DNA of 64,000 bases from Chryseolinea sp. H1M3-3. Its GTDB lineage: Bacteria > Bacteroidota > Bacteroidia > Cytophagales > Cyclobacteriaceae. A model generated the notes under the pieces. The model had not been told where the DNA came from, did no database searches, and saw nothing but the letters and a program-made list of their open reading frames with translations. Within the stretch, counting starts at the first letter, position 1, and each line of letters begins with the position of its first letter. This document shows, in pieces, positions 1 through 64,000 of this stretch. The DNA lies in the NCBI RefSeq assembly GCF_029360725.1, contig NZ_JARKMY010000014.1, positions 124,001 to 188,000 on the forward strand, in the 5' to 3' direction. The translations under genes were made by a program, and so were the position numbers.

Positions 1-914
1 CCATTCTCCATTCCTATCCAGAGTCTTCCTAGGTTATCTTCCGCAATGCTCAATACAATGTTATGAATGAGCCCTGTAGGGTCTTTTATGTTTGGTTTAT
101 ACCTTTTGAAACTATAGCCATTTTCGTTTTCTACAATAAGATTCAATCCTTCGCGTGTACCCACCCAGGTATTTCCTTCAGAATCCTTTAATGAAGAATA
201 TAAATAGTTGCTGCTGATTGTCGATTCATTTTGCGGGTCATGCCGATGGTGGATGAACTTATTTTGCTTACGATCGAAAAGATCGAGGCCACCGCCATAA
301 GTTCCTACCCATAAGTTTGATTTTGCGTCTTCGAAAATCACCCGGACATGGTTGTTGCTAAGGCTGAAATTATTGTAAGGGTCTTTTTTAAAATGTTTGA
401 ATTTCGTCGATCCTGGTTCTAATAGATCCAGCCCTTCCTTCTCGGTGCCGATCCACAAATTATTTTTGCTATCACGGTACAGGTCCGATATCCAGTTATC
501 ACTGAGCGTGTTTGGGTCGCCGGCTTTCGGCTGATACCGAATAAAAATATCCCTTTTTCGATCGTATAAATTCAGACCTGCATCCACCGTTCCTACCCAA
601 AGGTTTCCCAAGCTGTCCTCAACCAACGAGTTTATAAAGTTCCCACTCAAGCTTGTGGTATCATCGTATACAAATTCATAGATCTTAAATTCCACACCAT
701 CATACCGATTCAATCCATTCCGCGTCCCAAACCACATAAAACCTTTTTGATCCTGAAGTATACAGGTGACTGATTTTTCGGAAAGACCTTCAGAGAGCTG
801 TTCGAACTTGATATTGCTAATGGTGTTGGAATACTGGCCAAACGAATTGAAATGGGTACAGAAAATTAACCCTGATACCACGCATATTAATGTGGATAAC
901 CTAAATAAAATCAT
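1..914 (-). CDS. Two-component regulator propeller protein, N-terminal part (cut by window edge)
   Basis: My own reading of the minus strand from the ATG at 914 stays open to base 1, giving about 304 residues with no stop, so the 3' part lies outside the window. The first ~25 residues are a hydrophobic signal sequence ending near FGQ. After it come repeated blocks of about 45-50 residues carrying motifs such as GFMWFGTRNGLNRYDG, NLWVGTVDAGLNLYD and NLWIGTEKEGLDLLE. These are typical Reg_prop (two-component regulator propeller) repeats, which form periplasmic sensor propellers. In Bacteroidota such sensors are usually fused to a histidine kinase or hybrid system, or to a LuxR/LytTR output domain. 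Which output this one has cannot be seen. It lies downstream of the susCD operon and points the same way, but a terminator separates them. Control of that operon is only an inference. Confidence 0.85.
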   Translation of the reverse strand, partial: MILFRLSTLICVVSGLIFCTHFNSFGQYSNTISNIKFEQLSEGLSEKSVTCILQDQKGFMWFGTRNGLNRYDGVEFKIYEFVYDDTTSLSGNFINSLVEDSLGNLWVGTVDAGLNLYDRKRDIFIRYQPKAGDPNTLSDNWISDLYRDSKNNLWIGTEKEGLDLLEPGSTKFKHFKKDPYNNFSLSNNHVRVIFEDAKSNLWVGTYGGGLDLFDRKQNKFIHHRHDPQNESTISSNYLYSSLKDSEGNTWVGTREGLNLIVENENGYSFKRYKPNIKDPTGLIHNIVLSIAEDNLGRLWIGMEN

Positions 915-1128
915 ATGACAGTCACGGTTGCGCACGCCCAATATTCGTTGCCTTTCGCACATTTGCTTCTTATAAAATAATAAGAAAATAATGGTCTAAG
1001 CTATCGATTGGTGGAAAATTCCCGTGAATTTTATGCAGGTGGTCATAAAAAGAAAAAAGACTTTAAAGGCAACTAAAAAAGCACAGTTGCATGAGACCTT
1101 GAGGCTGTTTGATTCTGAAAAGTCTATT

Positions 1129-1161
1129 CATAATAAAAGCAATAGGCCGAAGCCTATTGCT
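1129..1161 (-). terminator. Intrinsic terminator of the susC-susD-propeller operon
   Basis: On the minus strand a perfect 10-bp stem (AGCAATAGGC with GCCTATTGCT) closes a TTCG tetraloop and is followed by TTTTATTA. It sits about 70 bases past the stop codon of the leftward gene ending at 1230, and upstream of the regulator starting at 914. The UUCG loop and T-rich tail make this a convincing Rho-independent terminator for leftward transcription. Confidence 0.85.
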
Positions 1162-1229
1162 ACTTACTCATCACAAAACCCAATTAACGTGATGAAAGAC
1201 CTGTAACTCTTTAGGGTTTTAAATGCAAT

Positions 1230-2756
1230 TTATTTACCTGAATTGCTCACGAAAGCAATGCTTTTACTGTCGGGCGACCAGGATGGAACATTGATTGTTC
1301 CCTGGCCACCATACAGATAAGCAATTACTTTCGGAGCTCCTCCAGCCGTTGGCATTAACTTTAATGTTACTCTCTTATAAGACGGGTGACTGTTGACCGG
1401 AATATCATAAGGGAATGATATATATGCGATCCACTTTCCATCTGGTGATATGTGCGGAAACCAATTATTGTATTGGTCGAAAGTCAGCTGTTCATGTCCG
1501 GTTCCATCTGGTTTCATCCGCCAGATTTGCATGGTCCCGGATTGGCTACCATTGTAGTAAATATATTTTCCATCGGGTGAATACTCGCAGCCATCGACAT
1601 GTTCATTTTTAGCAGTATTGGTAAGCATTACTTCTTTGCTTTTTCCATCAATAGTTTTTTTGTAGATGTCGTACGTTGGATTGTCGGGGCGTGTCGCGAC
1701 ATAGACAACTTCTTTATTGTTCGGCGCCCAGCCATGCAGATAAGACGGTGTTTCCTCCGTGATCAGCCTTGGCTCACCACCTTCAACCGGAAGGACATAG
1801 ACGGCTGAACCACCACCTGTTGCTCCTTCGCGATGATTGCTGATGGCAATCATTTTACCGTTAAATGAGATCACATGATCATTATTAAGCCTGTTGGCGC
1901 TTCCCGTATTTAATTTTTGAGGCTCTCCGCCTTCTACCGGAACTGTGTACAATGAGCCATCCATGTTGATCAACAATTTTTTACCATCAGTCATCCAGTT
2001 GGGAGCCTCAAACCGTCCATTTTTTTCGTAGATAACTTTTCTTTTCCCATCAAAAACATTCATAGTTTCAAGACGGCAACCGATCCATCCTTCTTTACCG
2101 GGGTTATAATTGTCGGGCACAGGACGGTCAATGCGTACATTCCAAACACGTGCCTGCTCAACAACATCTTTGTTATGTGACGAAATGAACAGACCGACCA
2201 ACACGGAGTCCTTCAGGCTGTTCAATGTATGAGAACCTAGCATCTGAAGTGGTTCTCCCGGGTGGGCTGCACGCATGATGATGTTTTTACCGACACGCTC
2301 CAATTGCATGATGGTGTAATTAAATTTCGGAGGAAAGATTTCATCCTCCGGATCACGCATAAAAGCCCCCCGAAGTTCACGCCACTGAAGAACAGTAAGC
2401 CCATCGCCGTGTAGGGTTGCATTGATACCTGCTGCCTTTTCATCCTCTGACTCTCTAACCATCAAACCGATTTTACGATGAGGATCTGTTCCCTTTCCTA
2501 TGAATTCAAAATTTGCGGTAATAATAAAATCACCCCCAATTTTATTATACAGATAGTTGAATTCATCACGTTCAAACCAAATGTTATATCCCGCTCCTTT
2601 CAAAGTGTATGATTGCGTAGCTTCGTCGTAAGATGCACCGCCTGCATTGATCGGTTTGCCGATGTCTTTGTTGTTCTTAAATATCCCAATGGTTTTTTGC
2701 TGAGCGAATGATATTCCGCTTACAAGGCACCAGGCAAAAACGAATACGTATTTCAT
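1230..2756 (-). CDS. Secreted TolB/WD40-like propeller protein with N-terminal beta-sandwich
   Basis: 508 residues. Residues 1-18 form a signal peptide ending SFAQ. Residues ~20-215 (IGIFKNNKDIGKP onward, with the WFERDEFNYLY and LMVRESEDEKAAG segments) resemble a concanavalin-like, DUF1349-type beta-sandwich. The remainder has PD40/TolB-type propeller blades with motifs such as EYSPDGKYIYYNG, HISPDGKWIAYISF and SWSPDSKSIAFVS. Proteins of this type are often annotated as TolB-family or TolR transporter proteins, but no transport function is evident here. The gene follows susC and susD in the same direction (67 bases after susD) and precedes the operon terminator, so it probably binds or processes the glycan or peptide imported by that pair. 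The substrate cannot be told from the sequence. Confidence 0.75.
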   Translation of the reverse strand: MKYVFVFAWCLVSGISFAQQKTIGIFKNNKDIGKPINAGGASYDEATQSYTLKGAGYNIWFERDEFNYLYNKIGGDFIITANFEFIGKGTDPHRKIGLMVRESEDEKAAGINATLHGDGLTVLQWRELRGAFMRDPEDEIFPPKFNYTIMQLERVGKNIIMRAAHPGEPLQMLGSHTLNSLKDSVLVGLFISSHNKDVVEQARVWNVRIDRPVPDNYNPGKEGWIGCRLETMNVFDGKRKVIYEKNGRFEAPNWMTDGKKLLINMDGSLYTVPVEGGEPQKLNTGSANRLNNDHVISFNGKMIAISNHREGATGGGSAVYVLPVEGGEPRLITEETPSYLHGWAPNNKEVVYVATRPDNPTYDIYKKTIDGKSKEVMLTNTAKNEHVDGCEYSPDGKYIYYNGSQSGTMQIWRMKPDGTGHEQLTFDQYNNWFPHISPDGKWIAYISFPYDIPVNSHPSYKRVTLKLMPTAGGAPKVIAYLYGGQGTINVPSWSPDSKSIAFVSNSGK

Positions 2757-2822
2757 AAGTAAAACTTGGGTTTTGTGTATAAGAATTATTGTGAGGTGAT
2801 TGATTGTTTCATAATTAAGACG

Positions 2823-4547
2823 CTATTCCCACTCGGGATTTTGTTTTAACACACCCCTGCTTAAATCTATTGCGTCTAGCGGAATAGGAAACACAAGGTG
2901 CTTTTCTGTCGCAGGAATGTCGATGTTAATATTTGGAATAGTTCGCTCTTCATTTTCGAAATAGGTGTTGATGGTCTCAGGCAATATTTTCCAACGCATC
3001 AGATCAAACAGCCGATGACCTTCCATCCCCAATTCTATCCTTCGTTCGAAACGGACGGCGCTGCGGGCAAACGATTGGTCCGGAAAACTCGGATAAGGTT
3101 CTATCTCGTAATTAGTAGGATTAACACCAGGCACCGTCGGTACATAAGTCATGTTCTTGGCCCTGTTTCTAACTTGGTTTACATAATCTAACGCTGTGCC
3201 TAATTCGTTTATTTCAACCAACGCTTCTGCCGCCATTAGCAATACATCTGCATAACGAATGATGTTATAATTAATACCTGGCCGCGCTTGTCCCCATGCG
3301 CCGCCATTCCCTTTTGCTTCGGTCTCGTCGGCGCGGTACGTACTTTTAGAAGCGATGTACGGACCTCCTGCAGATTGAACCCTCACCCAAGCAAACCCGG
3401 GATTTCTTCCCCATCCATTAAAATCAATATCCCGTCTGCCGACCGTATAGTCTAACCGTGGATCGAGGGGTCCGGCATGTACCGTGAATGCTGTAGGAAC
3501 TGGATTGCCATTTTCATCTAAAAGAACCGTACCATTTGAATCCGTTTGGTAAGAAGATATCCCTTGGTCATTTTTGACATCGCTTTGATTCCACGACTCC
3601 AAAAGAGGAAGTCCCGCACCATCCGTTTGAAATGAATTCACCAGGTCTTGCGAGGGTTGATAAAATCCACAGCAAGTATTCAAAGGACCACCAGCCGGAT
3701 GGTTCAATGTGCCCCCTCTGTTTCCATTGAAAGACTCACCGGCATCATTTAAGAATTGAATCGCAAAAACGGATTCCGATTTGTTTTTGCCTGCTAAGTT
3801 AAAATTATCCACGTATTCGGCATTCAATGCATGAGGTCCGTTATTGATGACATCCTGAAGTATCGATGCCGCTTCACTCCATTTTTCCTGGTACAACAAA
3901 ACTTTGCCCATATAAGCTTTGGCGGCCCAGCGATTTGCTCGTCCAACCTGGGCCTGTGTTTCCGGAAGGTTGTCGATGGCAAACTGAAAATCTTCTTCAA
4001 TCTTATCCCAAATAGGTCCGGGATTTGGTTTGTTTGGGTCTAACAGATCATCTTCTGAAATAAAAGGAATGTTTCTGTAGGTGCGCTGCAATTCAAAATT
4101 GAAATGCCCTCTTAAAAACCTGGCTTCAGCAATCTGTCTTGTAAGATCTACACCTTCCACCAGCTTAGCTTGTGCTAAAACTGCGTTTGCCCGATTTACA
4201 CCGGCAAAGGGTCCAATCCATTCGTCCTTAATCCATGGGTTACCAGTAGACCAATCGTAGTGTTCCAGCAGATACAATTCATTCTGGTCGCCATTGTCAG
4301 CGCCTTTGTGAGCGTCGTCAGAGACAACATCAAACCACCAGTTATCACCACTCGAACGATAGTCCTGGGAAAGACCATATCGAAAGCCATCGAGCATTGA
4401 ATATGCGCCAATTAAAAGAAGGTCTACACCTTGTTCCGTCGCCAATGATTCTGAATCCAAACTACCTTTCAATGGCACTTCTGTAAAATCCTTATCGCAG
4501 GAAATCACTGCTACAGTCAATATGAATACTATTATTTTCTTTTTCAT
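2823..4547 (-). CDS. SusD/RagB-family outer-membrane nutrient-binding lipoprotein
   Basis: 574 residues, the normal size for a SusD-like protein. The N-terminus MKKKIIVFILTVAVISCD is a lipoprotein signal with Cys17 as the likely lipidated residue. The N-terminal half carries the helical TPR-like fold (AEARFLRGHFNFELQRTYRN and NRWAAKAYMGKVLLYQ are classic SusD motifs). The C-terminal half contains the RagB motif RRIELGMEGHRLFDLMRW and ends FPIPLDAIDL...LKQNPEW, also typical. SusD proteins cap the SusC barrel at the cell surface and capture oligosaccharides or peptides. The start lies 18 bases after the susC stop, so the two are co-transcribed and presumably form a complex. Substrate is unknown. 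Confidence 0.95.
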   Translation of the reverse strand: MKKKIIVFILTVAVISCDKDFTEVPLKGSLDSESLATEQGVDLLLIGAYSMLDGFRYGLSQDYRSSGDNWWFDVVSDDAHKGADNGDQNELYLLEHYDWSTGNPWIKDEWIGPFAGVNRANAVLAQAKLVEGVDLTRQIAEARFLRGHFNFELQRTYRNIPFISEDDLLDPNKPNPGPIWDKIEEDFQFAIDNLPETQAQVGRANRWAAKAYMGKVLLYQEKWSEAASILQDVINNGPHALNAEYVDNFNLAGKNKSESVFAIQFLNDAGESFNGNRGGTLNHPAGGPLNTCCGFYQPSQDLVNSFQTDGAGLPLLESWNQSDVKNDQGISSYQTDSNGTVLLDENGNPVPTAFTVHAGPLDPRLDYTVGRRDIDFNGWGRNPGFAWVRVQSAGGPYIASKSTYRADETEAKGNGGAWGQARPGINYNIIRYADVLLMAAEALVEINELGTALDYVNQVRNRAKNMTYVPTVPGVNPTNYEIEPYPSFPDQSFARSAVRFERRIELGMEGHRLFDLMRWKILPETINTYFENEERTIPNINIDIPATEKHLVFPIPLDAIDLSRGVLKQNPEWE

Positions 4548-4565
4548 CTCATTACTTACTTTAGT

Positions 4566-7500
4566 TCAGAAACTAAACTTTAAGCCCAGCAAATATGATT
4601 TTGCAATCGGGTATCTCCCTTGATCTACCCCTATCGTTAGATCCATTGCGGGTGGATTCGGGTCGTCGCCGGCATTACCAGTACCCATTTCCGGATCTGC
4701 TCCTAAATAATCTGTAATCGTGAAGAGGTTTATTCCTTGCAAATAGATTTGTGCGTTCTTAACACCAAGGTTTGGAAGATCAAAATTATACCCGATTTGA
4801 AGGTTACGCAATCGCATATAGGAGCCGTCCTCAACAAAATATGAATTTGGTTGTGACTCGTTGTTCACGATACTTGTGTGTAAAGCCGGAAGTTTAGCGT
4901 CACGGTTCGACTCACTCCAGGAATCTAATACGCGAGTGCTGCGATTGCTATTGAAGAAGCTTGGGAAATCTGTACCGATCTTGGTGAAGTTGTAAACCTC
5001 ATTGCCTTGGACGCCTTGAAAAAATAAAGTGGCAAAAAACTTATTATAACCCAGATTGATGTTGATGCCATAAGTAAAATCCGGGTGAGGATTTCCCAAT
5101 ACAACTCTATCAAGATCGTTGATAACCCCGTCATCATTGGCATCTCTGTAACGGAATCGTCCGACGCCTGCCTGAGGCGTTGCGAAACCCTGGGAAGGCG
5201 CAGCAGCCACTTCGTTAACATCCTGGAAAATACCAATAACTTCGCGCCCATAATAGTATGATATAGGAAGACCTTTGGAAGTACGGGTTATCACTCCTGA
5301 ACGAAAAACCGATCCGAGTAGAAATGCATTAGGATTATCATCGTTAAGTTTAACAACTTTGTTTTTATAAGCCGACACGTTGACCCCTACATTCCATTTA
5401 AAGGTAGACTGTTTGGATGTATTTCCATAGCTGGCTGAAATATCCACACCCCTATTGTTTACCTCCCCGGCATTTATAAAGGGCGATAAGGCATCGATGG
5501 AAGTCGTTGGCAATGGATCGATGACAATCATATCTTTTGTATCCCGGTCGAACACATCAAAAGACAAATTCAAATCATTGTTAAATAACGCAAGATCAAA
5601 ACCAACATTGAACTGCCTTGAGGTTTCCCATTGCAGGTTTGGCGTACCTAAAAATGTTAAGACCGCGCCGGTAGAAACGGCATTGCCACCGATAGGGTAG
5701 AAACCAATTTCCTGCTGAGCAGCATACCGGTTTAGATAAGGATTGGTTCGGGGTACATCCTGGTTACCCAATAATCCATACGATGCTCTCAACTTCAACC
5801 TCGAAATGAACGACACGCTTTTTAAAAATTCTTCTTCACTTATAATCCATCCAATGCTTCCCGATGGAAACACTCCCGTGTTGTAGCCACTGGCAAATCG
5901 TGATGATCTATCTCTTCTCAAAGAAAACGTTGCCAGATATTTACCTTTAAAAGCATAATCGGCGTTAAAGAAGTAAGAATATAGTGTGCTTTTGTCATAA
6001 ACACTCGTCGGCAAAATTGTAGGCACACTTGTGCCAGCCACAGGAATAATATAGTCAGGGTCTTCCAACAGAAAATCGCGGACATTTATATCGTTGATTC
6101 TGTTCTGCTGACTCAAGGCCTCTATTCCTGCTAAGGCGTTTAGGCCATGATCGCCCATTGTTTTGCTCCATCGCAGGGTATTGGTCCATACCCATGAATT
6201 ACTTACTCCGTTGATTTCCCGCAGTGTATTGGTTGCACGAGGTTCCGGAGCTTCTGGATTTTTGCGCGTGATAAAGTTCTGTTGATTGTCATTATAGGTT
6301 ACACCAATCGTGGTACGTAAAGTAAAATTTTTCAAGAACACTCCTTCGAGGTAAGCATCACCCAACAAGCGAAGATTTCTGTTGAAGTTATCTTTTCCAC
6401 GGATTAATTCTGCAACAGGATTATTTGTGTTACTCAGCCCTGATGAAGTAGACGGTCCGGATCCACCAAAATTTCCACCTTCATCATATACAGGAACGAG
6501 TGGCGGCGTTGCTTGTGCTAGTCCGATCTGATTTTGCGCTAACTGATCTGTATACGCCAAACTTAAGTGTTCTCCAAATCTGATATTATCGGTAACATCA
6601 AACTCCGTATTTATTCGCGTTGCATAACGCTCAAAACCAGTATGCATCTGAATACCTTCAGCATTTTGATAACCTAAGGCAACCAAATATTTACTTCGTG
6701 TTCCTCCACCTTGTAACGATAAATCATAGTTTTGGATGGGTGCTGTTTCAAAAATTTCGTTTTGCCAATCGGTACCTTGACTTGCACGTGTAATCTTGTT
6801 GGTAACAGGGTCATAGGGTAAGGCATCCGTACCGCGAATAAAGGTTGGAATTACAGGGTCAGGACCTGTGCCATATTGAGGATGGCTAAGGGGTGCATTG
6901 GTGTTTTTAAAACTTTGCCAAATAACTTCACCCATCTGCTGAGAATTTAACATCTCCTGCAGTTTTCCAACTTTTTGTATTCCAACGTAAGAATTGAAAC
7001 TGAATAAAGGTTTGTCACCTTTGACACCTGATTTTGTTGTTACGATAATAACGCCGTTAGACGCCCTTGCGCCATAGATTGCTGCGGACGCATCTTTTAA
7101 TACATTGATAGACTCTATATCATTAGGATTTATTTGAGCCAGCACATTGGGATCTGTAGTCTGCATACCATCGATAACATATAAAGGTCCGTTATCATTG
7201 GTTGTTCCAAATCCTCTAATCCGAATCAAAGGTGTAGTGCCTGGTTGCCCCCCTCCCACGACATGAACCCCTGACGCACGACCTTGCAAGGCCTGACCTG
7301 CGTTAACAATCGGAAGCGCTAGCGCCTGTTTTGTGTCGATCTGTGACATTGCGCCTGTAACCAGTTCCTTTGATTGAGATGTGTATCCAACCACGACCAA
7401 TTCTTGCAATGCGGTAGCATCGTCGACCAATTGTATATCAACAGTAGTTCGCGATCCAACGGCAACTTCTTGTGTAGCAGATCCAACGTACGAGATCACT

Positions 7501-7727
7501 AAAACATCCGAAGCAGCGGCCTGGATGCTAAAATTACCGTTTACGTCGGTTACGGTGCCCTTCGTCGTTCCTTTGATAACTACATTTACGCCCGGAATTG
7601 GCTCACCCGATTCATTGGTCACCAATCCAGTAACTGTTTGTTGCCCAAAAGCAACAAAGCTGACAAACATGAAACACAAAAGTATTACCCTCTGCGGTTT
7701 CAAAATGCGCGTCACAATTTCTAACAT
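4566..7727 (-). CDS. SusC/RagA-family TonB-linked outer-membrane transporter
   Basis: 1053 residues. The signal peptide ends near residue 28 (FVAFGQQ). A carboxypeptidase-regulatory-like domain follows (TVTGLVTNESGEPIPGVNV, ~30-110), then the SusC signature with ELVVVGYTSQ. The TonB plug comes next (GQALQGRASGV, PLIRIRG, PLYVIDGM, SINVLKDASAAIYGARASNG), and the rest is a long beta-barrel ending YLLGLKFSF with a terminal aromatic residue. It imports large nutrients across the outer membrane using TonB energy. It is the first gene of the leftward operon with susD and the PD40 propeller gene, and shares a ~260-bp divergent control region with the esterase on the right. No sigma/anti-sigma gene pair lies next to it. 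Confidence 0.95.
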   Translation of the reverse strand: MLEIVTRILKPQRVILLCFMFVSFVAFGQQTVTGLVTNESGEPIPGVNVVIKGTTKGTVTDVNGNFSIQAAASDVLVISYVGSATQEVAVGSRTTVDIQLVDDATALQELVVVGYTSQSKELVTGAMSQIDTKQALALPIVNAGQALQGRASGVHVVGGGQPGTTPLIRIRGFGTTNDNGPLYVIDGMQTTDPNVLAQINPNDIESINVLKDASAAIYGARASNGVIIVTTKSGVKGDKPLFSFNSYVGIQKVGKLQEMLNSQQMGEVIWQSFKNTNAPLSHPQYGTGPDPVIPTFIRGTDALPYDPVTNKITRASQGTDWQNEIFETAPIQNYDLSLQGGGTRSKYLVALGYQNAEGIQMHTGFERYATRINTEFDVTDNIRFGEHLSLAYTDQLAQNQIGLAQATPPLVPVYDEGGNFGGSGPSTSSGLSNTNNPVAELIRGKDNFNRNLRLLGDAYLEGVFLKNFTLRTTIGVTYNDNQQNFITRKNPEAPEPRATNTLREINGVSNSWVWTNTLRWSKTMGDHGLNALAGIEALSQQNRINDINVRDFLLEDPDYIIPVAGTSVPTILPTSVYDKSTLYSYFFNADYAFKGKYLATFSLRRDRSSRFASGYNTGVFPSGSIGWIISEEEFLKSVSFISRLKLRASYGLLGNQDVPRTNPYLNRYAAQQEIGFYPIGGNAVSTGAVLTFLGTPNLQWETSRQFNVGFDLALFNNDLNLSFDVFDRDTKDMIVIDPLPTTSIDALSPFINAGEVNNRGVDISASYGNTSKQSTFKWNVGVNVSAYKNKVVKLNDDNPNAFLLGSVFRSGVITRTSKGLPISYYYGREVIGIFQDVNEVAAAPSQGFATPQAGVGRFRYRDANDDGVINDLDRVVLGNPHPDFTYGININLGYNKFFATLFFQGVQGNEVYNFTKIGTDFPSFFNSNRSTRVLDSWSESNRDAKLPALHTSIVNNESQPNSYFVEDGSYMRLRNLQIGYNFDLPNLGVKNAQIYLQGINLFTITDYLGADPEMGTGNAGDDPNPPAMDLTIGVDQGRYPIAKSYLLGLKFSF

Positions 7728-7989
7728 AGTCTGGGTTCGTTTTTTTATTGTGTGATCCAGTTGGGTTAGTTCTGAATTGGATCAAAATTGATAGGAAGTT
7801 GCAAGAATTAGCGATGGTGGAATTAACAATTAACGGGGGTGTTTTTAAAAAAATGGTTGAAATTAGCTTGTTCAATCGGTTTAATACCGAAAACTGTAAC
7901 TACAGCTTTCCATTTTGGCTTAGAGGGCCCAAAAATTTCCCAGTCATCCAAACATGGATTTCGCAATTCGTTTTTTACGTTTAACTTTT

Positions 7990-8880
7990 ATGCCTAAACA
8001 TATATCCATGATAAGATTCTCCGGGATTTTTCTGCTCTGTTGTATAATTTCAGAAAATAAACTCTTTGCTCAGGTCATCAGTGATTCTCTCCGTGTAGAC
8101 GGAAATTACCGGTCGTTCTATTTCAACACGTCGCAACCGCCGAAGCCGGGCGCCAGTCTAGTTTTTTTACTTCACGGATCCGGCGGAAATGGAAAGGATA
8201 TGATTAACAAAGCCACGCAGCTTGCGCAAAAAGCCGGGTCGGAAAATATATTGCTTGTCTATCCAAACGGGTATAAAAAATATTGGAATGAATGCCGGAA
8301 GGTAGCCAGCTCACTTGCAAATAAGGAGAACATTGACGAGCAGGCTTTCTTTTTAGCAATGATCAACTACTTCAAGGAAAAATATAAGATTGACGACAAA
8401 AAGGTTTTTGCCATCGGAAGTTCCGGCGGAGGCCACATGTGTTATAAGCTTGCGCTGACAATCCCTGAAAAATTCCGTGCTATTACGGCACTCATCGCTA
8501 ATCTTCCCGACGATCAAAATATGGATTGCACTGAAGCAAAAGTTGCTGTTCCTGTGATGATTGTCAACGGAACGGCTGACCCCGTCAATCCATACGAGGG
8601 AGGTTTAATGCCCGCCGGGAATTTTATCATGGGAACCGTCAGATCAACCAACGATACCTTCCAATATTGGGCGAGGCTTGCCGGCTATAAAGGCGATCCG
8701 ACCAAAGAAAATATTCCAGACAATGACCCTGCCGACGGAAAAAAGATAGAACGGTATACCTATCGCGCTCCTGGTAAACCAGAAGTTGTTTTGTTAAAAG
8801 TGGTTGGGGGCAAGCACGATGAGCCTAACGACATCAACGTCTATGTCGAGGCCTGGGAATTTTTCAAGCGACAACTATGA
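7990..8880 (+). CDS. Secreted alpha/beta-hydrolase, PHB-depolymerase/feruloyl-esterase-like
   Basis: 296 residues from the ATG at 7990. Another ATG at 8008 is possible. Upstream in-frame codons back to 7954 exist but lengthen the signal region unnaturally. Residues ~7-27 form a signal peptide (FSGIFLLCCIISENKLFAQ). The hydrolase core shows SLVFLLHGSGGNGKDM (oxyanion region), the nucleophile elbow AIGSSGGGHM, an acid site at NGTADPVNPY and a final GGKHDEPN histidine, so the full Ser-Asp-His triad is present. This is the LpqC/PHB-depolymerase (esterase D-like) group, which removes ester-linked groups from polymers. Being divergent from susC, it may help degrade the same substrate, though this is inferred only from position. 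Confidence 0.8.
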   Translation: MPKHISMIRFSGIFLLCCIISENKLFAQVISDSLRVDGNYRSFYFNTSQPPKPGASLVFLLHGSGGNGKDMINKATQLAQKAGSENILLVYPNGYKKYWNECRKVASSLANKENIDEQAFFLAMINYFKEKYKIDDKKVFAIGSSGGGHMCYKLALTIPEKFRAITALIANLPDDQNMDCTEAKVAVPVMIVNGTADPVNPYEGGLMPAGNFIMGTVRSTNDTFQYWARLAGYKGDPTKENIPDNDPADGKKIERYTYRAPGKPEVVLLKVVGGKHDEPNDINVYVEAWEFFKRQL

Positions 8881-8895
8881 ATTTCTGAATTTTGT

Positions 8896-9267
8896 ATGAG
8901 AGTCATCCCGATTATCAAATGTATCGATATGGAAAAGTCGGTTGCTTTTTATACAAACATCCTTGACTTTGAGCATGTAGGCACCTGGTCTTCTGAAGAC
9001 TTCCCTGCTTACAGTATCATCAAAAAAAATGAAATTGAAATTCATTTGTCTACTCATTCCGGTGATGGCGTGCTGGGGAATGTTGTTTATCTGGTTGTAG
9101 AAGATGTCGACAGCTTGTTCAAGCGTTTCTTAGCCAGAGGCCTTGACATCTCTTACAAAATAGATTCGCCAGTACACCAAGGTCCCGTAAATCAGACATG
9201 GGGATGGCGGGAATTTTATGTCACAGACCCGTCAGGAAATACCATGCGCTTTGGGGAAAAACTTTAA
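8896..9267 (+). CDS. VOC (glyoxalase/bleomycin-resistance-like) protein
   Basis: 123 residues with one vicinal-oxygen-chelate fold. It shows the paired beta-alpha-beta modules MRVIPIIKCIDMEKSVAFYTNIL and VVYLVVEDVDSLFKRFLARG, and ends with the typical WREFYVTDPSGNTMRFGE. VOC proteins include glyoxalases, dioxygenases and antibiotic-binding proteins, and single-domain members like this one act as dimers. The specific substrate cannot be told. It begins 15 bases after the esterase and is followed within 25 bases by an AraC-type regulator, so the three may be co-transcribed. Confidence 0.85.
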   Translation: MRVIPIIKCIDMEKSVAFYTNILDFEHVGTWSSEDFPAYSIIKKNEIEIHLSTHSGDGVLGNVVYLVVEDVDSLFKRFLARGLDISYKIDSPVHQGPVNQTWGWREFYVTDPSGNTMRFGEKL

Positions 9268-9291
9268 CTCAAGTTGTTCGTTCATCTTTTA

Positions 9292-10092
9292 ATGAAATAT
9301 GCGCAATTACTTCCTCCCGCATCGATCAGTAAATATGTGAGATATTTTTGGGTGTTGGAAAACGATACACCCACGAAATCTTTCAAGATGTTACGTCCGT
9401 TAGCCGATGGTTGCCCTGGAATATTTTTTCAACATTCCTCGGCAGGAACGTTTTACGACGCCTCGAATAGGATTCTTCCTGAGGTTTATCTATACGGACA
9501 AACTATCACCCCCACCGAATTTTACATTCATGGAAATTTAAAAACCCTTGGTGTTTGCTTTTTTCCTTATGCGCTTAAATCAATATATGGATTGAATGCC
9601 AGTGAATTAACAGACAATTGTTTGGATATAACATTGCTCACTGCACAACTGAGGGATCAATTGGTCAATGCGAATTCTACTCAACGTCAGATAGAAATAT
9701 TTGCATCTCACATTGCTGAGGAGATCAAACAAAAGAATCCTACGCTCGATGGTGAAACAGAATATGCGCTAAGACAACTTATAAAATCGAAGGGGATTGT
9801 CTCATTAAAAAGTCTTCAGCAAAAATTAAAATTGTCAGAGCGGTCATTGGAAAGAAAATTTAGTCAACAGATTGGAATATCTCCCAAGTTATTTTCAAAA
9901 GTGTGTCAGTTTCAGGCTTCTCTTCATCAATTAAGGCAAAACAACTATACCAACTTGTCTGACATTGCATATGATAATGGTTTTGCCGATCAATCGCATT
10001 TCATCCGCACATTTAAAACTTTTGCTGGAATTTCGCCTTTGCAGTTTCAAAAAGGAGGCCGGAAGTCAACCGAAAACTTTTCTCTTCTCTAA
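9292..10092 (+). CDS. AraC-family transcriptional regulator
   Basis: 266 residues if translation starts at the ATG at 9292. A TTG at 9274 would add six residues (MFVHLL) and is less likely. The N-terminal ~150 residues form the small sensing domain common in Bacteroidota AraC proteins (MKYAQLLPPASISKYVRYFWVLE, DUF6597-like). The C-terminal ~100 residues carry two helix-turn-helix motifs: LKSLQQKLKLSERSLERKFSQ and the AraC signature region NLSDIAYDNGFADQSHFIRT followed by FKTFAGISPLQF. It is a DNA-binding regulator that probably controls neighbouring genes such as the NAD(P)-binding protein 64 bases downstream or the VOC gene before it. The ligand is not evident. Confidence 0.9.
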   Translation: MKYAQLLPPASISKYVRYFWVLENDTPTKSFKMLRPLADGCPGIFFQHSSAGTFYDASNRILPEVYLYGQTITPTEFYIHGNLKTLGVCFFPYALKSIYGLNASELTDNCLDITLLTAQLRDQLVNANSTQRQIEIFASHIAEEIKQKNPTLDGETEYALRQLIKSKGIVSLKSLQQKLKLSERSLERKFSQQIGISPKLFSKVCQFQASLHQLRQNNYTNLSDIAYDNGFADQSHFIRTFKTFAGISPLQFQKGGRKSTENFSLL

Positions 10093-10155
10093 AGCTGCGC
10101 GTCGGTTTTATTCTATTTTTAAGGCGAGGGGACCCATAGTTTTGGTATAAAAACT

Positions 10156-10779
10156 ATGAGAGTAATTATTTTTGGCGCCACCGGTAGTATAGGGCGACTG
10201 TTGGTTGAACAAGCTCTGGCCAAAGGGCATCTGGTCACGGCCTTTCTACGTGATCCATCCAAGCTTTGCATCAGCCATAGTAATCTCAAGGAAATTCAAG
10301 GTGATGTTCTATCCTTTGCCACTGTAGAAGACGCAGTGAGAGGTCAGGATGTTGTTTGCTGCGCGCTTGGCGATGGAAACAAAGGCAAGTTACGCGCTGA
10401 GGGTACAAAGAATATTCTTCTTGCGATGCAAAAAACAGGTGTTAATCGTTTCATTTGCCAAACTTCTCTAGGTGTAGGCGACAGTCGCGGTAACTTGAAT
10501 TTCTTCTGGAAGCATATCATGTTCGGTCTGCTGCTGAAGAAAGCTTATCAAGATCACGAGGCGCAAGAAAAGTATATCATGCAGAGTTCGATCGATTGGG
10601 TAATCGTGAGGCCAGCGGCATTTACTAACGGACCGCATACAGGTCAATACCGTCATGGTTTTGACGCCGATGACAAAACGATAACACTCAAAATTTCACG
10701 GGCCGACGTCGCCGATTTTATGTTGAGGCAAGTCACCGACAACCGCTACATTAGGAAAACGCCAGGTTTGTCATATTAA
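10156..10779 (+). CDS. NAD(P)-binding atypical short-chain dehydrogenase (NmrA-like)
   Basis: 207 residues. The N-terminal Rossmann motif IIFGATGSIGRLLVEQAL (GxxGxxG type) and the later TSLGVGDSRG segment match the NAD(P)H-binding SDR_a5/NmrA-like group. Members lack the classic YxxxK pair of ordinary SDRs and serve as reductases or redox sensors. The segment SSIDWVIVRPAAFTNGP is the family's usual C-terminal core motif. The gene follows the AraC regulator in the same direction and ends in front of a convergent hairpin terminator, so it may be a target of that regulator. Confidence 0.85.
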   Translation: MRVIIFGATGSIGRLLVEQALAKGHLVTAFLRDPSKLCISHSNLKEIQGDVLSFATVEDAVRGQDVVCCALGDGNKGKLRAEGTKNILLAMQKTGVNRFICQTSLGVGDSRGNLNFFWKHIMFGLLLKKAYQDHEAQEKYIMQSSIDWVIVRPAAFTNGPHTGQYRHGFDADDKTITLKISRADVADFMLRQVTDNRYIRKTPGLSY

Positions 10780-10807
10780 TGGAATAACATGAATGGATAA
10801 AAACAAC

Positions 10808-10846
10808 GATTTAGATTGACTCTAAAATAGATCGTCAATCTAAATC
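10808..10846. terminator. Bidirectional hairpin terminator between convergent genes
   Basis: A perfect 13-bp inverted repeat, GATTTAGATTGAC and GTCAATCTAAATC, flanks a 13-base loop. It lies between the rightward gene ending at 10779 and the leftward gene whose stop is at 10852. The rightward T-tract is weak (ATTCTTT), so termination strength is uncertain, but the placement is typical of a shared terminator. Confidence 0.65.
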
Positions 10847-10851
10847 ATTCT

Positions 10852-11229
10852 TTAAAACTGATGTAATTGAATCAGATTGCCACACGTATCTTCAAATATG
10901 GCTTCAATTCCGTAATCTGTTTTCGTAGGTTCTTTTCTAAACACAACACCCTTGTTTTTCAATCGCTCATGCTCTTTATAAATATCACCGGCTGTAAAAA
11001 CTATGACTGGTAAACCAGAAGCAAACAACCCTTCCTGATAGGTTTTTGCAATAGGATTGTTGTTAGGCTCAAGAAGTAACGATGTGCCTTCTGGTTCTTC
11101 CGGCGACGCCACAATCGCCAAATATGCTTCCGGTACATACATTTTCTTTACGAAACCCAGGACCTCGGTATAAAACTTGTATGCTTCGATGGGGTTGTGC
11201 ACAAATACACTGGTTAGTCCGATTTTCAT
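10852..11229 (-). CDS. VOC-family protein
   Basis: 125 residues forming one VOC module pair: MKIGLTSVFVHNPIEAYKFYTEVLGF at the start, and a second half with VIVFTAGDIYKEHERLKNKG ending GIEAIFEDTCGNLIQLHQF. This matches the glyoxalase/bleomycin-resistance group, whose members bind a metal with residues spread over both halves. The gene is leftward and follows the DUF4199 gene by 21 bases, so it is probably the last gene of a LuxR-DUF4199-VOC unit. Its substrate is unknown. Confidence 0.85.
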   Translation of the reverse strand: MKIGLTSVFVHNPIEAYKFYTEVLGFVKKMYVPEAYLAIVASPEEPEGTSLLLEPNNNPIAKTYQEGLFASGLPVIVFTAGDIYKEHERLKNKGVVFRKEPTKTDYGIEAIFEDTCGNLIQLHQF

Positions 11230-11250
11230 ATTGATAAGTCTGTTAGTTTA

Positions 11251-11790
11251 TTATGCAGCCGCAGGTGATGATGCTTTTGTTTTTCGCTTTAGAAAGAGCG
11301 CGCTGATCAATGAAATAATAAGACCGACAGGAAAAACCTCTGAGAAAGTAATCACTACAACAAATAGCGGATTCTTATACATTTCTTTAAAGTTGGCCAT
11401 TTCGGTTGTTTTTTCTCTCAGCTCCTCTTCGGTTGCACCACTCTCCCGCGCATCCTTTAATACATGTGGAATATATTTATCCAGAAAGTCGGGGATAAAA
11501 ATGTAGTAATCGATCAGCCAGACGATAACATATATTGCCGAAGCTATGAGGGTAATATATAGACCTGTTTGAAAAGCTTTTCCGAACGTGATCATGCCAC
11601 CATTATATTTGTCCCGGTAATTTTTAACTCCCACAAAAACCAGGGAAAAAACTGCTATCATTCCGGCATAGCCTACAACATCATTGGTTTGCATATCAGG
11701 ATTGGTGTAACACTCGTTCGCAGCATACACCATAAATGACGTAATGATCAATCCCGCTACCGATCCGAAAACCCATACATTTTTTTTCAT
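11251..11790 (-). CDS. DUF4199 membrane protein
   Basis: 179 residues from the ATG at 11790. An upstream ATG at 11838 would add 16 mostly polar residues and spoil the membrane start. Four hydrophobic segments can be seen, around residues 6-24, 38-55, 73-95 and 140-162. A charged loop (KYIPHVLKDARESGATEEELREKTTEMANFK) separates the last two, and a KRK-rich tail ends the protein. This architecture, with the GGMITFGKAFQTGL motif, matches DUF4199, a family of unknown function common in Bacteroidota. It sits beside a membrane-anchored LuxR-type regulator that points the same way, a pairing that suggests a linked role. Confidence 0.8.
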   Translation of the reverse strand: MKKNVWVFGSVAGLIITSFMVYAANECYTNPDMQTNDVVGYAGMIAVFSLVFVGVKNYRDKYNGGMITFGKAFQTGLYITLIASAIYVIVWLIDYYIFIPDFLDKYIPHVLKDARESGATEEELREKTTEMANFKEMYKNPLFVVVITFSEVFPVGLIISLISALFLKRKTKASSPAAA

Positions 11791-11903
11791 ACGATTATTC
11801 TTTTTGACTTCACGACAAAAATGTAGCGTAACCGTCATTTTTGACTCATACTTTAGGATGAATTTGGAAGGGCTGGGAATATTTTCAGCCTTAAGGATGA
11901 TCT

Positions 11904-12398
11904 TTAAGGAATAATACTAAGCTTTTTAGCTTTGTCTACGGCTTGCGTTCTGCGCGCCACGCCTAATTTTTCAAAAAGATTACGGGAATGAGTTTTAACC
12001 GTACTCAGCGAAAGGAATAATTTTTCCGCTATTTCATGATTGCTCAATCCCTCCGCCATCAATTGTAAAACTTCTATCTCACGCTTACTTAGATTGAGAT
12101 TCGTCAATGCCGTTTCATTTAATTCGAACGCATTGTTGTTAACGTAAATTTGTTTTTCTACAATAACAGTCTCGATTTTTGGTTTTGTCAATTTTAGCGC
12201 CAGCCAAATTCCCAACCCGGTAAAAATCAGCGCAATACCACCCGCGTAAACTTCGAAAGCATGATCGATAATAATGAAGCGCAACTGAAGCCATTTCAAC
12301 AAAAACAGCAACAAGGCCATCGATACACCATAAAGGATGAGACGCTTATTCTTGATTAGAAAATCTTTGGCCATCGACGACTGCAATTTGCTCATCAC
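11904..12398 (-). CDS. Membrane-anchored LuxR-type transcriptional regulator
   Basis: 164 residues. Two membrane segments lie near residues 20-36 and 50-67. A short linker leads to a C-terminal LuxR helix-turn-helix ([54 protein letters not shown], spanning ~100-155). No receiver or sensor domain is present. The protein therefore looks like a regulator that binds DNA while tethered to the inner membrane, possibly sensing its neighbour. It precedes DUF4199 and VOC genes in the same direction and is probably their activator or repressor. The likely start is the ATG at 12398, with a second ATG eight codons later. Confidence 0.85.
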
Positions 12399-12432
12399 AA
12401 ATCTACAATCGCCAAACGAAAATGTACAATTA

Positions 12433-13797
12433 TCAGGGCCGGATTAAAGTCCCATCTCTTTTTCTAACCTGCCAGTTCGATTTGGTTGTTATGGGATACT
12501 TAGCAGCCTCTTTTTCATTAATGTCTACACCGATACCCGGAACTTCATTAACAGACATGTATCCATTTTTCATTGTTGGGCATCCTGAAAAAACCTCGAG
12601 CATCTTATCAGAAAAAGAAACTGCCTCCTGAATTCCAAAATTCCAAACAGCAAGATCGATATGTGCGTGCGCTGCATGGCCTACTGGCGAGACATCGCCC
12701 GGACCGTGAAAGGCGGTTTTAATATTAAACCACTCTCCTAGCCTGGCAATTTTCATCGCAGGTGTAATGCCTCCGATTTGAGACACATGAACACGGATGT
12801 AGTCAAACCATTGATTCACCATGGGCATTTTAAATTCATTAATGTTGTTGAACAGTTCTCCCATAGCAATGGGTACTGACGTGCTTGCGCGAAGTTGTTT
12901 AAACCATTCCATGTTCTCCGGAGAAAAAGGATCTTCGATAAAAAACGGGTTATAATCTTCCAGCTTTTTGATCATATTAATGGCATCCATCGGTTGAACC
13001 CGTTCGTGAATATCGTGTAACAATTCGACCTCTTCCCCACAACGTTTGCGCACAACGTCAAACATTTGTGGAACGGACTTGAGGTACAATCTTTCATTCA
13101 TGTAGTTATCAGACGCCATTCCAAAACCAGCTTCTTTAAAGTCAGGCTTATCGGCTGCTCCCGCTGCTCCAACCGCCCCATACCCCCCCTGTTGTATACG
13201 AACATATTTGAAACCATCGGCAATAATTTTCTGCGCATGATCTGCAACAGCTTCCGGTGTATTGCCGCTGGCATGTGTATAACATGGAACGGCGAAACGC
13301 ACTTTCCCTCCAAGCAATTGATACACCGGCATGTTTGCGCGTTTTCCTTTTATATCCCACAGCGCTTCATCCAGCCCACTTATCGCGTTGTTTAAAACAG
13401 GACCATTACGCCAATACGAACTTACATAAACGGCATTCCACATGTCTTCAATGTTGTCAACATCTCTGCCTATACAAAACTCATTCAGATAGCTGTTGAT
13501 GGCGGTGACCACAGCAAAAGCCCTTTGTGTAAACGTAGCACATCCCAAACCATATAAGCCAGGTTCTGTTGTTTCAACTTTTACAACAATCAGGTTTGAT
13601 CCCTGCGGCGCCGTTGCAATCGCTTTTACACTCTTGATTTTAACCGGCGGCAATCCCTTGGCATAAGAAGGTGTAACATAGTCTTCTGCACGCGACTGGT
13701 GCGTTCCTAGCAATCCTAAAACACCAGCAGCAGAACTAACGCCAATCATTTTTAACGCTTCTCTGCGCCCTGATCTGAGATTATTTTTTGTTTCCAT
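12433..13797 (-). CDS. Tat-exported mannonate-dehydratase-like enolase-superfamily enzyme (ManD/RspA type)
   Basis: 454 residues from the ATG at 13797. A further ATG at 13833 would add 12 residues. Residues 11-37 look like a Tat signal ([15 protein letters not shown], ending SRAED). The rest is an enolase-superfamily protein: capping domain to ~165, then the barrel. ManD-type residues are all present in this numbering: Arg167 and Tyr173, the DIH pair Asp262/His264, Glu288 (FFIEDPF), Glu314 (MGELFNN) and His364 ([15 protein letters not shown]). ManD-family enzymes dehydrate D-mannonate or D-gluconate. Activity is predicted, not shown. An export signal on such an enzyme is unusual. It is divergent from another Tat-signal protein starting at 14139. 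Confidence 0.85.
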
Positions 13798-14138
13798 GTT
13801 ATATGTAGGTTGGTTGTGGTTTAATGTATTCAAGCTCGCAAAACCTCACCTTAAATTTGATGGAAAAATTGTGGAATCCTAGTGTGGGTAATTGTTGTCG
13901 ACAAGATATTTAAAAGACATGCGCTTATCATAGGAAAGCAAATACAAAAATGGCTTAGGCAAAATTTGATTGGTTATCATTCTTAGGGCGCTGGATTCAC
14001 CAGCTTCTCACGTATCGAATTATGAACATGTTCTATTGACATGACCGATTACGGGTAGTTTCCAGTCGTATTTAATTCCTGTCCTCTGCCATATTATTTC
14101 TTGTGTTTTCCTTCCGAAATAATATATCTTACTTAACT
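13798..14138. other. Divergent intergenic control region between two Tat-exported proteins
   Basis: About 340 bases between the leftward ManD-like gene and the rightward glycosidase-like gene. It must hold both promoters. I could not find a convincing TAnnTTTG -7 box with a -33 TTG, an inverted-repeat operator, or any short gene. Confidence 0.5.
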
Positions 14139-16343
14139 ATGGACAGACGAAAATTTATTAAAACATCCACTGTAGTTGGTGGTGCGGCAATTTTTGGAAA
14201 CACCTTTGCCAGGTCAACACAGCCTTTCAATACTGCAATTGAAGCACCGTGGTTTGACAGGTCCATGCGGTGGGCGCAGTTGGCCTTCGTCGAAAATGAT
14301 CCTGGCCGCTACGACCCGGATTTTTGGCTCGACTATTTTAGAAAGATTCATGCCGATGGTGTACTTCTAAGTGCCGGAGGAATTGTAGCCTTTTACCCAA
14401 CTACTATCCCATTGCATCATCGCAGCGATTGGCTGGGAAATTCTGATCCGTTGGGATATTTAGTGAATGGCTGCCGCAAAATGAACATGTCGATTATTTT
14501 AAGAACCGACCCACATGCCGCGCGGCAAAATGTTTATGAAGCGCACCCCGATTGGATTGCCGTTGGGGTTGACGGGAAACAACGGAGACACTGGGCGAAC
14601 AAAGATTTGTGGGTAACCTGCGCATTAGGTCCTTTCAATTTTGAGTTCATGACTGCAGTGAATAAGGAGATCATGGAACGTTACCAACCCGAAGCCATAT
14701 TTTCGAACCGATGGTCTGGCCATGGTATTTGCTATTGCCAACATTGCAAATCAAATTTCAAGAACTTCTCAGGGTTCGATCTACCGAAAACAAATCAATC
14801 GGGGTTGAGCACGGCCATGGCGAGTGGTGATTTAAATGATCCTGCGTACAGGCAATACAGGGTGTGGCGAACAAACCGGTTGAAAGAACTTTGGTTCTTA
14901 TGGGATTCAGAAATAAGAAAACAGAAGTCAACAGCCCGTTACATTCCGAATGGTTTTCCCGATAAGCTTATTACGGGCCAGCATTCAGACTTTTTCTTCG
15001 CCGATCAGCAAGCACGAAGTGGCATCATTCCACCATGGTCCAATGGCAAACATGCCAAAGAACTCCGTGCTACCATGGGGATGAAACCCCAAGTCGGAAT
15101 TTTTAGTGTGGGTATTGAGGAGCAATATCGCTGGAAAGACTCCGTTCAAAGCAATGCTGAAATCAGAGTGTGGGTGGCTGAAGGTGTTGCCAACGGACTT
15201 CGCCCCTGCTTCGTAAAGTTTGGCGGCTACATTTTTGACAAGCGATGGATGGACACCGTTCAGCGCATGTATCAAAAATATTATGACATTGAAAAATACC
15301 TTAGAAACACGGCCCCCATCGTTCGTGCCGGCGTTGTTTATTCAGAGCAGACCGATCAAAACTACGGCGGCAAACCGTGGCAAAAAAATTATGATGATCA
15401 CGCCTATGGAATTTATCACGCATTGATTGAAGATCGCATTCCCTTTGAAATGGTGAATGACCGTTTGTTGGATGAGCAACATCTTAAAGACTACAAGCTA
15501 TTGATACTTCCCAACATTGCGGCTTTGTCGGATGACCAATGTGATCAACTTCGAAAATTTGTAGACCGTGGAGGGAGTTTGCTAGCAACCTACGAAACCT
15601 CCCTTTATGATGAGGAGGGAAAACCCCGAACCGAGTTTGGTTTATCCGACGTATTTGGCGTATCGTACAGCCACAACGTTGAAGGCCCATTGCAGAACAG
15701 TTATTTAAGGTTAAACGGCGATCCGAACACTAAAGGCTTCCATCCCGTTTTAAAAGATCTGGCGGATGCTTATCGTATTATTAATGGAACGCACCGCGTG
15801 AATGTTACCGCTAAAGGAGATTTTCCCAGTCCGGTTACGCTGGTCCCCACATACCCGGATCTTCCGATGGAAGATGTTTACCCGCGAAATACGGACACCG
15901 ATATCCGTGAACTTTATTTAAGGGAATCGGGTAAAGCAAGGGTCGCTTATTTTACCGGTGATCTGGATCGAACTTTTTGGCAAATTCAGAGCCTTGACCA
16001 CGGCAGGCTTTTAAAGAACACGATCCGGTGGGCATTGAATGAAGAACCTATGGTGAATGTTAGGGCACCAGGTGTAATTGACGTAACAACCTGGCGTCAG
16101 GAAAAATCCATGACCGTTCACCTGGTCAACCTTACCAATCCAATGATGATGAAAGGACCTTTCCGGGAGCTGATACCCGTGGATGCAAAAGTAGACATAC
16201 GGATTCCTGAAAATATGAAAGTGACTGGAGTGAAATTACTTTTGCGTGGCGACAAGGTGGATTACAAAATAAATAACCAAGTTATATCCGTATCCATTCC
16301 GCGGATTGAAGACCATGAGATTATCGGAATTGATATCGGTTAA
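14139..16343 (+). CDS. Tat-exported glycosidase-like protein (GHL6 with beta-galactosidase trimerisation-type domain)
   Basis: 734 residues from the ATG at 14139, where the twin-arginine signal begins (DRRKFIKTSTVVGGAAIFG). An in-frame start at 14103 would add 12 hydrophobic residues before it. Residues ~35-420 resemble the hypothetical glycosyl hydrolase 6 barrel (HADGVLLSAGGIVAFYPT, AIFSNRWSGHGICYCQHC). Residues ~440-650 resemble the beta-galactosidase trimerisation domain (YKLLILPNIAALSDDQCDQLRKFVDRGGSLLATYE). The C-terminal ~100 residues are a beta-rich domain. The catalytic acid cannot be assigned with certainty. Its divergent ManD-like partner suggests joint processing of a sugar acid or uronide-containing glycan outside the cytoplasm. 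Confidence 0.75.
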   Translation: MDRRKFIKTSTVVGGAAIFGNTFARSTQPFNTAIEAPWFDRSMRWAQLAFVENDPGRYDPDFWLDYFRKIHADGVLLSAGGIVAFYPTTIPLHHRSDWLGNSDPLGYLVNGCRKMNMSIILRTDPHAARQNVYEAHPDWIAVGVDGKQRRHWANKDLWVTCALGPFNFEFMTAVNKEIMERYQPEAIFSNRWSGHGICYCQHCKSNFKNFSGFDLPKTNQSGLSTAMASGDLNDPAYRQYRVWRTNRLKELWFLWDSEIRKQKSTARYIPNGFPDKLITGQHSDFFFADQQARSGIIPPWSNGKHAKELRATMGMKPQVGIFSVGIEEQYRWKDSVQSNAEIRVWVAEGVANGLRPCFVKFGGYIFDKRWMDTVQRMYQKYYDIEKYLRNTAPIVRAGVVYSEQTDQNYGGKPWQKNYDDHAYGIYHALIEDRIPFEMVNDRLLDEQHLKDYKLLILPNIAALSDDQCDQLRKFVDRGGSLLATYETSLYDEEGKPRTEFGLSDVFGVSYSHNVEGPLQNSYLRLNGDPNTKGFHPVLKDLADAYRIINGTHRVNVTAKGDFPSPVTLVPTYPDLPMEDVYPRNTDTDIRELYLRESGKARVAYFTGDLDRTFWQIQSLDHGRLLKNTIRWALNEEPMVNVRAPGVIDVTTWRQEKSMTVHLVNLTNPMMMKGPFRELIPVDAKVDIRIPENMKVTGVKLLLRGDKVDYKINNQVISVSIPRIEDHEIIGIDIG

Positions 16344-16605
16344 CGGACTCCTTTAACCTCATTGCAATAAAGATTGACTTAACAAAAATTAAAATAGATT
16401 CAATAGGGCCTCCAACGAAATCGAATGCACGAAACAGTCGAATAAAGTCCCGGCCATCAGGATGAGAAATGCGTTTCAATCTGGTGCGAATCACACATCA
16501 ACATTCAGACAGCCCACAATTCCGCATCAATAATTGATCGATCGACCGAGGCCTCAAAAACACTAAACACGCCTCGCTCAGCATCTACTTTAAAAACCAA
16601 TATGT

Positions 16606-16613
16606 TATATTTG
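16606..16613 (+). promoter_or_regulatory. Candidate -7 box before the FtsX-type permease
   Basis: TATATTTG matches the Bacteroidota -7 consensus TAnnTTTG and lies 15 bases before the ATG at 16629. No TTG is seen at the -33 position, and the implied leader is very short, so this is only a suggestion. Confidence 0.25.
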
Positions 16614-16628
16614 TTCGCCCGAACTTAA

Positions 16629-19049
16629 ATGGTAAAAAATTATTTGAAAATCGCTCTCCGCTTCATGTTGAGGCAAAAGGGCTTTTCGATCATCAACATT
16701 GCCGGCCTAACCATCGGCATCACCTGCAGCCTGCTGATTATTCTTTACATCCAGGATGAACTCAGTTATGATAAATTTCATTCTGATGCAGAGCGAATCT
16801 ACCGTTTAGGGACCAAAGGCGTGCTGGAAGGCAAAAAAATAAACTCAGCGCAAACGGGTGTCAAGGTAGCAGAAGGACTTGAGCAAGACATATCCGAAAT
16901 TGAAAGCACAGTTCGCATAGCGAGTTGGGAAACTTTTCCGGTTCGGTACGAAGATCAATCCTTCACGGAGGCTAAATTGTTATTGGTTGATCCCAACTTC
17001 TTTCGGTTTTTCAATTTCAAATTAATCGAAGGGCATCCCGACAGCGTCCTTCAGGGGGAAGGAAAAGTTGTCATGACCGAATCGACCGCTAAGCGATATT
17101 TTAATTACAAGGGGAAAGGCGATCGATCACCGCTTGGAAAGACATTAATTCTTGCACAAGGATATACTGCAAAAGTCACGGGTATTGCCGAAGATCCGCC
17201 ACTCAATTCTCATTTTCATTTCACATTACTCCTTTCTCTGTCTTCATACACAAGCGCAGAACCCGGAGACTATATGACAAGACGGGTTTTCACGTACTTC
17301 AAAATCAAACCAGGTGAAACGACTGAAAATGTGTTTGTCAAATTCAATAAGATCATTGAGTATAAAATTGGTGCAGAACTCGAACAGGTACATCATACAA
17401 CCCTCGCCGATTTTAAAGCGGCTGGCAATGATGTTGCTTTTTTTTCGCAGCCGTTGCTTGACATTCACCTAAGGTCACAACTGAATGATGAGATCGAACC
17501 CAACAGCGACGTTCAATACCTCTACACCTTCGGAATCATCGCATTGTTCATAACATTGCTGGCATGTATCAACTTTATGAACTTGTCAACAGCCAGGTCA
17601 GCAAGCCGGGCGAAGGAAGTTGGCATCCGCAAAGCAGTAGGTGCTCCATACAACCGGTTGGTAACGCAATTTCTCTTAGAGTCCTATTTGTTTATTATCC
17701 TGGCCGTTGTGATTTCCTTGCTCCTGATCATAGCCATCTTACCAATATTCAATTACTTCACGCACAAGCAACTCAGCATTTCTGTACTTGTACAACCGGC
17801 ATTTCTGGGGCTGACCATTGGATGTATTGTATTGTCAGGGTTACTGGCCGGAAGTTATCCAGCCTTTTATTTATCCCACTTCAGTCCAGTTGAAGTATTA
17901 AAAGGCAAACTTCGTGAACAACTACGCAGTTACGGAATAAGAAACGGGTTAGTGATTTTTCAATTCTTTATTTCGTCAGTCCTTATAGTTTCTACTTTAG
18001 TTGTGTATTTACAAATCCGATATATACAGCAGGCAAACGTTGGTTTTGATAAGGCAAATGTCATCAACCTGCTACACACGCGAAACCTGGGTAAAAATGG
18101 TGTTGCATTTAAAAAAGAATTGTTGTCGCATGTCGAAATTGTTTCTGCTAGTTATGCAAGCAGGCTTCCGCCTAACATTGATTGGCAATATTTATTCAGA
18201 CTCGTGGATACGGAAAAAGAATATCTTTTCAATGTGTACGAGGTCGATTGGGATCACCAGGAAACAATGCGGTATGAAATGGTAGCCGGACGTTTTTTTT
18301 CTGAACAAAATCCTGCCGACACTAACGCCGTCATCCTCAACGAAACTGCTGCCAGACAACTCGGACTTACAATCTTCAAAGGAAAAAAACTTTTTTCTAC
18401 TTATGACCATTCCAACCGTGAACGGGAAATCATAGGAATTATTAAAGATTTCAATTTTGCATCTTTGAAAGAACCGATTCAACCGTTGGCTATCACCCTT
18501 GGGCCGCAACCAAATTGGGAGATTGGTATCCGGCTTTCACCGGGCAACACCCAAGAGAAGATCGGGTTGATAAAATCGATCTGGAACAAGTACGCCAATC
18601 ATGCACCGTTTGAATATACTTTTCTGGACAAAAATTTTGAGGCTACGCATAAAACAGAAAAACGCATCGGATTTATTTTTCTATTGTTTACGTCGCTCGC
18701 AATATTCATTGCATGCCTGGGTTTGTTTGGATTGGCGACCTTCACTGCAGAACAACGAACCAAGGAAATTGGAATCCGAAAAGTTGTTGGCGCCAGCATT
18801 CAAGATATCGTGTTAATGATCAACCAGGACTTCATGAAGCTAGTAGGGGTAGCCAACTTGTTAGCCTGGCCTGTTGCCTGGTGGATCATGCATTCGTGGT
18901 TAACGCAATTTGCGTTTCGGATATCGTTTCCATGGTGGTCATTGCTTTTTGCATGTATCATTACGTTGCTAATTGCATTTATCTCGATAAGTTTTCAAGC
19001 TGTAAGAGCTGCCAGAGGTAACCCTGTAAAATCTCTGCGAAACGAATAG
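16629..19049 (+). CDS. FtsX/MacB-type ABC transporter permease
   Basis: 806 residues with two permease halves, the large form typical of Cytophagales. The first membrane segment is at ~20-40 (FSIINIAGLTIGITCSLLIILYI), followed by a periplasmic MacB_PCD domain. Three membrane segments lie at ~300-430, with the permease motif SRAKEVGIRKAVGAP. A second periplasmic domain follows, and the final three segments include EQRTKEIGIRKVVGAS. These proteins pair with an ATPase of the LolD/MacB type to move lipoproteins, peptides or toxic compounds, or to transmit force. No ATPase gene lies nearby, so the partner must be encoded elsewhere. The gene stands alone between a ~280-base gap and the cupin gene. 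Confidence 0.9.
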   Translation: MVKNYLKIALRFMLRQKGFSIINIAGLTIGITCSLLIILYIQDELSYDKFHSDAERIYRLGTKGVLEGKKINSAQTGVKVAEGLEQDISEIESTVRIASWETFPVRYEDQSFTEAKLLLVDPNFFRFFNFKLIEGHPDSVLQGEGKVVMTESTAKRYFNYKGKGDRSPLGKTLILAQGYTAKVTGIAEDPPLNSHFHFTLLLSLSSYTSAEPGDYMTRRVFTYFKIKPGETTENVFVKFNKIIEYKIGAELEQVHHTTLADFKAAGNDVAFFSQPLLDIHLRSQLNDEIEPNSDVQYLYTFGIIALFITLLACINFMNLSTARSASRAKEVGIRKAVGAPYNRLVTQFLLESYLFIILAVVISLLLIIAILPIFNYFTHKQLSISVLVQPAFLGLTIGCIVLSGLLAGSYPAFYLSHFSPVEVLKGKLREQLRSYGIRNGLVIFQFFISSVLIVSTLVVYLQIRYIQQANVGFDKANVINLLHTRNLGKNGVAFKKELLSHVEIVSASYASRLPPNIDWQYLFRLVDTEKEYLFNVYEVDWDHQETMRYEMVAGRFFSEQNPADTNAVILNETAARQLGLTIFKGKKLFSTYDHSNREREIIGIIKDFNFASLKEPIQPLAITLGPQPNWEIGIRLSPGNTQEKIGLIKSIWNKYANHAPFEYTFLDKNFEATHKTEKRIGFIFLLFTSLAIFIACLGLFGLATFTAEQRTKEIGIRKVVGASIQDIVLMINQDFMKLVGVANLLAWPVAWWIMHSWLTQFAFRISFPWWSLLFACIITLLIAFISISFQAVRAARGNPVKSLRNE

Positions 19050-19189
19050 AGGTGTAGTTTGTTGGTGGCGCCGTTGCTTCGATACCTTTCGTATTACAAT
19101 CATTTATTTTTGCTTAATTATTCTCATTTGCTGCGATTGTGAGAAAATCAGCGCACCTTACCAAACATTATATCTTAATACCTACTAAC

Positions 19190-19756
19190 ATGGCAATGGA
19201 ACGGAGAAATTTTCTTTTCGGGGCTTTGGCGTTATTTCCCTCAACAGCTTTTGGTATCATCAAAACTAAAATATTAAGAACAATAAAAGGGTTCAAGGTG
19301 AACGCGAATGAAGCAAGGTTTGGTGAACGCTATAAAATGAAAGGCGTCACATTAAACAACCTTGATATTAAAATCTCGGGTTCGGATACGGATGGTGACC
19401 TGGCTGTGTTAGAGCAAACAGGCCTTACTCCAAACGGAGGGCCGCCGTTGCACGTTCATCCTTTTCAAGATGAGTGGTTTTATGTTGTAGAGGGCGAGTA
19501 TCTATTTCAAGTTGGAGACGAAAAGCATACCGTGAAAACAGGTGATACGATCTTCCTTCCTAGAACTGTACCGCATGCCTTCATCCAGCGAACGGAAAAA
19601 GGGAAAATGATTGTTTCATATTTGCCTGCTGGAAAAATGGAAGCTTTTTTTAAAGCGACTGACAAATGGACTTCACCTCCTTCAAAAGAGGAAATCGCAA
19701 AAGTCTTTGAAGATCATGATATGAAAGTGGTTGGACCACCCTTAAAATCGCAATAA
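19190..19756 (+). CDS. Exported cupin-domain protein
   Basis: 188 residues from the ATG at 19190. A GTG at 19139 and an ATG at 19196 are alternatives. The N-terminus (ERRNFLFGALALFPSTAFG) is a short signal with a twin arginine, possibly Tat. The cupin core shows the metal-binding motif 1 GGPPLHVHPFQDEWFYVVEG and motif 2 GDTIFLPRTVPHAF. Together they supply the usual two or three His and one Glu ligands. Single-domain cupins of this kind bind small molecules or act as isomerases or dioxygenases. No specific activity is assigned. A TATTTTTG -7-like box at 19105-19112 lies upstream. Confidence 0.8.
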   Translation: MAMERRNFLFGALALFPSTAFGIIKTKILRTIKGFKVNANEARFGERYKMKGVTLNNLDIKISGSDTDGDLAVLEQTGLTPNGGPPLHVHPFQDEWFYVVEGEYLFQVGDEKHTVKTGDTIFLPRTVPHAFIQRTEKGKMIVSYLPAGKMEAFFKATDKWTSPPSKEEIAKVFEDHDMKVVGPPLKSQ

Positions 19757-19767
19757 ATTTTAAAGCT

Positions 19768-20094
19768 TTATGGTTGTTCAACTTTTTTTGAAGCTAATCC
19801 GATAGCGCCGTATAACGAAATTAAAATAACCATCAGGCCTCCTACAAAAAGTAGCATCGGAATTTGCAGTGCCTCCAGGAACATTGGGAAGGAAAATAAA
19901 TCCCTCTCAAATAAGTCGATCATTACACTGATGCCGATTAACACTGCCAAGCAAATCCATGCCAGTAATAATGCAACGGTGTATCTAAACGCCCCTTGCC
20001 ACCTTTTCCGAAATTCTGGTATCCGCCCTACACCAACAACAATGAGACACACCAATGCAATGCCAATGATCATTAGAAATACTACCAAGGTCAT
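19768..20094 (-). CDS. Small membrane protein of unknown function
   Basis: 108 residues. Three hydrophobic segments are visible at ~2-22, 40-60 and 78-100, separated by short charged loops (RIPEFRKRWQGAF, DLFERDLFSFPM). I do not recognise a family. It follows a TolQ/ExbB-like gene by 15 bases in the same direction, so the two probably form one transcript. It faces the convergent cupin gene, 12 bases away from its stop. Confidence 0.55.
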   Translation of the reverse strand: MTLVVFLMIIGIALVCLIVVGVGRIPEFRKRWQGAFRYTVALLLAWICLAVLIGISVMIDLFERDLFSFPMFLEALQIPMLLFVGGLMVILISLYGAIGLASKKVEQP

Positions 20095-20109
20095 AGGCTA
20101 GAATTTTAA

Positions 20110-20484
20110 TTAGATTTTTTTTACCCTTAACTTCAAAATAATATACGCCAGCATCGAAATAAAGAAAATAATTAAACCATATAGAATATTGATAAGCGCT
20201 ACTTTTAATCCACCCATAATAACCTGAAACGGAATAACTTGCTCGCTGCTTTCCAAAACATCAAACGCTATGAAAAGGCCAAACAATGTTCCGAATGTTC
20301 CAAAGGCCACTGCAAGTCCACTAATGTGTTTGATCGCTTCCAGCCATTTCGAGTCAATCAACTTTTTTTTCAATTTGCTAATCAAAATGTATCCAATGAT
20401 CGTCAGGTTACAAAGAAAAAGTAGTGTCAACGGGTGCATGTATTCAACGCCGCCTGAACGATAGGTATCTAATAGGTTTGACAT
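20110..20484 (-). CDS. MotA/TolQ/ExbB-like proton-channel family protein
   Basis: 124 residues from the ATG at 20484 (MSNLLDTYRSGGVEYMHPL). A longer in-frame reading back to 20733 would add ~83 residues of non-coding appearance and overlap the divergent LytS start, so it is rejected. Membrane segments lie near 20-38, 58-80 and 98-118. The segment ISGLAVAFGTFGTLFGLFIAFD and the later MGGLKVALINILYG resemble the MotA/TolQ/ExbB channel fold, in which such proteins conduct ions to drive a partner. No TolR/ExbD-like partner is next to it. The downstream 108-residue membrane protein may take that role or be unrelated. Confidence 0.65.
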   Translation of the reverse strand: MSNLLDTYRSGGVEYMHPLTLLFLCNLTIIGYILISKLKKKLIDSKWLEAIKHISGLAVAFGTFGTLFGLFIAFDVLESSEQVIPFQVIMGGLKVALINILYGLIIFFISMLAYIILKLRVKKI

Positions 20485-20702
20485 AAGATAAAGTTTAAGT
20501 TTATTTTTTATTTCAACAAGTTTATCAAGAACATTAAAGTAAAACCGGCTTATTAGATAAAGTGATGCTTTGGACCCCGCTCTTACCTGTGGCGTGCCGC
20601 ATATGGCGAAAGGGTTCAAAACAATGTTGAATGGGATACTTGGCGAAATGTCTGCACCAGATATTATTAGCTGCGCATTTTTTTCTTTAATATGTGATCG
20701 GT

Positions 20703-21743
20703 ATGGATCGGACCGCGACTTTGTTGAATTCATTTTTTACGAAACAGCGCTGGGTAGTTCACGTTTTTTTCTGGCTGATGATCCTTGCGTTTTATGTAAT
20801 ATTCTTCGGCCGGAAAAATGAGAATTATTCGATGACCTTTTTCTTTGTTGGCCTGCTCATGCCGATAACAATCGCAACAACTTATTTTGTCAACTATGTA
20901 CTCATTCCCCGATACCTGATGAAGGAGCGCTATATCATTTTCGGATTATACTTTATTTATACGTTGTTGGGATCTTTATTCCTGGAAACCGTTATCACCC
21001 TGATTACATTTATCGTTGTGGCGGAGGTGACCATCAAAAACATGAGTCCCGCCTCTTTCGATCTTGTGTTTATGTTAACATCGTTACTCATGGTAATTTT
21101 TTTTGCCAGCGGTATTAAAATGCTTTTGCGTTGGAAAAAATCAACTGAAGATTACCAGACGCTGATGCGTGAAAAAGTCGAGACAGAACTGAAGTTCTTA
21201 AAGACCCAGCTTAATCCTCACTTTTTATTTAACACGTTGAACAATTTATATTATCTGGCAACAATTAAATCGGATAAGGCGCCTCAAGCCATCCTCGCAT
21301 TAAGTGATGTACTGGATTATGTTCTTAAAGAAGGAAGATCGACGTTTGTGTTGCTTGACAGTGAATTAAAACATCTCCGTAATTATGTGGCGCTGGAGTT
21401 GCTTCGGTATGAAGACCGCGTTAATGTGAACATCTCTGTTACCGGAAATACGCGAGAACATGCTATTGGGCCAATGATACTAATTACGCTGATGGAAAAT
21501 GCGTTCAAGCATGGCGTAATGCCGACAGCAGGAAAATCATGGATAACGATGTCAATTTGTTGTGAGCCGGGCCACATTCATATCGAAATTCGCAATAGCT
21601 GCAAAGAGAGAGTAAATGGTCATGGCATTGGTTTGGAGAACTTGAAGAGTCAGCTTAATCATTTATACGATGACAGATATCAGCTCGATATTGTAAATGA
21701 AGATGAACGAGAGTTCGGGATCATCCTCATGATACGTCACTAA
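20703..21743 (+). CDS. LytS/YehU-type sensor histidine kinase
   Basis: 346 residues from the ATG at 20703. A GTG at 20694 is the other choice. Four membrane segments cover the first ~150 residues with no obvious ligand domain. The His_kinase region follows: LKTQLNPHFLFNTLNNLYYL carries the phospho-acceptor His173, and the ATPase domain has ITLMENAFKHGV (N-box) and GHGIGLENLKSQL (G-box). Such kinases phosphorylate a LytTR response regulator, and that gene starts 12 bases downstream. Together they form a two-component system that reads a membrane or envelope signal. Its targets could include the downstream PorT-like barrel, but this is not shown. Confidence 0.93.
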   Translation: MDRTATLLNSFFTKQRWVVHVFFWLMILAFYVIFFGRKNENYSMTFFFVGLLMPITIATTYFVNYVLIPRYLMKERYIIFGLYFIYTLLGSLFLETVITLITFIVVAEVTIKNMSPASFDLVFMLTSLLMVIFFASGIKMLLRWKKSTEDYQTLMREKVETELKFLKTQLNPHFLFNTLNNLYYLATIKSDKAPQAILALSDVLDYVLKEGRSTFVLLDSELKHLRNYVALELLRYEDRVNVNISVTGNTREHAIGPMILITLMENAFKHGVMPTAGKSWITMSICCEPGHIHIEIRNSCKERVNGHGIGLENLKSQLNHLYDDRYQLDIVNEDEREFGIILMIRH

Positions 21744-21755
21744 ACAGCCTCAAGA

Positions 21756-22463
21756 ATGAAATTCAAATATCTGGTTGTAGATGATGAACCATTGGCGCGC
21801 AAATTGATTGCAACGCATGCTTCCAAAATTGAAGGGCTAGAATTAGTTTGCGAATGTGCTAGCGCCATCGAAGCAAGCAATGTACTTCGAAGTAAACCGG
21901 TTGATCTCATTTTCCTGGACATTCAAATGCCGGAGATCGATGGACTGAAATTTATTAGTACCTTAAAAAATCCTCCGAGTATAATTGTCACCACGGCATT
22001 TCGGGATTTTGGTCCGGAAGCTTTTGATCTTGACGTCATCGATTATTTGTTGAAACCAATTTCTTTTGAACGGCTATTAAAAGCAGCAAACAAGTTTTTT
22101 GAAAGAAAAACGGCAGCCTCTTCAAAAGTTCTTGAGTCTGTGGAAGAACCCGCCTTTATTTATCTGCGTGCGGACAGAAAGATGCACAAAATTGCCACCA
22201 GCGACATATTGTACATTGAAAGTTTAGACGAGTATGTAAAAGTTTACTTGCGTAACAGGATGCTCATTACCAGGGAGGGAATCAGTATTCTCGAAACAAA
22301 ACTTCCTGCCGAACAATTTGTAAGGATCCACCGTTCATTTCTCATTGCGGCTAAGGCCATTTCAACCATTGCCTCAGATGGTGTGGAGGTTGGTGGAAAG
22401 ATTCTTCCCTTTGGACGCGCTTACAAGCAAAGTGCATTGGCAGCGCTAAAGGTTAAAATTTAA
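21756..22463 (+). CDS. LytTR-family response regulator
   Basis: 235 residues. Receiver domain 1-115 with the acidic pair DDE at 9-11, the phospho-acceptor Asp55 in LIFLDIQMPEIDG, Thr at VTTAF and Lys at LLKPISF. The LytTR DNA-binding domain occupies ~130-230 (ILYIESLDEYVKVYLR, RIHRSFLIAAKAIS). It is the partner of the LytS-type kinase just upstream. LytTR regulators bind direct repeats of short AC-rich sites. I did not identify such sites in the flanking non-coding sequence. Confidence 0.95.
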   Translation: MKFKYLVVDDEPLARKLIATHASKIEGLELVCECASAIEASNVLRSKPVDLIFLDIQMPEIDGLKFISTLKNPPSIIVTTAFRDFGPEAFDLDVIDYLLKPISFERLLKAANKFFERKTAASSKVLESVEEPAFIYLRADRKMHKIATSDILYIESLDEYVKVYLRNRMLITREGISILETKLPAEQFVRIHRSFLIAAKAISTIASDGVEVGGKILPFGRAYKQSALAALKVKI

Positions 22464-22566
22464 ATTGAGTTCCTGTTTATTCTCAAGCCAGTTTCCGTAT
22501 TCGCATTTTAAAATTAACTTCAGGTAGCGCTTTGATCTAAAAAAGGAGCAACCTAAGTTGAGAATT

Positions 22567-23262
22567 ATGAAAGCCCTCTGCCTCACAATCATTTTGGCAT
22601 TAAGTTGTCTTGTCACCCGGTCCCAAATTCTTTATCCGCGCATTGGCGCTACTGCATCTGTCAACACCTACAATCCCACGCCTTACGATATAAAGCCGCG
22701 TGTCGGGTTTTTGATCGGTGTCGGCTATCAGCTTAAGCTGACGAATACGGTATCGGCACGGGCTGAATTGAATTATGTGCGCAACGCATACGAAGCCAAA
22801 TACGCAGTTGATATTTATATTCCTGATGGCATGGATACATATGAATTACATGAGTCGGCATCCAACCGGTATAATGTTTCATACCTTGAAGTACCGGTTC
22901 TATTAAAAATAAAATTGCTGCACAAGGATTTTTTTGTAACCGGCGGCCCATCAGTAGCCTTAGGGTTAGGGGGATCGCATCGATATAACTTTAGCCGCAC
23001 GTCCAGCTACCTGGATCCTATACAGGAAGCTGGGTCAGGCAAAATAAAGTTTGATGGGGGCCTCGCTTCAAATAAAGGGGACATACATTACGATAGCCAG
23101 TGGGACGTTGGTTTCCAGGCCGGCATTGGAGCCCTTTTATTTAAGAAATTGCAGGTTGAATGCAGACAAAGTTTTGGCACCATCAATCTTTACAAAAACA
23201 TTGACTCCAAAAATCGATATCTCCAGGTTTCGTTCTCCATCCCGATTCCCCTTGGAGATTAA
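22567..23262 (+). CDS. PorT-like outer-membrane beta-barrel protein
   Basis: 231 residues from the ATG at 22567, with a TTG nine bases upstream as the alternative. A signal peptide covers residues 1-20 (ALCLTIILALSCLVTRSQ). The rest alternates polar and apolar residues with many aromatic ends, as in an 8-stranded outer-membrane barrel (KPRVGFLIGVGYQLKL, YNVSYLEVPVLLKIKLLHKDFFVTGGPSVALG, WDVGFQAGIGALL). This matches the PorT/OmpA-like barrel group of Bacteroidota. The exact role is unknown. It lies 104 bases after the LytTR regulator and could be under its control. Confidence 0.85.
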   Translation: MKALCLTIILALSCLVTRSQILYPRIGATASVNTYNPTPYDIKPRVGFLIGVGYQLKLTNTVSARAELNYVRNAYEAKYAVDIYIPDGMDTYELHESASNRYNVSYLEVPVLLKIKLLHKDFFVTGGPSVALGLGGSHRYNFSRTSSYLDPIQEAGSGKIKFDGGLASNKGDIHYDSQWDVGFQAGIGALLFKKLQVECRQSFGTINLYKNIDSKNRYLQVSFSIPIPLGD

Positions 23263-23273
23263 CAGAGGTAAAA

Positions 23274-23897
23274 ATGCTGGGTGTGTTGGCACAGACGTTC
23301 AAAAGTTTGATCGAGAAATATGCGGGTCCTGATGCGTCTGAACAATGCTGGCTTGAACTATCGTCTGCTTATTCAGAACCGAGCCGTCATTATCATACAC
23401 TCACGCATCTGTATCATTTGCTCGCACAACTTTTACCTGCAAAACAGGAAATAAAAAATTTTGACGCAGTGCTTTTTGCCTTGTACTACCATGATTTTAT
23501 TTACAACGTTTCCGCGAAAGACAACGAAGAAAAAAGCGCTGAGTCCGCATCGAGTATACTGAACGAATTGCATGTGCCTAGGGCCACCATCGACAGTTGC
23601 CTGCAGCATATCCTCGCCACGAAAATTCATGCCCTAAGTGAAAGCCATGACACCAATCTTTTTACCGATTCGGATCTCGCCATCCTTGGTCACGAGTGGA
23701 ATAGCTATCGTACATATTGCGAGCAGGTCAGACAAGAGTATGCCATCTATCCCGACACCCTCTATAAACCGGGGCGAAGAAAAGTACTCGAACACCTTCT
23801 TGCCATGAAAAGCATTTTTAAAACCGACCGTTTCATTAAACAATTTGAAAATCAGGCCCGGCTGAACCTCGCGCGGGAAATCAATGACTTACTTTAA
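23274..23897 (+). CDS. HD-superfamily metal-dependent hydrolase
   Basis: 207 residues. It shows the family's early RHYHTLTHLYHLL motif, the metal-binding LYYHDFIYN (HD motif) and DNEEKSAESAS. These match the COG4339-type predicted HD phosphohydrolases that are sometimes misnamed NMDA receptor subunit. Such proteins are about 200 residues, as here. The substrate, possibly a nucleotide or phosphoester, is not known. It starts 11 bases after the barrel gene, and the two may share a transcript. Confidence 0.8.
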   Translation: MLGVLAQTFKSLIEKYAGPDASEQCWLELSSAYSEPSRHYHTLTHLYHLLAQLLPAKQEIKNFDAVLFALYYHDFIYNVSAKDNEEKSAESASSILNELHVPRATIDSCLQHILATKIHALSESHDTNLFTDSDLAILGHEWNSYRTYCEQVRQEYAIYPDTLYKPGRRKVLEHLLAMKSIFKTDRFIKQFENQARLNLAREINDLL

Positions 23898-24159
23898 GCG
23901 TTTACCGGCTTTAGCAAAGCTTTAAAGTGATTTAAATTTGAGCTCATCCATGCAACCTTTCCAAAGCTCTCGCAGTCTCTAATAAAATTGGTAACCAGAA
24001 ATTCTTGTTCGGATTCGTGCATTATTGGTATAAATACGAACACTGTTGTGACCGGATAGGGCATTGAAATGGAATAAAGCCGTTATCAGGTCATGGCACA
24101 AGGATTGGGTGCCGAGATTATTGTTCATCAGTTATTCAAACCTCAACACACTTAATCTA

Positions 24160-25191
24160 ATGAAAAAAGCTTTTAATTTTGTTTTCCTTGTTGCCTTTAT
24201 CACGTTGGTGATAAACACTCAAGCCCAGGATCGCGAACCTTATATCACAAAATCATTTTCAAATGAGTCGATTAAAGAACTCTATGCGCGTACTTCCGGA
24301 GGCAGTATTACAGTAGAAGGTGGTAACGAACAGGCACGCGTTGAAGTATTCATCAAGGGTAACAATGGAAAAACGCTTAGCAAAGATGAAATCAAAGAGC
24401 GCCTTGATGAAGACTATAAATTAACAATTGGTGTTGAGGGCAATGAGCTGAAACTGATTGCCGAACCTAAGGATAAGTTCTTTAACTGGCGTCACGCGTT
24501 GAGTATCTCTTTTAAAGTTTATGTGCCTCAAACTATCTCGACTGACTTGAGTACCAGCGGCGGAAGCATAGACATGCGTAATTTATCAGGCACCCAGAGT
24601 TTTTCAACCAGTGGTGGCAGTCTAACACTTGACAAGTTGAGCGGCAAGATCAAAGGCAGGACTTCCGGAGGAAGTATTCATGTTAGCAATGCAAAAGACA
24701 TGATAGACCTGGCGACTAGTGGCGGAAGCATCGAAGCCGAAAATTGCAATGGAAAACTTTCACTTTCAACGTCAGGCGGGTCGATTAGCCTGCATAATTT
24801 AAAAGGCACAGTAAAAGCAAATACCAGCGGTGGCCCTATACGCGGCGGTGACATTACCGGAGAGCTAACTGCACACACATCGGGTGGCAGCGTTGACCTC
24901 CGTGATCTTGAGTGCAGTGTAGATGCATCAACAAGCGGCGGTAATATGGAAATTGAAATCGACAAGCTGGAAGAATATGTTACCATTAGCAACTCCGGCG
25001 GAAACATTCACGTAACCATGCCCGGCAATAAAGGCGTAAACCTCAATCTTCGAGGTGACCGGATAAATTTGGAAAACATGAATAATTTCAATGGAGATAA
25101 GGAAGACCATAAAGTGGAAGGAAAAATAAACGGGGGCGGTATACCTGTAAATATCCAAACCAGTGGCAGAGTTACAGTTGCCTTGAATTAA
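24160..25191 (+). CDS. Secreted DUF4097-type beta-helix protein with repeated SGG turns
   Basis: 343 residues from the ATG at 24160. An upstream in-frame ATG at 24064 lacks a sensible signal context. The signal peptide ends near residue 22 (VINTQAQ). The body is a right-handed beta-helix-type fold with ten turns marked by Ser-Gly-Gly-x spaced about 20 residues apart: TSGGS seven times, then TSGGP, TSGGN and NSGGN, through ~130-300 with one copy near 45. This corresponds to the DUF4097 adhesin-like group, possibly surface-exposed. It is not linked to neighbours in an operon and ends in a strong terminator. Confidence 0.8.
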   Translation: MKKAFNFVFLVAFITLVINTQAQDREPYITKSFSNESIKELYARTSGGSITVEGGNEQARVEVFIKGNNGKTLSKDEIKERLDEDYKLTIGVEGNELKLIAEPKDKFFNWRHALSISFKVYVPQTISTDLSTSGGSIDMRNLSGTQSFSTSGGSLTLDKLSGKIKGRTSGGSIHVSNAKDMIDLATSGGSIEAENCNGKLSLSTSGGSISLHNLKGTVKANTSGGPIRGGDITGELTAHTSGGSVDLRDLECSVDASTSGGNMEIEIDKLEEYVTISNSGGNIHVTMPGNKGVNLNLRGDRINLENMNNFNGDKEDHKVEGKINGGGIPVNIQTSGRVTVALN

Positions 25192-25219
25192 GACAATCAA
25201 TCCTTACTAATATCTTATA

Positions 25220-25260
25220 AAAGGCGCACAGGATTTTAATCCGTGCGCCTTTGCCTTTTG
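25220..25260 (+). terminator. Intrinsic terminator after the DUF4097 gene
   Basis: AAAGGCGCAC (25220-25229) pairs perfectly with GTGCGCCTTT (25243-25252), with an inner GGAT/ATCC pairing in the 13-base loop. It starts 28 bases after the stop codon at 25191, and TTTGCCTTTT follows as a T-rich tail. It ends rightward transcription before the VOC gene. Confidence 0.85.
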
Positions 25261-25306
25261 CGGAACCTTAATAATTGCATAAATTGATTTCATATCAACC
25301 TGCACT

Positions 25307-25726
25307 ATGCAACCAGTGGAACTTCCCATCACTTCATTACAACATATTGGGATTCCGGTCACCAATTTAGAAAAGTCAAAGGCATTTTACGAAAAGCTTG
25401 GCTTTACCAATGTGATGGAATCTACATTCGAATTTAATGACAGTCAAGGTACTTGTGTGATGATGAAGCTAGGCGGTATACTGATGGAGTTATACCAAAT
25501 GCCTTCCTCCGAATTAGGAAAAATAAAAAATCGTAACGATGGGCACATCGATCATATCGCCTTTGACGTCACTGATATCGATAAAACATTTCTGACGCTC
25601 AAAACTGCTGGCTTCATCGTGTTGGAGGACCAACCAATTTTTTTAAACTTCTGGAAAAATGGATGCAAGTTCTTTAACATCGTTGGTCCGGATGGTGAAA
25701 GATTGGAATTTAATCAGATACTTTAG
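25307..25726 (+). CDS. VOC-family protein
   Basis: 139 residues with two VOC modules: LQHIGIPVTNLEKSKAFYEKLGF and HIDHIAFDVTDIDKTFLTLK. The last segment FFNIVGPDGERLEFNQIL carries the usual Glu metal ligand (E in RLEFNQ), and His residues are available in QHIG and HIDHIAF. This fits the glyoxalase-like group. The reaction is not known. It is monocistronic, lying between the terminator at 25220 and the apiosidase-like gene. Confidence 0.85.
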   Translation: MQPVELPITSLQHIGIPVTNLEKSKAFYEKLGFTNVMESTFEFNDSQGTCVMMKLGGILMELYQMPSSELGKIKNRNDGHIDHIAFDVTDIDKTFLTLKTAGFIVLEDQPIFLNFWKNGCKFFNIVGPDGERLEFNQIL

Positions 25727-25797
25727 TTGTAGCAACGTGACAAATTAAAAATGTCCGCTGTGACGTTTCTTTGAACAACATACACAAAATAAGCACC

Positions 25798-27270
25798 ATG
25801 CGTTTTGTAAACATTTGTATTCTTTGTTTCATCTTTTCAAACCTATCTGCGCAGCACATCTTTCATGGCCCTTTAAAAAAAAATAATACAAATCCACGCT
25901 ACTTCACTGATAACCGAGGTAAGGCAATTTATCTGACAGGTTCTCATACCTGGGAAAACTTGCAGGACATGACATCGGCCTCTGAGCCGGTATTCGACTA
26001 CAAATCCTACCTCGACATGATGGAAAAAAATAATCATAATTTCATGAGGATGTGGGCATGGGAACAAGCACAAATGGCACCCTGGAGCTCGGAAGTTATT
26101 GTTGTAAATCCGTTACCTTTTGCTCGCACCGGACCAGGCCTTGCAAATGACCAGCTGCCAAAATTTAACCTTACAAAGTATAATCCTGAATATTTTGATC
26201 GCCTTCGTCAACGGATTATTGACGCAGGTAAAAGAGGTATCTATGTTTCCATCATGCTGTTTCAAGGATGGAGCCAGGATCGAATTGATTCAAAAGTTGG
26301 CAATCCCTTCCCCTACCAGCCATACAACGTAGCGAATAACATCAATAAGATCGGCGCCCCGGAAACGCCGGAGGATTATGATGACAGACCAAGCCTTCAT
26401 AGCATGTTAATACCCGCAAAGCTTTTGCTGATTCAGAAAGCATACGTTAAAAAAGTGATCTTAACCGTAAATGATTTGGATAATGTTCTGTATGAAATCA
26501 TCAATGAAGGCGGTGCAACGGAGTGGCAATATCACATGATAAACTTCATCAAAGAAACTGAGGCTACGATGCCGAAACAACATCCGGTGGGAATGACACA
26601 TCGCGGTGATAAAAAAATGACGAATCAAATTTTATTTGATAGCCCAGCAGACTGGATATCACCTAACTATACGCCTTATCCTTGGAAATTGGCGGACTCG
26701 ATACGAATCACGTCGTTCAAGGAAGATCCGCCGGAAGCCGATGGGACGAAGGTGGTAATCAATGATACTGATCATTTATGGGGGCACGGGGGAAACCATA
26801 AGTGGATATGGAAGAGTTTTTTGAGAGGGCTAAATCCAATTTTTATGGATCCATGGGAACCACTGCCGGGAAAAAAAAATGATGATAAGGCAGAGGGTTG
26901 GTTATACAATAGCGATGGGATTTCGAAAGATGATAGAAATTATCCGGATTGGGATTTGATCCGTCGGCACATGGGCTATACGTTGGATTTCGCCGATCGA
27001 TTAAATCTGGACAGAATGATTCCCCATAGTGAACTTTCTTCTACAACGTACTGCCTGGCTGACGTTGGGCAGGAATATTTAATCTATTTCCCTGATGGTG
27101 GAGAAGCTAAAATCAATTTACAAAATGGTGAAGGAAAATATAAAGCGACGTGGTTTATACCGTTGATTAATAAAACGATAGTAGCACCAAAACAAATCAC
27201 GGGTGGCGCAATCGTTCAAATGGAGTCGCCTACTTCATTGGACGCCGTTCTTCATCTAATAAGAAATTGA
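25798..27270 (+). CDS. Secreted apiosidase-like (DUF4038-type) glycosidase
   Basis: 490 residues from the ATG at 25798. An in-frame TTG at 25771 would add nine residues. The signal peptide ends near residue 20 (SNLSAQ). The N-terminal block PRYFTDNRGKAIYLTGSHTWENLQDM and the following FMRMWAWEQAQMAPW are hallmark segments of the apiosidase-like DUF4038 family, related to cellulase-type TIM barrels. The segment LYEIINEGGATEW holds a plausible acid/base glutamate after Asn (N-E). Members hydrolyse plant-derived glycosides. The exact bond is not clear. The C-terminal ~80 residues form a small beta-sandwich domain. Confidence 0.7.
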   Translation: MRFVNICILCFIFSNLSAQHIFHGPLKKNNTNPRYFTDNRGKAIYLTGSHTWENLQDMTSASEPVFDYKSYLDMMEKNNHNFMRMWAWEQAQMAPWSSEVIVVNPLPFARTGPGLANDQLPKFNLTKYNPEYFDRLRQRIIDAGKRGIYVSIMLFQGWSQDRIDSKVGNPFPYQPYNVANNINKIGAPETPEDYDDRPSLHSMLIPAKLLLIQKAYVKKVILTVNDLDNVLYEIINEGGATEWQYHMINFIKETEATMPKQHPVGMTHRGDKKMTNQILFDSPADWISPNYTPYPWKLADSIRITSFKEDPPEADGTKVVINDTDHLWGHGGNHKWIWKSFLRGLNPIFMDPWEPLPGKKNDDKAEGWLYNSDGISKDDRNYPDWDLIRRHMGYTLDFADRLNLDRMIPHSELSSTTYCLADVGQEYLIYFPDGGEAKINLQNGEGKYKATWFIPLINKTIVAPKQITGGAIVQMESPTSLDAVLHLIRN

Positions 27271-27421
27271 CCTAAGCGTGAAAAAAAATTCGTATTCACA
27301 TTCTTCATTATGGAAATTTAGCTGTGGATAAACATCTACAGCCCTATCTGAAATCAATTGATGCGCTTCATTATCCCCATTATTCTCCATGGAATAATTT
27401 TTGCAATAATTTTTTGAAACG

Positions 27422-27631
27422 ATGATTATGAATGAGGATATAAAAGATCGTGATGAAGAAGTGGATAGGATCCACATGGATGAAGGATATGAAGTGCAGG
27501 CGTGGTGCGAGTTGTTTGAAATTAGTATCGTAGATTTAAAACATGCCATAGAAGCGGTGGGCCCGAGTGCCGTTAAAGTGAAATATTATTTAGAGGAAAA
27601 TAATATCCGACGAAGCGAGCATTTAAGATGA
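27422..27631 (+). CDS. DUF3606 small protein
   Basis: 69 residues: MIMNEDIKDRDEEVDRIHMDEGY, followed by EVQAWCELFEISIVDLKHAIEAVGPSAVKVKYYL. This is the DUF3606 pattern of about 60 residues found in many soil bacteria and Bacteroidota. Its function is unknown, though members are often near stress-related genes. The ATG at 27422 or that at 27428 may be used. It lies 63 bases before the CheB-like gene in the same direction. Confidence 0.75.
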   Translation: MIMNEDIKDRDEEVDRIHMDEGYEVQAWCELFEISIVDLKHAIEAVGPSAVKVKYYLEENNIRRSEHLR

Positions 27632-27694
27632 CCAATGGGCGTAAACTTATTAACTATTTTAACTGTTGTAAAACGTAAGACTTCCGAATAAATC

Positions 27695-28291
27695 ATGAAC
27701 AACGACTTCCTTATCGTAGGGATAGGTGCGTCAGCGGGTGGTGAATCATCGCTATATGATTTTTTTGAAAATACCCCGCCTTCCATAAATGCATCTTTTA
27801 TTGTCGTACGACATTTAAAACGTGATTTTCAAAGTCAAATGAAATTTTTGCTGTCGCGGCATACACGTTTACCAGTATATACCATCCGAAACGGCGAAGA
27901 AATCAAGCCCGGATGTATATACCTCATGCCGGAAAACACTACCGCTACAATTAAGGATGGCTATCTGTTGTTAAAAGAACGGACGGCTAAAACCGATGTA
28001 AATTACGCCATCGATGAATTTTTCACCTCACTTGCGCATGATGTAAAAGATCGGGCTGTAGGAATTATTTTATCGGGTATGGGTAATGACGGAACAAACG
28101 GTGCAAATGCCATTGAAGAGTACGGAGGAATGGTCATGGTGCAGGATCCGAAGTCAACGAAATTTGATTCCATGCCGAATAGTGTTATCGCGAACGACTT
28201 TCCAGACTACATTCTGCCGGCCAGAAACATGGGCCAACATCTGATGGAATATATAAAGTCCAAAGAAAAGAAAAGAGCTTTTAATCTGTGA
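27695..28291 (+). CDS. Stand-alone CheB-type methylesterase
   Basis: 198 residues. This is only the CheB catalytic domain, without the receiver. The triad is visible: Ser13 in GIGASAGGESS, His40 in VVRHLKRDF and Asp132 in LSGMGNDGTNGA. CheB removes methyl groups from glutamates of chemoreceptors or deamidates glutamines. In many Bacteroidota, stand-alone CheB domains belong to CheB/CheR-type sensory proteins rather than to flagellar chemotaxis. No CheR or receptor gene lies nearby. The gene follows DUF3606 and is convergent with a DUF1648 protein, two bases between stops. Confidence 0.85.
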   Translation: MNNDFLIVGIGASAGGESSLYDFFENTPPSINASFIVVRHLKRDFQSQMKFLLSRHTRLPVYTIRNGEEIKPGCIYLMPENTTATIKDGYLLLKERTAKTDVNYAIDEFFTSLAHDVKDRAVGIILSGMGNDGTNGANAIEEYGGMVMVQDPKSTKFDSMPNSVIANDFPDYILPARNMGQHLMEYIKSKEKKRAFNL

Positions 28292-28293
28292 GA

Positions 28294-28788
28294 CTATCGC
28301 AGTTTGAAGCCTCGATAAATGAAAATCGCATTAACACCAAAAATCATCGCAAGAAAAAGTGGGAGAAACATGACGCCAATGCCGTTCATCTCGCCTAAGC
28401 CATTCTGCACGGTGGCATATGTCAAATAACAGAACCCAAACACAATGATCAGTTTAAGAATTCGCAGCATCAAAACGGAATTTCTGTACTGACGTTCTGC
28501 GTTTTCTTCTGTGATCTTATAAGGAAAATTGAAACGGTGGGAGTACCTTAAAGCTGCTGTTAACATCGAATAGACTACAAACGCCAGGATCGGTAAGATC
28601 CAAACAGTGGACTTGTTTCCAAAGGCATCAGGCTCTCCGGCCGCGTTATAGTGTTGTGGAATTGTTGTTGGAAGCTTACGGTAGTATAACAGCATGATTG
28701 CAAACATCAATATCAAGCCCGACGCGGATACAAATTCTATGACCCGGTCGGTATTGGACATTGCAATTTTTACTCTCGGGCGTTGCAT
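28294..28788 (-). CDS. DUF1648-type membrane protein
   Basis: 164 residues from the ATG at 28788. An ATG at 28761 would begin closer to the first membrane segment. A longer reading from 28929 overlaps the divergent gene at 28917 and is unlikely. Membrane segments are near 22-40, 68-88, 113-133 and 140-160. The sequence LPTTIPQHYNAAGEPDAFGNKSTVW is a typical DUF1648 motif (short loop with Pro-x-H-x-x-x-x-G). The function is unknown. Related proteins in Firmicutes include SdpI-type immunity proteins. No toxin gene is visible next to it. Confidence 0.75.
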   Translation of the reverse strand: MQRPRVKIAMSNTDRVIEFVSASGLILMFAIMLLYYRKLPTTIPQHYNAAGEPDAFGNKSTVWILPILAFVVYSMLTAALRYSHRFNFPYKITEENAERQYRNSVLMLRILKLIIVFGFCYLTYATVQNGLGEMNGIGVMFLPLFLAMIFGVNAIFIYRGFKLR

Positions 28789-28916
28789 ACATCTTGAATT
28801 ACTAATATCATTTAAGTTACTAAAATTTCGTTTGGAAGAAATATCGCTGTAGAGTATCGAAATCGATAATCTTTCCAATCCTCTCAGTATCTTTAGTATA
28901 CGGAAGCCAAACTCAT

Positions 28917-29717
28917 ATGAAAAGACCATTCCCTTTTTTACTACTCTTTATAGTTATCAACACAACAATACGCGCGCAACCATTGGTAGGAACATGGGAA
29001 ATGATTTCTATCAAAGGCATTAACGCCGCAGGCGAACGGTTTGCCAGCGATGCATCATCAAACCGCGAAATAAAAATAATAACGCCGACGCATTACATGC
29101 TCATCGCACAGGACGTGGAAGGTGATTCGCTTGTATTCAACCGCTGTTATGCCGGAGCCATCCGCGTCGATGGTAATAAATACGATGAAATTCCGATGCT
29201 TTCTTCATCCCCTATTTTTGATAATGTTAAAACAGACTATACATGGAAGATAGTCAACGACAAGTTCGTTCAAGCAGGTACTCTCATCCGGCCTGATGGA
29301 AAGAAAGTCATTCTGGAAGAACTAGTTTTCGGTCGGGTGAAGGCTTCGGCATCGTATATCAACAATCCAACGAATGGCACCTGGAGGCTTTTGTCGTCTA
29401 CGTATGTCACCGCAGATGGAACTCGTCATTCGGATTCAAATGAAACTGTGAATGCGCTGTTTATTATCACACCCACGCATTGGATGTATGCCAGCAGCAG
29501 GGATAAAAAATTCGAACATGTTATGGGGGGCGGCTATACGATGAAAGATGACAAATATTATCCGGCGCTGGATTTTGCGTCGTTCCCAAAAAAACTCTGG
29601 GGCGAGACTGAGATGACACAAAAAATAGATGGCGAAAAACTTTACGTCACGGGTACGAGCATTTTTCCTGACGGGCGAAAATTTATATGGAACGACGTGT
29701 TTGAAAAAGTGAACTGA
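28917..29717 (+). CDS. Secreted protein with duplicated lipocalin-like domain
   Basis: 266 residues. The signal peptide ends near residue 20 (TTIRAQ). Two similar halves follow, each with a lipocalin-like opening and a THxM segment: LVGTWEMISIKGINAAGERF with IITPTHYMLIAQD, and GTWRLLSSTYVTADGTRH with FIITPTHWMYASS. This suggests internal duplication. Lipocalin-like barrels bind small hydrophobic ligands. What this one binds is unknown. The start at 28917 leaves 128 bases between it and the divergent DUF1648 gene. Confidence 0.75.
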   Translation: MKRPFPFLLLFIVINTTIRAQPLVGTWEMISIKGINAAGERFASDASSNREIKIITPTHYMLIAQDVEGDSLVFNRCYAGAIRVDGNKYDEIPMLSSSPIFDNVKTDYTWKIVNDKFVQAGTLIRPDGKKVILEELVFGRVKASASYINNPTNGTWRLLSSTYVTADGTRHSDSNETVNALFIITPTHWMYASSRDKKFEHVMGGGYTMKDDKYYPALDFASFPKKLWGETEMTQKIDGEKLYVTGTSIFPDGRKFIWNDVFEKVN

Positions 29718-29764
29718 TAGATCGCCCATTCACAAGCATAGTCTGTATTTACATTTGCAAATCG

Positions 29765-29965
29765 CTAGGACTTTTTTCGCCGCACTGTAACCTGCTCTCC
29801 CCCAATACCCCAATTATCGGTCGATACTTCATCGATAACAACCACGGTAGTAGCCGGATTCTTGTTCAATACTTTTTGAAGCAATTCTGTTACCCCTTTT
29901 ATAAGTTCAGCTTTTTGTTGTGATGTTACACCATCATCAGTGATTTTAATATTTACGTAAGGCAT
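29765..29965 (-). CDS. 4-oxalocrotonate-tautomerase-like protein
   Basis: 66 residues from the ATG at 29965, giving Pro as the residue after Met (MPYVNIKITDDGV). Pro1 is the catalytic base of the tautomerase superfamily, so this start is preferred over the longer reading from 29992. The later segment VVVIDEVSTDNWGIGGEQV is typical and includes the conserved GIGG turn. Such proteins are about 60-75 residues and form hexamers or trimers of dimers, isomerising enols in aromatic-ring degradation. The substrate here is not known. It is convergent with the lipocalin-like gene. Confidence 0.85.
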   Translation of the reverse strand: MPYVNIKITDDGVTSQQKAELIKGVTELLQKVLNKNPATTVVVIDEVSTDNWGIGGEQVTVRRKKS

Positions 29966-29995
29966 TGTTCGTACTTTATTAATTAAAAACAAATT

Positions 29996-30120
29996 CTAAT
30001 TTAGCGGCATTCCAATAGCCCAGGTATTACGTTGTAAATCTTTAAAACTCGCGAATATCAGGATCAACCTGTTCGTTCAAAGGCTTTTCAATTACCTCTC
30101 AACCTAAGTCTACTCCTTTA
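29996..30120 (-). pseudogene. Possible remnant of a VOC-family gene
   Basis: On the minus strand, GVDLG, stop, EVIEKPLNEQVDPDIREF, stop, and in a second frame SFKDLQRNTWAIGMPLN, stop, look like the C-terminal end of a VOC (PhnB-like) protein. The usual ending is a KDLxGNTWxI-type motif. Two reading frames and at least one internal stop are needed, so the piece is degenerate. It could also be chance similarity, since only about 40 residues are visible. Confidence 0.35.
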
Positions 30121-30733
30121 CTAAATGTACACCGCGTACCTATACATGAATCAAGCGTTGATTGGCCGGATGAGTTTCACTTGAATCCGACAACATAACC
30201 CTTAGTCATCAACCTTTACCTCTTTCAGCGATTTTCATACAAACGAAATTTGTTAAAATCATTTTAGAAATTTAAATCTGCTTAAGGATATACACAAGCT
30301 TTTCAATTTCAAATGTTCTTTTAATCACATTGTCGGTGTCATAAATTATAAGAAATCTCATAGAATACTGAAAAACCAGTTCAAATAATACATTTATGTA
30401 ATGACTTAAGTGGGCTGTAGTGAATGACAAGTTTCGAGGCTAAATGAAAGATAGCCTAACGTTACAACGTTTGAGTTACATGCCATTTTAAACACCATCC
30501 ACGCGGTTTATTGATTCTCCCATCAACAGCCTCCGATAAGTTGCAATAAACGTCGCCACGCCATTCTATTTTGTCGACACACAAACACACGGGTACGTGG
30601 GAATATTATAACTTCGTAATGGCTGGATTGTGAGTATTTTTTAACCTGTATGTCGGGAGTCCATGTTGCCGTTTAGCAACAGCTAAGTGCTGAAACATTG
30701 CTTTTTATTTTTTATATAATTAACGTTTTTATT
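30121..30733. other. AT-rich gene-poor stretch before the TonB receptor
   Basis: About 610 bases with no plausible gene on either strand. It is AT-rich, with frequent stop codons. It presumably carries the promoter of the receptor operon that starts at 30734, but I see no good -33/-7 pair, hairpin or long repeat. Confidence 0.5.
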
Positions 30734-32701
30734 ATGCGATTAGAATTCAGCTATGCATTTTCTGTGCTAGCGATCTCCTGTTTCTCACTGCAAGCCCAGG
30801 ACCTTGATTCAATCATGAGCCTTAACGCATTTACTGAAGAAAGTGATCTTCAAAAAATGCTTAACAAAAATGTCTCAGTATCTTCCCAAAACCTGACATC
30901 GCGAGAAACCCCAGGTATTATCAGCGTTGTGACCGCCGAAGAAATACAAAATAGTGGTGCACGTGACATGGTTGATGTCCTTCGGCTAGTACCAGGTTTT
31001 GATGTTGCACACGACCTTTCTTTTGTGAAGGGTCTTAGCCTTCGCGGCAATTGGGCAAATGAAGGAAAAATTCTTGTGCTGATGGATGGTCAACCTTTTA
31101 ATGAATTGCTTTATCAAAGCGTCGCCGTCGGCAACCGCTTTCCGGTTGACGCCATTGAACGCATTGAGATTATTCGCGGCCCTGGCTCAGCACGTTATGG
31201 CGGGTCTGCAGAATACGGCGTCATAAACATCATCACCAAGGCTGCCTCCAGTCTCAATGGCGTGGCAGTCTACGGTACAGCAGGTTTTCACAAAGATGCC
31301 ACCGGCCGAACCAACGGTGGGGTTATGACATCTCATAAAGGACAAAAATTTGCATGGGATTTATCGATATTTAAAGGAAAAAGTATTGTAAGCGATCAAC
31401 TATATCAGGATATTTTCCTTGCTTCAGAACCTGTTTCTTTAGTTCATGAGTCTCACGCCGATCCGCTGAATATCAACCTTGGATTGAAATACAACGGACT
31501 ATCCGTACGCACCATGTACGATCAATTTGAAAACGCCGACCCAATATCAACTGCATCCTTCAGCAACTATGCACTTGACATAGAGTACAAAATAAAACTT
31601 TCTGACAAATTCAGATTGACCCCCCGTGTTCAATATATGAACCAAAAGCCATGGCAATACGATTTTGAAGATACACCCGAAGTGGATTTTAATGTGCGGG
31701 CGTTGCGTACGCTTGGACAACTGGATGCCGACGTAGACATCAGCCGAAAAGTAAACCTGAATTTTGGTGCGCTTTATTTTAGCGACAAGGGTATAGACCT
31801 TTCAGTAGATGAAACCATGTTAAAGATGCATAACGTTGCGTTCTATGCACAAGCATTATTCAAACATCGGCTAGCAAATGCAACCGTAGGTTTCAGGTTC
31901 GAAAAAAACACCAAGTTCGCCTCCGCATTTGTGCCTCGCGTAGCGTTGACAAAAAAGATTCAAAACTTTCATTTCAAGGCTCTTTATAGCGCATCGTTCC
32001 GGTCGCCTTCCCTATACAATGTGCTGATTGATACCACTGGGGCAAAGCCCGAAAGGTCTAACGTGTTTGAGTTTGAAGTCGGTTATCAGTTTACACCTGA
32101 AATGCTGCTGTCTCTTAATGCCTTTCATATTTCCACGCGAGATGTTATTGTATATGGATCGGAAGGCGAAGGCGATACCTTTGTGGAGTGGTATGAAAGT
32201 TCAGAGAAGTCAGGCACCAAAGGAGTTGAAGTTGTCTACAGCATTCGTAAGAAAAAATGGTACTCTCATTTGACGTACTCCTTTAGCCAGGCCTTATCTG
32301 ACAATGCAGTAGAAAAATACCGGATACCACAAACCGACAAACAATACGCTGGAATGGCAGCACACAAGGTAACACTGAATACCAATGTTTACCTCACTCC
32401 AAACTTAAGTTTTAGCCCAACCATGATTTATGTCGGCACACGTTATGCCTATACTACATCCGATGAAAACTACGAACTAATATCCAATGAACTGGAACCC
32501 TACACTTTGGTAAATGTATTCTTGAATTACAAAAATCTACTACCAGGGCTCACGTTAGGCGCAGGCGTATATGATATGTTTAATGAGCGGCCATTAATGC
32601 CGCAGCCTTACCACGGCGGACTAGGTGCCTATGCTCCTATCCCAGGTCGCAGTCGTGAATATGTTATCAAACTTTCTTATCAGGTAAACTTCAAGAAATA
32701 A
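30734..32701 (+). CDS. TonB-dependent outer-membrane receptor
   Basis: 655 residues from the ATG at 30734. A longer start at 30698 would place a hydrophobic stretch before the signal peptide. The signal sequence ends near residue 21 (SCFSLQAQ). The plug domain follows (SRETPGIISVVTAEEIQNSGARDMVDVLRLVPGFDV, KILVLMDGQPF, RIEIIRGPGSARYGG, INIITKAAS). A 22-strand-type barrel then runs to the C-terminal YVIKLSYQVNF, with an aromatic residue near the end. It imports a chelated metal, cofactor or sugar using TonB energy. It is followed at 6 bases by a YfiR-like gene, so the two are co-transcribed. Confidence 0.92.
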   Translation: MRLEFSYAFSVLAISCFSLQAQDLDSIMSLNAFTEESDLQKMLNKNVSVSSQNLTSRETPGIISVVTAEEIQNSGARDMVDVLRLVPGFDVAHDLSFVKGLSLRGNWANEGKILVLMDGQPFNELLYQSVAVGNRFPVDAIERIEIIRGPGSARYGGSAEYGVINIITKAASSLNGVAVYGTAGFHKDATGRTNGGVMTSHKGQKFAWDLSIFKGKSIVSDQLYQDIFLASEPVSLVHESHADPLNINLGLKYNGLSVRTMYDQFENADPISTASFSNYALDIEYKIKLSDKFRLTPRVQYMNQKPWQYDFEDTPEVDFNVRALRTLGQLDADVDISRKVNLNFGALYFSDKGIDLSVDETMLKMHNVAFYAQALFKHRLANATVGFRFEKNTKFASAFVPRVALTKKIQNFHFKALYSASFRSPSLYNVLIDTTGAKPERSNVFEFEVGYQFTPEMLLSLNAFHISTRDVIVYGSEGEGDTFVEWYESSEKSGTKGVEVVYSIRKKKWYSHLTYSFSQALSDNAVEKYRIPQTDKQYAGMAAHKVTLNTNVYLTPNLSFSPTMIYVGTRYAYTTSDENYELISNELEPYTLVNVFLNYKNLLPGLTLGAGVYDMFNERPLMPQPYHGGLGAYAPIPGRSREYVIKLSYQVNFKK

Positions 32702-32706
32702 CTATT

Positions 32707-33216
32707 ATGCATTTCTCTAAATTATATTTTTTGCTCACAGCGCTTGTCTTTTCATTCACTTCAAAAGCGCAAACAACTAATTATCAGGTATACGCACTGT
32801 ATGTTGTAAACATTGCCAAATATTCTTCTTGGCCCGCACTTTCCGGCGAGTTTAACATTACTGTATTCGGCAGGTCAAAAGTGTATGATGAATTATTAAA
32901 ACAAAATGGCAAAATGGTAAATGGCCATAACATGAAGATCACGCAAGCTGAAAATATCAGTGACATCGGTCATCCCCAAATCATTTACCTGGCGGATGGA
33001 AAAAGTAACACGTTAGATGATCTTATCAAAATGACGGAAGGAAAGTCTGTCATGATTATTTGTGAACGAGAAGGTCTCCACAAGCGGGGTGCAGGTTTCA
33101 GTTTTGTAGTGATGGATAACGGAACCCTGCGGTGCGATATCAATGCGTCAGAACTTGAGAAACGTCAAATCAGACTTTCCAAAAACTTGAGTGCATTGAC
33201 GAATTCATCGATATAA
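32707..33216 (+). CDS. YfiR-family (DUF4154) periplasmic protein
   Basis: 169 residues. Signal peptide 1-21 (FLLTALVFSFTSKAQ). The body matches DUF4154: YQVYALYVVNIAKYSSWP at the start, FNITVFGRSKVYDEL in the middle, and MIICEREGLHKRGAGFSFVV with RCDINASELEKRQIRLSKNL at the end. YfiR in Pseudomonas is a periplasmic repressor of the diguanylate cyclase YfiN. In Bacteroidota similar proteins often accompany TonB receptors and sensor kinases. Here only the receptor is next to it, six bases upstream, so its partner and signal are unknown. Confidence 0.85.
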   Translation: MHFSKLYFLLTALVFSFTSKAQTTNYQVYALYVVNIAKYSSWPALSGEFNITVFGRSKVYDELLKQNGKMVNGHNMKITQAENISDIGHPQIIYLADGKSNTLDDLIKMTEGKSVMIICEREGLHKRGAGFSFVVMDNGTLRCDINASELEKRQIRLSKNLSALTNSSI

Positions 33217-33412
33217 GGTTGGAACCCTCTCAACTAAGAGTGAGACATTGAATAGCCAAAGTGTGCTGTCGCTTTTCGTAACGATATCTTTGGTTAAACT
33301 GTAGCTGGAAAAGATTGTTTACATTGTAATTTGCCGTCGTTTAGTACAATTTTTTAAAATATTAAAGATTGTCCTGCACGCGGAAGAAATTTCCATTGTT
33401 AACATCGACCGT

Positions 33413-34747
33413 ATGAAGCCACAGGCCGCACGCATTGCAAAAACCGACAAACCACGGGTGGTTATTCTTGGCGGTGGGTTTGCTGGCATAGAGCTCGCCA
33501 AGGCATTGCGACATGCGCCGGTTCAGATTGTATTAATTGACCGCCAAAACTTTCACACATTCCAACCGCTGCTTTACCAGGTTGCCACGGCCGGGGTAGA
33601 ACCGTCGTCTATCATTTATCCCTTTAGAAAGATCTTTGATGATGATTCCAATTTTTTCTTTCGCATGGCAGATGCGATATGTGTCGATACCGCGAACCGA
33701 ATTCTGGAAACGTCCATCGGTTACATTCACTACGATTTTCTCGTGGTTGCCACAGGCGCTACTACGAATTTTTATGGTAATGAACAGATTCAATCAAAAG
33801 CTATTCCTATTAAGGCTATTGAAGACGTGCTCGCATTAAGAAATACAATACTTACAAATTTTGAAAAAGCACTTCAAATTCAGGATGAACAACAGCTAAA
33901 CAGCTTAATGGATTTCGTCATTGTGGGTGGCGGCCCTACCGGCGTTGAAATAGCCGGAGCGTTGAGTGAATTGCGAAAGCATGTGTTTCCCAAAGACTAT
34001 CCAGAACTCAATTTTGTCAATATGGATATCCACCTGATCCAAAGCGGTTCACAGCTTTTAAAAGGAATGTCGAACGAGGCATCTGCAGAAGCAAAAGCAA
34101 TACTTGAAAAAGCCGGTGTGAAATTGTGGATGAATTGTCGCGTTAAATCTTACGACGGACTTATAGTAAAATTAGATACTGGCGAATCACTTTGTACACG
34201 AACATTAATCTGGGCTGCCGGCGTCACAGGAAAAGTTATTGAAGGTTTCCCGGCTTCTGTAGTCGCCCCGGGCAACAGGCTAAAGGTAGATGCTTGCAAC
34301 CGCGTTGAAGGATATTCAAACATTTTCGCTATTGGCGATATTGCCGCCATGGTTACGCCCGAAAACCCTGAAGGATATGCCATGATGGCTCAACCAGCGA
34401 TACAGCAAGGCAAATGGTTGGGAAAAAACATTAAACGGTTGCTGGCGGGCGAAGCGCTTCAGCCCTTCCGTTACAACGATCAGGGTTCTATGGCAACGAT
34501 CGGCCGAAACAAAGCGGTTGCAGACCTAAAAATTTTCGGCCATACCTATAAAACTCAAGGATTCAAAGCGTGGTTTGTCTGGATGTTTGTACATCTCATT
34601 TCACTCATTGGTTTTCGAAATCGCCTGATCGTATTCATCAACTGGATGTGGAGTTATTTTACTTACGATACCGGAATCCGCTTGATCATCGGAAAGAAAA
34701 AAGAAAATGTTCCTGTCGAGGAAGTAACAGAAAAAACTATGGTTTAA
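33413..34747 (+). CDS. ndh: Type II NADH dehydrogenase / FAD-dependent oxidoreductase
   Basis: 444 residues, the normal size of NDH-2. The FAD-binding motif RVVILGGGFAGIELAKAL is at ~18-35. The NAD-binding motif FVIVGGGPTGVEIAGALSEL is at ~168-187. The second FAD motif IFAIGDIAAM is near 304-313. Residues ~375-430 form an amphipathic and hydrophobic membrane anchor (WFVWMFVHLISLIGFRNRL). The enzyme passes electrons from NADH to quinone without pumping protons. It is a single gene, separate from its neighbours. The symbol rests on these motifs, and close quinone-reductase relatives cannot be excluded. Confidence 0.85.
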   Translation: MKPQAARIAKTDKPRVVILGGGFAGIELAKALRHAPVQIVLIDRQNFHTFQPLLYQVATAGVEPSSIIYPFRKIFDDDSNFFFRMADAICVDTANRILETSIGYIHYDFLVVATGATTNFYGNEQIQSKAIPIKAIEDVLALRNTILTNFEKALQIQDEQQLNSLMDFVIVGGGPTGVEIAGALSELRKHVFPKDYPELNFVNMDIHLIQSGSQLLKGMSNEASAEAKAILEKAGVKLWMNCRVKSYDGLIVKLDTGESLCTRTLIWAAGVTGKVIEGFPASVVAPGNRLKVDACNRVEGYSNIFAIGDIAAMVTPENPEGYAMMAQPAIQQGKWLGKNIKRLLAGEALQPFRYNDQGSMATIGRNKAVADLKIFGHTYKTQGFKAWFVWMFVHLISLIGFRNRLIVFINWMWSYFTYDTGIRLIIGKKKENVPVEEVTEKTMV

Positions 34748-34793
34748 GTGTTTGCATTGCAAAAATCCCAAATTCTAACGCCAGTAATTCATC

Positions 34794-35897
34794 TCAAATC
34801 TTAAAAAATATTCCCTTCTTATAAAGAAATCTGCACATCCCCCACTCTAAAGTAAAAATCACCAACGATGTGATAATCGCCATCAAGCCCAGGGGAATGT
34901 TGATGAAACTCATCAAGCCATTCGATATGGCAGCGATGTAACCATTAAACCACCTGCCGCCAACAATTTCAATAAAGAGATAAATAAAAAGGGAATTCAT
35001 GCCCACGATAATAAAAAACTCCACATATTTTTTGTGCTCACGCAAATCGATCCACCAGTAGAAGAAGCAAAGCGCAAGCAAACACCATCCACCGGACGCG
35101 AGTACAAATGAAGATGTAGCAATGCGTTTAATGATCGGCGTGATCGTCACATCCATTACATAGCCTGTCACGAGTGCAATAGCGCCTGTAATCAAAAGCC
35201 ATTTTAGTTTTTCTCCAGGTGCCAAGGAAGTGAGCAATAGCTTACCTACCAACGCTCCCCATATCGTATGGGCTGCTGTAGGCAGAAAGTTGATGGCAAC
35301 CCACCCTCCCCCATTAATCTTATTCATTAAGACAAGGTCCATGTAATTGCCAAAATTATGCTGGTCAGTAAAAGGTTGATCAAAATTCGGAATGTTTGTA
35401 AAGCGGTATAATATTTCTGTCAACACCAGTAAACCCAGGCTGAATGCGATTTGCGCTGAAAATGACCATCGGAAAATGAAAAATGCAATCAGCGTGGTGG
35501 CCGAGAGTTGTGTGAGTACATCCCATAGCTCAAACGATAGACCACCCGGGCGAACAGCATAGTCCAGCACACCCCAAAAGAATAACCACCCTGACCTTTT
35601 TAACACTTTAACAAAAGACACACGCCACGGAACACCTTGAACTTGCTGCCGATGCAACGAATAGGCCATCGCTGTTCCTGCCATAAACATGAAACCCGGT
35701 TGGATGAGGTCCCAGAACCGTAGACCGTTCCATGGGTGATGAAAAAACTGTTGAAAGAAAAGTTGGATGACACTCCCTTCCGTCACTTCATAAAGATTTT
35801 CGTACAACCGCGCGCTCTCCAACATTAACAATACCATGATGAGTCCTCGCATAAAATCAAGCGAAAGAAGTCGGCTTTTGACAGGTGGAAGGGTCAT
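34794..35897 (-). CDS. Heparan-alpha-glucosaminide-N-acetyltransferase-like membrane protein (COG4299/DUF5009)
   Basis: 367 residues with about ten membrane segments. The opening SRLLSLDFMRGLIMVLLMLE and the later WDLIQPGFMFMAGTAMAYSL are typical of the family, together with the C-terminal VGMNSLFIYLFIEIVGGRWF. Human HGSNAT uses a cytosolic acetyl-CoA to acetylate a terminal glucosamine across the membrane. Bacterial relatives probably move acyl groups to sugars in the envelope. The target here is unknown. It is convergent with ndh, 46 bases apart. Confidence 0.85.
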   Translation of the reverse strand: MTLPPVKSRLLSLDFMRGLIMVLLMLESARLYENLYEVTEGSVIQLFFQQFFHHPWNGLRFWDLIQPGFMFMAGTAMAYSLHRQQVQGVPWRVSFVKVLKRSGWLFFWGVLDYAVRPGGLSFELWDVLTQLSATTLIAFFIFRWSFSAQIAFSLGLLVLTEILYRFTNIPNFDQPFTDQHNFGNYMDLVLMNKINGGGWVAINFLPTAAHTIWGALVGKLLLTSLAPGEKLKWLLITGAIALVTGYVMDVTITPIIKRIATSSFVLASGGWCLLALCFFYWWIDLREHKKYVEFFIIVGMNSLFIYLFIEIVGGRWFNGYIAAISNGLMSFINIPLGLMAIITSLVIFTLEWGMCRFLYKKGIFFKI

Positions 35898-36158
35898 AAT
35901 AAGATGATGGAAATTTCCTTTTTCTAATTACAACTATTAAGAGAATAATGCAAGACGCGAATTTTCAAACTTTAAGCAACTTGTCTGAAGATCTGATAAT
36001 TGCTCGTTTAATAAAACGCCCAACACATTCAATCCATACTCGTCAACTAAGCAGAGCAAGGACTACTGTTAAATTTATGAAATACAAGTCCGGCACTTCA
36101 CCAGTCTCATTGTCCTCTAGATTAGAATTCGTACTTTCAGTCAACAATAGGTATTACT

Positions 36159-37220
36159 ATGAAATATTTCCTTTTCATCGCGATTATCTTGGTCTGTTTC
36201 TCTTGCACATCTGACTTTTATACCGCAGCCGATTTTGGTAAGGTGGGGAAGATTGATACTCACATGCACCTCAATGCCAAGCATCTTGCGCTCGCGGAAC
36301 AAGCCCAGGAAGACAACTTCAAGTTACTTACAGTAAATGTGGATGTCTCTAGTTATCCTTCGCTTGAGGATCAGGAACAGTATGCAATACACCAAATAAA
36401 GCATTTCCCTGACCGCGTTAGTTTTCTGACAGCATTTACGTTAACACAATGGGATTCTGCAAACTGGTCGGACATAACGATTGAGCAATTAAAAAAGTCG
36501 TTCGACAAGGGTGCTTATGGAATCAAACTTTGGAAAAATATCGGAATGGTTTATAAAGATGCAGCAGGAAAATTCATCATGATCGACGATCCTAAATTCG
36601 ATAGCGTCATTCAATATATCATCGACCAGGATAAAACCGTGATGGCGCATTTGGGCGAACCAAAAAACTGCTGGCTTCCATTGGAACAAATGACCGTGAA
36701 TAATGACCGAAGCTATTTCAAGGCACATCCGGAGTATCATATGTATCTGCATCCGGAATATCCATCGTATGAGGACCAGATCAATGCACGCGACCGGTTT
36801 GTCGAAAAACATCCGGACATGCGGTTTGTTGGCGCACATTTGGGAAGTCTGGAATGGAGTGTGGATGAACTTGCCAAACGTTTAGACAAGTTTCCGAACA
36901 TGGCTGTTGATATGGCTGCACGCATTCCTCACCTTCAACACCAGTCTAAACTCGACCGGGAAAAGGTAAGGCAATTTTTAATCCGGTATCAAGATCGAAT
37001 TATCTATGCAACAGACTCAGGAATTTCCGCCGATGCTAATATCGAAAATGAAAAAAAGGATCTTCACAATACATGGATCAACGACTGGAAATATTTTGTA
37101 ACGGATGAAACGCTAACTTCGCCTCACGTGAACGGCGACTTCCAGGGACTACAGTTACCAAGGACAGTCACCGACAAGATTTATCGGGAAAATGCGATGA
37201 AGTGGTTTAAGATAAAGTAG
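36159..37220 (+). CDS. Amidohydrolase-2 family lipoprotein
   Basis: 353 residues. A lipoprotein signal at the start (ILVCFSCTSDF) has Cys16 as the lipid site. The TIM-barrel hydrolase core shows the N-terminal metal motif KIDTHMHLN, then MAHLGEPKNCW, FVGAHLGSLEW and the Asp of IYATDSGISAD, giving the usual His-x-His, two His and Asp set. Relatives hydrolyse or decarboxylate lactones or ring compounds. The substrate is not evident. Although it precedes a GH106-like gene by 47 bases in the same direction, its function is not clearly tied to it. Confidence 0.85.
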   Translation: MKYFLFIAIILVCFSCTSDFYTAADFGKVGKIDTHMHLNAKHLALAEQAQEDNFKLLTVNVDVSSYPSLEDQEQYAIHQIKHFPDRVSFLTAFTLTQWDSANWSDITIEQLKKSFDKGAYGIKLWKNIGMVYKDAAGKFIMIDDPKFDSVIQYIIDQDKTVMAHLGEPKNCWLPLEQMTVNNDRSYFKAHPEYHMYLHPEYPSYEDQINARDRFVEKHPDMRFVGAHLGSLEWSVDELAKRLDKFPNMAVDMAARIPHLQHQSKLDREKVRQFLIRYQDRIIYATDSGISADANIENEKKDLHNTWINDWKYFVTDETLTSPHVNGDFQGLQLPRTVTDKIYRENAMKWFKIK

Positions 37221-37267
37221 TCGACCGGCCGAGTCCTTAAAATATTTGTTATTTAAAAAATTACAGC

Positions 37268-40192
37268 TTGAACCTCGAATTCACAAAATTAGAAAAAACT
37301 CCCTCCGGCTTCAGCATCGGTGGACGGCTTACGATCATATTAACCTTGTTAGGGCTTGTTTTCAGTCACCTATCTTTCGCGCAATCTCCGGATACACTTG
37401 CCGTCAATTTCAAAAATCCCCCGCAGCAGTATGGTATCCGTTGTTGGTGGTGGTGGCTGAATGGTAACGTTACGCAAGCGTCTATTACACGCGATCTGGA
37501 AGAGATGAAAGCCAAAGGTTTTAGTGGCGCTTGTATTTTTGATGCCGGCGGACAAAATCAACAAGGCAATGGCAATGTTCCTGAAGGGCCGATGTTCGGC
37601 AGCCCCGAATGGAGAGAGTTGTTTGTTCATGCGGTACAAGAAGCTAATCGTTTGGGCTTAGTGTTGAGCCTTAGTATTCAAAGCGGCTGGAACCTTGGTG
37701 GTCCGGATGTGACAGCGGAAGAAGCAACGAAACATCTTACCTGGTCGGAGGTAACGGTGAAAGGGCCGGCTAATTACTCGCAGGTTTTACCAATGCCAAA
37801 GATCCGCGATAATTTTTATCGCGATATCGTAGTAGTTGCTTTCCCGAAAAGAAATGACTTGCCTCAACGGCCACCCATCAAAGACTTGGACTTAAAAGCC
37901 GCCTTCCGTGAAGGCGACCGGTCCGGATTTAATACGGAGAAAGTATTAGAAGATGAAGCGCCGACAGCCAATGAGCAGGATGCGCTTACGCATGACGTTG
38001 TCATATTAAAAAGCAAGTTGGGAGCCGGTGGCAAACTGACCTGGCAAGTACCAGCAGGAGAATGGACCATTATGCGGTTTGGCTTTACCACTAGCGACGC
38101 ACATGTCTCGACATCCAGCGGAAAGTGGCAAGGAAGGGTCATTGATCATATGAGCGCCAAATATTTTAACCGCTACTGGGATACCCATGTTAAACCACTC
38201 CTGGATGTAGTTGAACCTATGACAGGCACAACGCTTCGTTATCTTCAAACCGACAGTTGGGAAGGTGGCGGCTTGAATTGGACCGATAATTTCGCAACAG
38301 AATTCAACAAGCGCCGCGGTTATGATATTTATTCTTACCTCCCCGTTATCGCCGGGAAAATCATTCAGGACAGACAAACCAGCAACGCATTTCTTGCCGA
38401 CTTCCGGAAGACGATAAGCGATTGTATAGCAGAATATCATTACAAGGTGTTTGCCGATCGTGCCAGCGAATATGGCATGGGTCTGCAACCTGAATCCGCA
38501 GGACCGCATGCCGGGCCGTTTGATGGATTGAAGAATTATGGATACAGCGAAATTATGATGAGCGAATTCTGGTCGCCTTCACCACATCGATCAAAACCCG
38601 AAGATAGATTTTTTGTAAAGCAAGCTGCAAGCGCTGCGCAGATCTATAATAAGCAATTGGTAGGAGCCGAATCGTTCACCACCATTGGAAGACATTGGAA
38701 TGATGTGCCATGGTCGATGATGAAACCACCATTCGACCGAGAGGTTTGCTCTGGGCTCAATCTTGTTTTCCTGCATACTTTCACCAACTCTCCAAAAGAA
38801 ATGGGGCGGCCTGGCCAGGAATATTTTGCCGGTACACACTTGAATCCGAATATAACGTGGTGGGAATTCGCGGGAACTGTTTTCGATTATTTTAAACGCT
38901 GTCAATACTTACTGCAAAAGGGATATGTTGCAACGGATGTGCTGTACTATTATGGCGATCACGTGCCCAACATTGGACATTTAAAAGCTTTCGATCCGGC
39001 AAAGGTATTACCCGGTTATGATTATGATTTAATTAATGAGGATAGGCTTTTAAAACTTACGGTAAAAGACGGACTGATAACACTACCGCATGGTAAAAAT
39101 TATAAAGTGCTGGTTCTTCCTTCTTTAAAAATACTTTCGTTGGCGGCATTGAAGAAAATTCACGATCTCGTTCTCGAGGGCGCTACAGTCATCGGTGACA
39201 AACCGACGCACATGATGAGTTTGTCCGGATACCCGGAAAGCCAGACCACCTTTAATAAATACACAAACGAATTGTGGGGAGAAAGCGCATCAGCCGAGGG
39301 CCAACGTCAATCGGGAAAGGGCATCATGATCTGGGGTCAGACGGCCAGGGAATTTTTACAAAAAGGTGGGATCGCCCCTGATGTCGAATTCATGGGTACA
39401 AAGGACGATGAGGGATATGACTACCTTCACCGTGTCATTGGGAACATGGACGTATATTTTATCAGCAGCCAGAATGAAAAGCAAGTCACAGCGAATGTTG
39501 CGTTCCGCGTTTCGGGGAAACAACCGGAGCTTTGGAATCCGCTGACAGGTGAGGTTCGAAATGCAAACGCCTTTCAACAGGGTAACGGCAGGACTATAGT
39601 ACCGTTAAGTTTTGATCAATATGGATCGACATTTGTGATTTTCAGAAAGCCACTGCCTTCAACAGCATCGGGATCAGCAACAACAAATTCAGTAAAATAT
39701 AATGTAGTGACAGCCATTAAAGGACCATGGAAAGTATCGTTCGACTCAACGTTGAATGTAGCCAGTCCGTTGAATTTCACAACCCTGGTTAGCTGGACAA
39801 AGCATCCTGAAAAGTCACTTCAGCATTATTCCGGAAAAGGCGTGTATTCAACTACTTTCGATTTTCCTGTCATGAAGAAAAATGAACGATATTTTATTAC
39901 GCTCGGAAGCGTGCAAGATGTAGGTATCGCAAAAGTGAGCTTGAATGGGAAGGAAATTGGTGTTACGTGGACGCCTCCCTTTCAGTTAGAAATAACCAAG
40001 GAACTTTTACGGAAGGGAAATAGACTTGACGTGGAGGTAATCAATTCATGGCGTAATCGTTTAGTCGGTGACCGTGGTTTACCAAAGGAAAACCGGCTTA
40101 CAAAAACGAATATCACCATCAAACCCGAATGGCAATTGCTGGAAGCAGGTTTATTAGGGCCTGTCGAAATCAGCATTTTGGAAAAAAAATAG
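37268..40192 (+). CDS. GH106-like alpha-L-rhamnosidase
   Basis: 974 residues. The reading frame has no upstream ATG, so the likely start is TTG at 37268. The signal peptide lies at ~20-40 (RLTIILTLLGLVFSHLSFAQ). Motifs typical of the Bacteroidota GH106 group are YGIRCWWWWLNGNVTQ, SGACIFDAGG, SPEWRELFVHAV and LSIQSGWNLGGPDVT. The C-terminal region is a jelly-roll accessory domain (VSLNGKEIGVTWTPPFQ, VINSWRNRLVGDR). Family members remove alpha-L-rhamnose from pectin or flavonoid glycans. Catalytic residues cannot be assigned confidently. The non-ATG start is uncertain and may hide a sequencing error. Confidence 0.85.
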   Translation: MNLEFTKLEKTPSGFSIGGRLTIILTLLGLVFSHLSFAQSPDTLAVNFKNPPQQYGIRCWWWWLNGNVTQASITRDLEEMKAKGFSGACIFDAGGQNQQGNGNVPEGPMFGSPEWRELFVHAVQEANRLGLVLSLSIQSGWNLGGPDVTAEEATKHLTWSEVTVKGPANYSQVLPMPKIRDNFYRDIVVVAFPKRNDLPQRPPIKDLDLKAAFREGDRSGFNTEKVLEDEAPTANEQDALTHDVVILKSKLGAGGKLTWQVPAGEWTIMRFGFTTSDAHVSTSSGKWQGRVIDHMSAKYFNRYWDTHVKPLLDVVEPMTGTTLRYLQTDSWEGGGLNWTDNFATEFNKRRGYDIYSYLPVIAGKIIQDRQTSNAFLADFRKTISDCIAEYHYKVFADRASEYGMGLQPESAGPHAGPFDGLKNYGYSEIMMSEFWSPSPHRSKPEDRFFVKQAASAAQIYNKQLVGAESFTTIGRHWNDVPWSMMKPPFDREVCSGLNLVFLHTFTNSPKEMGRPGQEYFAGTHLNPNITWWEFAGTVFDYFKRCQYLLQKGYVATDVLYYYGDHVPNIGHLKAFDPAKVLPGYDYDLINEDRLLKLTVKDGLITLPHGKNYKVLVLPSLKILSLAALKKIHDLVLEGATVIGDKPTHMMSLSGYPESQTTFNKYTNELWGESASAEGQRQSGKGIMIWGQTAREFLQKGGIAPDVEFMGTKDDEGYDYLHRVIGNMDVYFISSQNEKQVTANVAFRVSGKQPELWNPLTGEVRNANAFQQGNGRTIVPLSFDQYGSTFVIFRKPLPSTASGSATTNSVKYNVVTAIKGPWKVSFDSTLNVASPLNFTTLVSWTKHPEKSLQHYSGKGVYSTTFDFPVMKKNERYFITLGSVQDVGIAKVSLNGKEIGVTWTPPFQLEITKELLRKGNRLDVEVINSWRNRLVGDRGLPKENRLTKTNITIKPEWQLLEAGLLGPVEISILEKK

Positions 40193-40258
40193 TCTGGTGT
40201 TATAAACTTATTGCTCGCGTGTTTCATCAACAATGCATGCTGTTATAAACTCCTCACA

Positions 40259-40897
40259 ATGCAACAATGTATTCTGGTATCATGGTGTTTTTTTATTTCC
40301 CATTTAAGTCTGGCGCAGATACCTACTATAGACGACAATCCTGACGGCTATGCGTACAATAAATCCCTGGCAGAGCAGCTCCAAAACATTCATATTGAAG
40401 ATCAGCAATACCGGAAGAAAATTGAAGAAACCGAAAACAACTTCGGAAGAAACTCCAACGAAATGAAAGATCTTTGGAATGCTATTAGCAGAAAAGATTC
40501 TATTAATACCATCAAAGTAACCCGGATCCTGGACGAACATGGCTGGCTAGGACCTGAGGTGGTAGGTGATCAGGGAAACACGACACTTTTCCTGGTCATT
40601 CAGCACGCGAATCTAAAAACGCAGGAAAAATATCTTCCAATGATGAGAGAAGCTGTAAAAAATAAAAAAGCATTGGGAAAACAACTGGCCTTACTGGAGG
40701 ACCGTGTCGCACTCCGACAAGGAAGAAAACAAATTTACGGAAGTCAAGTATACAGGAATGATTTAACGGGTAGCTTCTACCTGGCACCCATTGAAGATGA
40801 ACCTAATGTAAACAAACGCCGCGCGGCCGTGGGATTAGAGCCCCTGGAGATCTATGCCAAAATGCATAACATAGATTATAAACTTCCTGAAAAGTAG
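40259..40897 (+). CDS. DUF6624 family secreted protein
   Basis: 212 residues from the ATG at 40259, with a signal peptide ending near residue 20 (SHLSLAQ). The central part matches the DUF6624 pattern: DSINTIKVTRILDEHGWLGPEVVGDQ, LFLVIQHANLKTQEKYLPMM, QLALLEDRVALRQGRKQIYGSQ. Function is unknown. The family occurs widely as single-domain exported proteins. It is 66 bases downstream of the GH106-like gene and possibly in the same transcript. Confidence 0.75.
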   Translation: MQQCILVSWCFFISHLSLAQIPTIDDNPDGYAYNKSLAEQLQNIHIEDQQYRKKIEETENNFGRNSNEMKDLWNAISRKDSINTIKVTRILDEHGWLGPEVVGDQGNTTLFLVIQHANLKTQEKYLPMMREAVKNKKALGKQLALLEDRVALRQGRKQIYGSQVYRNDLTGSFYLAPIEDEPNVNKRRAAVGLEPLEIYAKMHNIDYKLPEK

Positions 40898-40986
40898 ACG
40901 TTCAATGATGCATGATTTTGAATGCACGAAGGCAACGTACCATGATCAAAGTAATCCCAATCATAAATATCTCCTAATCATTCTAA

Positions 40987-43900
40987 TCAAGATTCAGACC
41001 CTACTGAATTATTTACAAGCTCTTTAATTCCCCGTAACGGTATGACTACCCAATTCGGGCGGTTGTTCATTTCATAATTCAATTCGTAGATAGCTTTTTC
41101 AAGCAGAAAGGTGGTCATCAACGTCTGCAAGTCGTCTTTTGATTTAGGAATGAATCCACTCCCTTTTACTGTTTCGAGATATGCCTTCATGAAAAATCCA
41201 CTCATATAATGAAACCATTGCTCGGCATACGGTACAAGTTTGTTAATGTCTTCGTTTCGGATTTGATTATCTAAAAACAATCCGCCATACGCCGCATAGT
41301 GAAATGAACGAATCATACCGGCTACATCCCGTAAAGGAGAACGCTTTAACCGACGTTCGCTGTAACTTCTTGCAGGCTCTCCTTCAAAATCTGATATAAA
41401 GAAATCCTTACCGGTAAACATCACCTGACCCAGATGGTAATCGCCATGAATCCGGATCTTCACCACATCGATCTTACGTTTGTATATGTTCTTAAAAACT
41501 TTTAATATATCATCCTTCATTGCGAGGACTGCTTCTGCCTCCGGTTTTACATCCGGAGAAAGCCTGTCCAGGTTTCGGCTTTGATTATTGAACGTGCCCC
41601 GCACAAGAGATTGTAACCCTGCAAATAGAGACCTTTGATAATGCAACGAATAGGGTTCGGGCTTAAAATTAGGAAAATCAACCCCTGACGCCAACGCAAG
41701 ATGCATTTCGCCGGTGCGTATACCCAGGAGGTGAGCCCGTTCTGCTACCGGCGCTTCCAATAGTTCCTTCATTTCGGGAGGAATATCCTCGTAAGCCACG
41801 GGGTCAAGAATGCTACCCTTCAACGGAGGCAATGTCTTAATTTCTTGTTGCGAAAGTATCCGTTCATTGAAATCATCAAGCCTGTCGAGCATATAGGTCC
41901 ATGCATCGCTGCTGCTCTCTACCATTTCCTGCATCAGCGCCAATACCATTCCGGCATTTTCATACTTCCATTCTATCGCTCCGATAAATGCGGGAACATT
42001 TTTGAACTTGGCGTATTCCGTTAGAAATTGTACAATCTCAAGATCGGGATTAATAGCCCGGTCTACCTTCCTGAAAAACTTCAAAAAGAACTTATTGTCA
42101 TAGGTAATGGACGTGTTACTTTGTTCTCCGGAAATTACTTTAGGCATTATTTTCGGATGCGATTGCACATGCTTCTTCAATACTTTATCAGCATAAAATT
42201 CGATCTCGCTATTCTTAAGGGAAATGCTTTGATTCAAGGACATTTTGTTAATAATCATCTGCTGAAATTCACTGCCATAGATAGCATCATAGAGAATTCC
42301 TTCCTCCTCCCCTACCTTAAGCCGGCAGATTACTGCTTGGGGACAATGATCCGCTATTTTTGTTGCAACGTCTCCTTTACCAAAGACAACCGGTAGCTGG
42401 TACGTGTCAGGCAAGCCACTGTCATACTGTACTTCAATTAAGAACACGATGGCATGATCGTTCTCCTGCAACGGTATCCGTGCATGTTTTATGATTTTAA
42501 TGCTTTCAACAATTCGTCCTTTGCCTCCGAACCACCTCATTTTAAACAGATAATTGTAAAGCACCTTCTGCTCCAGCGCTTCAAGCATCTTCTCGTCGAT
42601 CAGTCCTTTCCATGTCTCCACCTGTAGCAGCGGTAATGCCTTTGGTACCTGCGACTCAGGATGTGCTTTTTCAAGAATAAACCATAAGCAATCATGACCT
42701 CCCAATGTCAGGAAGTATGTTGTTGCTGTTTTAATCGGCGGAAATTTATTCTTGCTGAAAATTTCTACCGGTATATATCCTTTATAGGTTTCGAGGTCCA
42801 GTTCTGCTGGTTGAATGTATCTGGAAAGATTAACGACTACTAAAATTGTTTCATCTTCATAGCTGCGCGTAAAAGCAAGAATCTTCGGGTTCTCCGACGA
42901 AACAAACTTCATGTCGCCATAACCAAATGCTTTGTACTGCTTCCGTTTGTTAATCATCCGCTTTGTCCACCACAATAAAGAAGACGTGTTCATACTTTGC
43001 ATCTCGACATTCACAAACTCGTAGTGATACTCGGGGTCAAGAATGACTGGCAAATAAAGGCGGTGGGGATTTCCCTCAGAAAACCCGGCGTTGCGATCCG
43101 ACGTCCATTGCATGGGAGTCCGGACGCCATCGCGATCGCCCAGGTAAAAATTATCACCCATTCCAATCTCATCGCCATAATAAATCACCGGCGTTCCTTT
43201 AAGCGAAAACAAAAGATAGTTCAGCAACTCAATCTTTTTTCGGTTGTTGCCCATGAGTGGCGCTAGCCTATGTCTTATACCGAGGTTGATTTTAGCCTTC
43301 GGATCTTTTACATAAACGCGATACATGTAATCACGTTCTTCATCTGTAACCATCTCCAGTGTAAGCTCATCATGATTCCGTAGAAAGATTGCCCACTGAC
43401 AATTGGCCGGAATTTCGGGCGTCTGGTCAAATATGTCTGTAATGGGGTATCGATCTTCGGTTTGCAACGCCATGAACATACGCGGCATGATCGGGAAATG
43501 ATAGTTCATGTGACATTCATCCCCATCTCCAAAGTAAGATGCTGAATCTTCAGGCCACATGTTTGCTTCCGCCAGCAACAGGGTACCGGGATATTTTTCA
43601 TCGATGTGCTTCCTGAGTTTTTTCAGGAATGCGTGGGTCTCAGGCAAGTTTTCACCGTTCGTACCTTCCCGTTCAAAAAGATACGGAACAGCGTCGAGTC
43701 GAAAACCATCCACACCCATGCTGCACCAATAATCCAAAATCTTAAACACTTCCTCCTGTACAACAGGACTATCATAATTAAGATCAGGCTGATGATGAAA
43801 GAAACGATGCCAGTAATATTGTTTAGCGACGGGATCCCACGTCCAGTTAGAACTTTCGAAATCCTGAAAAATAATTCGTACGTCTTTATACTGGGTAGGG

Positions 43901-44322
43901 TCATCCGTCCATACGTAAAAATTCCTGTATGGAGAATCCTTAGGAGCTTTTCGCGCCCGCTGAAACCAGGGGTGCTGATCAGAAGTATGGTTAATAACCA
44001 GCTCCGTAATTACTCTAAGACCTCTGTAATGTGCTTCTTTTAATAATTGTTTGAATTGCTTGATATCACCATAAGCAGGATTTATGTTGTAATAATCAGC
44101 AATATCATAACCATCATCTTTCTGGGGTGATGGATAAAAAGGAAGTAGCCAAATGGTGTTGACACCCAAGTCCTGGAGATAGTCCAGCTTTTCCATTAAA
44201 CCTTGAAAATCACCGATACCATCACCATTTCCATCCCGAAATGCTTTGATATGCAGTTCATAAATTATCGCGTCTTTATACCAATAAAGTTTATCATCCA
44301 AGACTGATTTGACTTCCGCCAT
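40987..44322 (-). CDS. treS: Trehalose synthase-maltokinase fusion (TreS-Mak)
   Basis: 1111 residues. Residues ~1-560 form a GH13 enzyme with all catalytic motifs: Asp210 in GVDGFRLDAVPYL, Glu252 in LLAEANMWPE and Asp318 in FLRNHDEL. This is the maltose alpha-D-glucosyltransferase type. Residues ~570-1105 form a maltokinase of the Pep2 type, with kinase motifs IHGDYHLGQVMF and FISDFEGEPA near residues 970-1000. Together they convert trehalose to maltose and phosphorylate it to maltose-1-phosphate for glycogen or glucan synthesis through GlgE. No glgE or glgB gene lies in the window. Upstream lies a triple 14-bp direct repeat that may regulate it. Confidence 0.95.
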   Translation of the reverse strand: MAEVKSVLDDKLYWYKDAIIYELHIKAFRDGNGDGIGDFQGLMEKLDYLQDLGVNTIWLLPFYPSPQKDDGYDIADYYNINPAYGDIKQFKQLLKEAHYRGLRVITELVINHTSDQHPWFQRARKAPKDSPYRNFYVWTDDPTQYKDVRIIFQDFESSNWTWDPVAKQYYWHRFFHHQPDLNYDSPVVQEEVFKILDYWCSMGVDGFRLDAVPYLFEREGTNGENLPETHAFLKKLRKHIDEKYPGTLLLAEANMWPEDSASYFGDGDECHMNYHFPIMPRMFMALQTEDRYPITDIFDQTPEIPANCQWAIFLRNHDELTLEMVTDEERDYMYRVYVKDPKAKINLGIRHRLAPLMGNNRKKIELLNYLLFSLKGTPVIYYGDEIGMGDNFYLGDRDGVRTPMQWTSDRNAGFSEGNPHRLYLPVILDPEYHYEFVNVEMQSMNTSSLLWWTKRMINKRKQYKAFGYGDMKFVSSENPKILAFTRSYEDETILVVVNLSRYIQPAELDLETYKGYIPVEIFSKNKFPPIKTATTYFLTLGGHDCLWFILEKAHPESQVPKALPLLQVETWKGLIDEKMLEALEQKVLYNYLFKMRWFGGKGRIVESIKIIKHARIPLQENDHAIVFLIEVQYDSGLPDTYQLPVVFGKGDVATKIADHCPQAVICRLKVGEEEGILYDAIYGSEFQQMIINKMSLNQSISLKNSEIEFYADKVLKKHVQSHPKIMPKVISGEQSNTSITYDNKFFLKFFRKVDRAINPDLEIVQFLTEYAKFKNVPAFIGAIEWKYENAGMVLALMQEMVESSSDAWTYMLDRLDDFNERILSQQEIKTLPPLKGSILDPVAYEDIPPEMKELLEAPVAERAHLLGIRTGEMHLALASGVDFPNFKPEPYSLHYQRSLFAGLQSLVRGTFNNQSRNLDRLSPDVKPEAEAVLAMKDDILKVFKNIYKRKIDVVKIRIHGDYHLGQVMFTGKDFFISDFEGEPARSYSERRLKRSPLRDVAGMIRSFHYAAYGGLFLDNQIRNEDINKLVPYAEQWFHYMSGFFMKAYLETVKGSGFIPKSKDDLQTLMTTFLLEKAIYELNYEMNNRPNWVVIPLRGIKELVNNSVGSES

Positions 44323-44344
44323 AGAGTTAGTAACGATCTAGTTT

Positions 44345-44386
44345 CTTTTAAGCATATACTTTTAAGCATATACTTTTAAGTATATA
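44345..44386. repeat. Three 14-bp direct repeats before treS, possible operator
   Basis: The unit CTTTTAAGCATATA occurs at 44345-44358 and 44359-44372. A third copy at 44373-44386 has one change (AAGTATATA). Across the second and third units, 44369-44384 also forms a 7-bp inverted repeat (TATACTT, TT, AAGTATA). The array ends 22 bases upstream of the treS start at 44322, on its 5' side. It is AT-rich, so it could be a binding site or merely a simple sequence repeat. Confidence 0.6.
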
Positions 44387-44663
44387 TATCTTTATAGGTA
44401 TATACCATGAACGAGGCTTTTTGTTTTGAGAGGCTTTAAAAGAAATCCGTTTAAATCAATCTATGCCCTCATTCATCCAAACGGTTGGTTCGACTCGCAT
44501 TAATTAAGTGCAGCGAAATTATCATATAGTAACACTGACTACATCCGACTAACCGATTATGGCTTATAACTAATTTCAGCATTTTTATGTTAACCATCCT
44601 GAATACTTGCGGCCTAGTTCCTGAGGTACTAACTTTCGCGATTGATTCGGTGGTGTATCGGTT
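44387..44663. other. Rest of divergent treS-PBP intergenic region
   Basis: About 280 AT-rich bases between the direct repeats and the PBP1A start. Continuation of the repeat pattern as TATATATCTTTATAGG is visible just after 44386. No gene, terminator or clear promoter box was found. Confidence 0.4.
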
Positions 44664-47135
44664 ATGCAGTCATTTATAGAAAAGCTAAAATATTTTATTC
44701 GGGATTTGTTCTTTGTTGCCGTAGAAAAGGTGCAGCCTCTTCTCATGTCCCTTTGGCGGCAGTTCAATCGATTACTACAATATCTTAAGACCCATCCGAA
44801 GGCAAAAAGGTGGACGATTATCGCCGGGCCACCTATCTTATTGTTGCTGATTCTTTTAATCATTGTATGGATTGAGACGCCCAGCAAAAAGGAATTACGG
44901 AACATTCAAAACCAGGTGGCTTCGGAAGTATTCAGTTCAGACAGTGTTTTATTGGGACGATATTACATTCAAGACCGGACAGAAGTCCAATATGAAAACA
45001 TATCGAAGGAAGTGATCAATGCGTTGATAGCAACAGAAGACGCTCGCTTTTATGAACATGAGGGGATAGATTTTGTCAGCCTGGGTCGGGTAATTGTCAA
45101 GTCCATCTTTTTACAGGACGAGTCCGCAGGAGGTGGCAGTACCCTATCACAGCAACTTTCAAAAAACCTGTATCCGCGTGAAAAGTATTGGGTGCTCTCC
45201 TTGCTGATCAATAAGCTTCGCGAGGTGAGTACAGCTTACAGGTTGGAAAACCTCTACACTAAGGAAGAATTGTTGACCATGTACCTGAATACTATTCCCT
45301 TTGCGGATAATGCCTTTGGGATTCAGGCTGCGGCTAAACGCTTCTTTTCCACGACTGCCGACGCACTCACAACCGATCAGGCCGCCATGCTTATCGGCCA
45401 ACTTAAAGCAACCCACAATTACAATCCGCGGCTCTTTCCAAAACGCGCGCTGGAAAGGAGAAATGTTGTTTTGAATCAAATGGTGAAATACAATTTCCTT
45501 GAGGAAAAGAAAGCTGAATCGCTCAAGAAGCGTTCATTGGGTTTAAAATACAGCAAGGTTTCTCATCACCAGGGACTGGCACCATATTTCAGGGAGTATT
45601 TGAAAAGCGAGTTGATATCATGGTGTAAAACGCATACGAAGGAAGACGGTACGCCTTATAATTTGTATACCGATGGATTAAGAATATATACAACGATCGA
45701 TTCTAAATTACAGCTGTACGCCGAAAATGCACTCGTACAACAAATGACAGAGGTACAAAAACAGTTCTTTGATCATTGGGGAAAGGAAGTGCCGTGGAAA
45801 GGTAAAGAGTCTCTTGTACAGGAAGCGATAGTCCGGTCACCCCGTTACCAGCGCCTGAAACAGCAAGGACTTTCTGAAAAGGAGATCATGGCGATCATGC
45901 AAAAAAGAATACCCATGCGGTTGTTCACCTGGCAAGGCGAGAAAGATATCAAAGCGAGTCCCATTGATTCCATCAAACACCATCTTCAATACCTAAACGC
46001 CGGATTTCTGGCGATGGAACCGGCGACAGGAGAAGTGAAAGCATGGGTAGGTGGAATTGAACATGATTTCTACCAATATGATCATGTTAAAACTTCCACC
46101 AAGCGGCAAGTGGGGTCTATCTTTAAGCCTATCGTATACGCCATGGCCATTGAAGAGGGAATTTTGCCGTGCGATCTTTTTTCTGCACAGCAGGAAACTT
46201 ATATAGATAAAGAAGGTGTAAAATGGACGCCGCGGAATATGCAAAACGATTACAACGTTCAATATTCTATGCGTGGAGCATTGGCTTATTCTGTAAATAC
46301 GGTAGCCGTAAAACTGATTCAGGAAGCCGGCGTAAACAACACGATTGAACTTGCCCGAAAGATGGGCATTAGCAGTGAGCTACCGGATGTACCTTCCATT
46401 GCCCTTGGCTCTTCATCCATTTCGTTAATGGAAATGACAACGGCCTATGCCTGTCTCGCCAATGAAGGCGTAACCAACCTGCCATTTTATATTAAGGAGA
46501 TTTATGATCTGGAAGGAAAGGTTTACAATGACTTCAAACCTAAAGGCTCTGGTAAAAGGGCAATTTCAAAGGAGACTGCATTGCTGGTAAGACAATTAAT
46601 GCAGACTGTTGTTCATGAAGGTACTGCTTCGCGATTACGGTGGAGGTATGGCATTTATACGGATGTAGCCGGAAAGACCGGAACGACGCAAGCCAACGCT
46701 GACGGCTGGTTCATGGCGATTACACCTAAGCTGGCCATTGGCTCCTGGGTTGGTGCTGATGATCCGCGCATTCGCTTCCGTAACACAAAATTAGGACAAG
46801 GTTCTAATACTGCCCTTCCTATCGCAGCGTACTTTCTGAAGCAGGTGAATCAGGATCCTAACTTCAAATCCATTTCTTCCGCAAAATTCAAACCCCTACC
46901 CAATGAGTTGCAGCAGGAATTACAGTGTGATCTTTATGAATTGGACGATGTGTTGTGGGCTGATATTGAAAAGACGATCTTTAAGAGAGACTCTATTATG
47001 CATGCTGATTCCTTAGCAAAACCTCCTCAGGAAACGTTTTTGGAAACACTCTATAAGCGTAAACTACGCATGCAACAAGCCGCACACCGGCGGGATTCTA
47101 TTAATGCCCTACCGATAAGGGTAGACGGCGGATGA
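44664..47135 (+). CDS. Class A penicillin-binding protein (PBP1A)
   Basis: 823 residues. One membrane anchor at ~50-70. The transglycosylase domain starts around 90, with catalytic Glu125 in ATEDARFYEHEGID and a second motif GGSTLSQQLSKNLY. The transpeptidase domain has the Ser485-x-x-Lys motif in SIFKP, SVN in YSVNTVA and Lys671-Thr-Gly-Thr. All key residues for polymerising and cross-linking peptidoglycan are therefore present. The extended C-terminal tail (~710-823) is polar and Bacteroidota-specific. It is transcribed away from treS and converges on a sensor-kinase gene. Confidence 0.95.
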   Translation: MQSFIEKLKYFIRDLFFVAVEKVQPLLMSLWRQFNRLLQYLKTHPKAKRWTIIAGPPILLLLILLIIVWIETPSKKELRNIQNQVASEVFSSDSVLLGRYYIQDRTEVQYENISKEVINALIATEDARFYEHEGIDFVSLGRVIVKSIFLQDESAGGGSTLSQQLSKNLYPREKYWVLSLLINKLREVSTAYRLENLYTKEELLTMYLNTIPFADNAFGIQAAAKRFFSTTADALTTDQAAMLIGQLKATHNYNPRLFPKRALERRNVVLNQMVKYNFLEEKKAESLKKRSLGLKYSKVSHHQGLAPYFREYLKSELISWCKTHTKEDGTPYNLYTDGLRIYTTIDSKLQLYAENALVQQMTEVQKQFFDHWGKEVPWKGKESLVQEAIVRSPRYQRLKQQGLSEKEIMAIMQKRIPMRLFTWQGEKDIKASPIDSIKHHLQYLNAGFLAMEPATGEVKAWVGGIEHDFYQYDHVKTSTKRQVGSIFKPIVYAMAIEEGILPCDLFSAQQETYIDKEGVKWTPRNMQNDYNVQYSMRGALAYSVNTVAVKLIQEAGVNNTIELARKMGISSELPDVPSIALGSSSISLMEMTTAYACLANEGVTNLPFYIKEIYDLEGKVYNDFKPKGSGKRAISKETALLVRQLMQTVVHEGTASRLRWRYGIYTDVAGKTGTTQANADGWFMAITPKLAIGSWVGADDPRIRFRNTKLGQGSNTALPIAAYFLKQVNQDPNFKSISSAKFKPLPNELQQELQCDLYELDDVLWADIEKTIFKRDSIMHADSLAKPPQETFLETLYKRKLRMQQAAHRRDSINALPIRVDGG

Positions 47136-47262
47136 GGCGGTGAAACAAATCATGGCGACCAAAAATTTAATTTGGGCTAACGGATCGGCAATGGTTACTT
47201 CAGTTGTCGACCCGTGTATTATGTGTTTGGATTTTTGTCTTGCAGACCGGGGCGATGGGATT

Positions 47263-48516
47263 TTACTCCAATAAATTTTCCTTCGCTTTTAATGTAAAGT
47301 AAAATTCTGATCCCTTACCTACCTCCGACTGAGCCCATATTCTTCCATCGTGGCGCTCGATAATTCTTTTTACCACCGCGAGCCCAATACCCGTACCGTT
47401 AAATTCACTTTCGCTGTGAAGCCGTTGAAAGATTGAGAACAGTTTGTTGTAATGTGCCATATTGAATCCGGCACCATTGTCTTTAACGAAATAAATAAGG
47501 TCGCCATTTTCATGTTTACCTCCTATTTCTACCTTTGGAACTGGGGTTTTCTGTGAATATTTTATAGCATTCGAAACCAGGTTTATCCATACCTGCTTCA
47601 ACATGCTGTTGTCACAATAAGCATTTGGCAATTCGTGAACGACAATTTCCACATTTGTAACAGGCATCGTTTTGGAAACTTCCTCCATCACGTCGTCGAC
47701 AAGTGCTCTCATGCTTACATCCACTTTGCTGATCTCGGCATTTGCCTGCCTTGAAAATGAGAGAAGGTCTTTTATAAGATTTGACATCCTGTCGACAGAC
47801 CCCATGATGTGATTAACAATCTCGAGCACTTCATCATCAAACTTTTCAGGATACATGGTCTGCAGCAAACCTGCAAGTCCTGTAATGCTATTGAGTGGCG
47901 ACATTAAATCATGCGAGATAGAATAGTTGAACGAATCAAGTGACTGTAACTGCTCGAGTTTTTTTGCAAGATCCTCGTTCAGCGCCTTTATCTTTGCTTC
48001 CGATAATTTCCTTTCAGTGATTTCCCACTCCAGTTTTCTATTTGCTGCCCGCAACATTTTTTCTTGCCGCACGAGCTGACGATTTTTTTCACTCAGCTCA
48101 ACAAACGCACGAACTTTTACCTTGAGTAGTTCCGCAATAATAGGCTTGCTGATATAATCGACGGCACCGGCTTTATAGCCTTTGTAAATATTGCCCTCGA
48201 TGTCCATTGCCGTGAGAAAAATAATAGGAATATTTTTGAGCTTTTCACGTTCATAAATAAGCGCGGCCGTCTCAAAACCATTCATGCCCGGCATCAAAAC
48301 ATCCATGATGATCAGGTGGAAATCCAGGTCTTTGAGGAGGTAGGCGAGGGCTTGTTTACCTGAGTTTGCTTTAACCAGGTGATAATTTTCATCTTTTAAT
48401 ATTGTTTCTAAGGCGAATAGATTTTCATCGCGGTCATCAACCAACAATACTTTAAACTCAGATGTCTCCTCTACCATATGGCTTGTTAAATAAGAACTGT
48501 ACTCCTCCATAAACAT
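47263..48516 (-). CDS. Receiver-histidine kinase hybrid protein
   Basis: 417 residues. The N-terminal receiver domain (~20-140) has DD at 27-28, the phosphorylation site Asp72 in LIIMDVLMPGMNG and Lys in YISKPI. A coiled-coil linker (~140-195) follows. The HisKA domain has His202 in NYSISHDLMSPLNSI, and the ATPase domain has WINLVSNAIKYS, DNGAGFN and GTGIGLAVVKR. This arrangement, receiver first, suggests it is a downstream relay that listens to another kinase. No membrane sensor is present. Start codons at 48516 and 48510 are equally possible. Confidence 0.92.
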   Translation of the reverse strand: MFMEEYSSYLTSHMVEETSEFKVLLVDDRDENLFALETILKDENYHLVKANSGKQALAYLLKDLDFHLIIMDVLMPGMNGFETAALIYEREKLKNIPIIFLTAMDIEGNIYKGYKAGAVDYISKPIIAELLKVKVRAFVELSEKNRQLVRQEKMLRAANRKLEWEITERKLSEAKIKALNEDLAKKLEQLQSLDSFNYSISHDLMSPLNSITGLAGLLQTMYPEKFDDEVLEIVNHIMGSVDRMSNLIKDLLSFSRQANAEISKVDVSMRALVDDVMEEVSKTMPVTNVEIVVHELPNAYCDNSMLKQVWINLVSNAIKYSQKTPVPKVEIGGKHENGDLIYFVKDNGAGFNMAHYNKLFSIFQRLHSESEFNGTGIGLAVVKRIIERHDGRIWAQSEVGKGSEFYFTLKAKENLLE

Positions 48517-48641
48517 AAAAACCTCCTAAAATTGTATGCGGTACAAGCTCTTTAAACGCATCTTTGTTTAAACCGCTTTCTCATTTAAAATGTTCAACAG
48601 GCTAACTTCCCGATCTTCCATTCGTCGTATATTTCACTTAT

Positions 48642-49142
48642 ATGGTAAAAATAGTTGAAGGCACGGTCCTTGAAATACCCTTTATTAAGGAAATTGCGGA
48701 GGAAACATGGCCACACACCTACGGTCAGATCCTGGAACCGCTGCAACTCCGTTTTATGCTCGATACCATTTACAGCAAAAACACATTGGAACAAGCTATG
48801 ACAGAGGGGTCTCAAAAATTCCTGTTACTGAAAGACCTTGACGGATATCAGGGGTTTGCTGCATACGGGCGGCGGCCAAACGAGCCCGCCGTATTCAAGC
48901 TGCATAAAATATATGTCCGCCCAACCTGCCAGGGAAAAGGATATGGGAAAATGCTGATCGATGAAATCAAGTCAGACCTGCGGAAACAAGGAATCACATT
49001 TCTCGATTTAAATGTAAACCGCCATAATCCAGCAAAGGAATTTTATCTTAAACTTGGATTTAAAGTTATCCGTGAAGAAGATATTCCCATTGGCCCATAC
49101 TGGATGAACGATTATGTAATGAGATTGATCCTTGATCCATGA
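48642..49142 (+). CDS. GNAT-family N-acetyltransferase
   Basis: 166 residues. The GNAT core is visible: LHKIYVRPTCQGKGYGKMLIDEI contains the acetyl-CoA-binding Q/RxxGxG/A (QGKGYGK) motif, and the C-terminal FLDLNVNRHNPAKEFYLKLGFKV is also typical. Substrate could be an amino acid, a protein terminus or a small amine. Sequence alone does not tell. Its start at 48642 is 125 bases from the divergent receiver-kinase gene. Next downstream, after a 61-base gap, is the BatA-like operon. Confidence 0.85.
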   Translation: MVKIVEGTVLEIPFIKEIAEETWPHTYGQILEPLQLRFMLDTIYSKNTLEQAMTEGSQKFLLLKDLDGYQGFAAYGRRPNEPAVFKLHKIYVRPTCQGKGYGKMLIDEIKSDLRKQGITFLDLNVNRHNPAKEFYLKLGFKVIREEDIPIGPYWMNDYVMRLILDP

Positions 49143-49203
49143 ACCATCACAACAACTAATCAAAAATCAATCGCTAAATTGCCATTTGAAAAAATAAAAC
49201 ATC

Positions 49204-50175
49204 ATGCTCTGGTATAGAGATCTGGGATTGACGGAAATTATTTTTATAGCAGCCTTTGCCGCTTTTTATATATTTTACTTTATCAGGATTATTCGTATAG
49301 CGAAGCAGTTAAAAACACCATACCGAAATGTGTTTGTAAAACTGTTTTTAAGAACAATTTACTTTGCATTGTTTATGATCGCGCTACTGGGTCCCTCCTT
49401 TGGCGGTTCTAAGAAAGAAGTAAAGTCAGTAGGAAAAGATATCGTGATATGCGTAGACCTTTCCAAGTCCATGGATGCATTTGATATTCAACCTACACGG
49501 CTTCAAAAGGTGAAATTTGAGATGAAGAAAATCATCTCTGCTTTTAATTCCGATCGCATCGGTATCATCATCTTTTCGTCGGAGGCGTTTGTACAATGTC
49601 CACTGACTTTTGATCAAAATGCTTTAAATCTTTTTGTAGAAACGATGAACTCCGGATTGGTGCCGGCTTCGGGAACGGATTTTGCACCTCCTCTTCGAAT
49701 GGCATTAAATAAACTGGAAGAAGATTCGGGTGGCCCAAATGCGCAAGCCAAATCAAAAATAATCATACTCATTAGCGACGGTGAAGATTTTGGAGAAGAA
49801 ACGGACGATGTAGCACAGGAAATAGAGAACAAAGAAATTAAACTTTATACACTGGGTGTAGGCACTGAAAAAGGTGGCAATATTGCTTCCGGTACCGGAC
49901 TTAAGACCAATCGACAAGGCCTGATTGTTCAGACAAAACTCAATCCAAAACAATTAAAATCATTAGCCAGCAAAACTGGTGGTCAATATTTCGAAATCAA
50001 TGAAACTAAAAACGATGTTTCACGCTTAATAAATTCGATCAGTAAGATCGAAGGTGAATTACGGGATGCCCGCTTCATCGATGTGACTGCCAATAAATAT
50101 TTTTATTTCCTGGCATTAGCAGCAATTTTTTTGCTGATCGATATTCTGATTAACGTCACGACCGTAAGAATATGA
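49204..50175 (+). CDS. BatA/B-like von Willebrand factor A domain membrane protein
   Basis: 323 residues. Two N-terminal membrane segments (~11-30 and 48-65) and one C-terminal (~300-320) frame a periplasmic or cytoplasmic VWA domain at ~80-285. The metal-ion adhesion site residues are present: DLSKS (85-89), SGTDFAPPL and LISDGEDFG. In Bacteroidota the bat operon (aerotolerance in Bacteroides) uses such proteins, with MoxR ATPase and other partners, in envelope stress handling. Overlaps the next gene by four bases (ATGA), so translation is coupled. Confidence 0.88.
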   Translation: MLWYRDLGLTEIIFIAAFAAFYIFYFIRIIRIAKQLKTPYRNVFVKLFLRTIYFALFMIALLGPSFGGSKKEVKSVGKDIVICVDLSKSMDAFDIQPTRLQKVKFEMKKIISAFNSDRIGIIIFSSEAFVQCPLTFDQNALNLFVETMNSGLVPASGTDFAPPLRMALNKLEEDSGGPNAQAKSKIIILISDGEDFGEETDDVAQEIENKEIKLYTLGVGTEKGGNIASGTGLKTNRQGLIVQTKLNPKQLKSLASKTGGQYFEINETKNDVSRLINSISKIEGELRDARFIDVTANKYFYFLALAAIFLLIDILINVTTVRI

Positions 50176-50825
50176 AGTTTATCCTGGTATCAATTTTGGC
50201 ATTCCTGATAATCGATCCCACAAAGATCGCAAAGATCAACAGTGCAAAAAAGGAAGCGCGGGAAGCCTACATGAAAGGTGAATATAAAAAAGCGGCCGCC
50301 GTGTATGCCTACCTGGCGGATTCATTGGAAGTTCGTGAAGATGAAGTGATGCTTAATCTCGCTCATTCCCATTTTCAAAATAAAGACACCGCCAATGCAA
50401 TACCTGCATACCAATCGCTTACGGCAAGTGCTCAAGGTCACATTCGTTCAAAAGCTCAACAGCAATTGGGAATCCTGAACCACCAGCAAGGAAAACTAAA
50501 GGAAGCGTTGGGCCACTTTAAAGAGGCCATTAAAGCAGATAACAGTAACGTTGATGCGAAATACAATTATGAATTGCTAAAGAAAAAGTTAGACGAGCAA
50601 AAAAAGAAAGAAGAGGAAAAGAATCGTAATAAACCAAAGGAGCCTTCAGCGTATGCCAAAAAACTTAAGCAGCAGGCAGATGATCTTGTGGCCCGATTCA
50701 AATTTTCTGAGGCCGAAAACCTCATGAACGAAGGTGTTAAAAGAGATCAGTCGGTTTTATATTATGATGATTTTATCAACCGCTTGAAAGAAGTTATAAC
50801 TATTGACAAATCCAAATCGCAATGA
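50172..50825 (+). CDS. BatC/BatE-like TPR protein
   Basis: 217 residues. The signal peptide is within residues 1-15 and looks weak (FILVSILAFLIIDP). Tetratricopeptide units cover ~25-135 (AREAYMKGEYKKAAAVYAYLAD, AHSHFQNKDTANAIPAYQSL, GILNHQQGKLKEALGHFKEAI, NVDAKYNYELLKKKL). A Lys/Glu-rich stretch follows (~140-165). It lies between the VWA gene and the charged-coil gene with ATGA overlaps on both sides, which implies coupled translation in one complex. TPRs normally bind partner peptides. Confidence 0.8.
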   Translation: MKFILVSILAFLIIDPTKIAKINSAKKEAREAYMKGEYKKAAAVYAYLADSLEVREDEVMLNLAHSHFQNKDTANAIPAYQSLTASAQGHIRSKAQQQLGILNHQQGKLKEALGHFKEAIKADNSNVDAKYNYELLKKKLDEQKKKEEEKNRNKPKEPSAYAKKLKQQADDLVARFKFSEAENLMNEGVKRDQSVLYYDDFINRLKEVITIDKSKSQ

Positions 50826-51433
50826 AAGCTGTCATTTTAACCCTGCATTTCTGTATTGCCGTGTCTGTAGTTTCTTTTGCACAGAATGCACAGGCATATT
50901 TCAATACCTCAGCGAATCACTATGTTCAAAACCGCCGTGATGATGCATTGCGTTCTGTTACTGCCGGAATACAAAAATATCCCAACGATCAAAAGCTAAA
51001 AGCGCTGGCTGACAAATTAAAAGACGAAAAACAGAAAGAAGATCAGAAGCGAAACCAGGAAAACAAAGAGCAACAGGAAAAAGAACAACAAAAGAAAGAG
51101 CAGGAGAAAAAAGAGCAGCAGGAAAAAGAGCAGAAAGAACAAAAAGACCAGCAAGACAAGAACGATCAAAAAAGCGAAGAAGAGAAAAAAGACCAGGAAG
51201 CCAAAGACAAAAAAAGTGGCGAGCAGGATAAGGATACCCGAGAAAACAAAGAAAACAAAAGCGAAAAAACCGACAACAGTCCTCAGCTTTCCCAGAAATT
51301 GCAACAGATGAAAATGAGCGAAGAAAAAGCTAAAATGATCCTGGAAGCAATGAAGAACCAGGAGATTCAATACCTTCAGCAGAACAAACGAAAAGCAACA
51401 AAACCAAGAGAGTCGAGCAAACCAGACTGGTAA
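50822..51433 (+). CDS. BatC-like secreted protein with Lys/Glu/Gln coil
   Basis: 203 residues. Signal peptide 1-20 (HFCIAVSVVSFAQ). A short TPR-like region (~22-65) is followed by a very charged Lys/Glu/Gln/Asp segment (~66-155) that probably forms a coil or disordered linker. The C-terminal segment MSEEKAKMILEAMKNQE is the usual BatC ending. Its overlap with the TPR gene places it as the last gene of the VWA-TPR-BatC unit. The long antisense reading frame opposite the charged segment is an artefact of the repeated GAA/AAA codons. Confidence 0.75.
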   Translation: MKAVILTLHFCIAVSVVSFAQNAQAYFNTSANHYVQNRRDDALRSVTAGIQKYPNDQKLKALADKLKDEKQKEDQKRNQENKEQQEKEQQKKEQEKKEQQEKEQKEQKDQQDKNDQKSEEEKKDQEAKDKKSGEQDKDTRENKENKSEKTDNSPQLSQKLQQMKMSEEKAKMILEAMKNQEIQYLQQNKRKATKPRESSKPDW

Positions 51434-51479
51434 CAACGTCAATACTTCGAACTTCAACACTACAACACTTCAACACCTC

Positions 51480-52658
51480 ATGAAAGAAGTATACATCATC
51501 TCCGCCGTCCGCACACCCATTGGAAGCTTTGGCGGTGGGTTAAGTTCCGTAACCGCCACCAAGCTCGGTGGTATTGCGTTTAAAGGTGCGCTGGAAAAAG
51601 CCGGGGTGGACCCAAAATTTGTTCAAGAGTTATTTGTCGGCAATGTCATACCTGCAGGTTTAGGACAAGCGCCTGCAACACAAGTAGCAGCGAACGCAGG
51701 CTTAGGATTTGAGATCCCTTGTACCTTGGTAAACAAGGTATGCGCATCGGGAATGAAGGCTGTTATGCTTGGCGCGCAATCCATCATGCTGGGACAAAAT
51801 GATGTCGTGTTAGCCGGGGGTATGGAAAGCATGAGTAATATTCCTTATTACCTGATGAAAGCGCGCACCGGTTATCGATATGGTCACGGCGAATTATTGG
51901 ATGGTCTGCAATATGACGGCCTCACGGATATTTACAACCACTGCGCTATGGGTGTATGTGCCGACAACACGGCCAAAGAAATGAACATCTCCCGGAAGGA
52001 ACAGGACGACTATGCTATTGCTTCCTATAAAAGATCAGCAGATTCCTGGCGTACAGGAAAATTCAAAGACGAAATTGTTCCGGTCGAGGTGGTTGATCGA
52101 AAAGGAAATACAACCTTGTTTTCTGAAGATGAAGAGTACAAAAATGTGAACTTTGAAAAAATACCTTCGCTAAAACCAACTTTCAGCAAGGAAGGGACGG
52201 TGACTGCGGCAAACGCGTCTACTCTTAACGATGGGGCTTCCGCGCTCGTGTTAATGAGCAAGGAGAAAGCACAGGAACTGGGCGTAAAACCGATTGCTAA
52301 AATTCTTGGATTCGCTGATGCCGCGCAGGATCCTATGTGGTTTACCACAACTCCATCTCTCGCCATTCCCAAAGCCATGAAACACGCCGGCGTGAATAAA
52401 AAAGACGTTTGGTACTATGAGATCAATGAAGCATTTGCTGCCGTTGCACTCGCTAATAATATCAAGCTGGACCTGGATGTTGAACGCGTAAACGTAAATG
52501 GTGGGGCTGTTGCACTTGGCCATCCATTAGGTTCGTCAGGGTCACGGATCATCACCACATTGATCAATGTTCTAAAACAAAACAATGAATCCATCGGCGT
52601 TGCAGGTATATGCAACGGTGGTGGAGGCGCCTCTGCCATTGTCATTGAAAAGCTTTGA
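51480..52658 (+). CDS. Acetyl-CoA C-acetyltransferase (thiolase)
   Basis: 392 residues, the standard thiolase length. The acyl-enzyme Cys88 is in NKVCASGMKAV. The second and third catalytic sites are His348 in NGGAVALGHPLGSSG and Cys378 in GICNGGGGAS. This enzyme class breaks or makes acetoacetyl-CoA in fatty-acid and ketone-body metabolism. Biosynthetic and degradative types cannot be separated confidently. It begins 47 bases after the BatC-like gene and could be read through from it. The next gene lies 200 bases downstream. Confidence 0.93.
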   Translation: MKEVYIISAVRTPIGSFGGGLSSVTATKLGGIAFKGALEKAGVDPKFVQELFVGNVIPAGLGQAPATQVAANAGLGFEIPCTLVNKVCASGMKAVMLGAQSIMLGQNDVVLAGGMESMSNIPYYLMKARTGYRYGHGELLDGLQYDGLTDIYNHCAMGVCADNTAKEMNISRKEQDDYAIASYKRSADSWRTGKFKDEIVPVEVVDRKGNTTLFSEDEEYKNVNFEKIPSLKPTFSKEGTVTAANASTLNDGASALVLMSKEKAQELGVKPIAKILGFADAAQDPMWFTTTPSLAIPKAMKHAGVNKKDVWYYEINEAFAAVALANNIKLDLDVERVNVNGGAVALGHPLGSSGSRIITTLINVLKQNNESIGVAGICNGGGGASAIVIEKL

Positions 52659-52826
52659 AAATGGATGTTAGCCGAACCTTTGTGCTAGTTGCTTTCCATA
52701 CCGACATAAAATCGTTTTAGATCGCGGATAACCTCCAACAACATCACCAGTTTCCCAACGTTATCTTATCTTAAGCTTGAATTCCTCAAAGGATGTATTG
52801 CCACGTACGTTAATCCTTTGATTTTT

Positions 52827-52834
52827 TAAATTTG
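52827..52834 (+). promoter_or_regulatory. Candidate -7 box before the MORN gene
   Basis: TAAATTTG fits the Bacteroidota -7 consensus TAnnTTTG and is 25 bases upstream of the ATG at 52859. A TTG at 52798-52800 is 26 bases further upstream, longer than the usual 19-20, so the promoter is only suggested. Confidence 0.3.
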
Positions 52835-52858
52835 TGCGAACCTTGTTAATATCGACAC

Positions 52859-54277
52859 ATGGCACCCAACCTGCAATCTTATTCTTTGAATCTTCGTTCT
52901 TTCCGATGCTTCTGGCAAAGCACACCGTGCTCCCTTGCATTCACAAGAAAAAAAGATTCTAAAGCTGGTTTCGGGAGATTTGTTATCCCTATTTTATTAG
53001 CCTTCACATCCTTTTCCGCATGTGCGCAAAAAGAAGTGCGCACGTATTACGACAATAAAAAAGAACATCTGCAGGAGAAATATTTTGTCTCCAAAGAAGA
53101 TGAGCAAAGATTTATCGGTAAGTACCAACGTTTCTATGAAAGCGGTGGTATCATGCTCGAAGGAAATTTCGAGGATGGCGAAAAATCTGGTGTGTTCACG
53201 GAATATCATGAAAACGGTAAGCCTGCACGCAGACTGAATTACGTGAATGGCATGCGCCATGGAGCCGTTCAGGTTTTTGACGAAGATGGAAGGCCATTTC
53301 AAAAAGCATACTATCAAAACGATAAATTGGCCGATAGCATTCAACTTTATTTTGACAATGGGAACGTTAAGCGCGAATCTTTTTTTGTGAAAGGAAAACC
53401 TGAAGGTCTTGTTAAAGAGTATTATCCCAGCGGAAAACTTAAAAAAGAAATTAGTTATCAGAAAGGTAAGCCCAATGGGATCACACGCACTTTCTACGAG
53501 GATGGCAAAGTAGAGACTGAGGCCAATTACGTTGACGGTATCATGAGTGGTTTTTATAAAACCTATTTCATCAATGGCCAGTTAGAGACGGTCGCCACGA
53601 TGGAAAAAGGATCTAAAAACGGTCAGTTTAAAACATACAATCGCGAAGGGAAGCTAATTCTGGAAGGTAGCTTTATAGGCGGAAGACTCCATGGAGATAA
53701 TACCGGATATTTTGACGATGGTTCTGTGCAGCATCGTTTTCAATATAAGGATGGAAAGAAAACAGGTACTAATTTCGAATATTTTCCCTCTGGTAAGATA
53801 AAAACCAAAGAACAGGTTGCAACTAATGGGATAGATGCGCTCTTAGAAGAATTTGATGAATCCGGCACATTAAAAAGTGAAAAAAAATTGAGGAACGGAA
53901 TAGCGCATGGGCTATGGGTTGTTTATTGGCAAGACAAAAAAATTCCGAAGACGAAAGAAACTTATGAGAACGGAAAGCTTCAAGGTATCCGTTATACTTA
54001 TTATGCCTCGGGAAAAATCCAAAAAGAGGAATCTTATAAATTTAATTTGCTCACCGGCCCTGTGAAAACATACTACGAAACCGGCGCACTGGAATCGGGG
54101 GGGGAATTCAGGTCAAACAGAAAGCAAGGTTTGTTCACAAGCTATCATTCTAATGGAAAAATTAAAGAGCAAGGAGAATATGCCGGAGATAAAAAACACA
54201 AGGAATGGAAACAATATGATGAGAGCGGAAAGCTGATGAATACCACGATTTTCAAAGCCGGACTTCCTGTAAATTAA
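52859..54277 (+). CDS. Secreted MORN-repeat (YwqK-type) protein
   Basis: 472 residues. After a basic stretch, a hydrophobic signal (FVIPILLAFTSFSACAQ, near residues 41-57) ends in a possible lipobox Cys. The ~40 residues before it are unusually long for a signal n-region, so the true start may be internal. Sixteen MORN_2 units follow, each about 23 residues with the core Y-x-x-(N/S/D)-G-K (for example EYYPSGKLKK, TYYASGKIQK, SYHSNGKIKE). YwqK-like proteins of this kind are sometimes called toxin-antitoxin components, but no toxin is evident here. The gene is followed directly by a 0.83-kb tandem repeat array. Confidence 0.85.
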   Translation: MAPNLQSYSLNLRSFRCFWQSTPCSLAFTRKKDSKAGFGRFVIPILLAFTSFSACAQKEVRTYYDNKKEHLQEKYFVSKEDEQRFIGKYQRFYESGGIMLEGNFEDGEKSGVFTEYHENGKPARRLNYVNGMRHGAVQVFDEDGRPFQKAYYQNDKLADSIQLYFDNGNVKRESFFVKGKPEGLVKEYYPSGKLKKEISYQKGKPNGITRTFYEDGKVETEANYVDGIMSGFYKTYFINGQLETVATMEKGSKNGQFKTYNREGKLILEGSFIGGRLHGDNTGYFDDGSVQHRFQYKDGKKTGTNFEYFPSGKIKTKEQVATNGIDALLEEFDESGTLKSEKKLRNGIAHGLWVVYWQDKKIPKTKETYENGKLQGIRYTYYASGKIQKEESYKFNLLTGPVKTYYETGALESGGEFRSNRKQGLFTSYHSNGKIKEQGEYAGDKKHKEWKQYDESGKLMNTTIFKAGLPVN

Positions 54278-54291
54278 AACTCGCCGAAAAA

Positions 54292-55123
54292 ATTTGAACA
54301 CCGAATATCGAACACCGAACAGGGAATGATGAAGGGTCGGGCTTAACATCCGCACCTTGAATGCTCACCATCAGCGACTCAAACAAGTTTTGAAAGATTA
54401 AAATCCATCGAAGCAGCATCCGATCATTATTCGATGTTCGGTGTTCCTTGTTCGGTATTCAAATTTGAACACCGAATATCGAACACCGAGCAAGGAATGA
54501 TGAAGTGTCGGGCTTTAGCACGCGCACCTTTTAATGTGTTCATCATCAGCGAGTCAAAAGGTTTTGAAAGATAAAAATCCATCGAAGCAGCATCCGATCA
54601 TTATTCGATATTCAGTGTTCCTTGTTCGATATTCAAATTTGAATAATGAATATCGAACAAGCCTGCCCGCCGGTAGGCCGGGAACAAGGAATGATGAAGG
54701 GTCGGGCCTTATCAGTCAGCCCCTTTAATGTTCATCAACAGCGACTCAAATAGTTTTAGAAGATAAAAATCCATCGAAGTGCCATCCGATCATTATTCGA
54801 TATTCAGTGTTCCTTGTTCGATATTCAAATTTGAACACCGAATATCGAACACCTAACAAGGAATGATGAAGGATCGGGGGCCTTATTAGTCAGCCGCTTT
54901 TATGTTCATCATCAGCGACTCAGATAGTTTTGGAGGATAAAACTTCATCGAAGCGGCATCCGATCATTATTCGATATTCAGTTCCTTGTTCGATATTCAA
55001 ATTTGAATAATGAATATCGAACACCGAACAAGGAATGATGAAGAGTACGACTTTAATCATGAGCACCTTAACGTCCATCATCACCGTCTCAAATAGTTTT
55101 GGAAGATAAAAATCCATCGAAGC
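54292..55123. repeat. Tandem array of about five 172-bp hairpin-containing repeats
   Basis: Units begin with ATTTGAA(C/T)A at 54292, 54463, 54637, 54829 and 55001, giving lengths of 171, 174, 192 and 172 bases and a final partial copy of 123. Within each unit are a GAATATCGAAC...GGAATGATGAAG block, a CATCAGCGACTC block, an ATCCATCGAAG(C/T) block and a CATCCGATCATTATTCGAT block. Across unit junctions, TTCCTTGTTCGATATTC pairs with GAATATCGAAC...AACAAGGAA around the palindrome TTCAAATTTGAA, so a long hairpin forms at each junction. No transposase or known CRISPR layout is present. The unit lengths are not all multiples of three, and the third is longer because of a nested palindrome. Confidence 0.9.
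54661..54678. repeat. Nested GC-rich palindrome within the third repeat unit
   Basis: GCCTGCC and GGTAGGC pair (one G-T pair) around a four-base loop CGCC, followed by CGGG. In the other units the same place holds only ACCG between GAAC and AACAAGGAA. The piece looks like a small palindromic element inserted into a hairpin arm. Such CTGCCCGCCGG-type palindromes are common in Bacteroidota. Confidence 0.65.
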
Positions 55124-55600
55124 TTAAATCACAGGAATAAGAAAGTATTCCATCATTTCATTGACCACAAGCATAGCCGTGGGAATTGATAGTTTTACTT
55201 TCGGCGCCAATTCCCTTTGTTCTTTTGCTACCACCTTTTTTTCCGATCGTGCTAGAAAACCTTCATCTTCAACAATCGAATATGTACTGTATTGAAATGG
55301 AATTGGCTCTGCAAATAAAGTAATCACCCGCTTTTCTTGAAAGGCAATACCCTTTAAAAATTGATTAAACAACCTGCGATAGTCATGCTCATCGAAAGGT
55401 TTGTCGAATTTACCAATCTGGGCATGCGCTGTGTTGACGTTGTAAGTACCCAAACGCAAATTTCCCGAATCGATATCATTTTCTAAAAACGCACGTTTTA
55501 CTGCGTTTAATAGTATGGCTTCGGTTTGATCGCCCGCATCAGCAGTTTCCAAGAAGTCATCATTTTTAATAAGGATTTCAATTTTCTTTTCTCTGTGCAT
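55124..55600 (-). CDS. Hypothetical protein of unknown family
   Basis: 158 residues with no signal peptide or membrane segment. The N-terminal half has an acidic pattern (IEILIKNDDFLETADAGDQ) and then a mixed helical stretch (LFNQFLKGIAFQEKRV). The C-terminal end is hydrophobic (SIPTAMLVVNEMMEYFLIPV). I do not recognise a family. Its stop codon adjoins the repeat array on the left, and a 165-base gap separates it from purC on the right. Codon use and even composition suggest a real gene. Confidence 0.6.
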   Translation of the reverse strand: MHREKKIEILIKNDDFLETADAGDQTEAILLNAVKRAFLENDIDSGNLRLGTYNVNTAHAQIGKFDKPFDEHDYRRLFNQFLKGIAFQEKRVITLFAEPIPFQYSTYSIVEDEGFLARSEKKVVAKEQRELAPKVKLSIPTAMLVVNEMMEYFLIPVI

Positions 55601-55739
55601 AACGTCTACGTATTTTGGACATCAAACGTAAATAACCCCGCCTCCCTGAAAATGTTTAGAATCCGAACGTCACCACGTCGCAAACACGTAATATCACATA
55701 AATCCTCACCAAACATTGTAAACTTAGCCGCCTTAAACC

Positions 55740-55747
55740 TTAATTTG
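55740..55747 (+). promoter_or_regulatory. Candidate purC promoter
   Basis: TTAATTTG differs by one base from the Bacteroidota -7 consensus TAnnTTTG. It lies 21 bases after a TTG at 55716-55718, close to the expected spacing. The implied transcript start is just before the ATG at 55767. Confidence 0.35.
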
Positions 55748-55766
55748 CAGGCATAATTCGCATTTC

Positions 55767-56729
55767 ATGGAGGCTATTAAAGAAACCCATTTTAATTTTC
55801 CAGGGCAGACAGGTTTTTATCGGGGTAAAGTTCGAGACGTATATTATTTTGGGGATTTGATGGCTATGGTCGCCACAGATCGTATTTCGGCATTTGATGT
55901 TATTCTCCCCCGGGCAATTCCAGACAAAGGAAGGGTACTCAACCAGATTGCAGCCTTCAACCTGCAGGCAACAAAGCAAATCGTTCCAAACTGGGTGCTC
56001 GAAACACCAGATCAGAATGTTACAATCGGCTTTAAATGCGAGCCTTTTGCAGTAGAAATGGTCGTCAGGGGATATTTAGCCGGGCATGCCTGGCGCGAAT
56101 ACAAAGCGGGTAAAAGACTAGTATGCGGTGTACCACTACCGGAAGGATTAAAGGAAAACGATAAGCTGCCTACGCCGATTATCACGCCGACAACGAAAGC
56201 CCATGTCGGTCATGATGAAGATATCTCCCGGGAAGAAATTCTTAAACGGGGAATAGTTTCCGAATCTGACTATAAAATCCTGGAGGACTATACGTATAAA
56301 CTCTTTAGCAAAGGAACGGAATTGGCGGCCGAACGAAATCTAATCCTGGTAGATACAAAGTATGAATTCGGCAAACACAATGGAAAGATCTTTCTGATTG
56401 ATGAAGTACACACGCCCGACTCGTCGCGTTACTTCTATGCAGAAGGTTATGAGACCAGACAAAGGAACAACGAACCTCAAAAACAATTATCGAAGGAATT
56501 TGTAAGACAATGGCTAATCGAAAATGGATTTCAGGGAAAGGAAGGCCAGCAAATTCCTGAAATGACAGACGCGATCGTTGCCTCAATTTCTTCACGTTAT
56601 AAGGAGCTGTACAAGCAGGTACGGGGTGAGTCCCTTCCATTGGTAGATTACGGCCAGATGAACCAAAGAATTGAACAAAGCATTCTGAATTCGATAAATT
56701 CCGTTATCTTGGAAACCAAGAAAATCTAA
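55767..56729 (+). CDS. purC: Phosphoribosylaminoimidazole-succinocarboxamide synthase
   Basis: 320 residues, the larger form common in Bacteroidota and eukaryotes. The SAICAR-synthetase motifs are present: [33 protein letters not shown] near the start, [16 protein letters not shown], and [32 protein letters not shown] in the ATP-binding half. The enzyme joins CAIR with aspartate in purine biosynthesis (step 7). It starts from its own promoter region and is followed three bases later by a STAS gene. Other purine genes are not in the window. Confidence 0.97.
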
Positions 56730-56732
56730 TCT

Positions 56733-57113
56733 ATGAAGTATACTATTGATAAGCAGGAAAAGTACAGTTTATTGCGCCTACACGAGGATAAGCTTGATTC
56801 CAGTGTAGCGCCCGGCTTGAAATCAGAATTGATAACCCTGCATGCTGAAGGAGTAAGAAACATTGTTCTGGACATGGCAGAAGTAAAGTACACTGATTCT
56901 TCAGGATTGAGTGCTTTACTCGTTGGTAATAGAATTGTACAGGAGGACGGAGGTATTTTCATATTGACAACACTTTCAGATCATACGCTTAAACTGATCA
57001 AGATCTCTCAACTCGATAGTGTGCTAAACATTTTCCCAAAAGTTGAAGAAGCGATCGATGCCGTCTTCATGCATGAAATTGAGAAGGATCTAAAAAATTC
57101 CGACGGTAATTAA
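56733..57113 (+). CDS. STAS-domain anti-sigma-factor-antagonist-like protein
   Basis: 126 residues. The STAS core is clear: LRLHEDKLDSSVAPGLKSEL, then the motif NIVLDMAEVKYTDSSGLSALL, where Ser in DSSGL is the usual phosphorylation site of anti-sigma antagonists. The last ~25 residues are polar (EIEKDLKNSDGN). It begins three bases after purC and is followed by a strong terminator, so it is the last gene of that transcript. In Bacteroidota such proteins are often regulators of unknown partner. No anti-sigma or sigma gene is adjacent. Confidence 0.9.
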   Translation: MKYTIDKQEKYSLLRLHEDKLDSSVAPGLKSELITLHAEGVRNIVLDMAEVKYTDSSGLSALLVGNRIVQEDGGIFILTTLSDHTLKLIKISQLDSVLNIFPKVEEAIDAVFMHEIEKDLKNSDGN

Positions 57114-57137
57114 TCATTGAGTTGATTGAATACAAAG

Positions 57138-57166
57138 AACCAAAGCCGACGAAGCTTTGGTTTTTT
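57138..57166 (+). terminator. Intrinsic terminator after the STAS gene
   Basis: AACCAAAGC (57138-57146) pairs with GCTTTGGTT (57154-57162) around a seven-base loop CGACGAA, and the T-run TTTTTT (57161-57166) overlaps the end of the stem. It lies 25 bases after the STAS stop, before the RNase Z start at 57193. Confidence 0.85.
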
Positions 57167-57192
57167 AATTTTCCTATAAACGACTTTCAGAA

Positions 57193-58113
57193 TTGAGTTT
57201 TAAAATAACCATTCTAGGATCAAGTGGGGCATTGCCAGCTTATGGGAGACATCCAACTTCACAATTGATAGAAATTCAAAACCGGTATTTTCTTGTCGAT
57301 TGCGGCGAAGGAGCTCAAATGCAGCTCATGCGATTACAGGCAAATTTCCATCGCATCAATCACATCTTCATCAGTCACCTGCATGGCGATCACTACCTCG
57401 GTCTCATGGGACTGATCTTCACCATGCATTTGCAAAAAAGAGTAAATGACTTGCACCTTTACAGTCACCGTGGCCTGGATGAAATCATTACCACGCAATT
57501 GCGTTATTCACGTTCAGCACCCAACTTCAAAATAATATTCCACCTTCTTGAAAAAGGTGTTAAAGAAGTAATCTATGAAGATGATGTCATGACGGTCGAG
57601 ACCATCCCCCTCTCCCATAAAATCCGTTGTTCAGGGTTTCTTTTCAAGGAGAAGGTCAAACTAAGGCGGATTGATAAAACTAAACTGCCTCAGGGTTTAT
57701 TGATTCAACAGGTTGCCGGATTAAAACTGGGGCGCGATGTGCTCGATGCTGAGGGAAATGTTATTTATTCAAACGAATCGCTGACATTTCCACCTAGGAA
57801 ATCGCGATCGTATGCTTTTTGCTCTGACACAGTGTTTGACGAAGGATTGGTAGAGCAACTCAAAAATGTTGACCTCCTATACCATGAAGCTACCTTCATG
57901 ACGGAAGAAGAATCGAAAGCAAAAGAGACCAAACACAGCACAGCAAAACAAGCCGCTACCATTGCGCTGATGGCAGCAGTGAACAGACTTCTACTGGGAC
58001 ATTTCTCTGCGCGTTACAAAGAATTAAATCCAATTTTGGAAGAAGCAAAAGCGATATTTGCAAACAGTGCGCTGGCACTTGAAGGAGAAGTGTTTTCAAT
58101 TGATGAGGGATAG
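57193..58113 (+). CDS. rnz: Ribonuclease Z
   Basis: 306 residues. The likely start is TTG at 57193 (MSFKITILGSSGALPAYG). No in-frame ATG precedes it before a stop at 57166. The metallo-beta-lactamase motif HLHGDH gives His62, His64, Asp66 and His67. Further metal ligands are in CSDTVFDE and LLGHFSARY, so both zinc sites can be formed. Ribonuclease Z cuts the 3' trailer from tRNA precursors. The terminator upstream separates it from the STAS gene. Confidence 0.93.
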   Translation: MSFKITILGSSGALPAYGRHPTSQLIEIQNRYFLVDCGEGAQMQLMRLQANFHRINHIFISHLHGDHYLGLMGLIFTMHLQKRVNDLHLYSHRGLDEIITTQLRYSRSAPNFKIIFHLLEKGVKEVIYEDDVMTVETIPLSHKIRCSGFLFKEKVKLRRIDKTKLPQGLLIQQVAGLKLGRDVLDAEGNVIYSNESLTFPPRKSRSYAFCSDTVFDEGLVEQLKNVDLLYHEATFMTEEESKAKETKHSTAKQAATIALMAAVNRLLLGHFSARYKELNPILEEAKAIFANSALALEGEVFSIDEG

Positions 58114-58278
58114 TGACTTAGTGACTCAATATCAGGCTTTCAAGGTTTGATAACATAATCTAAGAGTTTGTTAAGCATAGTTGTCATGTCTGTATATAAT
58201 TTTAAATAATGTGAATGTCCGTATCACCAGTTATGCATTCTTTCTCCATCCATCTTAAAACTGCAATGGTAGGCCCTT

Positions 58279-59055
58279 ATGATTTCTCTTGATCAAAAAC
58301 GCAACAGACTTTTTACGATCCTCGCCGGGATTTTTATAACCAATGCCTTATTGGCCGAGATGATCGGTGTAAAAATATTCTCCGCAGAATCAACGCTAGG
58401 CCTACAGCCTGCCCACCTGAACATCATGGGTTTTACCATGGACTTTAATCTTACCGCGGGTGCGATCATATGGCCCGTCGTTTTTATTACAACAGATTTG
58501 ATCAATGAATATTTCGGAAAACCCGGTGTAAAACGGATCAGTTATTTTACAGCTTTTTTGATTAGCTATGCGTTTCTTGTGATCTTTCTTTCCATCCGGC
58601 TTTCTCCCGCAGATTTTTGGACGTTGACAAAAGATGCAGATGGGAATTCCTTTAACATGGATTTAGCCTTCAACAAAATCTTCGGACAAGGTCAACGCAT
58701 TATCATCGGATCGTTAGCAGCTTTTTTAATTGGCCAGTTGGTTGACGTTTTTGTTTTTCAACAACTTCGTAAAGTCACCGGCAGCAAAAAGCTTTGGCTG
58801 CGTGCTACCGGCTCAACCCTCGTATCTCAATTCATCGACAGCTTTGTTGTTTTGTTTATTGCCTTTTATGGCGTTTTCACCAATGAACAAATCGTTGCCA
58901 TTGGCATCACGAATTACATTTATAAATTTTCTGTTGCCATTCTGCTCACGCCTGTCATTTATCTTGGTCATTCACTCATCGATCAGTACCTTGGAAAAGA
59001 AGCAGCAGAGAAAATCTCGGCAGACGCAGCGAAAGAAAGCCAGGGATTTTTCTGA
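58279..59055 (+). CDS. Queuosine-precursor transporter (YhhQ/QueT-type VUT family)
   Basis: 258 residues with about six to seven membrane segments (~15-30, 60-75, 95-115, 140-158, 190-210 and 220-240). The sequence WPVVFITTDLINEYFGKPGVKR is the family hallmark (conserved D-x-x-N-E-x-F/Y). Members import queuosine precursors such as preQ0 or preQ1 for tRNA modification. The last ~20 residues are charged and cytoplasmic. Just after its stop lies a perfect 28-bp palindrome, separate from the gene. Confidence 0.88.
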   Translation: MISLDQKRNRLFTILAGIFITNALLAEMIGVKIFSAESTLGLQPAHLNIMGFTMDFNLTAGAIIWPVVFITTDLINEYFGKPGVKRISYFTAFLISYAFLVIFLSIRLSPADFWTLTKDADGNSFNMDLAFNKIFGQGQRIIIGSLAAFLIGQLVDVFVFQQLRKVTGSKKLWLRATGSTLVSQFIDSFVVLFIAFYGVFTNEQIVAIGITNYIYKFSVAILLTPVIYLGHSLIDQYLGKEAAEKISADAAKESQGFF

Positions 59056-59066
59056 TTTCCCACGGT

Positions 59067-59094
59067 GTAGAGACGCGATGCATCGCGTCTCTAC
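59067..59094. repeat. Perfect 28-bp palindrome between two genes
   Basis: GTAGAGACGCGATG and CATCGCGTCTCTAC are 14-base perfect inverted arms with no spacer. It lies 12 bases after the transporter gene and 82 before the ABC exporter. It has no T-tract, so a terminator is unlikely. Similar GTAGAGACGCGAT palindromes are known from repeated elements in other bacteria. I recall this from memory and could not check it here. Confidence 0.8.
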
Positions 59095-59175
59095 CACCAA
59101 AAAATTTCGGCATCGGATAAATGTCATCTAAAATAAAAAATTTACTCTCTCGTCTTTCAACAGAAACCCTGATCT

Positions 59176-60915
59176 ATGTCCAAACCCAAAGGAGCCAAAT
59201 CGAAAGTAACACTTGCATACGTCTTCAAAACGATCATATGGCCCCGTAAAAATCTGTTATTTATCGGCCTTGTATTGATAGTGATCAGCCGGGTTGCTGG
59301 ATTAGTCCCTCCGGCAGCCACAAAACCATTTGTAGATGATGTCCTCGTGAAGCAAGACTTGAGCATGCTTCCCCAAATATTGATATGGGTTACCGTCGCC
59401 ATTCTTATACAGGCAGTTACATCTTTCTTATTAACCAAGCTATTAAGTGTCGAAGCGCAACACTTGATTTCTGTCCTCCGATCGAAAGTACAAAAACACC
59501 TGCTGCGCCTTCCTACCCGATTTTTTGACAACCAAAAATCCGGTGCGCTGGTATCGCGCGTGATGACCGATGTTGAAGGGGTACGCAACCTGGTCGGTAC
59601 TGGCCTGGTACAACTTGTGGGTGGTATTTTGACAGCCGTGATATCCATCGGCGTCCTGATCAGCATCAGTCCCTGGATGACACTGTTCATTTTGCTGCCT
59701 ATGTCAATCTTTGGATTTATCACCCTTAAGGCATTCGCTTATATCCGGCCCATTTTTCGGGAACGGGGCAAAATAAATGCAGAAGTGACCGGCCGGCTGA
59801 CGGAAACATTAAATGGTGTAAGGGTGATCAAAGGATTTAATGCAGAGCAGCAAGAGATCAAGATATTTGAACAAGGTGTAGATAAGCTTTTTCAGAACGT
59901 GAAGAAAAGTCTCACGTCTACCAGTCTCGTCACCAGCTCCGGCACGTTCCTCGTAGGACTTGCCAGTGTCGGCATCATGGGATTGAGCGGTTATTTCAAC
60001 CTTAGCCCTGGTGATTTTTTGAAGTTCACCATGTTCATGGTCTTTATGATCGCACCGATTGTTCAAATGAGCAACATCGGCAGTCAGCTTACAGAAGCAT
60101 TCGCGGGTCTTGACAGGACAGAAGAATTATTGAATATCCAGCCAGAAGATGACGGCACGTCCCGTCCCATCCAGATCGGACCTATCAACGGCGAGATCTT
60201 GTACGATCACGTTTGGTTTGAATATGAAGAAGGAAAGCCTGTTTTAAAAGACGTAAGTTTTAAAGCACTGCCCGGCTCCGTCACTGCACTTGTTGGTACC
60301 TCTGGCTCTGGCAAAACAACCATCGCCGGTTTAGCAGCGTCTTATCTCACGCCAACCGAAGGCATCATTACGGTGGATGGCGTTGATCTTTCCAAGGTTT
60401 CCCTGAGCAGTTACCGTAGTCAGCTTGGCGTCGTATTACAGGACGATTTTCTTTTTGAAGGTACCATCCGGGAAAATATTCTTTTTCCCCGGCCAGCGGC
60501 AACCGAACAGCAATTGCAGGTGGCTGTGAAGGCAGCCCATGTTCACGAGTTCACAGACCGCTTTGAAAAGGGTTTAGACACCCTTATCGGGGAAAGAGGT
60601 GTAAAGCTATCAGGCGGGCAGCGGCAGCGTATAGCCATTGCCAGGGCCATCCTGGCTGATCCCAGGGTATTGATCCTCGATGAGGCCACCTCGAATTTAG
60701 ATACGGAGTCGGAAGCCTACATCCAGGAGAGCTTACGGGGACTAATGAAGGGTAGAACAACCTTTGTCATTGCCCACAGACTTAGCACCATCCGTCAGGC
60801 CGACCAAATCCTCGTTGTTGAAAACGGCCAGATTGTCGAGCGCGGCAAACACGAGGAACTGATTGAAAAGAAAGGACGGTATTTTGAGTTGTATACTTAC
60901 CAGGCAAGGATTTAA
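59176..60915 (+). CDS. MsbA-like ABC exporter (permease-ATPase fusion)
   Basis: 579 residues. An N-terminal ABC-transporter transmembrane domain with six helices covers ~20-315. The ATPase domain follows, with the Walker A motif GTSGSGKTT at 374-382, Q-loop GVVLQDDFLFEGTIREN, ABC signature LSGGQRQR starting at 478, Walker B RVLILDE at 497-503, and His-loop VIAHRLSTIRQ. These half-transporters act as homodimers and flip lipid A or other amphiphiles, or export drugs and peptides. The lipid-linked role is likely but not proven. It is monocistronic. Confidence 0.9.
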   Translation: MSKPKGAKSKVTLAYVFKTIIWPRKNLLFIGLVLIVISRVAGLVPPAATKPFVDDVLVKQDLSMLPQILIWVTVAILIQAVTSFLLTKLLSVEAQHLISVLRSKVQKHLLRLPTRFFDNQKSGALVSRVMTDVEGVRNLVGTGLVQLVGGILTAVISIGVLISISPWMTLFILLPMSIFGFITLKAFAYIRPIFRERGKINAEVTGRLTETLNGVRVIKGFNAEQQEIKIFEQGVDKLFQNVKKSLTSTSLVTSSGTFLVGLASVGIMGLSGYFNLSPGDFLKFTMFMVFMIAPIVQMSNIGSQLTEAFAGLDRTEELLNIQPEDDGTSRPIQIGPINGEILYDHVWFEYEEGKPVLKDVSFKALPGSVTALVGTSGSGKTTIAGLAASYLTPTEGIITVDGVDLSKVSLSSYRSQLGVVLQDDFLFEGTIRENILFPRPAATEQQLQVAVKAAHVHEFTDRFEKGLDTLIGERGVKLSGGQRQRIAIARAILADPRVLILDEATSNLDTESEAYIQESLRGLMKGRTTFVIAHRLSTIRQADQILVVENGQIVERGKHEELIEKKGRYFELYTYQARI

Positions 60916-61127
60916 GAAAGCCACAGCTGAAGCTCAGAGTTATTGAAAGGGGCTTCCATCAGCGCTAACGTTTCACCTATACAATAATCATCAATACAAC
61001 TACAAAAAAATTACCTCACAACGATAGACCTATCAAAAAAAGTGTGCTCCTAAATAAATTTTTTTTATCGATTGTGTTAAAGTGAAATTTATTTCTTTAA
61101 CTTTTGGGTACTAAACACTTTTATAGC

Positions 61128-61514
61128 ATGGCAAAGAAAGCTAAAAAAGCAGCCAAGAAGGTTGCTAAAAAGGCGGCAAAAAAAACCGCTAAAAAAGCAG
61201 CTAAGAAGACTGCAAAAAAATCGGCTAAGAAACCTGCAAAAGCGGCAAAAAAAGTAGCTAAAAAAGCTCCCGCCAAGAAACGCACCTCGATGACGAAGGC
61301 TGTAGCGAAAAAGGCGGGATCCATTAAGAGAAGCGTTACTTCGAAAGCAAAAGCATTCTCAGCAGCCGCTGCCGATAAAGCAATGGAGGTTAAAGATGCT
61401 GTCGCAGAAACTGCTACATCAATCGTGGAAACGGTAGGTGAAAAACTGGCAGACGCAAAAGAAGCGATCGAAGAAAAGGCTCAAGACATTCAGAAAAACC
61501 TATTAGGTACATAA
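61128..61514 (+). CDS. Histone-H1-like Lys/Ala-rich protein
   Basis: 128 residues from the ATG at 61128. A TTG at 61104 would add eight residues. Residues 1-50 are KKA/AKK-type repeats with strong positive charge (KKAKKAAKKVAKKAAKKTAK and so on), similar to eukaryotic H1 tails and bacterial AlgP. Residues ~65-128 are an amphipathic helical region (KAFSAAAADKAMEVKDAVAE, EKLADAKEAIEEKAQDIQKN) resembling YtxH-like or apolipoprotein helices. It probably binds DNA or membranes. No ligand is shown. It is flanked by a promoter region at the left and a terminator at the right. Confidence 0.8.
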   Translation: MAKKAKKAAKKVAKKAAKKTAKKAAKKTAKKSAKKPAKAAKKVAKKAPAKKRTSMTKAVAKKAGSIKRSVTSKAKAFSAAAADKAMEVKDAVAETATSIVETVGEKLADAKEAIEEKAQDIQKNLLGT

Positions 61515-61538
61515 TTTTTAACCTAACCCTAAACCCGG

Positions 61539-61570
61539 AAAAGCGATGGATTTTTTTCATCGCTTTTTTT
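61539..61570. terminator. Bidirectional intrinsic terminator between convergent genes
   Basis: AAAAGCGATG (61539-61548) pairs perfectly with CATCGCTTTT (61558-61567) around the nine-base loop GATTTTTTT. A T-run follows on the right, so rightward termination after the H1-like gene is strong. Read leftward, CATCGCTTTT also ends in T's, so it can stop the large leftward gene that ends at 61606. Confidence 0.85.
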
Positions 61571-61605
61571 ATGCCGATGAGCTGAAGCTCATGGCTATGG
61601 AGGTG

Positions 61606-64000
61606 CTATTTCATGAATCGGAATGTTCGCTTCCCGCGCAACGTTTCGATTACCGCTACATACGCCCCTTTTGATAAAGGGCTAACGCGAATTTGGTAAT
61701 CTTCTGTTGTCCCCGTCTGCATTTCTTCCCCGGAGCTTTCCATGACTAATAGTCCCTGGGAATTAAATATTTGGATACGTTTAACGTCGGCTTGAATATC
61801 CCCCCGAATAAAAAGGAACTCCCGAACGGGATTGGGGTAAACTGCTAATTCCTGTACGGGTTCATCGATATGCAACGGAATGTACTCATAGATGTCGGTG
61901 GAGGTACATCCCAAAGTATCTACTTGTAACTTATAAACACCCGGTTGCATGAGCGGGGTGTAATGCAGCGAGGGCGGTTCAATTTTATTATCATTAAAGA
62001 ACCACGTATTATTGATCGCATAGTTCGATACGAGTGCTGAGTCGCCCGTTACTGTGATTTCCGCATCTTCATAAGTCCGCACATTTGCCTTCACAGGAAT
62101 TCGATCACTGGTGCAACCGGATGGTGTTACCGCTTCCACATAATAGCTTCGTGATTTCAGTAGCGGCGGGGTTTCAAAAAAAGTTGATTGCACCTGCGCA
62201 TCTTGTGAATCTAACTCGGGAAACCAATTAAAAAACACATCATTGCCGTCACTTGAGGCGGCAAACTTGGCCGAAGTTCCGCGGCAAACATCTACGCTGT
62301 CAGGAAATACAAATACCCTGGGCTCAGTTTGTATTTTAACTTGATAACTGTTCTGTAACGTGTCAACATAGCAGGAGGATTCCGCTTTTAACGTTAGTAT
62401 ATGCTCGCCGGCGTGTAATGAGTCGGAGGGGAATCTGATTGTTAAATCACTGCTGGCGGTTGGTTTCATGGATGACAACATCCTGCCACTACTGTCCCAA
62501 AGAGAGTAGCGGACATCCTCTTCAGCGTTTTTAATACTTATATCGACCATGTCTCCTTCGCAAACAGATGCCGGACCGAGAATGGAAAGATCCACTCGAG
62601 GTTTACGCTCTGCCAGTCGCAAAGAGATACGATCGACAGCAAAGGAAGCGGGGTCTTTCGTCACTACAAATTCAACGGGCTGGTTGTGACTTAACAAAGT
62701 TTCGCTCTGAAGAAACTTATCGATCAATGTATAATCGTATCGCGAGAAATCGTATTTGGTTGTCAGGCTAAACTGATATGAACCTACTGTTAAATCCTTC
62801 AGGTGAATTTGCACAACCGTGTCGCAGGGCATTTTATTGGTGGCATTTATGGCGAGTGACATTTTATCTGATGACAAAAACGATAGATCATAGTTGTCGT
62901 TATCAAGCTTAAGCCCATCCCACTCATCCAATGCCGGTTTTGAAAAAGGCCTGACTTTAAAATAAGCGACATCTGATATTGAATCCTTGGACAACCGGAT
63001 GGCAAAACTCGGAATGCGTGCTGGCTCCTTTCTAAAAAATGTCGCTCCTCCCAGTACTTTTACTCCCTCCCGAATGGTCAATTTTGGATTAGGGCCAGTG
63101 GCACGCACCCATACGGACTGACCAGAAGCAATGCGCCCGTCAGGGATTTCCAAATAATTATCATCCATATCGTAATAGCGGTAGATCCCATTGATCTTCT
63201 GGTTATCATAAACGGCAATGACAGGAGAAATACTCTCCATTGTCCATCCATCATTTGAAGGTTCGCGCCATTGAATGGCACATGCATAAGGATTCCCCAT
63301 AAGGTTCCATCCGTTTGAGGGTTCATTGTTCGAAGTAAAGTTGACGGGCAAATCTATCGTACCCTGATTTAATGGGCCCGTCACGTCCCAGATGGTTGCT
63401 GCGTTAGCCTTTCTCACAAAAGCAGCATAACCTTTCCCAACGATCAATGGATTATCGCTTGCAAGCCCTGTTGTCGGATATGGTTTCCAACCCTCTTGTA
63501 AACCCCCAACCGATTCGTCATAATAATATAAAGAAGGACTTGTTGATTTGATTCCCGGTCCTGTGCTTGGATCCAGAAATTTCCCTGTTACCGGAAAATC
63601 ATCTTTCAACGATGCAACGGTACCGTTCCCCACCGGTGAGGAAATAAACCGGTATCTCCGTCCCTCCCCTTCCATATGCCGCTGAACCGTTACGTTACCC
63701 TCGACAGACGACCCATTCGGCAATAGCCCGACACAGGCGGTACCTGACGGTTCATCAGAAAGAGATAAAAGGGTTACATGACCATTTGTATGTAATGTGG
63801 TGTTTGGCGATGCTATCAGAATAGATCCCAGTATGTCCAAGGGATTGGTTACGATCACATCGTTATTGGATTTATTAATGGTCAGGTTCATCAGTGTTTT
63901 CCCAGGCGCGTCTAGTTGTTGCGCTTCCGCTCCCATCATGATGAGGTGTCCAGAGTTGAACTCAGCAGTTTCATTTACAGATACATCGCCATATGCAGTA
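61606..64000 (-). CDS. T9SS-secreted protein with C-terminal sorting domain, 5' part outside window
   Basis: About 798 residues are visible and the frame stays open to the right window edge; the upstream codons read TAYGDVSVNETAEFNSGHLI, so the true start lies beyond base 64000. The C-terminal ~80 residues form a type-A sorting domain (AVYPNPVREFLFIRG, RIQIFNSQGLLVMESSGE, GAYVAVIETLRGKRTFRFMK). The preceding ~700 residues contain a GYAAFVRK, WNLMGNPYACAIQW segment and Ig-like or PKD-like beta domains (ILGPASVCEGDMVDISI). This is typical of large surface or secreted proteins of Bacteroidota. Ligand or enzyme activity is not seen. Confidence 0.88.
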   Translation of the reverse strand, partial: TAYGDVSVNETAEFNSGHLIMMGAEAQQLDAPGKTLMNLTINKSNNDVIVTNPLDILGSILIASPNTTLHTNGHVTLLSLSDEPSGTACVGLLPNGSSVEGNVTVQRHMEGEGRRYRFISSPVGNGTVASLKDDFPVTGKFLDPSTGPGIKSTSPSLYYYDESVGGLQEGWKPYPTTGLASDNPLIVGKGYAAFVRKANAATIWDVTGPLNQGTIDLPVNFTSNNEPSNGWNLMGNPYACAIQWREPSNDGWTMESISPVIAVYDNQKINGIYRYYDMDDNYLEIPDGRIASGQSVWVRATGPNPKLTIREGVKVLGGATFFRKEPARIPSFAIRLSKDSISDVAYFKVRPFSKPALDEWDGLKLDNDNYDLSFLSSDKMSLAINATNKMPCDTVVQIHLKDLTVGSYQFSLTTKYDFSRYDYTLIDKFLQSETLLSHNQPVEFVVTKDPASFAVDRISLRLAERKPRVDLSILGPASVCEGDMVDISIKNAEEDVRYSLWDSSGRMLSSMKPTASSDLTIRFPSDSLHAGEHILTLKAESSCYVDTLQNSYQVKIQTEPRVFVFPDSVDVCRGTSAKFAASSDGNDVFFNWFPELDSQDAQVQSTFFETPPLLKSRSYYVEAVTPSGCTSDRIPVKANVRTYEDAEITVTGDSALVSNYAINNTWFFNDNKIEPPSLHYTPLMQPGVYKLQVDTLGCTSTDIYEYIPLHIDEPVQELAVYPNPVREFLFIRGDIQADVKRIQIFNSQGLLVMESSGEEMQTGTTEDYQIRVSPLSKGAYVAVIETLRGKRTFRFMK

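Follow-up and report, generated by a model that had tools for sequence, protein, structure and literature searches.

A tandem array of heptad-armed units in Chryseolinea sp. H1M3-3 and its probable relation to stem-forming IVS-like elements outside rRNA

The array in the window and the words of its arms

The window analysed in this study is a stretch of 64,000 nucleotides from Chryseolinea sp. H1M3-3 (contig NZ_JARKMY010000014.1, positions 124,001 to 188,000) and contains a tandem array at 54290-55123 that fills the gap between two convergent ORFs, gene orientations, including convergence, being taken here and below from simple ORF calls. The upstream ORF (52859-54277, plus strand) encodes a MORN_2 repeat protein, and the downstream ORF (55124-55600, minus strand) encodes 158 amino acids for which neither a Pfam or NCBIfam match nor a match in five congeners was found. 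Tandem Repeats Finder reports a period of 174, 4.7 copies and 71% matches, in agreement with the sequence-only reading of this DNA, which had described five head-to-tail copies with the last one partial. The unit length of about 172 bases given in that reading is close to the period, but the start-to-start spacing is not constant: different stretches of the units give values between 169 and 194. Pairwise identity among the five units is 80-91% over aligned bases, gaps not being counted.

Each unit is built of a core of about 100 nt between inverted arms of degenerate heptads, which read GAAnAnn in the left arm and TTCnnTn in the right. Unit 1 (54290-54463) has its GAA arm at 54296-54326, its core at 54327-54429 and its TTC arm at 54430-54460, and the corresponding parts of unit 2 (54464-54637) lie at 54467-54497, 54498-54603 and 54604-54634. 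Unit 3 (54638-54829) owes its greater length to a GC-rich palindrome, about 20 nt long and inserted near 54659-54680, which interrupts its GAA arm (54641-54691); its core follows at 54692-54795 and its TTC arm at 54796-54826. Unit 4 (54830-55001) is regular again, with a GAA arm at 54833-54863, a core at 54864-54969 and a TTC arm at 54970-54998, and the truncated unit 5 (55002-55123) retains a GAA arm (55005-55035) and a core (55036-55123) that ends at the stop codon of the next ORF. The inverted repeats reported earlier at the unit junctions are real, but that the arms are runs of 7-nt words had been missed. A run of three left-arm words, TTCnnTnTTCnnTnTTC, is found at 19 places in the window, every one within 54296-55035, where 0.07 occurrences are expected.

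The same words recur elsewhere in the genome, where a pattern of four words in a row has 75 matches and its reversed control none. Among 186 words counted in eight regions of the genome there are 11 types, chiefly GAATATC (66), GAACACC (47) and GAACAAG (39). The sequence GGAATGATGAAG on the inner side of the left arm is common to all 18 units that were aligned, a selection from which units with a short core were left out, these differing at the GGAATGATGAAG position, and most of the 18 carry CATCATTC or a similar sequence on the inner side of the right arm. The inverted ends GAATGATG..CATCATTC continue the arms. The ends of the units are word arrays of varying order with no single fixed terminal sequence. 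In the stretches of this genome that were searched, the GC-rich palindrome of about 20 nt was found at one fixed point of the GAA arm at seven places, which lie in the window and in L010, L011, L012 and L013, and because the arm point is the same at all seven, units were probably copied between loci after the insertion. A separate tandem array on contig C11 (about 200350-201300; L016:1850-2800) has two word families per unit, TTC heptads alternating with words of the GGTAATCn type.

The RNA of 54280-55130 folds 8.4 standard deviations better than 20 dinucleotide shuffles. The earlier suggestion of a structural RNA draws some support from the pairing of the arms but little else, since across the 18 units none of 15 predicted pairs had changed on both sides and the core has no consensus structure. 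A riboswitch-like structured RNA finds no support, given this absence of compensatory changes and the absence from the window of any Rfam family at gathering score. When 54200-55200 was scanned permissively against Rfam, none of the 16 matches reached gathering score; 15 are microRNA hairpins, with E values down to 0.00066, and we take these matches to be chance fits to a hairpin. The window contains no tRNA, and a CRISPR array was rejected, as it is the whole unit of about 174 nt that repeats at 80-91%; the sequence-only reading had likewise seen neither a CRISPR spacer pattern nor a tRNA-like end.

Dispersal of the units in the host genome and beyond

A blastn search with the unit gives 37 matches in the host genome of 6.88 Mb; they fall in about a dozen places on contigs designated C1, C2, C6, C11 and C14, the weaker ones spanning little beyond one arm. 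A profile of the core detects near full-length relatives in one congener, G004, with five hits of E 2.5e-6 to 1.5e-3 and three weaker ones, and among the 281 loci searched this congener accounts for every hit of E 1 or lower that is not from the host. The heptad pattern matches at 106 places in G004, and the remaining four congeners sampled have no match to it; the repeat family is therefore patchy. A search for the unit across the order gave matches in at least 14 of 291 genomes, the own genome included, a lower bound because two candidates were scored per genome; outside the own genome these matches are only 24-42 nt long. Presence at a single locus without relatives had been named in advance as what would point to a simple local duplication, and with 37 host matches and the G004 relatives the opposite was found. 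A purely local duplication is accordingly rejected on the dozen or so host loci and the core homologues in G004.

A comparison with the congeners was possible at the array on contig C1 (L014), which lies between an ORF that we take to be rhomboid-like and a 157-aa ORF. These two genes are about 1 kb apart in the host and about 78 nt apart in G004, where the orthologous gap (contig C235, about 6957-7035; L283) is without the GAA/TTC unit and instead holds a run of a different heptad, GGGTATA. The site looks as if it attracted heptad runs of changing alphabet. In three other congeners (G001-G003), 1.1-1.6 kb separate the two genes, and the sequence that follows the first of them is a different one. 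A target duplication is not definable at the C1 array in the comparison of host and G004, because the intergenic flanks of the two genomes do not align; transposition of the array units was itself not seen in the genome comparisons. The many separate host loci, the relatives in G004 and the gene pair that lacks the unit there support the idea, raised from the sequence, of a mobile or dispersed repeat family.

IVP genes and their association with inverted word arrays

At the array on contig C2 (L012), an ORF between two units belongs to the 23S rRNA intervening-sequence proteins (IVP, also S23), small four-helix-bundle proteins known from insertions in ribosomal RNA: it matches PF05635 (23S_rRNA_IVP) with E 1.7e-13 and TIGR02436 (four helix bundle protein) with E 5e-21. 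It sits in the TTC..GAA junction between units and not at the core position, and its polarity relative to the words is the reverse of that in the five relatives described below. Two other junctions of the C2 array hold, as judged by eye, a short stretch like the 3' end of the IVP ORF, and the word decayed, which had been offered for the repeat family, fits these remnants as well as the truncated last unit of the window. The core of the window units has no homology to IVP, for which reason the core as an IVP remnant was rejected; to speak of a core in place of an IVP is, because of this, a statement about layout.

Of 247 genomes of the class, 146 contain matches to the C2 IVP. The 30 best loci were taken, of which 21 were scored, one being the own locus; the other nine had no ORF by the motif finder, and one locus, L256, looks mis-framed. 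In five of the 20 scored relatives (L235, L241, L245, L246 and L250), runs of three GAA words stand before the gene and TTC runs after it, and the words belong to the word list of the window, the other relatives having different words or none. The host genome itself has five IVPs, all of them away from the window array. One has the GAA/TTC words, another has octamers (score 38, p 0.005), and the remaining three score like the null (22, 23 and 22; p 0.29, 0.18 and 0.29). The octamers belong to a GTGTTTnn family in the same genome, for which three words in a row have 27 matches and the reversed control none; the matches at C6:336343-336829 flank an IVP gene (L019), and the rest lie away from the five IVP genes. 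IVP/S23 matches were present in 52 of the 60 genomes sampled in the family, and two solved structures, 2gsc and 2rld, are matched by IVP.

Whether periodic words accompany IVP genes in general was scored by counting windows of 35 nt with at least 24 matches at lag 7. For 101 IVP genes of the family, such windows were present within 250 nt in 15 of 100 flanks on the upstream side and in 19 of 101 on the downstream side. The far control flanks (900-1150 nt), which are largely coding, had them in 1 of 94 and 2 of 96 cases. At lag 8 the counts were 6/100 and 7/101 near versus 0 and 1 far, and lags 4-6 and 9-13 gave at most one near family IVP genes. A set of 80 named IVP loci, most of which are from Bacteroidota while Anaerolineaceae, Planctomycetaceae and others contribute one locus each, gave 15/80 and 17/80 near and 1/77 and 0/80 far at lag 7; the two sets overlap in part, L042 and L153 sharing arms, as do L076 and L168. 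The words are specific to the locus, for example GTACnAn, AGAnnnn, AGTATCA and AGTTTGA, with a period of 7 or 8 nt. An inverted match between the upstream and downstream flanks exceeded the 99% cross-locus null at 39 of 95 family and 24 of 80 named IVPs, so that the majority of single IVPs fall below this threshold, whereas a match in direct orientation exceeded the same null at 9 of 95 and 6 of 80, and no far flank did so (0/89 and 0/76).

Clusters of lag-7/8 words number 62 in the 84 kb within 250 nt of any IVP and 17 in the 326 kb farther off, a 14-fold difference in density; word runs away from any IVP exist, these 17 clusters and the window array itself among them. The association of IVPs with word-built inverted arms is supported statistically, and its weak point is the gap-matched control, in which intergenic sequence is set against intergenic sequence: lag-7 windows were present at 28/134 gaps beside IVPs versus 16/112 (p 0.19), and at 24/135 versus 4/36 (p 0.45). 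The control gaps in part adjoin second IVPs, 19 of the 80 named loci having two or three IVP domain hits. Where a named locus (L151-L230) has multiple hits, they are mostly 1.6-1.9 kb apart from start to start; those at L196 are one gene in pieces.

Among the loci open to scoring, 74 of 78 named and 82 of 93 family ones have the IVP flanked on both sides by genes that run in its own direction, and the median gaps around the IVP domain at these 156 co-directional loci are 69 nt before and 54 nt after. By eye, one arm begins at or near the stop codon of the preceding gene and the other ends near the next start at several of 15 loci. A crude search for short strings of 23S rRNA matched no IVP locus. 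Among the papers that searches of open-licence full text listed, we recognised none that links IVP genes with word arrays outside rRNA.

A stem-element reading of the array and its alternatives

The known system closest to this arrangement is the intervening sequence (IVS) of 23S rRNA. In the parts of PMC4990558 that treat the Coxiella burnetii 23S IVS, the S23p ORF follows two or three copies of the heptamer GACAGAT and one degenerate copy, the number of GACAGAT copies is strain-dependent, RNase III cuts the 28-bp stem into which the inverted ends pair, and the function of the S23/IVP proteins is given as not known. The elements described here share with that IVS the long stem formed by inverted ends, the S23/IVP ORF in the loop, the heptamers beside the ORF and an ORF that decays (PMC4990558, in the same parts). 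They differ from it in lying outside rRNA, in arm words that use an alphabet specific to the locus and, in the case of the window units, in being arranged in tandem without an ORF. For the window array specifically, the stem-forming inverted ends are present, and its location is between two protein ORFs, with no rRNA at Rfam gathering score and no IVP/S23 ORF in the loop, the five PF05635 genes of the genome being elsewhere. Short IVSs without an IVP/S23 ORF are known.

We consider it somewhat probable, at about 0.55, that the window array is a head-to-tail, IVP-less and non-autonomous member of a class of stem elements that is related to the 23S rRNA IVSs and located outside rRNA. The full element would be an IVP gene (S23/four-helix-bundle) between two inverted arrays of degenerate 7-nt words, and in the window units the non-coding core of about 100 nt would occupy the place of the IVP. 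In favour of this reading are the arms made of words, the number of host loci and the core homologues in G004, the IVP gene and its 3'-end remnants in the C2 array, the five IVP relatives whose arms use the same words, the statistical link of IVPs with inverted word arrays, the sense position of IVPs between co-directional genes, the Coxiella precedent, and the excess of host and G004 clusters between convergent genes (figures below). Against it stand the lack of paired changes and of a core structure, the lack of IVP homology in the core, the reversed polarity at C2, the three host IVPs that score like the null, the many single IVPs under the 99% threshold, the gap-matched control and the four congeners that lack the pattern. 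By analogy with the rRNA IVSs, the arms, once transcribed, would form long double-stranded stems open to cleavage by a nuclease such as RNase III, and because the stems would be cut from the RNA, an insert behind a stop codon may be tolerated, as IVSs are in rRNA. The IVP, we infer by the same analogy, might aid the spread or persistence of the element family by binding the arms as DNA or as RNA. Copies without an IVP could then multiply in trans, or in tandem via recombination between the word-built arms.

The units could instead be an ordinary MITE, bounded by long terminal inverted repeats and derived from an insertion sequence that has a transposase, but not itself autonomous, which later formed tandem arrays. 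The window unit does have the hallmarks of a MITE in being short and non-coding with terminal inverted repeats and dispersed copies, and both the ends GAATGATG..CATCATTC that extend the arms and the orthologous G004 gap without the unit agree with this. We nevertheless regard an ordinary MITE as unlikely, since what the C2 array carries between its units is an IVP gene, no transposase was recognised by eye in the ORFs around three arrays, the ends vary in word order where one fixed terminal sequence would be expected, and no target duplication is definable in flanks that do not align. An explanation that we find slightly less plausible still is a co-opted two-way transcript end, in which strings of hairpins between convergent genes stop or stabilise transcripts from both sides. 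It is favoured by the symmetry of the hairpins, by the lack of promoter-like sites in the array region (shuffles give 2.5) and by the position of the window array and other clusters: 7 of 13 host and 6 of 14 G004 clusters with both neighbours scorable lie between convergent genes. These 13 of 27 compare with a background of 47 convergent junctions among the 317 counted along 400 kb of contig C6, a background that includes four of the clusters themselves (combined binomial p 4e-5, Fisher 1e-4). The survey comprised 34 clusters, of which five without a neighbour and two from other genera (L038 and L039) were excluded; L018 had none, and the survey does not include the isolated matches at C12 and C19 or several of those in G004. 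The convergent position may, however, only reflect where insertion is tolerated, and the remaining host clusters lie between co-directional (5/13) or divergent genes (1/13). In addition, the array region has one terminator-like site, the same as in shuffles (mean 1.0), and G004 has the gene pair of the C1 array without such an array.

The least probable of the alternatives, in our view, is plain slippage, by which short-period repeats expand in non-coding DNA and palindromes arise via template switching, with neither an element nor a function. In its favour, runs built of words in various alphabets are frequent across the phylum, a phylum-wide pattern search matching 137 of 395 genomes; this count is no measure of the present family, because plain 7-nt runs of other alphabets are caught and the reversed control also hits many genomes. 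The GGGTATA run in the G004 gap, the 17 word clusters far from any IVP and the non-significant gap-matched control also fit slippage. It does not readily explain why several host loci and G004 have in common a core of about 100 nt whose ends are conserved, why related IVPs in other families are accompanied by the same words, or why word clusters are 14-fold denser near IVPs.

The association of IVPs with word arrays hints at a wider class of IVS-like insertions outside ribosomal RNA. A broader proposal, which we put forward tentatively and hold with less than even confidence, is that S23/IVP is mainly the gene of very widespread selfish stem elements in messenger RNAs, each locus having its own 7-nt word array and lying in sense between operon genes. 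IVP-less copies, the window array among them, would have spread to gene ends, insertion into rRNA would have befallen only a few members, the 23S IVSs, and the 7-nt period might be the footprint of the protein or of the copying reaction. The locus-specific 7-nt arrays that flank IVP genes offer a direct lead on these abundant proteins as a candidate binding site. They fit the position of IVP genes inside co-directional runs and may connect the IVSs of rRNA with a wider class of mRNA elements.

Three other systems invite comparison. The BrickBuilt MITE of Porphyromonas gingivalis resembles the units described here in belonging to Bacteroidota and in being intergenic and multicopy with tandem repeats and inverted ends, as set out in the relevant parts of PMC4596501. 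It differs in that its direct repeat is 23 nt long and lies within one MITE, with no IVP mentioned in those parts, while here it is 7-nt words that form inverted arms. The TAACTGA heptamers of Beggiatoaceae, Cyanobacteria and some Bacteroidetes are likewise intergenic 7-nt direct repeats; as described in portions of PMC4679880, they are essentially one word, with 169 direct sets and one indirect, most of them just before start codons, and no IVP is mentioned there. In the window itself, a 24-nt tandem repeat of another kind at 61139-61267 lies in a short ORF (61104-61514) that probably encodes a Lys/Ala-rich repeat protein. Avd of the diversity-generating retroelements shares a fold with IVP, and one family IVP (L041) matches the Avd profile NF033474 weakly, with E 4.2e-5 and 23.8 bits, below the cut-off of 80.
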